This document shows positions 1-34,538 of a stretch of 34,538 nt of DNA, in pieces. The stretch comes from Nitrospinota bacterium. GTDB taxonomy: Bacteria; Nitrospinota_A; UBA7883; JACRGQ01. The stretch lies in NCBI GenBank assembly GCA_029881495.1, contig JAOUMJ010000031.1:1-34538 (forward strand). The letters run 5' to 3'. Made by a program: the position numbers and the translations under genes. Each line of letters opens with the position of its first letter. Position 1 is the first letter of the stretch. The notes beneath the pieces are model-generated. The model did no database searches. It saw nothing but the letters and a program-made list of their open reading frames with translations, and was not told the origin of the DNA.

Positions 1-891
1 GAGGAATACTTTTATACCATCTGCCAATATCCGCAGGTCGCCATCTTTACGGGGAGGGGATGTCCTTTTCAATGTGTATACTGCGTTTACCCCCAGGTCA
101 TGCACGGACACAAGTACAGAAAACGGTCAATCCAGAACCTTGTAGATGAATTCCGGTATATTGAGCGCGAACTCCCGAACGTGAGGGAAATATTCATCGA
201 GGACGATACCTTCACAGTCGACAAAAAACGGGTTCTTGAATTTGTCGACGCCTACGAGAAGGCAGGATTGAAAATAAGCTGGATAGCCAACAGCAGGGCC
301 GACATTGATCTTGAAACCCTGAAAGCGCTCAAGAAGGCAAATTGCAGGCTCCTTTGCGTCGGTTTTGAAAGCGGCGATCAGAAGGTGCTCGACGCCATGA
401 AGAAGAAACTGAAAGTGGACACTGCGAAGGAGTTTTCCAAGAACGCGAAAAAGGCTGGGGTGCTGGTTCATGGCTGTTTCATAGTCGGCAACCCGGAAGA
501 GACGAAAGAGACGCTGGAGACTACCCTTGAATACGCAAAAGAGCTCACGCCCGACACAGCTCAGTTTTTCCCTATAATGGTTTATCCCGGCACCACCGCC
601 TATGAATGGGCGAAGGAAAACAGCTATCTTGTATCCGAGGATTTTTCGATGTGGAACACCGAAGACGGCCTCCATAACTGCATGGTCAGCAGACCCGGCC
701 TTACAAACAGGGAGCTGGTCGATTTCTGCGACCGGGCGCGAACCGAATTCTATCTCCGCCCAGGCTATATCCTTTACCGGCTGAAAAGATTAATTCTTCA
801 TCCGATCGAGGACGGGCCTCGCATACTGAAATCATTCAAGATATTCGCCCGATTCCTGATACGCGGTTCATTCGCCAAAAAATCGGGGTAA
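1..891 (+). CDS. B12-binding-type radical SAM protein, C-terminal part (cut by window start)
   Basis: The frame is open from base 1, so the gene begins before the window. The visible 296 residues start just before the radical SAM cluster motif CPFQCVYC (CxxxCxxC, codons at 61-84), which would bind the [4Fe-4S] cluster that cleaves S-adenosylmethionine. The rest looks like an Elp3-type SAM barrel: IEDDTF, then GFESGDQKVLDAMKK, then GCFIVGNPEET. In this family a cobalamin-binding domain usually precedes the barrel, but that part lies outside the window and is inferred. The substrate is unknown. The GT2 gene starts 10 bases downstream, so the two probably share a transcript, and a role in making or modifying a surface sugar or lipid fits. 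The ATG at 100 is internal because the cysteine motif lies upstream of it. Confidence 0.85.
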   Translation, partial: EEYFYTICQYPQVAIFTGRGCPFQCVYCVYPQVMHGHKYRKRSIQNLVDEFRYIERELPNVREIFIEDDTFTVDKKRVLEFVDAYEKAGLKISWIANSRADIDLETLKALKKANCRLLCVGFESGDQKVLDAMKKKLKVDTAKEFSKNAKKAGVLVHGCFIVGNPEETKETLETTLEYAKELTPDTAQFFPIMVYPGTTAYEWAKENSYLVSEDFSMWNTEDGLHNCMVSRPGLTNRELVDFCDRARTEFYLRPGYILYRLKRLILHPIEDGPRILKSFKIFARFLIRGSFAKKSG

Positions 892-901
892 AATCTGAAA
901 A

Positions 902-1906
902 ATGGTCGAAGCATCGGTAATCGTCCCCGCATACAACGCCGCAAAGAGGATCAGCTTCTGCGTTGAATCGCTTCTTACCCAACAAACGACACGCAAATAC
1001 GAGATCATAGTTGTCGATGACGGTTCCACCGATAACACCGCCGAGATAATGGCCTCCTTCCCTGTTGCGCGCCTGTTAAGACAGGAGAACTCCGGCCCCG
1101 CGGCTGCGAGAAACCACGGCGCAAGGGAAGCAAGAGGGAGAATACTGCTGTTCACGGATGACGACTGTATCGCGGAAGGGGACTGGCTCGAAAAAATGCT
1201 CAAGCCGTTCGATATTTTCGATATCGCCGGGGTCAAAGGTACCTATCTTTCACGGCAAACGGAGATTACCGCGAGATTCGTGCAGATAGAATACGAAGAA
1301 AAGTACGATGAACTGAAAAAGCATGAATACATCGATTTTATTGATACCTACTCGGCGGGATTCAGAAAGAAGGTTTTTCTCGACGCCGGGGGGTACGACT
1401 CGCAATTCCGAACGGCTTCCGTGGAAGACCAGGAATTTTCCTTCCGGCTTGCCGACGCCGGGCATAAGATGGTTTTCGTCCCCGGAGCGCAGGTGTGGCA
1501 CACGCATGTCGATTCAATTTCCGGTTACGCCAGGAAAAAATTCAAGATAGGCTACTGGAAGGCTCTCCTTCTGACGAGGAATCCACGAAAAGCAAAAGGG
1601 GATAGCCACACACCAGCTACCCTGAAACTCCAGATAATACTCATCGGGGCGTTTGCCTTATCAATACTTGTCGCATTTTTTTCCGGCATAGGGCTTTTTA
1701 TCTCCACGGTTTTGCTGATTGCTTTCCTTGCCACCATGCAGCCGCTTGTCATCAGAGCACTAAAAAAGGATTTCGCGGTCGGCGTATACGCTCCTTTATT
1801 CATAACGATCAGGGCCGCATCGCTGTTGTCCGGACTGTTAAAAGGTGGCGTTGATTTTTACATCAAGGGGAAAAATAAAAAAGAGAGCGAAAAGAAACAA
1901 GGCTAG
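902..1906 (+). CDS. Family 2 glycosyltransferase with C-terminal membrane segments
   Basis: A 334-residue protein with a GT-A fold signature. It has the N-terminal VIVPAYNAAKRI, the nucleotide-binding VVDDGST at about residues 37-43, the metal-binding FTDDDC at 84-89, and a probable catalytic acidic motif VEDQEFSFRLADAGHKM. Two adjacent hydrophobic stretches, about residues 248-290, should anchor it in the inner membrane, and a Lys-rich tail follows. It probably adds one sugar to a lipid-linked oligosaccharide on the cytoplasmic face; the donor cannot be read from the sequence. It starts 10 bases after the radical SAM gene. Its stop codon is 4 bases from the stop of the convergent - strand gene. 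No strong ribosome-binding site is seen, which suggests coupling to the upstream gene. Confidence 0.88.
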   Translation: MVEASVIVPAYNAAKRISFCVESLLTQQTTRKYEIIVVDDGSTDNTAEIMASFPVARLLRQENSGPAAARNHGAREARGRILLFTDDDCIAEGDWLEKMLKPFDIFDIAGVKGTYLSRQTEITARFVQIEYEEKYDELKKHEYIDFIDTYSAGFRKKVFLDAGGYDSQFRTASVEDQEFSFRLADAGHKMVFVPGAQVWHTHVDSISGYARKKFKIGYWKALLLTRNPRKAKGDSHTPATLKLQIILIGAFALSILVAFFSGIGLFISTVLLIAFLATMQPLVIRALKKDFAVGVYAPLFITIRAASLLSGLLKGGVDFYIKGKNKKESEKKQG

Positions 1907-1910
1907 AGAC

Positions 1911-3371
1911 TCAGCCCCTCTTCTTCCGAACGAAATATTCGTATTCCGCTTTTATCCCATTTGCAACACCGGCAATATTTTCTTCCCGCATTACATAAGG
2001 GAACTGGTGAGGCAAATTGTGGAGTCCGTCATAGGAACTATCCCTGATGGCAACAAGGTACGCCATCACACTCTTCTCATCATACGAATCGGGCTTTGAT
2101 AGCATATCCGAAATAACCTCCTTGAACATTGAAGGGTCGCGCGTAAAAGAGAAAAAGGGAGTATCGCGAAACGGCGGGAGCCCGCAGTTTAAAACCTTTT
2201 TTCCGAGAATCGCCGCTTCCAGTCCAGCGGTTCCTGTCAGGTTTATAACGATCTCAGCGCCTTCTATCATTTCCCTTCCGCTGGCGGATGGATCTATCAG
2301 CCTAACATTGAAATTATCCTTCAGCCTTTTGTAATATCCCCTTGGGCGTTTTCCGATGCTGTTGGGATGTTCCTTTACATATAACCTATACCCCATCGGG
2401 ATAGACCTTGAGATGTTTTCAACGAAAGCGAGCTGATCCACGAATTCCGGTGCGCAGATGATCGTCGTCGCCTCCGGCTGGAAATGGAGAGGGAAAAACA
2501 GATATTTCTCACCTTTTACCGGCATTTCAAAATGATTTACATATTTCAGATAAAGCCTTTTTAGTATTACCAAAATATTTTTGTACGCTGAATAAAATGG
2601 ATTGGGAGTTACATAATCATCTTTCCCGCCATGCCCAAGCAGAAAGACACGGTAAAGCCGGGCGACGAACTCCCTTAAGAACTGGAAGCGCAGTGCCGGC
2701 TTCTGCCAGGCGATACCCATGTAATAAGGCTTCAATTTCCCCTGCCTGAAATCTCCGAGCCAATTCTTCGCCCAATTGCGATCCTCTTCCGATAGCCCCT
2801 TTTCCATCTTCTCCCGGAAAATGTCGGAGGCATGCTCCCATGTTTCGACATACTCCGTTGAGAAAATCAGCCTTGATATTACGCGCCCGTCATAGGCGGA
2901 GAGATACTGCACGCCGCGAGCTTTGCATACCCTCTCGATGAATATGTGCAGCGCGTGCGCCGTACCCGGTATGAGAAAAACGTCGGGCTTTACCTCGTCA
3001 AACACTTTTTCCAGAAACATGTACTGCCCGACCGTCCACTTAGCCACCGCATTGTGTTCGCGCATTGAAAAGAAGCGGTCGCCATACACCTGAGAGGTTA
3101 TCACCGGATCGCCGTACTTTGATTCCAGCTTTTTTAGCGTCTCCATATCCGTCGGAATAGCATTGAAATTCTCCGCAACATGCTCACCGACATTGAAGGT
3201 GCGGAATCCCTTCTTTTTCGCTTCTCCCCTCCAGCGTCTACCCATGGTGAGCATCGAAACATCCCAGCCGTGAACATCCCTAAGCTTCTTTCCGAGCTCA
3301 ATGTAAAAAGGCCCTTCATCGAAGCAGAGATCCATTATTATCCTTATCTTATTATTTTCAGTCATGTGCAT
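1911..3371 (-). CDS. Putative GT-B-type surface polysaccharide transferase (EHP motif)
   Basis: A 486-residue soluble protein. The C-terminal half resembles capsule and KDO-transferase-like proteins: LYVKEHPNS, then a segment ending in AEIVINLTGTAGLEAAILGK and VLNCGLPPF, which is the usual donor-binding half of a GT-B fold. The N-terminal half is not recognised beyond an opening like those of such proteins (DLCFDEGPFYIELGKKL). It probably transfers a glycosyl or glycosyl-phosphate group; donor and acceptor are unknown. It is the last gene of the - strand series, 31 bases after the flippase stop. The frame is open further upstream, but the ATG at 3371 (alternative 3365) avoids overlapping the flippase and follows GTGGA. 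KpsC/KpsS-like and CDP-glycerol-transferase-like relatives remain possible. Confidence 0.75.
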   Translation of the reverse strand: MHMTENNKIRIIMDLCFDEGPFYIELGKKLRDVHGWDVSMLTMGRRWRGEAKKKGFRTFNVGEHVAENFNAIPTDMETLKKLESKYGDPVITSQVYGDRFFSMREHNAVAKWTVGQYMFLEKVFDEVKPDVFLIPGTAHALHIFIERVCKARGVQYLSAYDGRVISRLIFSTEYVETWEHASDIFREKMEKGLSEEDRNWAKNWLGDFRQGKLKPYYMGIAWQKPALRFQFLREFVARLYRVFLLGHGGKDDYVTPNPFYSAYKNILVILKRLYLKYVNHFEMPVKGEKYLFFPLHFQPEATTIICAPEFVDQLAFVENISRSIPMGYRLYVKEHPNSIGKRPRGYYKRLKDNFNVRLIDPSASGREMIEGAEIVINLTGTAGLEAAILGKKVLNCGLPPFRDTPFFSFTRDPSMFKEVISDMLSKPDSYDEKSVMAYLVAIRDSSYDGLHNLPHQFPYVMREENIAGVANGIKAEYEYFVRKKRG

Positions 3372-3402
3372 AATCCACGGATATGAACTTTTGATATATA
3401 CA

Positions 3403-4941
3403 TCATGCCGTAGCGCCCCCCGGCTTGGCAAAGCGTCCTGCAAAATCTGCCAGCAATCTCCTGTCGCCGCGTGTGAACATGAAATACCAGGCCCATGCCA
3501 AAAAGATCAGCCCCACAAGTGCTGTCGACAGCGACAAATTCAATAAAGACATCTCCCCTACATCTCCACCAAACCGGTAAACAGCGAAATTTACCACGAC
3601 AAAAAACAGCAATCCCGGAATGTAAACTTTTCTCCCGAGTTCGCTGAAAAGATGCTGGAAAGGGATATCAAACTCTTTCCTGAATATCCACGCGTATGGA
3701 ACTGCGCTTAAAAAGAATCCCGCAACAGTTCCGAGAAGGAGCCCATAAATACCAAACACCTTAATAAGCGAAAGACTGACAAGAAGATTGATCGCCATTG
3801 CCGCCGCCGCTACACCCATTACATGATCCACTTTTTTCATGCCGACCAACATTGTAACCCCAAACCCCGAAACCGCCGATACCAACATATGCATAGTAAA
3901 GAACTGCATATACGGCGTTAAAATAAGATACTCCGCCCCTACCCAGAAACTGATTATCGGTTTCGCGAATGCCACTATCGGCGTAACCAGGGCGATGGTC
4001 AATATTATCGAATACCTGGTCCCGGCGAAAAACAACTCCTTGAGCCGTGCCGTGTCTGAATTACTGCTTAGCTCGGACGCCGCTGGAACTACAGCTGAAT
4101 TCAAAAATGCGAGAAACGCAAAAACAATCGATGTAAAACGGATTATCACTTCGTAATCGGTCAACAACGCGATACCGAGAAAGAGGCTGATGAGGATCTT
4201 ATCCGTCTGATTGAACACAAGGCCGGCCAAACGGAAGACGAACAGTTTCTTGCTCAGATTGAAAACTTTTTTCAGTTCGTCAAAATCCCAAAGGGAGATG
4301 CCGAGTTTCAGGCCGGGAAGATGCCTAGTCATGGCGAGCATCGCTATGAAGTGGAGAATGGATGTAGCGAGGAGCGCCCATGCGATATATATGTAATCGT
4401 ATTCCATGAACACCACGAGAAAGATCAGGCCGTATGAAAACAGCTTGTACAAGGCGGAACCCCCCTTGAGAATATCGTACCTCTGGTATCCTTCGAAAAA
4501 CGACGAAACGAGAAGCCCAGGAAACTGGAAAAAGAGTTGTGCCGCGCCAAGCAGGAGAAAAAGCCTTACCGGCTCTTCGTACTCCTTGTTGAATTTGAAA
4601 ATATAGAGCGCTTCTGATGCGGATATATATGCCACTAGCAAAAAGAGAAACGATCCAATCCCCGCGAAGAACATCAATGCCGAACTGGCGAGCCGCCCGA
4701 TCTTTTCAGTTTTCCCTTCCGCTAGGTATTCGGAGATGTAAACCACCAGCCCCCCCTGTATACCGAAATCGAGAAGGGACGCGTAGCCGATGACTGAAAA
4801 TATGCTCACGAATGAAATGATGCCGTAAACATCCTGCCCCAGACGGTTAATCATGTAACCGGTGAGTATCAGTATCACCGGGTGCGTAAGGAGCGTTTCC
4901 GCTGTGCTAATGAGCGTGTTCTTTATCAGCTTCTTTTTCAT
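3403..4941 (-). CDS. Wzx-type oligosaccharide flippase
   Basis: A 512-residue, very hydrophobic protein with about 12-14 predicted membrane segments and a basic N-terminus (MKKKLIKNTLISTAETLL). The opening, with GQDVYGIISFVSIFSVIGYASLLDFGIQGGL shared across the segment at about residues 35-65, is typical of the polysaccharide exporter (PST) branch of the MOP superfamily. It should move undecaprenyl-linked repeat units from the cytoplasmic to the periplasmic face of the inner membrane. It sits between two transferase genes and downstream of the nonulosonate genes. With the polymerase/ligase at 13124-14329 this makes a Wzx/Wzy-type pathway. Its substrate specificity cannot be read from the sequence. 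Confidence 0.9.
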   Translation of the reverse strand: MKKKLIKNTLISTAETLLTHPVILILTGYMINRLGQDVYGIISFVSIFSVIGYASLLDFGIQGGLVVYISEYLAEGKTEKIGRLASSALMFFAGIGSFLFLLVAYISASEALYIFKFNKEYEEPVRLFLLLGAAQLFFQFPGLLVSSFFEGYQRYDILKGGSALYKLFSYGLIFLVVFMEYDYIYIAWALLATSILHFIAMLAMTRHLPGLKLGISLWDFDELKKVFNLSKKLFVFRLAGLVFNQTDKILISLFLGIALLTDYEVIIRFTSIVFAFLAFLNSAVVPAASELSSNSDTARLKELFFAGTRYSIILTIALVTPIVAFAKPIISFWVGAEYLILTPYMQFFTMHMLVSAVSGFGVTMLVGMKKVDHVMGVAAAAMAINLLVSLSLIKVFGIYGLLLGTVAGFFLSAVPYAWIFRKEFDIPFQHLFSELGRKVYIPGLLFFVVVNFAVYRFGGDVGEMSLLNLSLSTALVGLIFLAWAWYFMFTRGDRRLLADFAGRFAKPGGATA

Positions 4942-4989
4942 ACTATCGAACTTCCAAATCAGCCTAGATCAAATAAAGGGGACAAAATC

Positions 4990-6324
4990 TTATCCCAGCG
5001 AAGGGGGTAGACCCTTTATATATTTTCCTTCAATAATGCCGGCGACTGTGTCCATCATCCGCCTTCCGGTCTCTCCGTTGGGTGAGTGAAACCATCCATC
5101 GACAAATTCCCGTCTTGCCTTCAATATTTTTTCAGATTCAATCTCTTCAAAGCCGGACTCCGCAACGCTCTCCAGCGCCTTTTTAAACTCCGACGGTTTC
5201 CCGCATATCGTGGCCCCTTTTGAACGATGGAACGGGAGCATCCCCTCATCCTTCAGCTCATCAAACAGCTCTCCCCACGCAGGATAGATTATCGGTTTCC
5301 TCGTGAGGTGCGTATCAAGAAAAGCGGTTGTCTGGAAACAGATGACCAGGTCGGAGTTTACGATCAGATGGTTGGAGCTTTGCGAACCTGTCATCACCAC
5401 CGCGTTTTTCACCCCCTTGAATTCCTTGAATACTTTACTGACATCCCTCTGTTGAGGATGGCACTTGATGATGAAGTGCGTGCCGCGATTCTTTTCCGCA
5501 CACTCCCTGATAATCTGGTGTGTCTCGGCTCTCAGCGGCCCCCAATCCTTCCCCTCACCCATGGATTTCAGCGGCACATACGCATCGTCCTCGTAAGTGA
5601 AGAAAAGCACTATCTTCCCGGTTTGAGGAAGGCCGAGCTTCTCCCTGCTCATCCACCGCTCCGGATGGAAAAAGAAATCGGAACGCGGTTGGCCTATAAC
5701 CGATATCGCGCTGTTATCAACGCCGATCTGGCTCCAGAAATTACGCTGTCTTTCACTCCAGACCAGAAGGTAATCGGAAATGAACGGATAGTTCTTTTTT
5801 ATTATCGGTATCCACTCCTTGAAATAATAGGGGGCGATCACACCCTCCTTGTCAATTACAATGACCGGTATCCCCTTTTCGCGATGGATATGAACAGCTT
5901 CTCTTATCCAGAAAAAGCTGTCCGAGGGGAGGATGAGCGCCTTGTGCCGGAAAAACGATTTTAGGAGAACAACTATCACCATAATGAATTTTCGATATCT
6001 TTGCCTCGCCTCTTCGAATTCCGGAGCGTCATACGGGATAAGCGCGTCCCTGAAACGCTGATCCTTGAAAAAGATGTTGGCAAATCCGAAGATGTAATTG
6101 TGTTTCAGCGAAACTATCCCCAACTCGTTCCCTGAAAGCCTCATAGCTTCTATATCTTGCTCGTAATGATGATTAACCGCGATAACCCTATCCTTATGCG
6201 GCATGGCAAGGGATTCAAAAAACTTCAAGAAAAGATAAATAAGGAATATCACCCCTCTGACAAATATCTCAATAATGGGGAAAAGGGAAAATATCTCCTT
6301 CAGCCGCTTTTTCCACCATGTCAT
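4990..6324 (-). CDS. Putative glycosyl- or glycerophospho-transferase (CHP motif)
   Basis: A 444-residue protein. A hydrophobic stretch at about residues 18-38 (IIEIFVRGVIFLIYLFLKFF) suggests a membrane anchor or association. The C-terminal half contains VIGQPRSDFF, then HFIIKCHPQQRD, then NSDLVICFQTTAFLDTHLTRKP, a pattern shared by CDP-glycerol glycerophosphotransferases and capsule transferases with GT-B folds. The reaction is probably transfer of a sugar or sugar-phosphate onto the growing glycan. It lies 62 bases downstream of pseI and 48 bases upstream of the flippase, inside the same strand series, so it is a candidate for the nonulosonate transferase. No specific activity can be assigned. 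It shares its general motif plan with the gene at 1911-3371, but the two are not obvious duplicates. Confidence 0.72.
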   Translation of the reverse strand: MTWWKKRLKEIFSLFPIIEIFVRGVIFLIYLFLKFFESLAMPHKDRVIAVNHHYEQDIEAMRLSGNELGIVSLKHNYIFGFANIFFKDQRFRDALIPYDAPEFEEARQRYRKFIMVIVVLLKSFFRHKALILPSDSFFWIREAVHIHREKGIPVIVIDKEGVIAPYYFKEWIPIIKKNYPFISDYLLVWSERQRNFWSQIGVDNSAISVIGQPRSDFFFHPERWMSREKLGLPQTGKIVLFFTYEDDAYVPLKSMGEGKDWGPLRAETHQIIRECAEKNRGTHFIIKCHPQQRDVSKVFKEFKGVKNAVVMTGSQSSNHLIVNSDLVICFQTTAFLDTHLTRKPIIYPAWGELFDELKDEGMLPFHRSKGATICGKPSEFKKALESVAESGFEEIESEKILKARREFVDGWFHSPNGETGRRMMDTVAGIIEGKYIKGLPPSLG

Positions 6325-6386
6325 CTGCTGAACTTCTCAATCACTGCAACACCGCTGAGCATGTCGGAAGGGCAACAGATTGGTAT

Positions 6387-7448
6387 TCACCCTATCAGGT
6401 CCCAGCCCAGGGGTGTTCCTATCTGAATATCTTTAGAAGCTCTCTTTCCCAGAACTGTCTCAAAATACTTTGGGGCAAGCCCCAGACCCGGCCTGATGAG
6501 CTTTATATTTTTTTCCGTGAACGGCTCCCCCGCTTTTATGTCGGCGCTCACATATATCGACCTTCTGAAAACAGCGGAGGCTTTCTCCTTCTCCGTCATG
6601 CCGTAAAAGATCTTACCGAGCGAATGGAATGCCCGCTCGCTCTCCTCAACAAGGCTCTTCAGTTCGGCAGGCTCTATCGAGAAAGCGGAATCTACACCGC
6701 CGTCGCTTCTCGAAAGGGTGAAATGTTTTTCGATCATTGCCGATCCAAGCGCGACAGAGGCCACAGCCGCCCCTATCCCTGCTGTATGGTCGGACAGTCC
6801 AACTGGAAGATTGAAAAGCTCCCTCATGTGCGGAATTGTAAGGAGGTTAGTGTTTTCCGGGGTAGACGGGTACGTGCTTGTGCATTTCAGGAGAACAACG
6901 TCTTCGCACCCGGATTCCCTCGCGGTTCTGACCGTCTCGTCCAGCTCGGCGATACTCGCCATGCCTGTGGAGATGATCATCGGCTTGCCGGTCTTAGCAA
7001 CCTTCCTTATGAGGGGGAGATCGATATTTTCAAATGAAGCTATCTTGTAGCAAGGGACATTCAGCCCTTCGAGAAAATCAACAGAGGTGGGATCGAATGG
7101 CGTGCTGAAAGGTATCATGCCTAGCTCCCTGCACCTTTTGAATATCGGCTCGTGCCATTCCCAAGGCGTATAAGCCTGCTGGTAGAGTTTATATAGCGAT
7201 GTCCCCTCCCAGAGACTGTTCGAGTCGTTTATAAAGAATTCATCCCTCGCGAGGTCGAGAGTCATCGTGTCTGCCGTGTATGTTTGAAGCTTCATCGCGT
7301 GCGCCCCGGCCTTTGCCGCCGCCTCGACGATTTCGAGTGCGCGTTCAAGCGACTGGTTGTGATTCCCCGACATCTCCGCCGCGATAAAGGGTGGATGCCC
7401 CGCACCCAGAGAATGTTTTCCTATGCTTACAACTCTGTTCTTAGCCAT
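6387..7448 (-). CDS. pseI: Pseudaminic acid synthase (NeuB family)
   Basis: A 353-residue protein that should condense phosphoenolpyruvate with a 2,4-diacetamido-trideoxy-hexose to give a nine-carbon nonulosonic acid. The motif AEMSGNHNQ at residues 24-32 is the form I associate with PseI; sialic and legionaminic synthases usually have GVNHNG-type versions. Other NeuB features are MKLQTYTADTMTLD, CTSTYP, GLSDHTAGIGAAVASVALG and EKHFTLSR, with a C-terminal SAF (antifreeze-like) domain from about residue 293 (RRSIYVSADIKAGE). The start ATG overlaps the end of the upstream acetyltransferase gene by 8 bases, with GGTGG 6 bases before it, so translation is probably coupled. The branch assignment rests on one motif plus pseB and pseC nearby. 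Confidence 0.93.
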   Translation of the reverse strand: MAKNRVVSIGKHSLGAGHPPFIAAEMSGNHNQSLERALEIVEAAAKAGAHAMKLQTYTADTMTLDLARDEFFINDSNSLWEGTSLYKLYQQAYTPWEWHEPIFKRCRELGMIPFSTPFDPTSVDFLEGLNVPCYKIASFENIDLPLIRKVAKTGKPMIISTGMASIAELDETVRTARESGCEDVVLLKCTSTYPSTPENTNLLTIPHMRELFNLPVGLSDHTAGIGAAVASVALGSAMIEKHFTLSRSDGGVDSAFSIEPAELKSLVEESERAFHSLGKIFYGMTEKEKASAVFRRSIYVSADIKAGEPFTEKNIKLIRPGLGLAPKYFETVLGKRASKDIQIGTPLGWDLIG

Positions 7449-7917
7449 TTAAAACCACCGAGAAACGGAGGCATTTGCCCCCCTTGAATTGGACATACCC
7501 GTCATTTATAAAACCGGCCCTCTCGAAAATTTTAATTGAAGCTTCATTATCATCCTTGACATGGGCGACCAGCTTTTCTCCCGGCCACTCGGTCTTGCAA
7601 TATTCTACTCCTATTTGGATTATTTCGGTGCCGACACCTCGTCCGCGGTATTCGGGGGCGACGGTAAAATGAATTTCAATTCCAGCTTCCCCCTTTTCAA
7701 ACCTGGCAAGCCCGGCTGGGGCTTCATCGTCATAAAAGAGAAGGAGCCTCGCCGAGGCATCGTGCAATTTGCCGTTAAACCATCTTACATGGTCATCGTA
7801 TTCTATTGCCACGCTGTTGAAAGAAGAACGGCGCACAACAGGGTCGTTGGCCCATTCGAAGAGAAGCCTGCAATCCCCCTCTTTCGCCTTGCGGAAATCC
7901 AATTCCATTTTCACCAT
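7441..7917 (-). CDS. pseH: GNAT N-acetyltransferase, PseH-like
   Basis: A 158-residue single-domain GNAT protein. The acetyl-CoA motif is VAPEYRGRGVGTEII at about residues 86-100, followed by DDNEASIKIFERAGF. The N-terminal segment with WANDPVVRRSSFNS and HVRWFNGKL is the arrangement found in acetyltransferases of nonulosonate pathways. It should acetylate the 4-amino group of the PseC product. It stands directly between the class III aminotransferase gene and pseI, overlapping pseI by 8 bases. Some relatives are fused to the sugar hydrolase PseG, but here there is no room for that domain. The start may be the first ATG (7917) or the fourth codon, which follows GGTGA more closely. The donor and exact amino sugar are inferred from context. 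Confidence 0.8.
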   Translation of the reverse strand: MVKMELDFRKAKEGDCRLLFEWANDPVVRRSSFNSVAIEYDDHVRWFNGKLHDASARLLLFYDDEAPAGLARFEKGEAGIEIHFTVAPEYRGRGVGTEIIQIGVEYCKTEWPGEKLVAHVKDDNEASIKIFERAGFINDGYVQFKGGKCLRFSVVLNG

Positions 7918-7972
7918 ATATTCAAACAGGTTTTTATACTAACACATGGAAGCGGTACGCGGCCCCCGGCGC

Positions 7973-9259
7973 TCATCTCACCTTGAACAGGGGGCGTATC
8001 GGTTCGGCCTTCAGCATCTTAGCAATTTTCCCGGTTTTCAGACCGTCGGATATTTTTTTCATCGCGCTGACGTACGCGTCAAGCGCTTTTGCCACATCTT
8101 CACTGGAGTGCGCGTAGCTCATATTGTTGCTCCCGATGGTGAGAATCCCCTTTTCAAACATCTCCTGAAGGAAAAGCGATTTCACCGTCCATGAATCGCA
8201 TACTTCCGTATCGGAGAACTGCAAAAGCGACCAGCATGGCTTCCCCTTGATCGATATCACCTTTTCAAGACCGTTTTCCCCTATCAACCGGCTTACGCCG
8301 TCGAATATCTCGCTCCCCCTCTTGTGGAGAGTTTCAATCACAGGCTCCCGCTTCATCTTTTTTATGACCGCAAGAGCGGCCGCTATCGAAAGGGCTTCTC
8401 CTCCGAACGTGAACGAGAAAAAAATATTCGCCATCTCCTTCATATATTCGGCACGCCCAACCACCGCCGAAACGGGAAAACCGTTCGCCATGCTCTTCCC
8501 GAATGTTGCAAGGTCCGGTGTCACGCCGTAAAGCGTCTGCGCGCCGCCGAGATGGAACCGGAACCCGGTTATTATCTCATCCAGAATAAAGAGTGCGCCG
8601 TTCCTGTGCGCGAGATCCTTGACCTTCTGCAGAAAGCCGTCCTTCGGCTCCTCGACGTTCATCGGCTCCATTATCACAGCCGCATAGCCGTGAGAATTTT
8701 CGCTGAAAAGTTTTTCGAGCGATTCGATGTTGTTGTATGTGAACGTGTGAGTAAGCGACCTTACCCCTTTTGGAACGCCGCCGTTCATCGACGTTGAACC
8801 TATATACCAGTCCTGCCAGCCGTGATACCCGCAAACCGCGACATGCTCCTTCCCGGTCACATGGCGGGCAAGGCGTATCGCCCCCGCAGTAACGTCTGAA
8901 CCGTTTTTCCCGAAGCGTACCATTTCGGCGCACGGAATTATGTCAACAAGAGTCTCCGCCAGTTCGATCTCCAGCTCAGTGGCAAGCGAAAAGCTTACAC
9001 CCTTGCCGAGCTGTTCCTTCACCGCGTTGTCCACGTCCGGATCGCAATAACCTAGAAGGACAGGCAGAAGGCCGTTCACGAAATCCAGATACTCGTTGCC
9101 GTCGACATCCCATACGCGGCTCCCTTTTCCGTGCGACAGGAAAAGCGGGGAGGAACCGGGAGCGAACTGCACCTTGCTCTTGCTGAAGGTCTGGGAACCA
9201 AGCGGGATCGTTTTCAACGCTCTCTTGAGCATTTCGTCGGATTTGTCGTAGCGTCCCAT
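7973..9259 (-). CDS. Class III PLP aminotransferase or aminomutase (GSA-aminotransferase-like)
   Basis: A 428-residue fold-type I PLP enzyme. It has the cofactor-binding FGKNGSDVTAGAIRLAR near residue 117, LDEIITGFR with the pyridine-N aspartate at 227, and the Schiff-base lysine K255 in TFGKSMANGFP. It resembles glutamate-1-semialdehyde 2,1-aminomutase but is unlikely to serve haem synthesis: it lies inside the nonulosonate run, 16 bases after the cytidylyltransferase gene. It is not one of the standard PseB-C-H-G-I-F steps, where PseC is already the aminotransferase. It may install an extra amino group or act on a precursor or substituent of the sugar; that is inference. All key residues seem intact, so it should be an active enzyme. 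Confidence 0.85.
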   Translation of the reverse strand: MGRYDKSDEMLKRALKTIPLGSQTFSKSKVQFAPGSSPLFLSHGKGSRVWDVDGNEYLDFVNGLLPVLLGYCDPDVDNAVKEQLGKGVSFSLATELEIELAETLVDIIPCAEMVRFGKNGSDVTAGAIRLARHVTGKEHVAVCGYHGWQDWYIGSTSMNGGVPKGVRSLTHTFTYNNIESLEKLFSENSHGYAAVIMEPMNVEEPKDGFLQKVKDLAHRNGALFILDEIITGFRFHLGGAQTLYGVTPDLATFGKSMANGFPVSAVVGRAEYMKEMANIFFSFTFGGEALSIAAALAVIKKMKREPVIETLHKRGSEIFDGVSRLIGENGLEKVISIKGKPCWSLLQFSDTEVCDSWTVKSLFLQEMFEKGILTIGSNNMSYAHSSEDVAKALDAYVSAMKKISDGLKTGKIAKMLKAEPIRPLFKVR

Positions 9260-9275
9260 CTGTTAAATCATTCCA

Positions 9276-10049
9276 TTAATCAATGCCGGTTTTCAAGTCA
9301 AACTTGTCGGCATTTTTCGACTTTGCCAAACCCTCGTTGCGCCCTATCCCGGCGTTAATTTCGGCAAGTTCCGGCTTTTTCCGAAGGAGGCCAAGTACAT
9401 CACCCAGGCCAAAGGACGGATTTCCCGGATAAAGCTCCCGGTACACACGCGTGACAAATTCCAGATCTGCCTGCTCGTCCAGGGTCCATCGCATGGATGA
9501 AATATCCTCCCCTCTTTTAAGGCTCCCTATCCTGAACCTATCGCGATTCGAAAGTATGTATTGCGTCACATGTTCCCTATGCGATGGGAGTTTCGCCTCG
9601 TTGAACGATTTCTCCAGCGATGCGAAACTCATGACCTCCACATCCTCTCCATCCGGCCAAGTCGGTTCTACAACATTGGATGCGTAATCATAGCCGCCGT
9701 CAATATAAAATGTAATGACCTCATCTATGATTACCGGGTCTATTAGGGGACAATCCCCGGTCAAGCGGACCACATGCGCGCAGTTCGCTGAAACTGCCGC
9801 ATGGTAATACCTCGCCAGCACATCTTCAAGGCTTCCCCGGTAACAATCTATCCCCAATTTATTGGCAATCCCCGCAATCGGATCGTCGGTTTTATCCTCG
9901 CTTGTGGCGATCACTATCCTGTCTATCTTTGCCGCTCGGAGCACCCTCTCAACCATATGTGCGAGGATGGGTTTGCCTAAAACCTCCTTCAGCACCTTTC
10001 CGGGGAGCCTTGTAGAAGAAACACGCGCCTGAATTATCCCGGCTATCAC
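9276..10049 (-). CDS. SpsF-type cytidylyltransferase (probable CMP-nonulosonate synthetase)
   Basis: A 257-residue nucleotidyltransferase. The N-terminal signature IIQARVSSTRLPGKVLKEV (residues 5-23) and later VVRLTGDCPLIDP define the SpsF-like branch of the CMP-KDO/CMP-sialate synthetase superfamily. It should activate the free nonulosonic acid with CTP to give the CMP-sugar used by glycosyltransferases. Its start codon overlaps the stop of the aldo/keto reductase gene by 4 bases (ATGA). The classical PseF signature (PARGGSKRIP-like) is absent, so the assignment as the CMP-pseudaminate step is by neighbourhood. The C-terminal 40 residues, after the GDVLGLL segment, have no recognisable motif. 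Confidence 0.82.
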   Translation of the reverse strand: MIAGIIQARVSSTRLPGKVLKEVLGKPILAHMVERVLRAAKIDRIVIATSEDKTDDPIAGIANKLGIDCYRGSLEDVLARYYHAAVSANCAHVVRLTGDCPLIDPVIIDEVITFYIDGGYDYASNVVEPTWPDGEDVEVMSFASLEKSFNEAKLPSHREHVTQYILSNRDRFRIGSLKRGEDISSMRWTLDEQADLEFVTRVYRELYPGNPSFGLGDVLGLLRKKPELAEINAGIGRNEGLAKSKNADKFDLKTGID

Positions 10050-10924
10050 TCAAGCCTCCACATCGACGGATTTACAAAAGCCGGGTCGTTGATCGCGAAT
10101 TTTCCAAGACCCATGACGAATTCATCCGAAAAATCCTTTCCAAAGGACTCCTGATTATTTTGCAGTTGAGCCGAATCGTTGATACCGATAATGGCGCATT
10201 CTATCTCTCTTATCCCCTTGATGAATGCGAACGCGCCATCCATAGGTGACATGCCGAACGAAGCGCAGTACTCCCTGAAACTTGTCAGCTTCTCCCGCAC
10301 GGGATTGAAATAAGCGTTCAACTCCGCGGGCTCGATGAACAGGAGCCCCTGCAGAAATATCGACCTCGCGTGTATCTCCACGCCGCTCGCCGCCAGATCC
10401 GATATTGCGCCGGTATCACGCATTCTGCAGTCAAAAACGCTGAAAGGGATTTGTACGATATCAAATCCTAACTGTTCGTTCGCCGACAATATTTCCTCAG
10501 GATTGTAGGCCGAGGCGCCTATCTTTTCCACAAGCCCCTCTCCTTTCAATCCCTCCATCGCTTCCCAAAGGCTTGCTCCACCCGGCTGAAAAAATTCATT
10601 CGCATGGTGAAAAAGAAGGCCATAAATTTTCCCCTGCTTCATCTTTTCAAGCGAACGATAGAAATCCGATTTCAGCTTTTCTGCCGACTGGCCGAAAGAG
10701 ACAGGCTGTGTCTTGGTGATTATCCGGAAAGAGTGTTTTTTCGGCAGAGCGCTCCCCAGGGCCTCTTCGCTCTCCCCGTATGCGCTTGCTGTATCTATGA
10801 AATCGATCCCGCTTTTCGCCGCAATTTCAAGAATTGATTTTACTTCCGGGAGAGGCGTCTTCCCTTGCCTGTTGGATATCCCGTAATCGAATCCGAACTG
10901 GGCGGTTCCGATGCCAAGCTTCAA
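10046..10924 (-). CDS. Aldo/keto reductase in nonulosonate gene run
   Basis: A 292-residue protein with the AKR barrel start MKLGIGTAQFGFDYG. A complete catalytic tetrad is visible: D44 and Y49 in FIDTASAYG, K71 in IITKTQ, and His at 106 or 107 in LLFHHANE. It should reduce or oxidise a carbonyl on a small substrate using NADPH. Its start overlaps the pseC stop by 4 bases and its stop overlaps the cytidylyltransferase start by 4 bases, so it is an integral member of the operon. No reductase is needed in the standard pseudaminic acid pathway, so it may act on a keto intermediate that yields a modified sugar. The true substrate is unknown. Confidence 0.87.
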   Translation of the reverse strand: MKLGIGTAQFGFDYGISNRQGKTPLPEVKSILEIAAKSGIDFIDTASAYGESEEALGSALPKKHSFRIITKTQPVSFGQSAEKLKSDFYRSLEKMKQGKIYGLLFHHANEFFQPGGASLWEAMEGLKGEGLVEKIGASAYNPEEILSANEQLGFDIVQIPFSVFDCRMRDTGAISDLAASGVEIHARSIFLQGLLFIEPAELNAYFNPVREKLTSFREYCASFGMSPMDGAFAFIKGIREIECAIIGINDSAQLQNNQESFGKDFSDEFVMGLGKFAINDPAFVNPSMWRLE

Positions 10925-12084
10925 GCAACAGCCTCGCGCAAAGACTCGACGACTTGTTCAAAATCGTTATCCGTCATCGAAGGGTAGAGCGGAATGGTTA
11001 ACGCTTCCTCATAATATTTTTCCGCGTTTGGGAAATCCCCTTTTTTAAAACCCATTTTTCTGTACAGCGGTTGCAGGTGAATCGGTATGTAGTGGACATT
11101 CGCGAGAACGCCTCTCTCAATTAAAGCATCGTAAACCTCTCTTCGCGTTTTGCCGCACTTCTCAAGATCAAGCCGTATGACATAGAGGTGGTATGCGGAA
11201 TAAGCGTCGTCGCTTTTATCCAAGTGTGAAAGCGGCAAGCCCTGCAATTCCTTGTCGTACCTTGAAGCCAGCTCGTTGCGTCTTGCAACAAACTGGTCGA
11301 TTCGCGAAAGCTGGCTTAGACCAAGGGCGCACTGAAAATCTGTGATACGGCAGTTCATCCCCAGCTCCACCATTTCGTAATACCATCCACCTTCGGAGGC
11401 CCCTTCCATAAATGCTTCATCTCTTGTGATTCCATGCGTCCTCAACCTTAGGAGACGCTTGTAGATTTCCGCGTCGTTGGTGCAGATCATCCCCCCCTCG
11501 CCTGTGGTTATTATCTTTACCGGATGAAAGCTGAAAACCGCCATGGAGGAATAGCCGCAGGAACCAACCTTCTCCCCCTTGTAGGTTCCGCCGGACGCGT
11601 GGCACGCGTCCTCTATGACCGTAAATCCGTACTCCTTCGATAGGGCACCGACCTTCTCCATATCACACGACTGACCGGCAAAATGAACCGGGATGATGAC
11701 CTTCGGCAACTTGCCGTTATTTTTCGCTGTTTTCAGCTTTTCCTCGAGCATGGAGACGCTCATGTTCGCCGTGCCGGGTTCAATGTCGACAAAATCCACA
11801 TCGGCTCCGCAATAAAGTCCCGCGTTAGCCGACGCCACAAAACTTATCGGCGACGTCCAGAGGATATCCCCATGACCAAGTCCGGCGCAGATCGATGCCA
11901 GATGTAGTGCGACAGTTCCGTTTGATAAAGCTACGGCGTATTTTGCGCCGACATAGCGCGCGAACTCTTCCTCGAATTTTCCTATCAGAGGGCCTTGGGT
12001 GAGCCAATCCCCCTCAAGAACTTTTGTGACTGCTTGAATGTCCTCCCGGGAAATCTGCTGACGCCCATAAGGAACACGTTTCAT
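10921..12084 (-). CDS. pseC: UDP-4-keto sugar aminotransferase PseC
   Basis: A 387-residue DegT/DnrJ/EryC1-type PLP aminotransferase. The N-terminal PYGRQQI and GDWLTQGPLIGKFEEEFA are typical for PseC. The Schiff-base lysine is K190 in FSFHPVKIITTGEGGM, and the preceding VIEDACHASGG binds the cofactor. It should transfer an amino group from glutamate to C4 of the UDP-4-keto-6-deoxy-AltNAc made by PseB. The start ATG overlaps the pseB stop by 4 bases. The length is normal for the family. Related enzymes act on the gluco isomer in the legionaminic and bacillosamine routes; the adjacent PseB, with its dehydratase/5-epimerase motif, favours the altro (pseudaminic) branch. Confidence 0.93.
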   Translation of the reverse strand: MKRVPYGRQQISREDIQAVTKVLEGDWLTQGPLIGKFEEEFARYVGAKYAVALSNGTVALHLASICAGLGHGDILWTSPISFVASANAGLYCGADVDFVDIEPGTANMSVSMLEEKLKTAKNNGKLPKVIIPVHFAGQSCDMEKVGALSKEYGFTVIEDACHASGGTYKGEKVGSCGYSSMAVFSFHPVKIITTGEGGMICTNDAEIYKRLLRLRTHGITRDEAFMEGASEGGWYYEMVELGMNCRITDFQCALGLSQLSRIDQFVARRNELASRYDKELQGLPLSHLDKSDDAYSAYHLYVIRLDLEKCGKTRREVYDALIERGVLANVHYIPIHLQPLYRKMGFKKGDFPNAEKYYEEALTIPLYPSMTDNDFEQVVESLREAVA

Positions 12085-13061
12085 GCGTTGTCTATCATTT
12101 CCTTTATCTGTTCTGCGGTAAGCCAGACGGTATTGGAGTCGGAACTGTATTCGAAACCATCCTTGACCGCTTTCCCCTTGGATACATCAAACCGCCTGGC
12201 GAAAAAATCAAATTCCGGCGCGAGGAGATAATGATCGTCGAACTCCAAGGTCCTCCTTGAATCCTCCGCGGGTATCATCACCTCGTGAAGCTTCTCGCCG
12301 GGACGTATGCCGATTATTTCCGTTTTGCATTCCGGGGCCACGGCCTTCGCCAGATCCATTATATTCATGCTGGGAAGCTTCGGTATGAAGAGCTCGCCTC
12401 CAACCATTCTCTCCAGGCTCTGCAGGACAAAATCTACCGACTGTTCCAACGTGATCCAGAACCTCGTCATACGGGTGTCGGTAATCGGAAGCACCCCTTT
12501 TGCTCTCTCCTTTTTGAAAAACGGGATAACGCTCCCCCTGCTCCCGACGACGTTCCCGTATCGCACAACGCTGAACGTCGCGTGCTCTTCTCCGACATAG
12601 ACATTTCCCGCAATGAAGAGCTTGTCCGAACAGAGCTTTGTGGCGCCGTAAAGGTTTATCGGGTTGGCCGCCTTATCCGTGCTGAGCGCTATAACCTTTG
12701 AAACTTTCTTGTCGATGGCCGCGTTGATGATATTCTGGGCCCCAATGATATTGGTCTTCACGGCTTCAAAGGGATTGTACTCCGCGGCGGGAACCTGCTT
12801 CAGCGCGGCGGCATGGATAACATAGTCCACCTGGTGAAAGGCTCTGTGCAGTCTCTCCGCGTCCCTGACATCGCCAAGAAAATATCTTATAGGGGAATCC
12901 TTTGAATCCGGAAACTTCTGAGCCATCTCGAACTGCTTTAGCTCGTCGCGGCTGAAGATTATAAGTTTGCGCGGCTTATATCTAGATAGAATTACCTCAG
13001 TGCATTTTTTGCCGAATGAACCGGTGCCTCCGGTAATAAGAATCGATTTCCCGTTCAACAT
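12081..13061 (-). CDS. pseB: UDP-GlcNAc 4,6-dehydratase (inverting) PseB
   Basis: A 326-residue short-chain dehydrogenase of the FlaA1/PseB type. The NADP-binding motif ITGGTGSFGKK is at residues 9-19. The active-site segment STDKAANPINLYGATK has D129, K130, Y138 and K142 in the spacing of inverting 4,6-dehydratases. It should convert UDP-GlcNAc to UDP-4-keto-6-deoxy-L-AltNAc, the first step to pseudaminic acid. The start has GGAG 6 bases upstream of the ATG. It opens the tight nonulosonate run, 62 bases after the polymerase/ligase gene, and overlaps pseC by 4 bases. The length is normal. The short C-terminal extension ends in a predicted helix. Confidence 0.95.
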   Translation of the reverse strand: MLNGKSILITGGTGSFGKKCTEVILSRYKPRKLIIFSRDELKQFEMAQKFPDSKDSPIRYFLGDVRDAERLHRAFHQVDYVIHAAALKQVPAAEYNPFEAVKTNIIGAQNIINAAIDKKVSKVIALSTDKAANPINLYGATKLCSDKLFIAGNVYVGEEHATFSVVRYGNVVGSRGSVIPFFKKERAKGVLPITDTRMTRFWITLEQSVDFVLQSLERMVGGELFIPKLPSMNIMDLAKAVAPECKTEIIGIRPGEKLHEVMIPAEDSRRTLEFDDHYLLAPEFDFFARRFDVSKGKAVKDGFEYSSDSNTVWLTAEQIKEMIDNA

Positions 13062-13123
13062 TCTTTTCTCCTAATATCCAAAAACCAAGTATGCGTATTC
13101 CCTTCGTATGCAAGGCAAAGGAA

Positions 13124-14329
13124 TCAGGCGGCTTTTTCGCTTTCCGCCGCGCCGGGGGTCGTTTTCCGATACCCCTCCGCTAGTCCCATTAAAAATGCAA
13201 GCTGAATCCAAACGACAGCGGCTCCAAAGTTATACTCGAAAATCCCTCCTATTGCGATACAGAAGTAGCAACCCACGAGGCCGATGTATAGAGCCCCAAG
13301 GAGGGAATCGCGCTTCTCTTCCGCCTTGAATCCCCTGAAATATTTCCTTATGAAATAAAACAGCATCCAGACTATCAAACCTAATCCTAATACTCCCCCC
13401 TCAACCAGCTCCTCAAGGTATAGGCTGTGCGCATGTGCCGTGTTTGAAATAAGACCCTGCTGGTAAAAAGGGGTGAGGTAATAGGTAAATTGCTCATACC
13501 CGACGCCGAACACCGGATGCTCCTTGAAAGTATCCCATGCGATCTTCCAATACCTGAATCTGAGCCCCGGATCATCAGAGTCTGCAACCTTTATCAGCCG
13601 CTCAAGGAAACTAGGGAACAAAATGCCATACAGGAGAAAAAATGCGGGGATGCCGGCAATGCCGGCATAGAACACCTTTCTCGACTTGTAGAAACAGACT
13701 ATAACGACAGCGACTGAAACTCCTATGAAGTAGCTTCTAGAGCCTGACAAGGCAAGACCCGTGACTAAAAACGGGAGATACCACGCGTACCTTTTGTTGT
13801 AAAACAGTGCCAATCCCACGCATGCCATTATTACGAGCGAAATGAATCCCCCGTAATGAAGCGGATGGCCGAAATAACCGATAAGCCGGAAATCATCCGT
13901 GTAAAGATCGGAATAGATTATCGGAAACCCGGCATATTTCTGAAACAGGCTGTAAACGATCAGAAACGCATTGGTGCCGAACATGGTATGGAACGTCGTG
14001 TTGACTACCTTGTCGTCGAATTTGTACCGCCCAATAAGGAAATATGGGAACTTGTCCCACAATTCCCTGATTTCCACGAAAGACTTGAAAGCGCCGTTAG
14101 CAAGGGTTGTCACCCCTTTCCAGCCATAGATGATCGCAAAAATCGAAAAATCCTTCGGATTTATTCGCCAGCTTTTCTGCCTGTAAGAATCTATCAGAAA
14201 AAAAATGGTCATGATAATGATGACGCCGTTACTTCCTGCAATTGATATGCAGGAAAAGAAAGCCCCCATATAGAGCAAATAAACCATCGCACCGTTAAAA
14301 TCACGGCTCAAACTGCCATTTCCAGCCAT
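13124..14329 (-). CDS. O-antigen polymerase/ligase (Wzy or WaaL family)
   Basis: A 401-residue protein with about 10-12 hydrophobic segments and a large periplasmic loop containing RFRYWKIAWDTFKEHPVFGVG, shared across the stretch near residues 255-275, then AHAHSLYLEELVEGGVLGLG. This loop pattern is diagnostic of the O-antigen ligase-like family, whose members either polymerise repeat units (Wzy) or join glycans to lipid A or proteins. Sequence alone does not separate these roles. The frame is open to a TTG at 14347, but the ATG at 14329 is preferred because AGG lies 7 bases upstream. A sigma-70-like promoter is 42-70 bases upstream, so it probably begins the long nonulosonate operon. Confidence 0.88.
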   Translation of the reverse strand: MAGNGSLSRDFNGAMVYLLYMGAFFSCISIAGSNGVIIIMTIFFLIDSYRQKSWRINPKDFSIFAIIYGWKGVTTLANGAFKSFVEIRELWDKFPYFLIGRYKFDDKVVNTTFHTMFGTNAFLIVYSLFQKYAGFPIIYSDLYTDDFRLIGYFGHPLHYGGFISLVIMACVGLALFYNKRYAWYLPFLVTGLALSGSRSYFIGVSVAVVIVCFYKSRKVFYAGIAGIPAFFLLYGILFPSFLERLIKVADSDDPGLRFRYWKIAWDTFKEHPVFGVGYEQFTYYLTPFYQQGLISNTAHAHSLYLEELVEGGVLGLGLIVWMLFYFIRKYFRGFKAEEKRDSLLGALYIGLVGCYFCIAIGGIFEYNFGAAVVWIQLAFLMGLAEGYRKTTPGAAESEKAA

Positions 14330-14370
14330 TAAATAACCTGCCCTCAAAAGAAAATGCCGAAATCGAACTA

Positions 14371-14399
14371 TTTGTAAAAGTTCAATTAAAATATGTCAG
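14371..14399 (-). promoter_or_regulatory. Sigma-70-like promoter for the polymerase/ligase and nonulosonate operon
   Basis: Read on the - strand, CTGACA (14394-14399) and TACAAA (14371-14376) are separated by exactly 17 bases. The expected start near 14364 gives a leader of about 35 bases containing the AGG ribosome-binding site of the 14329 ATG. It is placed just downstream of a hairpin that would end the preceding transcript. The match is 5 of 6 and 4 of 6 to consensus, so it is likely but unproven. Confidence 0.5.
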
Positions 14400-14431
14400 T
14401 CTTACGGCCGTATAAAAAATAGACCCCCGGC

Positions 14432-14461
14432 AAAAGAATCCACAACATCACGGATTCTTTT
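14432..14461 (-). terminator. Rho-independent-type hairpin, 10-bp perfect stem
   Basis: AAAAGAATCC (14432-14441) pairs perfectly with GGATTCTTTT (14452-14461) around a 10-base loop. Because the stem is A-rich on one side and T-rich on the other, it ends in TTTT on either strand. It lies between the sugar-transferase gene and the next promoter on the - strand, so it most likely ends the former's transcript. The stem is not GC-rich, so it may be a modest terminator. Confidence 0.55.
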
Positions 14462-14545
14462 CACAAAACATAAATATATATAGCAAGGTAATTTAACATG
14501 AATGGAAATATGCTGCAATCACACTTGCAAACACAATGTTTACGG

Positions 14546-14569
14546 AAACCTGACCTCTATATCAGGTTT
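14546..14569. repeat. Short perfect inverted repeat (8-bp stem)
   Basis: AAACCTGA (14546-14553) and TCAGGTTT (14562-14569) form a perfect 8-bp stem with an 8-base loop. A single further T follows on the + strand. It may be a weak terminator or processing hairpin between the sugar-transferase gene and the polymerase/ligase gene. No function can be assigned. Confidence 0.45.
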
Positions 14570-14700
14570 TGCTCTGGCTGAACTTACAATGTCGTCGATA
14601 AACCCAACACAGTTGATATCCCGCTGTCCAGCCGCCCCACGTGCCTCGACATAGCCGGAGGGATTGTTTTCTCTATCTCTATTATTTATATTTTAATTAG

Positions 14701-14765
14701 GGGTTCGAGCGGCATTAGACGTCCAGCCAGGGGACCGGTTTCCGGGAGCATCTGGCATCGAACCC
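14701..14765. repeat. Nested inverted-repeat element, possible structured RNA
   Basis: The outer arms GGGTTCGA (14701-14708) and TCGAACCC (14758-14765) are perfectly complementary. Inside them GCCAG (14726-14730) pairs with CTGGC (14752-14756), and inside that CCGG (14735-14738) pairs with CCGG (14742-14745) around TTT. The nesting is consistent with one folded molecule on either strand. The outer arms recall the GTTCGA of tRNA T-loops, but no tRNA can be built. GTCCAGCC at 14721-14728 also occurs at 14626-14633. Function unknown. Confidence 0.4.
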
Positions 14766-14829
14766 GTTATATACGTCGTCTTGGATGCTAAATGGCCTTT
14801 CCCCGCTATTGCGAGTGTTCTGTTCACTG

Positions 14830-16392
14830 CTAGTGGGTTACCCCCCTGCCGACAAGCACCACATAAATGGTTTTGAGCAGGATATACGAATCAAGGAGAA
14901 ATCCTTGGTACTTCAGGTATATGAGGTCGTACTTGATACGCTCTGCTAGTCTCGGCTCTCCCCTGTTTGTTATCTGCTGATAGCCGGTTATGCCCGGTTT
15001 TGCCTTTAGCCTTCTCCGCTGGTAATCGCTATATTTATCCACAATAGAAAGTTCCTCAGGCCTTGGTCCGACTATGCTCATTTCCCCCTTGATAACGTTC
15101 AACAACTGAGGAATTTCATCCAAACTTGTTCTTCTTAGGAATTTCCCTACCGCGGTAACGCGCGGGTCGTTCTTTATCTTGAAGACCGGTTCGTCCAGAT
15201 TGTCAATATCCACCAGATCCTTCAGTTTTTCTTCAGCATCCATAACCATGGAGCGGAACTTGTACATCCTGAACGGTCTGCCATGAAACCCGGCCCTTAT
15301 CTGGATAAAAAATATCGGCCCTTTGCTTTCCCATTTGATAAAAGCCGCTATGAGGAGCCATACCGGGAAGCCAACAACCAAAGCAAGGGAGGCCGCAAAA
15401 AGATCCAAAATTCTTTTCACAACGGCATATGCCGGATGCAGGGATGTATCCTGAAGTTTTATGAGAGGGATGCCGGAAAAATTTCCCACCTCGTGTCTTG
15501 AAACGGCGACATCATATGAACCAGGCAACATATACAGTGAAATCCCATGTTCCTCGCAAAAATTTATCACCTTGATTATTTTTTCGCTGTATACCTTTGC
15601 CATCATATCCGTCTGATCCTGCGTAGGAATAACAAGAGTGTCAAACGTCCACTTCCCATGTGCCTCCGCTAGCGAATCCAAACTGCCAATTACCCTGAAA
15701 CCTTCATAATCGGAAGTCGACTTGTCGTCGTTCAACAAAAGAACTCCTACGATCTCTCCAGTGGTCCAGCTCTCGGAAAATTTCGAGATAAACCGTTTTG
15801 TCTCTTCAGTGCTCCCGACTACAGCAACTTTTTGAGTGACTATTCCCTTCCCCGAAAATGATCTTTCAAATCTGTTTATTCCCACCCTTATCGCTACAAG
15901 CGCGATCCCCGCCAAAAATCCGCTCATAATGTAAACGGTTCTTGAAAGGAGCATCCCTCTGTATAAAAATGAAATTACCATTAAAATACATAAAGCATAA
16001 AATCCGCATGAAAGAAGTGATCGCAACCTAAGGGAGGTAAGGTTAAGGCCAAATATCCCGACATCGTACCCGCCGTCGCGCCAAATGAGAAATACCCAGA
16101 TTATCCCGAGCAGAAGACCTGCCTTCGCATACTGCTCCATCTCCGATAATTGGACAAGAAATGAGACATATTCGGACAGATGAAATCGTACTTGGTACGA
16201 AAAGATGAAAGCCGCGTTAATTAATAGAAAATCGAAAACAAGGAGAAAGTAACCTTTATTTTTGCCTACCACCTTGTATAAACTCATGGCAGTGCTGGAC
16301 ATCTCCGTCTCACGCAATTTGTCATTCATATCCGGGTTCGCTAAAACCTTCCGCGACATTTCATCCTGCATTCCCCCTTGAAACCCCAACAT
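14830..16392 (-). CDS. Undecaprenyl-phosphate sugar phosphotransferase (WbaP/WcaJ-like)
   Basis: A 520-residue polyprenyl glycosylphosphotransferase that should start repeat-unit synthesis by moving a sugar-phosphate from a UDP-sugar onto undecaprenyl phosphate at the inner membrane. The N-terminal half has about four hydrophobic helices, then a nucleotide-binding-like middle domain (VAVVGSTEETKRFI). The C-terminal bacterial sugar transferase domain has a re-entrant helix (LDLFAASLALVVGFPVWLL), FRMYKFRSM, FLRRTSLDEIPQLLNV and MSIVGPRPE. The first sugar is not readable. The start is uncertain: the ATG at 16359 has AGGA 5 bases upstream, while 16392 and 16371 are further upstream. It is divergent from the CgeB-like gene and separated from the polymerase/ligase gene by 500 bases. 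Confidence 0.92.
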   Translation of the reverse strand: MLGFQGGMQDEMSRKVLANPDMNDKLRETEMSSTAMSLYKVVGKNKGYFLLVFDFLLINAAFIFSYQVRFHLSEYVSFLVQLSEMEQYAKAGLLLGIIWVFLIWRDGGYDVGIFGLNLTSLRLRSLLSCGFYALCILMVISFLYRGMLLSRTVYIMSGFLAGIALVAIRVGINRFERSFSGKGIVTQKVAVVGSTEETKRFISKFSESWTTGEIVGVLLLNDDKSTSDYEGFRVIGSLDSLAEAHGKWTFDTLVIPTQDQTDMMAKVYSEKIIKVINFCEEHGISLYMLPGSYDVAVSRHEVGNFSGIPLIKLQDTSLHPAYAVVKRILDLFAASLALVVGFPVWLLIAAFIKWESKGPIFFIQIRAGFHGRPFRMYKFRSMVMDAEEKLKDLVDIDNLDEPVFKIKNDPRVTAVGKFLRRTSLDEIPQLLNVIKGEMSIVGPRPEELSIVDKYSDYQRRRLKAKPGITGYQQITNRGEPRLAERIKYDLIYLKYQGFLLDSYILLKTIYVVLVGRGVTH

Positions 16393-16441
16393 CGCATAAG
16401 AAGAAAGTGATTACCTTTAGCAAATCTGTCATTGTCCGCTT

Positions 16442-16470
16442 AGAATATATTAACCTTGCAAAGTTATCAA
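16442..16470 (-). promoter_or_regulatory. Possible promoter for the sugar phosphotransferase gene
   Basis: On the - strand TTGATA (16465-16470) and TATTCT (16442-16447) are 17 bases apart, matching consensus at 5 and 4 of 6 positions. It is the best match I see in the 142-bp divergent spacer for leftward transcription. A TSS near 16435 would leave a leader of about 45-75 bases depending on the start used. Confidence 0.4.
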
Positions 16471-16498
16471 ACATATCGGCTCCAAGATTGCGAACTGT

Positions 16499-16527
16499 TT
16501 GAACGACATTAACATCTGACCTATAAT
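16499..16527 (+). promoter_or_regulatory. Strong sigma-70-like promoter predicting a leaderless mRNA
   Basis: TTGAAC (16499-16504) and a perfect TATAAT (16522-16527) are separated by exactly 17 bases. Only 7 bases lie between the -10 box and the ATG at 16535, which puts the usual start point at or next to the A of the start codon. There is no room for a ribosome-binding site, so the CgeB-like transcript is probably leaderless. Confidence 0.7.
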
Positions 16528-16534
16528 ACACGCC

Positions 16535-17653
16535 ATGTTCATACTTCTCGGCACAAATTGGGGGAGAGGGAACACTGGTGATTTTACTTTTAATGCGATA
16601 AAACGGGCCGGGCACAAGGTGCTCCTTATCACCCCTTCGGAGTGCGAGTACGAAGAATGCCTGACTGTCCAAGAAGATATAGATATTCAAAGCCTGGTTG
16701 GCGGTATGCCGGAAAAACCGGATATATTTCTTCATGTGGATTGTTCCGGATCTACCTGGTTTTTTCCTGAAAATATCGACAAACTTGAAATCCCAACCGC
16801 GTTCTGGAGCACAGATACACACTTCAATTTCCGATGGCACAAGGAGTGGGCAGGGCTGTTTGATTACACTTTCTTTACACAGAAGGACTGGATGGAAATA
16901 TGCGTAAAAGCCGGGGTTGATAATACCGAGTTGCTCCCATATGCGGCGGATGAACTATTTCATCGCGATTTTAAACTGGAAAGGGATATTGACGTTGGAT
17001 ATGTTGGATCGCTGAACAAGGAGAAAAGACGCTACTTCAAAATGATGGAAGACAAGGGAATTAAAGTGACAACTAACGATAGACATCTATTTAATGAAGA
17101 GATTGGAAAATTCTACAGCCGGTGCAAGATTGTCTACAATATCTCCGCACGCTACGATATGAATCAGAGAACATTCGAAGCGCCAGCGGCCGGAGCCCTG
17201 CTGATCGGGCAGTCAATGATCGATTCCGGCTTTTACGATATTTTTTCACCCGGGAAAAACGCTGATGTTCACGACTTCGATAACGCCGCCGATATCATAA
17301 GAAAATATCTCGGCAAGCCGGAACTTCTTTCTACGGTCGCGAAGGCGGGACAAAAACTTGTTGTTGAAGGACACACTTACCGCTCCAGAATTGAAAAAAT
17401 CGTTTCCGCCTGCTCAAACGGGGTATCCGCGCGCCGCACAGACCCAAGCAGATATTATCTTCGCCAGCTGAAAGCCGCATTGGTTTATCAACACCCCTCT
17501 TTCAGGATATATGGAAAAGCGTGGAACAATTTTCGAAACGCAATAGAAGCAAATCCCGCAGGCACAGGCTTGTACATTTTAAAATATCTGTACTTCAGAA
17601 TTTACGAGAAACTGCTGAAGCTGAAACAGAAAATGGGGAAGGCCCCCTATTAG
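16535..17653 (+). CDS. CgeB-like glycosyltransferase
   Basis: A 372-residue protein with features of the CgeB/GT-B family: a short N-terminal strand (MFILLGTNWGRGNT), PDIFLHVDCSGS, a middle DVGYVGSLNKEKRRYF, and the C-terminal donor half with YNISARYDMNQRTFEAPAAG and LLIGQS. The last 80 residues are basic and may touch membrane or acceptor. It should transfer a sugar, but donor and acceptor are unknown. It is the only + strand gene between 1.9 and 25 kb, is divergent from the initiating sugar transferase gene and has its own strong promoter with no ribosome-binding site. Its separate control suggests a task apart from the long operon, for example glycosylating a protein or adding a side branch. 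Confidence 0.8.
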   Translation: MFILLGTNWGRGNTGDFTFNAIKRAGHKVLLITPSECEYEECLTVQEDIDIQSLVGGMPEKPDIFLHVDCSGSTWFFPENIDKLEIPTAFWSTDTHFNFRWHKEWAGLFDYTFFTQKDWMEICVKAGVDNTELLPYAADELFHRDFKLERDIDVGYVGSLNKEKRRYFKMMEDKGIKVTTNDRHLFNEEIGKFYSRCKIVYNISARYDMNQRTFEAPAAGALLIGQSMIDSGFYDIFSPGKNADVHDFDNAADIIRKYLGKPELLSTVAKAGQKLVVEGHTYRSRIEKIVSACSNGVSARRTDPSRYYLRQLKAALVYQHPSFRIYGKAWNNFRNAIEANPAGTGLYILKYLYFRIYEKLLKLKQKMGKAPY

Positions 17654-17765
17654 AAAATTTCGCGAGGTTTTCAGCCTTGTTCCAAAGCGCAGTCACGTCT
17701 TTCAGGAAATTACATTCTCTCCGCATAGCGTATCGGCAGGCGAAAAGGTCTTGTCACATGGAAAA

Positions 17766-18923
17766 TTAAACGCAACCGTCGGCGTATGATTCCGATTTTT
17801 CCCTCTTTTGATTTATCGCCTTTTCATAATCGAAGAGGAGGCCGGTCCATTCGTTGATCACCTTGTTCGCATTGGGATATTCAAGCCATACAATCTCTTC
17901 GTGTGAAACCTGATACTGGAGGTTCTTTACGGCCTGGAACGCCTTGTCGCATTTCCATACATTAAGGTTCAGGCACATAGTGGCTACACCCCTCCCGTTT
18001 TGGACTTCCGGAAATCGCATCAACCCCAATCCTTCTTCCTCATTCAGCCTTGTGATCTCGTTAAAGTTTTCCATCGCTGAAGCGCAATTGTTTTTCGCTA
18101 AACTTATACGTGCCTTGGCCCAGAAAAATCGCCTGTCTCTCGGATACTTCTGCCCAAGCTCGGATGCGAGCCTTTCCGACACTTCATAATTCTCTTCGCT
18201 CATGTTTACCCACAGCAGGGCACTCTTTGCAGAGTCGATGGCAAGGTTCCCATGGGATACCGCCTTTTCTATCATCCGTATCCCGGCGCTCCTCATGTCT
18301 CCATTGTTGGTGATGAATTTCCTGATTATGTATCCGACAAAGCCTCCGTCATCCGCCTGCTTTTTACTCGCGTAATAATAGATAGTGCCGAGCGCAAAAT
18401 AGCAGTCATAAAGGGCCGGGTCCAGCTCAAGTGCCTTCTCGAGATTTTTCTTCACTGCCACGGCATCCAGAAAGGCCTGCACCCAATTCTGATCCTGCCC
18501 GTCAAACATCCCCGTATAACCTTTCACATTGCCGATATAAAAATAGCCGGTTGGATCATCCGGATGCGACCTGATAAGCTCGTTTGATCTCTTGACAGTC
18601 ATCTTTGCGTACATTTTGAATTTCGCCATATCGGTTCGGTCCCTGTACGCGTTCATATACTCGGCGTATCGGCATGCCATCAGAAAATACCCTTCTGGCC
18701 TGTCGGGATGTTCCTTGATATATTTCAGAAATATGTTTTCAGACTTCTCAACCTCGCCGGTGAACACAAAGTATATGCCCCGCTTTAGATCCACGACTTC
18801 AGCCGGATCGTAAAGCTCATACGCATTGGACGCATGGCTGGTATAGCCGGCAAGAATAACCGAAAGCGTTGCTACCCTTGTACCGATGCGCAAAAACTGA
18901 AGAGACTCGAATATTTTTTTCAT
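17766..18923 (-). CDS. Exported TPR-repeat protein
   Basis: A 385-residue protein with an N-terminal signal peptide: a basic start, a hydrophobic stretch (VATLSVILAGY) and a likely cleavage near residues 32-35 (HASNA). The mature part is built of TPR-like helical pairs: DLKRGIYFVFTGEVEKSENIFLKYI, spanning the segment at about residues 45-69, and KKNLEKALELDPALYDCYFALGTIYYYA near 155-182. It is probably a periplasmic or outer-membrane-associated scaffold that binds partner proteins. No enzyme motif is present. It converges on the CgeB-like gene with a 112-base spacer that holds no convincing terminator. Its place between glycan genes suggests a role in envelope polysaccharide assembly, but this is inference. 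Confidence 0.72.
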   Translation of the reverse strand: MKKIFESLQFLRIGTRVATLSVILAGYTSHASNAYELYDPAEVVDLKRGIYFVFTGEVEKSENIFLKYIKEHPDRPEGYFLMACRYAEYMNAYRDRTDMAKFKMYAKMTVKRSNELIRSHPDDPTGYFYIGNVKGYTGMFDGQDQNWVQAFLDAVAVKKNLEKALELDPALYDCYFALGTIYYYASKKQADDGGFVGYIIRKFITNNGDMRSAGIRMIEKAVSHGNLAIDSAKSALLWVNMSEENYEVSERLASELGQKYPRDRRFFWAKARISLAKNNCASAMENFNEITRLNEEEGLGLMRFPEVQNGRGVATMCLNLNVWKCDKAFQAVKNLQYQVSHEEIVWLEYPNANKVINEWTGLLFDYEKAINQKREKSESYADGCV

Positions 18924-19125
18924 CTCGGTATCAACATTTTACAGCATCGCTTCCATTAAATAAACCCCTTGTGATTTGGTATCTCAACATCTTGAATTCA
19001 CACGCATAATCATTTACTGTTTCCGAACAAAATACGCAACACAACTATCACAAGCAAACAGATCTCTACTGGTTACTCCATATCGGCACATCATGCGGAC
19101 AAAATAAGAAGCGTTTTGTTTGTTT

Positions 19126-20592
19126 CTACATTGTGTCGTAAACATATAGAAAGCCTACCACGCTCCCCGATGTCATCACTCTCGTGCGAAATTTTCCTGT
19201 AAGTTCGTTGAGTGTATTCCGCTGAAGTTCTCCGCAGTTGTGCGTCAAGAGATAGAAAAAAGGGGGCTTTACGCTGGCAAGCGCATCACCCAGTTTTGAA
19301 TCTGCATAATGGAAAATGCCGGCTCTTTCTTTTAGCTTCGAGTAGGTATTTACCTGATAGTAGGAGCAGTCCGAAACGAGAAGGGGCTTATCCTTCACCA
19401 TGGGGGAATCCCAGTCTATCGTATTCAGATTCTGTATTATCTGCGAGAAAGGGAACGCAACGAGGATATTCAATAAAGGCAGTACCACTATGACTGCCGC
19501 GACGGAGGTCCATGCCCTCTTGACAAGAAAGGCGAGCCCTGCGGAAACAAACAGCGCCGCGAACGGCAATGCAAAAAGATTCATCCTGAGCGCGCCGAAA
19601 GGATATAGACGGAGTATTCCGGCAACATACAATTCAACCGATACAAGAATTGCAAGCATAGCCAATCCTCTTTGGTGCCTCTCTCCCGAACGCGACTCGC
19701 GAACCAAAACCGCGATACCGATGAGCGAAGTCAATACCGTGAGAAAAATTAAAACCGAAGTCGCTTTCGTTCCAAATAAAGGGATCGAGTACCACTCCGT
19801 GAAAAACCACCCCCCGAGATAGTCGTACCATCGCTCTCCCGATGAGGATATGAATTGATAAATACTCTCCCTCCCGATGAACGCCCCCTCCCAGAACTCC
19901 TTGATCCCTCCGCAGATGTGCACAAGATCAATCCTGTAAAGGAGGATAAGCAAAACGGTCAGCGTCAACGCAAGGACAGAAAGAGATCTCCTAGAAACAA
20001 CTTTCGACCCGAATGGAGAGAATTCGATTATCAGGATCGCTGTTGCAACCGGGAGATATGTATAGGACAGAAGAACCGGAAAACCGAGGAGAACGTAGCG
20101 CCAGAGCGGCCCCTCATCTCCGCTCTTTAAAATATTTACATACCAGAAGGTCAGCAAGCCGCACCAGAAGAGATCCGCGCTGTACTGCTTTATTTCCGTG
20201 GAATACTGCAGGAACATCACCGCCCCTGTGAAGAAGAGCATGAAAAAGATCCGCCGAGACAACAGATCGGAACTCTTCAATATGACCTTGAACCAAACCG
20301 CCATCGAAGCAATGCTGAAAAGGAGCGGCAAGATCCTCATCGAATAGGAGCCGTAGCCGAAAATCATGCCGATTATTTTTATGATGAAAAGGTAGAGGCG
20401 GGGAAACTGCTGACATACCGGAAGCGCACTGAACATGCCGGAGAGCGGAACGTTCATTACGTCGTAGACTATGAACGCCTCATCGAGCCAGAATGACGCG
20501 CCGACCGCGTAGCGGCGGAGCATATTGCCGAATAGCCAGACGGCAAGAATAACCACGAAAGCTGGAAATGCTCGATCGATTTTCTCTTTCAC
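19126..20592 (-). CDS. Multi-spanning GT-C glycosyltransferase (ArnT/PMT-like)
   Basis: A 488-residue protein with about 10-12 membrane segments. The first periplasmic loop contains SFWLDEAFIVYDV, whose DE pair matches the acidic motif used by GT-C enzymes that take sugars from polyprenyl-phosphate donors. A hydrophilic C-terminal periplasmic portion of about 100 residues follows the last hydrophobic segment (VVLPLLNILVAFPFS). It probably moves a lipid-linked sugar onto lipid A, protein or glycan on the periplasmic side. It lies 87 bases downstream of the tRNA gene, on the same strand, with 200 bases to the TPR gene. The family is clear; the substrate is unknown. Confidence 0.78.
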   Translation of the reverse strand: MKEKIDRAFPAFVVILAVWLFGNMLRRYAVGASFWLDEAFIVYDVMNVPLSGMFSALPVCQQFPRLYLFIIKIIGMIFGYGSYSMRILPLLFSIASMAVWFKVILKSSDLLSRRIFFMLFFTGAVMFLQYSTEIKQYSADLFWCGLLTFWYVNILKSGDEGPLWRYVLLGFPVLLSYTYLPVATAILIIEFSPFGSKVVSRRSLSVLALTLTVLLILLYRIDLVHICGGIKEFWEGAFIGRESIYQFISSSGERWYDYLGGWFFTEWYSIPLFGTKATSVLIFLTVLTSLIGIAVLVRESRSGERHQRGLAMLAILVSVELYVAGILRLYPFGALRMNLFALPFAALFVSAGLAFLVKRAWTSVAAVIVVLPLLNILVAFPFSQIIQNLNTIDWDSPMVKDKPLLVSDCSYYQVNTYSKLKERAGIFHYADSKLGDALASVKPPFFYLLTHNCGELQRNTLNELTGKFRTRVMTSGSVVGFLYVYDTM

Positions 20593-20679
20593 CAGTTGGA
20601 ATATAGTCGAACCTCAAATCCATGTCAAAAACGGCTGAGGATGATAGAACGAATCCGCTACGGTTTATGCGCAAAAACA

Positions 20680-20755
20680 TGGAGCTGGCGGGCGGATTCG
20701 AACCGCCGACCTACTCATTACGAATGAGTTGCTCTACCAACTGAGCTACGCCAGC
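20680..20755 (-). tRNA. tRNA-Thr (anticodon CGT)
   Basis: A 76-base cloverleaf on the - strand. The acceptor stem GCTGGCG pairs with CGCCAGC (7 bp). The D arm contains AGCTCAGTTGGTAGAGCA. The anticodon stem ACTCA/TGAGT encloses TTCGTAA with anticodon CGT, reading ACG threonine codons. The T arm has GGCGGTTCGAATCCGCC. CCA is encoded (20680-20682), with discriminator T. All stems are intact, so the tRNA should be functional. It marks the border between the polysaccharide genes (low coordinates) and the housekeeping genes (high coordinates). Confidence 0.97.
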
Positions 20756-20768
20756 CTGCAATCGGAGG

Positions 20769-20797
20769 AAGGTAACATAACCGCATGACGCGGTCAA
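20769..20797 (-). promoter_or_regulatory. Promoter of tRNA-Thr
   Basis: On the - strand TTGACC (20792-20797) and TACCTT (20769-20774) have a 17-base spacer. The expected start is about 6 bases before the mature tRNA 5' end. The bases after the -10 box are CCTCCGA, a GC-rich discriminator of the kind linked to stringent control of stable-RNA promoters. A 5-bp palindrome, ACCGC/GCGGT (20780-20784 and 20790-20794), reaches from the spacer into the -35 box. Confidence 0.6.
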
Positions 20798-20831
20798 TAA
20801 TTCAAAAATCAATATCGGTCTACGCCTGCTC

Positions 20832-21350
20832 TTACAAGCCCCACTTGTGTTGAGCTGATAGAACAACCTCTATAAGTTCGCGCACCGCGCCGTTACCGCC
20901 AGGTTTTGAACAGACATAGCCGGCGGTGGCCTTCACCTTTTCGTCCGCGTCGCTCGGTGCCGCCGAAAAACCGCACGCCTCCATCGGAGGGAGGTCGTTG
21001 ATATCATCCCCTATAAATGAGGCCTCTTCTGCGGGGATACCGAGCTTTTTCAAAACCTCGTTGAATACCGCAAGCTTGTCTGAAACTCCCTGATGCACAT
21101 CCTTTATCCCGAGCTCGTTGGCCCGGTGCTCAACCACCCTGCTGAACCGACCTGAAATTATCGCCAGGTGGAACCCCTTTCGCCTTGCTATGGCGAGAGC
21201 CATTCCATCTCTCACATTGAAATTTTTCGATTCTACCCCCTCGTCGTTGACGATGATCCTGCCGTCGGTAAGGACCCCGTCGACATCAAGCACGAAGAGT
21301 TTTATCCCCTTCGCCTTTCGCGCAAGCTCTTCCGAGAGCGGGGGGCTCAA
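20832..21350 (-). CDS. kdsC: 3-deoxy-D-manno-octulosonate 8-phosphate phosphatase
   Basis: A 172-residue HAD-family phosphatase of the KdsC type. The nucleophile motif is DVDGVLTDG with D22 and D24; ISGRFSRVVEHRANELGI and FIGDDINDLPPM complete the active site. It removes phosphate from KDO 8-phosphate in the cytoplasm to give KDO for the lipopolysaccharide core. The start is a TTG at 21350 that overlaps the kdsD stop as TTGA, with GGGAG 4 bases upstream, so it is translationally coupled to kdsD. The length is normal for the family. Some relatives act on other 9-carbon sugar phosphates, but the kdsD pairing makes KDO the best choice. Confidence 0.94.
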   Translation of the reverse strand: MSPPLSEELARKAKGIKLFVLDVDGVLTDGRIIVNDEGVESKNFNVRDGMALAIARRKGFHLAIISGRFSRVVEHRANELGIKDVHQGVSDKLAVFNEVLKKLGIPAEEASFIGDDINDLPPMEACGFSAAPSDADEKVKATAGYVCSKPGGNGAVRELIEVVLSAQHKWGL

Positions 21351-22315
21351 ATTACTCCCGCCCTAAGCAGATCGTGGAGGTGGATCACACCCTGCATTTT
21401 TCCATCCTGTCCAACAGCGATTATTGACGTTATCTTGCAGTCTTCCATCATCTTCAACGCGGCGCCCCCCATCGCCTTTACATCGATGGTAACGGGATTT
21501 GGCGACATGACATCCTTGGCAAGTTTTCCGACCGGATTTGCCGCCCTCTCAAAGAGCCTGCGCAGATCGCCGTCCGTGATAACACCCTCAACGGCTCCGC
21601 TGTTGTTGACTACGACCGTCATCCCGAGTTTCTTGGCCGATATCTCGGTCAATACTGTGTTCAGCGATACATCCGAGTAGACAACGGGGATATGTTTCCC
21701 TGTCAACATAATATCCTCAACCTTGACCAGCATTCCTCTGCCGAGGCTTCCACCCGGATGATTACCCGCAAAATCCTCGCGCTTGAAACCTTTCTTCTCC
21801 ATCAGGACAATCGCCAGCGCGTCGCCAATCGCGAGAACGGCGGTAGTGGAAGCTGTCGGCACCATGTCCCACGGGCAAGCCTCCATCTTCACTCCGACAT
21901 TTATAAATACATCCGCTCTCTTTGCCAGCGTTGAATCAGCCCTGCCGCAAAGGGCAATGAATTTTATGCCGAACCGCTGGATTATAGGGAGAAGGCGCAC
22001 GATCTCCTCCGATTCGCCGGAATTTGAAATGGCAATTATGACGTCCCCCCTTGCTATCATTCCGAGGTCGCCGTGTATCGCTTCGGCGGGATGCAGAAAA
22101 AAGGAGGGTGTGCCGACCGACGAAAGGGTGGAGGATATTTTCTTGCCGATAATTCCCGACTTTCCCATACCTGTCACCACTATCCTGCCGTTGGAGGTGT
22201 GCATAAGTTCGATGGCTTTCTCGAAATTTTTATCAAGACCGGCTGATACTTGGGCTATCCCCATCTCCTCGATCTTCAGCACCTCTCTCGCCTTTTTAAG
22301 TATGTCTATATCCAT
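21347..22315 (-). CDS. kdsD: D-arabinose 5-phosphate isomerase (KdsD/KpsF)
   Basis: A 322-residue protein with an N-terminal SIS sugar-isomerase domain (VTGMGKSGIIGKKISSTL at about residues 47-64, then HPAEAIHGDLGMI and AISNSGESEEI) and a C-terminal CBS pair from about residue 205 (DIMLTGKHIPVV and DVMSPNPVTIDV). It converts ribulose 5-phosphate to arabinose 5-phosphate, the first committed step to KDO. It overlaps kdsC by 4 bases. The CBS pair may bind nucleotides or sugar nucleotides as a sensor. A 98-base spacer separates it from pilT upstream and contains only a 5-bp GC stem, not a convincing terminator. Confidence 0.94.
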   Translation of the reverse strand: MDIDILKKAREVLKIEEMGIAQVSAGLDKNFEKAIELMHTSNGRIVVTGMGKSGIIGKKISSTLSSVGTPSFFLHPAEAIHGDLGMIARGDVIIAISNSGESEEIVRLLPIIQRFGIKFIALCGRADSTLAKRADVFINVGVKMEACPWDMVPTASTTAVLAIGDALAIVLMEKKGFKREDFAGNHPGGSLGRGMLVKVEDIMLTGKHIPVVYSDVSLNTVLTEISAKKLGMTVVVNNSGAVEGVITDGDLRRLFERAANPVGKLAKDVMSPNPVTIDVKAMGGAALKMMEDCKITSIIAVGQDGKMQGVIHLHDLLRAGVI

Positions 22316-22413
22316 CTGGGTGATTCTACTTTATGAAAAAGGTTACGGCAATGGAGCCTGGAATAACCGGGAAGAAAACAACCCGGGTCGGTGATATCCG
22401 CGTTGGCGACAGC

Positions 22414-23490
22414 TCACGCAAAATCGTCCGGCGGTTCCTTCAGGAAATTCACAAATCTGTTTTTTTCTATCGATTTGTTAAACGCTTCTTCGGCGGATAT
22501 CCAACCCTTTTGCAGAAGTTCGAGAATGGCATCGTCGAGCGACTGCATACCGAACTTCTTCCCGGTCTGTATAACCGACGGGATTTGAAACGTCTTACCT
22601 TCGCGGATCATATTGGCCACCGCGGGTGTGACTACAAGAATCTCAAGCGCCGCGCAGCGCCCTTTTTTATCTATCCTCTTGAAAAGGTTCTGCGCAACAA
22701 CCCCTTTCAATGCCTCAGAGAGAGTCGTCCTTATCTGCCCCTGCTGGTTTGACGGAAAGACGTCGATTATCCTGTCAACCGTTTTACCTGCCGACTGGGT
22801 GTGCAGAGTACCGAACACAAGGTGGCCTGTCGCGGCGGCTTCAAGAGCGAGTTGGATCGTTTCCAAATCGCGCATTTCTCCAACCAGGATGATATCGGGA
22901 TCTTCGCGGAGCGCGCCTCTGAGAGCTGCGGCAAACGACTCGGTATGTTTCCCGACTTCACGATGATTCACAACACAGCCTTGCGCCTTGTGCACAAACT
23001 CGATCGGATCCTCAATGGTCAGGATATGATCCTTTCTCACCCTGTTGGCATAATCGACCATCGCGGCGAGCGTCGTCGATTTACCTGAGCCGGTTGGGCC
23101 GGTCACGAGGACCATCCCCTTGCCAAGCATCGCCATTTTTGAAAGTATCGGAGGCAACCCGAGGTCTTCCGCGCTAAGTATCTTGCTTGGTATTTCGCGG
23201 AAAACGGAACCAACGCCGTTTTTCTGCATGAAGTAATTCGCCCTGTACCTTGCCAAATTGGGGATCTCATAGCCGAAATCAAGATCGCCCGTCTCTTCGA
23301 ACACCTTTATTTTATCTTCGGGACATATCTCGTACAGCATCGCCTTTAATTCATCGTTATCCAGAGGCTTGTATTTCACTCTTTCCATCTCGCCGTTTAT
23401 GCGCAGAACCGGCTGGCTCCCCGCAACAAGGTGGAGGTCGGAAGCCCCCTGTTCATTCATAAGCTTGAAAAACGCGTCTATTTTCGCCAT
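22414..23490 (-). CDS. pilT: Type IV pilus twitching motility ATPase PilT
   Basis: A 358-residue hexameric retraction ATPase. It has an N-terminal PAS-like domain (GASDLHLVAGSQPVLRINGE), Walker A GPTGSGKST at residues 131-139, an Asp box and Walker B region (ALREDPDIILVGEMRDLETI), a His box (TGHLVFGTLHTQSA) and a C-terminal LIREGK-like motif (VANMIREGKTFQI). It powers pilus disassembly at the inner-membrane base of type IV pili. PilT and PilU are similar; the C-terminal motif and length fit PilT. The gene follows aroE by one base and so belongs to a rodZ-like/aroE/pilT transcript. No other pilus genes are in the window. Confidence 0.94.
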   Translation of the reverse strand: MAKIDAFFKLMNEQGASDLHLVAGSQPVLRINGEMERVKYKPLDNDELKAMLYEICPEDKIKVFEETGDLDFGYEIPNLARYRANYFMQKNGVGSVFREIPSKILSAEDLGLPPILSKMAMLGKGMVLVTGPTGSGKSTTLAAMVDYANRVRKDHILTIEDPIEFVHKAQGCVVNHREVGKHTESFAAALRGALREDPDIILVGEMRDLETIQLALEAAATGHLVFGTLHTQSAGKTVDRIIDVFPSNQQGQIRTTLSEALKGVVAQNLFKRIDKKGRCAALEILVVTPAVANMIREGKTFQIPSVIQTGKKFGMQSLDDAILELLQKGWISAEEAFNKSIEKNRFVNFLKEPPDDFA

Positions 23491-23491
23491 G

Positions 23492-24334
23492 TCATTTGCC
23501 CTTTTTGATAAATCCCCTCAACAGCGTTAATATCTTTTCCTCCGGGAACTTTTTGCCAGTCCATATGCGAAATGACTCGCTCCCCTGGTAAACAAGCATT
23601 CCGAGTCCATTAATCGTGCGGCACCCTCTGTCCCTGGCGATTTTTAAAAATCGTGTTTCAAAAGGTGAATAAATTATATCATAGACAAGTTGCCCTTTTT
23701 CGAAAGGGGTGTCCGCTATCGGAAGCGGATCATTTTTTTTCATCCCCATTGGAGTCGTTTGCACAACGAGATCGCTTGAGCCGATTATCTTCCCCGCATC
23801 CCCTCCGGAAGCGAGGGCGAACTCCGAGCCGCCAAAACCGGACAACTCCCTTGCCAGACGCGCCCCTCCAGGCTTGCTTCGGTTTATCACCGTGACATTC
23901 GACGCTCCCGCCTTGAGGAGTGAAACGCCAATCGCTCTCGCAGAGCCTCCAGCCCCAATAAGAGCAACCTTTCTTCCCTTTGGAGAAAAACCTTCAGACT
24001 TAAGCGAGCGTACAAAACCGATCCCGTCGGTGTTATACCCTGTCATTACCCCGTCATTGTTCAAAATCGTGTTAACCGCTCCTATCCCGGTAGCCTCCTC
24101 ATCGAGGGCGTCGATATATTTCATCACAGCTACCTTGTGAGGAACGGTGACGTTCAATCCTCTTAACCCGAGCATGCGGAACGCCTCCACGCTTTTTTTC
24201 AGATTTTCCGGCTTCACGTCAAACGCCGCGTAAACATAAGGAAGGGAGAGCATCTGCGCCGCAGCATTGTGCATCAACGGCGAAAGGGTGTGCGAAATGG
24301 GGTGACCTATGATCCCCAGGACGGCATTCTGCAT
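23492..24334 (-). CDS. aroE: Shikimate 5-dehydrogenase
   Basis: A 280-residue protein with the AroE plan. It has the shikimate-binding GHPISHTLSPLMHN at residues 10-23, the catalytic K67 in NVTVPHK, D103 in YNTDGIGF, the NADP-binding GAGGSARA at about 127-134, and the C-terminal NGLGMLVYQGSESF. It reduces 3-dehydroshikimate to shikimate with NADPH in aromatic amino acid synthesis. It starts 4 bases after the rodZ-like gene and ends 1 base before pilT, so the three genes are probably co-transcribed, although their tasks differ. All key residues are present and the length is standard. Confidence 0.95.
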   Translation of the reverse strand: MQNAVLGIIGHPISHTLSPLMHNAAAQMLSLPYVYAAFDVKPENLKKSVEAFRMLGLRGLNVTVPHKVAVMKYIDALDEEATGIGAVNTILNNDGVMTGYNTDGIGFVRSLKSEGFSPKGRKVALIGAGGSARAIGVSLLKAGASNVTVINRSKPGGARLARELSGFGGSEFALASGGDAGKIIGSSDLVVQTTPMGMKKNDPLPIADTPFEKGQLVYDIIYSPFETRFLKIARDRGCRTINGLGMLVYQGSESFRIWTGKKFPEEKILTLLRGFIKKGK

Positions 24335-24338
24335 TAAA

Positions 24339-25214
24339 TCAATCCGACAGAGGTATCTGCCAGTTCTTAATTACATTATTTTTCGGGACTTTGATGGAAA
24401 CCGGTTCTCCATTCAACTCAAGCCGGACGCTGGAAGCATTACCGGTGGTAAAAAGGAAACTCTTGTCCGCGTTGAGGACTATCTTCTGGCCCGGCCTCAC
24501 AAACATGTCACGTACATCTTCTTCATCAACGACGATAAGCACCCAGGCCTCCTCTTCGGTAACTGAAATTGCAAGACGATATTTCGAGGCGTCTACCCTT
24601 TTTCTCAATTCCGTTCTTTCTGAGATGCTTTCAGCAGGGACTGCTACCGCCGGAACGACGGCCTCCTTTTTCGGCTCCGGCGCTGGTTCAGGAGCTTTCT
24701 CCTTCTTTGTCTCTTTCTTCACCTCTTTTGCGGGCTCATCTTTTTCAGCCTTTACTTCTTTCTTTTCTTCTTTTTTTGGTTCTTCTTCCGTTACAGCCTT
24801 CTCTTCCGATTGCTTCCCGGCCTTTACAGGAGGCGCGACAGCCGCATTATCCTCTCCTGACATGTTTGAAAATATGACGAGCAACACCAGCAGTACCGCA
24901 CCGCCGACAACTGCCAGCCCTACGGGGAAAGGTTTCTGTTCATCCCCTATCTGCACAACCCTTGAGGCATCATGGCGGACCTCCACATTCAGCGATTCAT
25001 ATTCGGCCACGATCCTGTCCGCATCAAGGCCAAGGTGGTTAGCGTATGAACGAAGGAATCCGGTGATGAATACGGGAGCCTGATATTCGGAATAATCATT
25101 CTTCTCGAGCGCTTCAAGGAATTTGATATTTACCCGCGTGGCGGCGGATATTTCCTGTAATGAAACCCCTCGCGCCTCTCTTTCGCGCCTCAGCTTTTCC
25201 CCAAGACTACTCAA
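24339..25214 (-). CDS. RodZ-like membrane protein with cytoplasmic HTH
   Basis: A 291-residue protein. Residues 1-70 form a Cro/C1-type HTH of the RodZ kind (LREEREARG-like, ISAATRVNIKFLEALE, FLRSYANHLGLD). A membrane helix spans about 98-117 (VGLAVVGGAVLLVLLVIFSN). A long Lys/Glu/Pro-rich periplasmic linker follows at about 133-195. The C-terminal DUF4115-like domain, about 215-291, contains EEEAWVLIVVDEEDV and VRPGQKIVLNADK. In known RodZ proteins the HTH binds MreB and helps rod shape; here it may do so, but mreB is not in the window. Start: the TTG at 25214 has GAGGA 7 bases upstream, while no ATG lies near the HTH. Codon runs in the linker are repetitive and may vary between strains. Confidence 0.85.
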   Translation of the reverse strand: MSSLGEKLRREREARGVSLQEISAATRVNIKFLEALEKNDYSEYQAPVFITGFLRSYANHLGLDADRIVAEYESLNVEVRHDASRVVQIGDEQKPFPVGLAVVGGAVLLVLLVIFSNMSGEDNAAVAPPVKAGKQSEEKAVTEEEPKKEEKKEVKAEKDEPAKEVKKETKKEKAPEPAPEPKKEAVVPAVAVPAESISERTELRKRVDASKYRLAISVTEEEAWVLIVVDEEDVRDMFVRPGQKIVLNADKSFLFTTGNASSVRLELNGEPVSIKVPKNNVIKNWQIPLSD

Positions 25215-25358
25215 AGGTTATTCCTCTCAAAAAAATGCAAATACAGGTGACAGCTCCAGCACTATTAATCTAACGCCATATTCTACACAAAAACTCCTGT
25301 TTTATTCAGCAAATAAGCTTTTACTCAAATATTAAAAATTAATTATCGTCCACTTTTA

Positions 25359-26897
25359 ATGTATAAATACCTGATGGAAAAATGGATACCCTGGGCATTG
25401 GCTGCCGCATCCGGTGTATTGCTTGTAGTCTCATATCCGCCGTTTGGCGCAGGATATGTCGCATGGATCGCGCTGGTTCCGCTCATGATAGCTCTGCACG
25501 ACAAGCAGGGTATAGATTCCTTCTACATCGCGCTCGCCTGCGGGATAATCTATTTTACCGGTGTAATGCCGTGGATATATACGGTACTTACCACATACGG
25601 GCATATCTGGCCCCCTCTTGCGGTCATCCTTACCTTCATACTGATCCTCTATCTGGCGGTTTACACCGGGCTCTACGGCCTTATCCTCCCGGCATTCGGC
25701 AAAACAGCGGAGATGCTCTTTCTCTCCCCTTTCATTATCGTCCTCCTTGAATACGCAAGGGGGCACTTTCTGACAGGACTTCCATGGGCATTGATTGCCC
25801 ATACGCAGTCATATTATCCCTCCGTGATACAGATGGCCCTTTTTACCGGCACTGCGGGGGTTACCTTTCTGATAGTCCTCGTCAATTCATCCATTGCGTA
25901 CGCCTTTATAAGAACAAGAAGCGGAGGATTTCAGCCGAGATCGCTAGCGCCCGCGGCGGTGGCGATTACCTTGGCAATTATCAACACCGTATGGGGGCAG
26001 GCAAATATCAGACATGTGAAGAATCTCGACGGAAAGGAAATAAACGCGAGCATTATCCAGGGGAACATTGACCAGGACATGAAATGGGACAACAAATACA
26101 GGGATACCGTCATTGCCACCTATTTCACCCTGTCCAAATCCGAAGCGAAAAAAAAACCGGACCTCCTGGTCTGGCCGGAAGCATCCATCCCTTTTTTCTA
26201 CGGATATGACGCAATGCGAACGAACTTTCTAAACAAGCTTTCCGAATCGATAGATACTCCCATTCTTTTCGGAGGACTTGGAGTGGAGCATTCGGAAGAT
26301 ACGGGAAAGAATTACTACACAAACAGAGCTTATCTATTAAACAACGGCAAAGTCGTGGGCCACTATGACAAAATGCATCTCGTGCCGTTCGGGGAGTATG
26401 TCCCGCTGCGGAAACTCCTTTTTTTCGTGAACAAGATAACAAAGGCACTCAGTAGCGATACCACACCCGGCGATACCGCCAGCCCCCTTACTATCAACTC
26501 CATCCCCTTGGGGAGCCAGATATGCTACGAAATAATATTTGCGGAACCGACCCGCATGTTCGTACGGAACGGAGCAAGGCTGATAACGAACATTACAAAT
26601 GACGCATGGTTCGGAAAGTCTGGAGCATCGGCGCAACATATGGCGTCGCTCCCTTTCAGGGCGGTGGAAAACCGCATCGCGATAATCAGGTCGGCAAATA
26701 CCGGCATTTCGGGATTCGTCTCCGCAACTGGCGAGATCAGCAACACTACCGAACTCTTTAAAGTCGCCACTGCAAACGAGACACTGAAAGTTCCCGACAA
26801 ATCAGGCACATTCTATACCCGTTTCGGCGATGTCTTTACGCTGGCCTGCGCGCTTCTCCTTGCTACAGCGTATATCCGGGTACGCCGGAGGAACTAG
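25359..26897 (+). CDS. lnt: Apolipoprotein N-acyltransferase
   Basis: A 512-residue inner-membrane enzyme that adds the third acyl chain to bacterial lipoproteins. The N-terminal half has about seven membrane helices (for example ALAAASGVLLVVSYPPFGAG). The C-terminal nitrilase-like domain keeps the triad: E274 in VWPEASIP, K338 in YDKMHLVPFGEYVP and C389 in GSQICYEII, close to the family's standard positions (267, 335 and 387 in Escherichia coli). The start ATG is at 25359, with a second in-frame ATG at 25374. It is divergent from the rodZ-like gene across 144 AT-rich bases. The downstream reductase gene begins 1 base after its stop, so they are co-transcribed. Confidence 0.95.
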   Translation: MYKYLMEKWIPWALAAASGVLLVVSYPPFGAGYVAWIALVPLMIALHDKQGIDSFYIALACGIIYFTGVMPWIYTVLTTYGHIWPPLAVILTFILILYLAVYTGLYGLILPAFGKTAEMLFLSPFIIVLLEYARGHFLTGLPWALIAHTQSYYPSVIQMALFTGTAGVTFLIVLVNSSIAYAFIRTRSGGFQPRSLAPAAVAITLAIINTVWGQANIRHVKNLDGKEINASIIQGNIDQDMKWDNKYRDTVIATYFTLSKSEAKKKPDLLVWPEASIPFFYGYDAMRTNFLNKLSESIDTPILFGGLGVEHSEDTGKNYYTNRAYLLNNGKVVGHYDKMHLVPFGEYVPLRKLLFFVNKITKALSSDTTPGDTASPLTINSIPLGSQICYEIIFAEPTRMFVRNGARLITNITNDAWFGKSGASAQHMASLPFRAVENRIAIIRSANTGISGFVSATGEISNTTELFKVATANETLKVPDKSGTFYTRFGDVFTLACALLLATAYIRVRRRN

Positions 26898-26898
26898 A

Positions 26899-27798
26899 GT
26901 GAAGATACTTGTCACGGGTGTAACCGGCCAGATCGGCTCCCGTGTAGCTGGATTGCTTGCAGGGGAGCATTTCATCGTTGCCGCTGTGCGTAAAACCGGG
27001 AACCATCTTCCATACGCTGAGATCAAAATGGAGCTTGGAGATCCTGCCTCAATACACACCGCTGTAAGATCGGCAAAACCGGACGCGGTAATCCATGCCG
27101 CCGCCATCACATCCCCGGAAACCTGCAACATGGACGAAAAGGGTTGCATGAAAATCAATCTTGAAGGGACCAGACATCTCACCGAGGCCTGCGGTGTAAA
27201 TTCGGCGCGGATGATATACCTTTCCACCGATCTTGTTTTTGACGGCAAGGGGAGCCTGTATACGGAACTTGACACTCCGAATCCCTTAAGCATTTACGCC
27301 GAATCAAAACTTAAAGGTGAAGAAGTCGTAAGCGAGATCCTGGTTGACCACGTTATCGCGCGAACCTCCATCGTTTTCGGAAGAGGCGCCTTCAGCGAAA
27401 ACGGATTCACTCACTGGCTGACATCGAATTTGTCCAAAGGGAAGAGACTGGAACTCTATACGGACCAGTACCGTTCGCACTTCTATATAGGCGACTGCGC
27501 TAGGGCTATCGCCGAGCTTTTACGAAAGGATAGCAGGGGACTTTATCACCTGTCGTCCGGCAAACGGGAGTCGAGGTATGAATTCGCGCTAAAGGTCGCA
27601 AAGAGGCTTTCGCTTGATGATACACTTCTCGCCCCGTCGAAGATGGAGAAACATGGCGATATGGCAAAGAGGCCGAAAGACTGCTCTCTCGATAACGGGA
27701 AACTTCTGAAAGAGACCGACTTCAGGCCGCTCCCGGAAAACGAAGCTCTCACCCTTCTTGCGAAAGAGTATCCCGAATTTGGTAAAAACCGTGACTGA
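26899..27798 (+). CDS. RmlD-like NAD(P)-dependent sugar-nucleotide reductase
   Basis: A 299-residue extended SDR. The start GTG at 26899 has GGAGGA 6 bases upstream, inside the lnt stop region. The dinucleotide motif TGVTGQIG is at residues 6-13, IYLSTDLVFDG is in the middle, and the catalytic Y133 and K137 are in YAESK. The C-terminal part (YHLSSGKRESRYEFA) is like dTDP-4-dehydrorhamnose reductase. It probably reduces or epimerises a nucleotide sugar for a surface glycan. No rmlABC genes are in the window, so rhamnose synthesis is not supported. Methionine adenosyltransferase beta-like proteins share this fold, so the specific reaction is open. Confidence 0.8.
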   Translation: MKILVTGVTGQIGSRVAGLLAGEHFIVAAVRKTGNHLPYAEIKMELGDPASIHTAVRSAKPDAVIHAAAITSPETCNMDEKGCMKINLEGTRHLTEACGVNSARMIYLSTDLVFDGKGSLYTELDTPNPLSIYAESKLKGEEVVSEILVDHVIARTSIVFGRGAFSENGFTHWLTSNLSKGKRLELYTDQYRSHFYIGDCARAIAELLRKDSRGLYHLSSGKRESRYEFALKVAKRLSLDDTLLAPSKMEKHGDMAKRPKDCSLDNGKLLKETDFRPLPENEALTLLAKEYPEFGKNRD

Positions 27799-27879
27799 CG
27801 TATCTGTATAACGAAAACCGGAGACTGAAGATATGAAAGGAACTCCCGGATACCGATCGAGCCATGAAGCGGAAAAGGG

Positions 27880-28161
27880 TTATTCGTCTATGTTTACGGT
27901 ATCCCTGAAATCTTTGCCTGTCTTGAAGAATGGAACTTTTTTCGGAGCCACATAGACCTTTTCGCCGGTCTTCGGATTTCGCCCCTCTTTAGCCGCCCTG
28001 TGCCTTACGCGGAAACTTCCAAATCCCCTTATTTCAACCTTATCCCCCTTGGCAAGGGCTTCAATTATGGAATTGGTAAAGATATTTATGATCCCCTCAG
28101 CTTGTTGCTTGTTTATCTTTATCTTTTCCGCAAGCTTATCAGCCAGTTCTGATTTAGTCAT
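27880..28161 (-). CDS. HU/IHF-family DNA-binding protein
   Basis: A 93-residue nucleoid protein of normal size. It begins MTKSELADKLAEKIK and contains the beta-arm-preceding IRGFGSFRVR and the arm motif AAKEGRNPKTGEKVYVAP, where GRNP is the DNA-intercalating proline segment. The end KKVPFFKTGKDFRD is typical. It binds and bends DNA as a dimer. Sequence alone does not settle HU against IHF; the acidic tail and GRNPKTGE favour an IHF-type subunit or an HU-like protein. A promoter is found about 60-90 bases upstream. It converges on the RmlD-like gene with 81 bases between, which hold no clear terminator. Confidence 0.93.
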   Translation of the reverse strand: MTKSELADKLAEKIKINKQQAEGIINIFTNSIIEALAKGDKVEIRGFGSFRVRHRAAKEGRNPKTGEKVYVAPKKVPFFKTGKDFRDTVNIDE

Positions 28162-28224
28162 ACCCCCTCATCCCCAAAATCCTGCTTAAAATAATAACGG
28201 AAAGTTTTTGATTTAATTGGAATT

Positions 28225-28253
28225 AAGATATCAAAACATACGGCAAACGTCAA
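28225..28253 (-). promoter_or_regulatory. Sigma-70-like promoter of the HU/IHF gene
   Basis: On the - strand TTGACG (28248-28253) and TATCTT (28225-28230) are 17 bases apart, matching consensus at 5 of 6 and 4 of 6. The expected start near 28218 gives a leader of about 57 bases ending in a G-rich ribosome-binding site (GAGGGGG) just before the ATG. The surroundings are AT-rich, as is usual for strong promoters. Confidence 0.65.
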
Positions 28254-28300
28254 TTTTCTATTTCCCCCGCAATTAAAACCCAAAATCTCCGCCCAATTAA

Positions 28301-28531
28301 TCAATTAAAGTTATCTTCCATTGTATCCTCAAAATGCTGTTCTACATAATTGTCGACCATATCGTTGAGTCTGTCCTGGAAAAGATCGATATCTTCAATA
28401 TCTTCCATGTAATCAAGGAGGTGCATTAGAACCGATTCCAACACGGCTTCTCTCTCTTCCTGTGTCAACTCGTTTTCCAGCAACAACCTGTTGATTTCAG
28501 TCAATAGTTTGTCGCGGTTACTACTTCCCAT
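28301..28531 (-). CDS. Small acidic helical protein, unknown function
   Basis: A 76-residue protein (from the ATG at 28531) with a strongly acidic second half: many Asp and Glu in LMHLLDYMEDIEDIDLFQDR and a similar acidic tail. It has no cysteine and no predicted membrane segment. It looks largely helical and could be an all-helical dimer or a protein-binding partner. The ATG at 28531 has AGGGG 9 bases upstream; a TTG at 28537 is an alternative. It follows the glutamate synthase GXGXG gene by 61 bases and precedes the HU/IHF gene by 139 bases on the same strand. Length and composition make it likely to be real, but I do not recognise the family. Confidence 0.55.
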   Translation of the reverse strand: MGSSNRDKLLTEINRLLLENELTQEEREAVLESVLMHLLDYMEDIEDIDLFQDRLNDMVDNYVEQHFEDTMEDNFN

Positions 28532-28592
28532 TTTCAATATCCCCTTCGCTTTTTATTTTACTACAACAGCGGAAGCATTTTCCGCATTCCGT

Positions 28593-29603
28593 CTATACTG
28601 GCACTATTTTAACAAACCCTGAAGCGTAACGCTCCTCATCTTCATCACATGCTTTGATCAGCATTTCCAGTTTTTCATTATACTTCCTGGAATCAATTAC
28701 GCCTTTAAAGGAAGCATAAAACGCTCTCGTTTCACGCGAGATCAATTTAATATCTTCTTCATTCATATCTGCAACCTTTACCCGGTTCCCAAGCTGCGAC
28801 TCCTTTACCTCGCCGCGAATATACGCCTTCCCCGCCGTCATGCCGGAACATACGTAGTACCCTATCGGAGAAGGGAGATTATACACGTTCAGAATTATTC
28901 CTATAGTCCCTTGCGCGTACTCCATGAAATAATCCTTCACCTTCCTGCCGAAGACGACAACAGGAGGGGAACGCCGTTCCAGCTCCTTGCTGAATCCTTC
29001 TATAAAGCTGTCCCATCCGCGCAACTCTATCTCCGCGTGACGTTTCTGGTATTTGAAGAGCATCGCTTCTACCCTTTCATTGTCCCCCATATCCCTTATG
29101 GCGTTATAGTCTATCTCTCTCCATATCTGGGGTATGCCCGCGCCTGCCCTGAGAACGCACCTGTTCCCACCTTGCCCTGCTACCCTGAAATTTCCGGAAG
29201 GAGCATACGACGCGAAGAGATCATCCACCGAGCCGCCGATATTCATCTCCACAGGGTTCGCCGATGTTCCAATAGCAACCTGCGCGTCACCGGGACACCA
29301 TACGGAGTTGCTGAAGCGTGTCGGGAAAGTATTTATTGTCAATCCGTCCACGAAGGCGCATGAATGGTTCCCCATAAGCCCGTACACCGATATTCTCGCA
29401 GGGCCGGCTATGCCGGTTCCGATAAGATCCTGACCGCAGACATTCACAAGGATGAAATGTTCAACGCCTGCTCCCCTCGCGATCTTCATCATGGCGTTCA
29501 GCTTTTTGCCGGCCATATCCATAACCCCGCAGTCGATCGTGATCTCCTTCAATCCATCGACGGCAGAGGCCACCGATTCAAGGGGGGTTCCCGCGTTCAG
29601 CAT
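28593..29603 (-). CDS. Split glutamate synthase, GXGXG (GltB C-terminal) subunit
   Basis: A 336-residue free-standing version of the C-terminal beta-helix domain of large-subunit glutamate synthase. It has a run of short strand turns including GNHSCAFVDGLTI, NRCVLRAGAGIP, QGTIGIILNVYN and SGMTAGKAYIRGEV. In fused enzymes this domain packs against the FMN barrel and forms part of the ammonia tunnel wall. The frame is open for 90 codons further upstream inside the FMN gene, but the ATG at 29603 has AGGAG 6 bases upstream. A TTG at 29630 that overlaps the FMN gene stop is a second choice. About 25 bases separate it from the FMN gene, so coupled translation is likely. It needs the other three subunits to act. 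Confidence 0.85.
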   Translation of the reverse strand: MLNAGTPLESVASAVDGLKEITIDCGVMDMAGKKLNAMMKIARGAGVEHFILVNVCGQDLIGTGIAGPARISVYGLMGNHSCAFVDGLTINTFPTRFSNSVWCPGDAQVAIGTSANPVEMNIGGSVDDLFASYAPSGNFRVAGQGGNRCVLRAGAGIPQIWREIDYNAIRDMGDNERVEAMLFKYQKRHAEIELRGWDSFIEGFSKELERRSPPVVVFGRKVKDYFMEYAQGTIGIILNVYNLPSPIGYYVCSGMTAGKAYIRGEVKESQLGNRVKVADMNEEDIKLISRETRAFYASFKGVIDSRKYNEKLEMLIKACDEDEERYASGFVKIVPV

Positions 29604-29626
29604 CAGCTTCTCCTGGGAGGTATCGC

Positions 29627-31207
29627 TCAAAATTTCCCCCTTCCAAAAAGGTCGTAAAGGAGCGGGTCGGTGCCGTGATACCTGAACTTGCGCGAACCGA
29701 CCGCCTCCTCGTGAGTCGTAAAGCCGAGTCCGGCCGCCAGCCCTTCCAATCCTCTCTGCCACGAACCCATCATCCTTACTATCATCTCCGAGCCCTCTTC
29801 CGGGTCTATCCTGTTTCCGTATCTCCTGGATGTGATCCCCCATGAACACTGTCCCGTATGGCACCTGAGGCACATGGTACAGCCAAGAGGAAAGAGGTGG
29901 CGCGATCCGGTCCCCACAAAATCAAATCCCACCATCAGCCCGAGCATCGCCGCCTTCGGAGATGTGAAGTTGCCTTCTCCGATGAGGGATATCTTTTCCC
30001 TCAGACCCTCGCGCCTGAGCGCGTCGTGGGCGACCTTTCCGAAATAGAGGATATCTAGCCCCTTGTTCTGCAGATCAGTTGTTCCAGCCGCGCCTGTGGT
30101 ACCTCCCCCGCCGCGGATAGTAATGTAATCAAATCCCGCCTGCGCAAGCGCGAGAATAATATGCTCCGCATTCCAAGCGGTGCCGTAAATATCCGCCCCT
30201 ACAAGCTTGTCCTCGCCAAGAACCGCGCGAAGCGATTCGACCCTCATTTTCAGCTCCTCAATGGAATACTGAAGATGCTGGGGGTTCGGCGAGTTCACGT
30301 CGCGATACGGTTCAATGCACCTTAGGAGCGCTATCTCGTAATCGTTTTTCGGCGCGGGGAGTTTTCCCCCTTTCCCCTTCTTTGCGTCCTGCCCATACTT
30401 CATGCTAATCCCCGCGAACTCCTTAAGATCAACCCACGGCCCGAAGCCTCCGGTTCCAAACTGGAGGATGGAGTGCTTGAACCCGGGGGCAAAATCCGGA
30501 TGCAGATACCCTTCCCCGGTGAAGAACGGCCTCTTCAGTTTTATGGAAGCGATAAGCCTTGCGAGCATCGCCTCGTGTGAATTCGAGCCGTAGCTCATAT
30601 GCGAATCGAGCACCGGTATCCCCACCTTCAGCCTCCGCTTTGGATGCTTGCCGAGATAGCAGTTTGTGAGCCGTCCGGCGAATTCATTTATGTTGTCGCG
30701 TGGAGGATTGAGAATTATGGAAGCGTCAATCAGGAAATTCTCCCATTCCAGAGGTCGCTGAAAATCCGACATTGAGCCGACCATGCTCTTGCCGTACGCT
30801 CTCCGCACGTTCTGGAGTATTTCGCGCGAACCGATGCTACCCGTGCCGATAACGGAATGGTTCGGATTCCTGTCGACGATGATCGCGTTGGTCGGGCACA
30901 TCGCCACGCACCTCTTGCAGTTGCAGCAGTCGATATCCATTATGTGAAGCTCTTTTTGAAGATGCCCGTCTATCACGGCGCTCGCACCGGTAAGCCTCCT
31001 GCCGCCGGAATCGACCGGGTATTCCCTCATCTCGAACACACACTCTTTCCTGTTCATATCGGTGAGCTTGTGCGTGCAACTGGTTACGCAAATGCCGCAC
31101 CATACGCACCTGTCGGGATCCACAGTCACGCGGTAGGGACCGCCTACCTCCCCTACCCCGCACTCATAAGGCGGGTCGTAAACAATCTTGTTGTTATAAA
31201 GTTTCAC
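29627..31207 (-). CDS. Split glutamate synthase FMN subunit with ferredoxin domain
   Basis: A 526-residue protein. An N-terminal ferredoxin-like domain has two clusters of cysteines: C34-C37-C40-C44, then C94-C97-C100-C104 followed by proline, fitting 2x[4Fe-4S]. The rest is the FMN barrel, with GEGYLHPDFAPGF, QFGTGGFGPW, GADIYGTAW, TIRGGGGTTGAAGTT and LGCTMCLRCHTGQCSWG, the last like the [3Fe-4S] loop of GltB. It should use reduced flavin to convert 2-oxoglutarate plus glutamine-derived ammonia to glutamate. The start is a GTG at 31207 with GGAG 6 bases upstream; it overlaps the glutaminase gene by 14 bases. The ferredoxin domain suggests low-potential electron entry, possibly in place of a fused small subunit. 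Confidence 0.88.
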   Translation of the reverse strand: MKLYNNKIVYDPPYECGVGEVGGPYRVTVDPDRCVWCGICVTSCTHKLTDMNRKECVFEMREYPVDSGGRRLTGASAVIDGHLQKELHIMDIDCCNCKRCVAMCPTNAIIVDRNPNHSVIGTGSIGSREILQNVRRAYGKSMVGSMSDFQRPLEWENFLIDASIILNPPRDNINEFAGRLTNCYLGKHPKRRLKVGIPVLDSHMSYGSNSHEAMLARLIASIKLKRPFFTGEGYLHPDFAPGFKHSILQFGTGGFGPWVDLKEFAGISMKYGQDAKKGKGGKLPAPKNDYEIALLRCIEPYRDVNSPNPQHLQYSIEELKMRVESLRAVLGEDKLVGADIYGTAWNAEHIILALAQAGFDYITIRGGGGTTGAAGTTDLQNKGLDILYFGKVAHDALRREGLREKISLIGEGNFTSPKAAMLGLMVGFDFVGTGSRHLFPLGCTMCLRCHTGQCSWGITSRRYGNRIDPEEGSEMIVRMMGSWQRGLEGLAAGLGFTTHEEAVGSRKFRYHGTDPLLYDLFGRGKF

Positions 31208-32396
31208 CGAAAACTCCGTTTAGCACGCCACTCTCGTTCAGTTCGAAAACTGTTATCTTGCCAGGCTCGCAATTGACCGACTTGTACTTCTTCCCTGTCA
31301 GGAATGCCGTTTGATAAATGCACTTCTCCTCGGACGACCATATGACGGTTTTTCCATCCTTGCTTCTCCCCATCCAGAGCTGGCGCAATCCGTCCCGGTC
31401 GCGTCCGCTTATCACCCGCGCCACGCCATCCTTCCTGATGATGGAAACGAAGGACGAAGGGCCGGACATCTTGAAACGCCCCAGCTCCGGATTGTTCCTG
31501 AAGATATCCTCGTATTCCCCGCGCTCCTTTTCGGAGAGTTTCTCCTCTTCCTGCGGATACATTCGGCACATTGCCCATTCGATCTGCTGGTAGCTCATGT
31601 TGCGCCCGCGAAGGAGATTGTCCACTTCAAGGAGTATCGCCTCCGAATCGGTGCCGACCATCTGTGTTACCCCCGCGGCCTCGATTCCCTGCCTGTTCGA
31701 GGGGGCGCTTGAAAGGTCGCCGTTATGGATTATGTGCGAATTTATAAAACTTATCGGATGGATTCCGTACCATACTCCCGTCTCCACAATGGAAGTGGGC
31801 CATCGCATGTGCGTCATCATTGCGGTTATTGGGCGCGAAGCGAACTTGGAGAGCGAGTACGCCTCAATGGTTGTTTTCAGGTCGTAGGCGGTGACAAACG
31901 TCCCTACGTTCTTGCCTGAACTGAATATCCGCGCCTTCCCTACATAAGTGGTATTGAACTTTTCGACTACCCGCCGCACATACGTATCGGGATCAACGGT
32001 CAGATACCGCCTCAGCATTTGATCCTTCGTCGGAAGATCCACGAAATACCTTCTCAGTTCCGGGAGACTGAACTTCCTGTACATGGACGCTTCGACCATC
32101 GCTTCCATTTCACCTATATGATGAAGGCCGAGTTTATGCTCGGTGAAGAGACTCTCAAGCTCCCTTGCGATGTCGCGATTGAAATACATTACATGAAGCG
32201 CGTAGAGTTCCTTGTACTCCGGGTATATCCCCTTGATGAATACGCCGGCGCCGCTGGTCCCCCTACCTTGCAGTTCCGAAGCGGCCCTGAGCGAAGCCAT
32301 GAGGTCGACCTCTCCAGCCGCCGCGTAAAGACCGCAACTCCCCGGCGCAAGATTCTGCGGATGAAAATCGAGCGGTCTTATCTCTCTGACGCTCAT
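31194..32396 (-). CDS. Split glutamate synthase glutaminase (Ntn amidotransferase) subunit
   Basis: A 400-residue class II amidotransferase-like protein. The likely nucleophile is C21 in PGSCGLYAAAGE. No start codon exists that would place a cysteine at residue 2, so a 20-residue propeptide must be removed to expose it. Other conserved parts are MTHMRWPTS, IIHNGDLSSAPSNRQ and MVGTDSEAILLE, typical of glutamine binding. It should release ammonia from glutamine for the FMN subunit. Its start ATG overlaps the flavin-subunit stop by 4 bases and its stop overlaps the FMN gene by 14. The length matches the free-standing form known from archaeal-type split glutamate synthases. Confidence 0.85.
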   Translation of the reverse strand: MSVREIRPLDFHPQNLAPGSCGLYAAAGEVDLMASLRAASELQGRGTSGAGVFIKGIYPEYKELYALHVMYFNRDIARELESLFTEHKLGLHHIGEMEAMVEASMYRKFSLPELRRYFVDLPTKDQMLRRYLTVDPDTYVRRVVEKFNTTYVGKARIFSSGKNVGTFVTAYDLKTTIEAYSLSKFASRPITAMMTHMRWPTSIVETGVWYGIHPISFINSHIIHNGDLSSAPSNRQGIEAAGVTQMVGTDSEAILLEVDNLLRGRNMSYQQIEWAMCRMYPQEEEKLSEKERGEYEDIFRNNPELGRFKMSGPSSFVSIIRKDGVARVISGRDRDGLRQLWMGRSKDGKTVIWSSEEKCIYQTAFLTGKKYKSVNCEPGKITVFELNESGVLNGVFGETL

Positions 32397-34006
32397 GTCT
32401 CCTGCTCCATCGTAAAACCTCCGGTCGGTTTCGGAATGATATCCTTCGGGAGTTCATTCGGCGTTACCACCTGCCTCGGACAAAACTCCCAGCACCTGGC
32501 GCAGCCGTTGCAATCCTCGGTATGCTCAAAGAAAACTTCACCAGGTTTCCATTTGATATTTTTTTTGTCTATCGCCCCTTCCCTGCATGATCGGAAACAC
32601 CAGTCGCATGTGGAATCAAGACCGCCGACGCATGTTCCGCAGACGAAACAGCGCCCCGCCTCAACCGCCGCCTCGGCCAGGGTTGCTCTTTCGGCAAGGA
32701 TCCCGAACCCTTTTTTTCTCTCGACGGCGGGAATAACTTTTTTCCTTAGGCGCATCCTCTTCTCGAAATAGTTCCTGATATTGAGCTTGCCAAACGGCAC
32801 CTCCGCGGCTCTTTCACCAAACAGCACATTACCTGTCAATCTTTTTTCGATATCCGCGGCGGCCTTTCTCCCGGAGGCGATTGCGTGAATCACCGTACCT
32901 TTGGAGGTGGCGACAACATCGCCGGCAAAAAAGATGTTGCTCTTGCCGTCAGACGGTTTTTCCCACTCTTCCGAACTCTGCCCGATAGCGAGAAATACCT
33001 CGTCGGCCTTTATTTCAACCGTTTCACCTGCAAGAGGTTCCAGCCCCCCTCTTTCGGAAGGGTCGGTTTTCACTACTCTGTTTTTCAAAAAGGTTACCGA
33101 TCCGTTCTTGAAAGAGACCGGCGAAAGGAGAAATTGAAATTTCACTCCCTCATCAACCGCGTCGTAATATTCGTTTTTATGCGCGGGCATCTCGGAAAGC
33201 GAACGGCGATATGCCACATTAACTTCGCTTGCGCCCAGGCGGATCGCTGTCCGGCAGACATCCATCGCCGCGTTCCCCCCTCCGATGACAAGCACCGATT
33301 TCCCTTCCAGGTTCTCCCTCGTGCCTGTATCCATGCTCTTGAGGAACTCAAGGCCGCTTCTGGTTTTATCCCCCAGTTCCAGATTTACAGGAATATGCGC
33401 TCCTGTGGAGATGAGAACGGCGTCATATTTAGTTGATAGCTCGCTGATCTTTTTCCGATCTGCCTTTACCCCTGTTTTCAGCTTCACGCCAAGGCTCAGC
33501 ACGAAATTTATCTCCCTGTCGAGGACATCCCGCTCAAGCCGGTATTCCGGGATTCCGTAACGCATCATCCCGCCGGCCTTTTCGGAGCTTTCAAGCAGTT
33601 CCACACTGTGTCCGAAACGGGCGAGGAAATATGCGGCAGTCAGCCCGGCGGGACCGGCGCCGACGATTGCCACTTTTTTTCCGCTGCTTTTTTTTATCTC
33701 CGGCTTCCACCCCTGGTTGAATCCATCATCCCCTATGACCATTTCCAGATGCTGGATCGAAATGGGAGAATCGAACTTGCCGCGGTTGCACGGGGCTTCG
33801 CAAAATCCGTAACAGACCCTACCGAGAACACCCCTGAAGGGGTGGCTGTCCATCATTATCTCCCATGCAAGATTCTTCCACCCTCTGCTTAGGGCATACA
33901 TCGCGCCGGCAATATCAGTCTCCGCGGGACATCCATCCTTCCCTCCGCATGGAGCTATCTTGTCTTTCCATACCGGGAGAAGAAATTGCTGTTTCATCTT
34001 ACTCAT
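32393..34006 (-). CDS. GltD-like NAD(P)H/FAD subunit with C-terminal Fe-S domain
   Basis: A 537-residue protein. The N-terminal GltD domain has cysteines at 20, 26, 65, 69 and 73 (PCGGKDGCPAE and VCYGFCEAPC) for Fe-S clusters. FAD binding is shown by VAIVGAGPAGLTAAYFLA, the second nucleotide site by VLVIGGGNAAMDVCRTA, and FAGDV completes it. A C-terminal extension carries CFVCGTC, CDWCFRSC and CNGCARCWEFCP, at least one extra ferredoxin-like domain not usual in bacterial GltD. It should pass electrons between NAD(P)H, flavin and Fe-S clusters to the FMN subunit. The start ATG at 34006 has GGGG 7 bases upstream; a TTG at 34036 is less likely. A 57-codon frame overlaps its start. Confidence 0.88.
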   Translation of the reverse strand: MSKMKQQFLLPVWKDKIAPCGGKDGCPAETDIAGAMYALSRGWKNLAWEIMMDSHPFRGVLGRVCYGFCEAPCNRGKFDSPISIQHLEMVIGDDGFNQGWKPEIKKSSGKKVAIVGAGPAGLTAAYFLARFGHSVELLESSEKAGGMMRYGIPEYRLERDVLDREINFVLSLGVKLKTGVKADRKKISELSTKYDAVLISTGAHIPVNLELGDKTRSGLEFLKSMDTGTRENLEGKSVLVIGGGNAAMDVCRTAIRLGASEVNVAYRRSLSEMPAHKNEYYDAVDEGVKFQFLLSPVSFKNGSVTFLKNRVVKTDPSERGGLEPLAGETVEIKADEVFLAIGQSSEEWEKPSDGKSNIFFAGDVVATSKGTVIHAIASGRKAAADIEKRLTGNVLFGERAAEVPFGKLNIRNYFEKRMRLRKKVIPAVERKKGFGILAERATLAEAAVEAGRCFVCGTCVGGLDSTCDWCFRSCREGAIDKKNIKWKPGEVFFEHTEDCNGCARCWEFCPRQVVTPNELPKDIIPKPTGGFTMEQET

Positions 34007-34172
34007 CCGCTCGCCCCATCTCACCTTCGATAACAAAGTAAACGCCGAAATACATCGTCAACACCTTTGTCGCACGTAAATGCTCCTGACGCTCCGCTGT
34101 TTTCCCGCCAAACAAAACTGCAGGCAGAATATCCGTAATCAACGGGAAGAATATTTGCCGCATATTAGCCAT
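33999..34172 (-). CDS. Possible 57-residue small protein overlapping the GltD-like start
   Basis: An ATG at 34172 opens a frame of 57 codons that ends in TAA at 33999-34001, 8 bases inside the GltD-like gene start, which would allow translational coupling. The product is moderately hydrophobic near the start (QIFFPLITDILPAVLFGG), then basic, then acidic at the end. There is no strong ribosome-binding site, and no family is recognised. It may be a leader or a chance frame. I give it weak support only from position and composition. Confidence 0.25.
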   Translation of the reverse strand: MANMRQIFFPLITDILPAVLFGGKTAERQEHLRATKVLTMYFGVYFVIEGEMGRADE

Positions 34173-34184
34173 TCAATATTTGCC
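34150..34184. repeat. Paired direct repeats AATATTTGCC upstream of glutamate synthase genes
   Basis: AATATTTGCC occurs at 34150-34159 and 34175-34184, 25 bases apart. They lie 144-178 bases upstream of the GltD-like start, in the spacer after ruvX. Such spaced copies may be regulator-binding sites for the operon, though no regulator can be named and no clean promoter was found next to them. Confidence 0.3.
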
Positions 34185-34279
34185 AAAACTGTTTGCAAGG
34201 AATATTTTTTTCACCACTCAAGCTGTTTAAAGGATACCTCCTGCTAAATTATATCAGGATTCGCGGGATACTTTTATAT

Positions 34280-34538
34280 TCACTCTCCGGCAGAGGAAAA
34301 TGTGTCGAGATACCTCTGCAAGATAAGCTGTGCGGCCATGATATCTATCAGCTTCCCTCTTTTTTTCCCAGGAACACCGGCTCTTTGGAGCACCTCCCCG
34401 GCCTCCTCGGTCGTGAAACGCTCATCCACATACTCGACTTTCAGGCCTGTTTCAGCCTCAAGCGCCCTGCCGAACTTCATTACTTTTGGATAGATAGTCC
34501 CCTGACTGCCGTCAAGCCTTAAAGGGAGGCCGAGAATT
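34280..34538 (-). CDS. ruvX: Holliday junction resolvase-like RuvX/YqgF, C-terminal part (cut by window end)
   Basis: The frame is open to the window end. The visible 85 residues carry the second half of the YqgF fold: ILGLPLRLDGSQGT, then VEYVDERFTTEEAGEVL, then the final IDIMAAQLILQRYLDTF, which has the conserved Asp and Ala/Gln-rich helix. The family includes a Holliday-junction-resolvase-like nuclease linked to rRNA processing. The N-terminus with its first catalytic Asp is outside the window. It precedes the glutamate synthase genes on the same strand with about 270 bases between, so it is probably a separate unit. The internal ATG at 34480 is not the true start. Confidence 0.88.
   Translation of the reverse strand, partial: ILGLPLRLDGSQGTIYPKVMKFGRALEAETGLKVEYVDERFTTEEAGEVLQRAGVPGKKRGKLIDIMAAQLILQRYLDTFSSAGE

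Follow-up and report, generated by a model that had tools for sequence, protein, structure and literature searches.

Glutamate synthase (GOGAT) is the gateway from ammonium to biomass, and splitting of its genes is ordinary, being known from archaea and clostridia. The split enzyme of Monoglobus pectinilyticus has separate glutaminase, ferredoxin plus FMN, and GXGXG proteins and an FAD oxidoreductase. The first three are 373, 501 and 240 aa long, leaving no room for the central domain of the fused large subunit, GltB, and the genes run in the order glutaminase, FMN, a separate 4Fe-4S protein, FAD protein, GXGXG. Split glutaminase, GXGXG and FMN proteins are also found in GlxBCD, from the rhizobial cluster around "protein GlxC". 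N-methylglutamate synthase (MgsABC) is a repurposed relative of glutamate synthase.

Operon layout and relation to described enzymes

The window, a 34,538-nucleotide stretch of DNA from a Nitrospinota bacterium, contains, on the minus strand, four open reading frames that make up an operon with overlapping genes (28593-34006). In the direction of transcription they encode a GltD-like flavoprotein, a glutaminase, an FMN protein and a GXGXG protein. The overlaps are 4 nt between the GltD-like and glutaminase genes (32393-32396), 14 nt between the glutaminase and FMN genes (31194-31207), and 4 nt between the FMN and GXGXG genes (29627-29630). All four genes recur in related genomes with the order unchanged. 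The features of the subunits are as follows:

32393..34006, minus strand: GltD-like FAD/NAD(P)H flavoprotein, the operon's first gene, 537 aa (PF14691, PF07992)
32480..32650, minus strand: C-terminal Fe-S region of the GltD-like protein, Cys 453-509 (Fer4_21/Fer4_9 matches below cut-off)
31194..32396, minus strand: class II glutaminase subunit, 400 aa, with a short propeptide (profile matches to PurF and split-GOGAT glutaminases)
32334..32336, minus strand: predicted catalytic Cys21, which would be N-terminal once the propeptide is removed (invariant; aligned with the CG of PurF)
29627..31207, minus strand: ferredoxin (2x[4Fe-4S]) plus FMN synthase protein, 526 aa (PF01645; GltB structures matched)
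30896..31108, minus strand: N-terminal ferredoxin cysteines 34, 37, 40, 44 / 94, 95, 97, 100, 104 (invariant in 8/8 rows)
29846..29881, minus strand: cluster ligands C443, C446, C449 and C454, a [3Fe-4S] motif plus one Cys (16/16)
28593..29630, minus strand: GXGXG (beta-helix) subunit, 345 aa, carrying roughly 45-65 additional residues (hhalign; 15-row alignment)

Since the genes run GltD, glutaminase, FMN, GXGXG, the pieces of the large subunit follow one another as in GltB from N- to C-terminus, and the initial annotation's statement that the order did not match GltB had to be given up. Its assignment of these three domains to separate, archaeal-type proteins was confirmed by the reading frames and by domain and profile matches. 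The operon shares its domain order, redox scheme and [3Fe-4S] cysteines with the fused NADPH-GltS (gltBD), but it is unfused, its large-subunit pieces have no counterpart of the central domain, and its FMN protein carries a ferredoxin domain. Its gene order also differs from that of Monoglobus. None of the neighboring genes inspected in the window and in relatives names a substrate.

Composition of the four subunits

The FMN protein matched PF01645 (1.2e-55, 189.6 bits, cut-off 20.4) and the GltB structures 7mfm, 2vdc and 1ea0. Against the equivalog for fused GltB, NF008730, it scored 78.6 bits, far under the cut-off of 1047, and its identity to the Monoglobus FMN protein is only 30.7%. The 2x[4Fe-4S] ferredoxin domain proposed from the sequence at the outset was upheld by the invariant N-terminal cysteines.

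For the glutaminase, neither a Pfam search of the frame nor a single-sequence search of the PDB returned a match. A profile search of the PDB found PurF (best E 0.00017), and hhalign gave about 99% with the glutaminase subunits of other split enzymes. Cys21, Arg198, Asn225-Gly226 and Asp250 are invariant in 16/16 rows of an alignment that omits G020 (contig edge); judged by these catalytic residues, the ammonia-releasing part of the enzyme is intact. The AlphaFold2 model (7-row alignment) had a mean pLDDT of 42.7, too poor to confirm the fold.

For the GXGXG protein the reading frame extends to 29873, and the TTG at 29630 is the likely start. The frame matched no Pfam family, PF01493 included, and its profile found nothing meaningful among PDB sequences. 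With the GXGXG subunits of split GOGATs, hhalign gave about 99% and left the extra residues unaligned; the 15-row alignment omits G237 (contig edge). The AlphaFold2 model (7-row alignment) was likewise too poor to confirm the fold, with a mean pLDDT of 56.0.

Fer4_20 and Pyr_redox_2 matched the GltD-like protein above cut-off, and its best NCBIfam match, PRK12771, reached 431.9 bits, under the cut-off of 516. Of the seven N-terminal cysteines found in the canonical GltD of this genome, five are kept in 15/15 operon rows (counted without G020). Six of the ten cysteines in the C-terminal region are present in all 15 rows and each of the remaining four in 7 or 8. The iron-sulfur tail first proposed for this subunit was thus recovered, through matches below cut-off, whereas, with the reduced set of N-terminal cysteines, the proposed long chain is upheld in part only.

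Divergent clade and synthase site

A tree of FMN proteins was built from 46 rows, 16 from the operon and 30 for comparison (fused GltB, archaeal-type, the second Deferribacteres type described below, and GlxD); it included 8 of the 23 operon-bearing Deferribacteres and left out L041 (G133). The operon sequences from Nitrospinota and Deferribacteres formed one clade with a support of 100/100 and a very long stem, 5.36 changes per column compared with 4.75 for the Glx branch. Judged by this tree, the operon proteins form a deeply divergent branch that this analysis found in two bacterial phyla only.

In domain content and gene split the operon is close to the Monoglobus type, as would be expected of an ordinary archaeal-type split GOGAT whose only peculiarity is its gene splitting. 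The tree disfavors this reading, since a 100/100 branch sets the clade apart from every comparison row, the 22 archaeal-type ones as well as the remaining 8. Also, the Monoglobus glutaminase and GXGXG subunits match Pfam models, none of which is matched by the operon counterparts; in the second Deferribacteres system, used as a control, the glutaminase likewise matched none of these models and the GXGXG part was matched. We therefore consider an ordinary enzyme improbable. The archaeal-type label stands for a split, archaeal-type-like enzyme with extra Fe-S clusters, and it fails for an ordinary archaeal-type GOGAT.

The clade differs from all comparison rows around the synthase site:

30344..30388, minus strand: rewritten loop-4 motif DAKKGKGGKLPAPKN, residues 274-288 (D274, K277, K279 and N288 in 16/16 operon rows, 0/30 others)
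30191..30193, minus strand: Asp339 replacing the strand lysine (D in 16/16; K in 30/30 others)
30113..30115, minus strand: Arg365 replacing Asp/Ser on the next strand (R/K in 16/16, R 8 and K 8; others D 28, S 2 of 30)

The loop-4 motif AKPG of the comparison rows is AKKGKG in the clade. K339D, P277K, G274D and the change of Asp/Ser365 to Arg/Lys fall at sites with little or no variation in the 30 other rows, and the signature of AKPG, strand lysine and Asp/Ser365 is found in 30/30 of these and 0/16 operon rows. The YSIE glutamate, which we take to be the loop-4 residue coupling the glutaminase and synthase sites, and the TGA of the phosphate-side motif are kept in 16/16.

The rewritten motifs, like the insertion in the GXGXG protein, distinguish the operon from Monoglobus, and the strand lysine and loop-4 motif also differ from those of fused gltBD. 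In GlxD, which was assigned by position and compared together with a homologue from Streptomyces, K339, D365 and AKPG are retained and the cluster cysteines are missing. The operon is not of the N-methylglutamate synthase (Glx/Mgs) type, since it branches apart from GlxD and has the cluster cysteines. The second Deferribacteres system consists of a glutaminase, an FMN protein and a GXGXG-GltD fusion. It resembles the operon in the ferredoxin domain of its FMN protein and in a GltD-like N-terminus without the same two cysteines, but its GXGXG part is fused and it keeps the strand lysine and Asp365.

The window genome also carries intact fused gltB and gltD, with gltB scoring 1691.6 against NF008730. 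The initial annotation had reasoned that a complete gltBD elsewhere, together with lost catalytic residues, would argue for another function. The gene pair is half of that combination, and synthase residues are indeed replaced, but those of the glutaminase are kept. An intact GltB beside a protein that has lost otherwise constant synthase residues could also indicate a decaying or non-catalytic paralogue. This is very unlikely, since there are no stops, seven class relatives have FMN proteins of 69-80% identity that all show these replacements, and the cluster and glutaminase residues are kept.

Distribution and proposed function

In Nitrospinota, GltB was found in 3/8 genomes with the operon and 15/16 without it (Fisher p=0.007, kinship ignored; draft genomes). 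With completeness of at least 90%, the counts were 3/6 and 9/9 (p=0.044). Among the 18 genomes counted as GltB-bearing, GltB is cut by a contig end in G003, G022 and G023, and the piece from G023 was compared with GltB. The contrast was repeated in family f2 (G011 versus G018). Family f4 has the operon only in G017 and G020, both in G013, and GltB only in G014, G015, G016 and G022. This pattern favors replacement of GltB by the operon in Nitrospinota, and in several relatives the operon enzyme seems to take the place of fused GltB. A PF01645 search of G011, rated 100% complete, gave no other glutamate synthase above a weak partial match. In G006, which carries the operon, neither GltB nor a full glutamate dehydrogenase match was found; two further PF01645 pieces occur there, one with a Rieske domain and one that stops directly past the synthase domain.

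A GltB-sized match was found in 0/23 Deferribacteres genomes with the operon and 11/24 others. The finding of the second split system made us abandon the view that Deferribacteres have no glutamate synthase other than the operon. By length and score, 20/23 operon-bearing genomes have a second PF01645 protein of roughly 550 aa, its split-GOGAT context read in 3 of the 20, and the operon is therefore not the sole candidate there.

On balance, the operon probably encodes a four-subunit, NAD(P)H-fed glutamate synthase belonging to a deeply divergent lineage within the split (archaeal-type) enzymes. The four proteins would form one complex. NAD(P)H would reduce the FAD of the GltD-like subunit, and electrons would pass through [4Fe-4S] clusters, including those of the FMN protein's ferredoxin domain, and the [3Fe-4S]-type site to FMN. 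In the glutaminase, the Cys nucleophile freed by propeptide removal would release ammonia from glutamine. The ammonia would then travel to the FMN site and join a 2-oxo acid, with 2-oxoglutarate the most likely one; reduction of the resulting imine would give the amino acid product. This reading is supported because every subunit has its homologue among the GOGAT pieces, in GltB order, because the glutaminase residues, YSIE glutamate, TGA and cluster cysteines are kept in 16/16, and because operon genomes often lack GltB. It is weakened by the replacement of synthase residues that even the GlxD rows keep, by the intact GltB of the window genome and the GltB-sized frames alongside the operon in G012 and G013, and by a full glutamate dehydrogenase match in 4/5 Nitrospinota operon genomes without GltB.

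Another possible, though less probable, explanation is a glutamine-dependent FMN reductive aminase with the same ammonia donor and redox chain and a different synthase pocket, using an acceptor other than 2-oxoglutarate. N-methylglutamate synthase offers a precedent for such repurposing, loop 4 and two barrel strands are rewritten alike across two phyla (16/16 vs 0/30), and the stem exceeds the Glx branch in length. The GltB of the window genome and the second PF01645 protein in Deferribacteres also fit this explanation. However, the presence pattern against GltB suggests equivalence, no substrate is named by the inspected neighbors, and the paired 339/365 charge swap could be neutral compensation.

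Whichever product is formed, the glutamate synthase homologue keeps its ammonia source and wiring with rewritten synthase residues, which makes it a natural experiment on the residues that govern flavin chemistry and the choice of acceptor. It bears on nitrogen assimilation in some members of the nitrite-oxidizer phylum and in Deferribacteres. No description of the divergent branch was recognized in the literature as available in part, including PMC8097209, and the available portions of PMC3035293, PMC3236037, PMC3072091 and PMC6896113 do not mention glutamate.

Upstream of the window operon, sigma-54, FNR, CRP and NNR boxes were sought and nothing convincing was found. In three relatives, a Crp-type regulator and a COX1-like DUF1858 membrane protein precede the operon, an arrangement that hints at a nitrogen function linked to redox state or NO. 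A rather doubtful, more specific proposal is a new aminase, confined here to Nitrospinota and Deferribacteres, that has a non-2-oxoglutarate acceptor, exchanged charges of the flavin-side lysine and its acidic neighbor, and the nitrogen role hinted at upstream. The CRP pattern in the three regulator/COX1-like intergenic regions was matched equally well by 4-7% of 100 shuffles of each. A TATGA-N6-TCATA palindrome is common to the three regions.

Architecture of the operon

The initial annotation described a four-gene split glutamate synthase with its domains in separate proteins, and four overlapping ORFs on the minus strand were confirmed:

34006-32393, minus strand: first, GltD-like ORF (Pfam Fer4_20/Pyr_redox_2)
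32396-31194, minus strand: second, glutaminase ORF (no family matched in the Pfam search; profile-profile comparison)
31207-29627, minus strand: third, ferredoxin+FMN ORF (Pfam PF01645)
29630-28593, minus strand: fourth, GXGXG ORF (no family matched in the Pfam search; profile-profile comparison)

The profile-profile comparison, using sets of five rows (one from Monoglobus and four from a second split system of Deferribacteres), grouped the glutaminase and GXGXG proteins with the same subunits of other split enzymes at ~99% each. The glutaminase profile also matched PurF structures (best E=0.00017). A GltB-type central domain was not found in the operon proteins by the Pfam search. The large-subunit pieces run glutaminase-FMN-GXGXG, which is the order of GltB, the ordinary fused large subunit, and not a different order as previously proposed. 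The same gene order and sequences were seen again in class relatives of the window genome, which bear the titles Nitrospinota, Nitrospinaceae or Nitrospirae bacteria. Deferribacteres have a single FMN-GXGXG fusion protein of ~900 aa in 8 of 9 fetched loci; the ninth ends at a contig edge. The gene split itself is ordinary.

The predicted ferredoxin domain is present on the FMN protein. Of the ten cysteines in the Fe-S tail ascribed to the flavin subunit, six are found in 15/15 rows and four in 7 or 8 of the 15. At the N-terminus of the GltD-like protein, 5 of 7 cysteines are retained, the same pattern as in the second Deferribacteres system (two rows). Mixed ferredoxin/NAD(P)H input is possible. 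The extra clusters give it no special support, since ordinary split enzymes carry ferredoxin cysteines too: the first cluster motif is on the FMN protein in 20 of the 21 archaeal-type rows shown, the remaining row being incomplete.

A conserved branch with a rewritten synthase site

A synthase-domain tree of 46 rows (16 operon and 30 others) set the operon rows apart on a 100/100 branch with a length of 5.36 changes per column. Other branches were also long (Glx, 4.75; second Deferribacteres system, 4.53; GltB, 2.82) and, thus, deep placement is unsafe. At many positions, the 16 operon rows are alike and none of the 30 others matches them.

Positions of the FMN protein: residue in 16/16 operon rows; residue in the 30 other rows
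254: G; R/H
274: D; G (30/30)
277: K; P (30/30)
279: K; I/E/D/G
288: N; V/I
339: D; K (30/30)
341: inserted Y/F; differs
365: R/K; D in 28, S in 2
411: E; differs

From the alignment, the 339/365 pair looks like a charge exchange. We take the strand lysine at 339 to adjoin flavin N1-O2 in FMN barrels, and loop 4, which holds 274-317, presumably joins the synthase and glutaminase sites. The YSIE glutamate, G278, G280-G281 and cluster cysteines 443, 449 and 454 are kept in 16/16 operon rows, as is Cys446, which is also present in 21 of 22 archaeal-type rows. Glutaminase residues Cys21, Arg198, Asn225-Gly226 and Asp250 are likewise kept in 16/16. The operon branch is a genuine variant: it is conserved, and its synthase site has been remodelled.

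Distribution and the likely acceptor

The family was present in 8 of 24 Nitrospinota genomes and 23 of 47 Deferribacteres genomes examined (22, plus G236 from a further search), including Denitrovibrio acetiphilus (G206), Flexistipes sinusarabici (G203) and Calditerrivibrio nitroreducens (G194). Beyond these two groups, no strong match occurred among partly overlapping samples of 192 (E <= 1e-100), 385 (300 bits) and 384 (E <= 1e-80) genomes. A scan of 84,980 species genomes sets no limit on range because it relied on two peptide patterns absent from the Deferribacteres form.

The gltB of the window genome (2.82 Mb) is fused and intact (1512 aa; it scores 1691.6 against an equivalog cut-off of 1047), with gltD adjoining and, therefore, the operon is a second system there. 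A complete gltBD elsewhere combined with catalytic loss had been proposed to indicate another function; the former was found, and of the catalytic sites the synthase site is rewritten but the glutaminase residues are kept. Window genes at 20832-26897, judged by eye as kdsC, kdsD, pilT, aroE, rodZ and lnt (three Pfam-checked), recur in a matching neighbourhood of a relative (G006, L034 8888-14940), which counts against contamination.

Using as a template the bacterial glutamate synthase scheme in PMC8097209, glutamine would be hydrolysed on the glutaminase subunit, and the released ammonia would reach the FMN site and add to a 2-oxo acid. FMN would reduce the imine with electrons that come from NAD(P)H and travel by way of FAD and Fe-S clusters. 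We favour 2-oxoglutarate as the acceptor because of the operon and GltB presence pattern. In Nitrospinota, we detected GltB in 3 of the 8 genomes with the operon versus 15 of the 16 without it (p=0.007, kinship ignored), a contrast seen again within two families; at >=90% completeness, it was in 3/6 versus 9/9 (p=0.044). These are draft genomes, with GltB status judged by us from PF01645 matches. We lean slightly towards the operon being a replacement glutamate synthase, although GltB coexists with it in the window genome, glutamate dehydrogenase occurs in 4 of 5 operon genomes without GltB, and 20 of 23 operon-bearing Deferribacteres have the second system (judged by length and score). The rewritten synthase site also speaks against replacement; a new aminase with a different acceptor is, in our judgement, the less likely but plausible alternative.

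Neighbouring genes and related systems

Two genes precede the operon in G011, G017 and G012. One encodes a membrane protein that has two DUF1858 domains and a sub-threshold match to COX1 (Pfam applied to the copies of G011 and G012); the other encodes a divergent Crp-type regulator (Pfam applied to the copy of G011). A TATGA-N6-TCATA palindrome lies between the two genes in 3/3 loci. The second Deferribacteres system comprises a glutaminase, a ferredoxin-FMN protein and a ~780-aa GXGXG-GltD fusion. A Glu_synthase FMN domain with an N-terminal Rieske domain (~534 aa) was found in G013, and the G006 copy ends at a contig edge. The operon neighbourhood of G013, G020 and G021 encodes a ~460-aa protein, with GAF and GGDEF domains in G013 and G021 and a Rossmann match in G013; the G020 copy was assigned from N-terminal sequence only.

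Loci in relatives
Region ahead of operon: L036 3297-5076; L038 3062-4931; L040 6415-8193
Second Deferribacteres system: L097 4302-9383; L098; L099; L100
Rieske-Glu_synthase fusion: L124 2197-3798; L116 2-1093
~460-aa protein: L037 5940-7313; L039 3260-4696; L035 2096-3469
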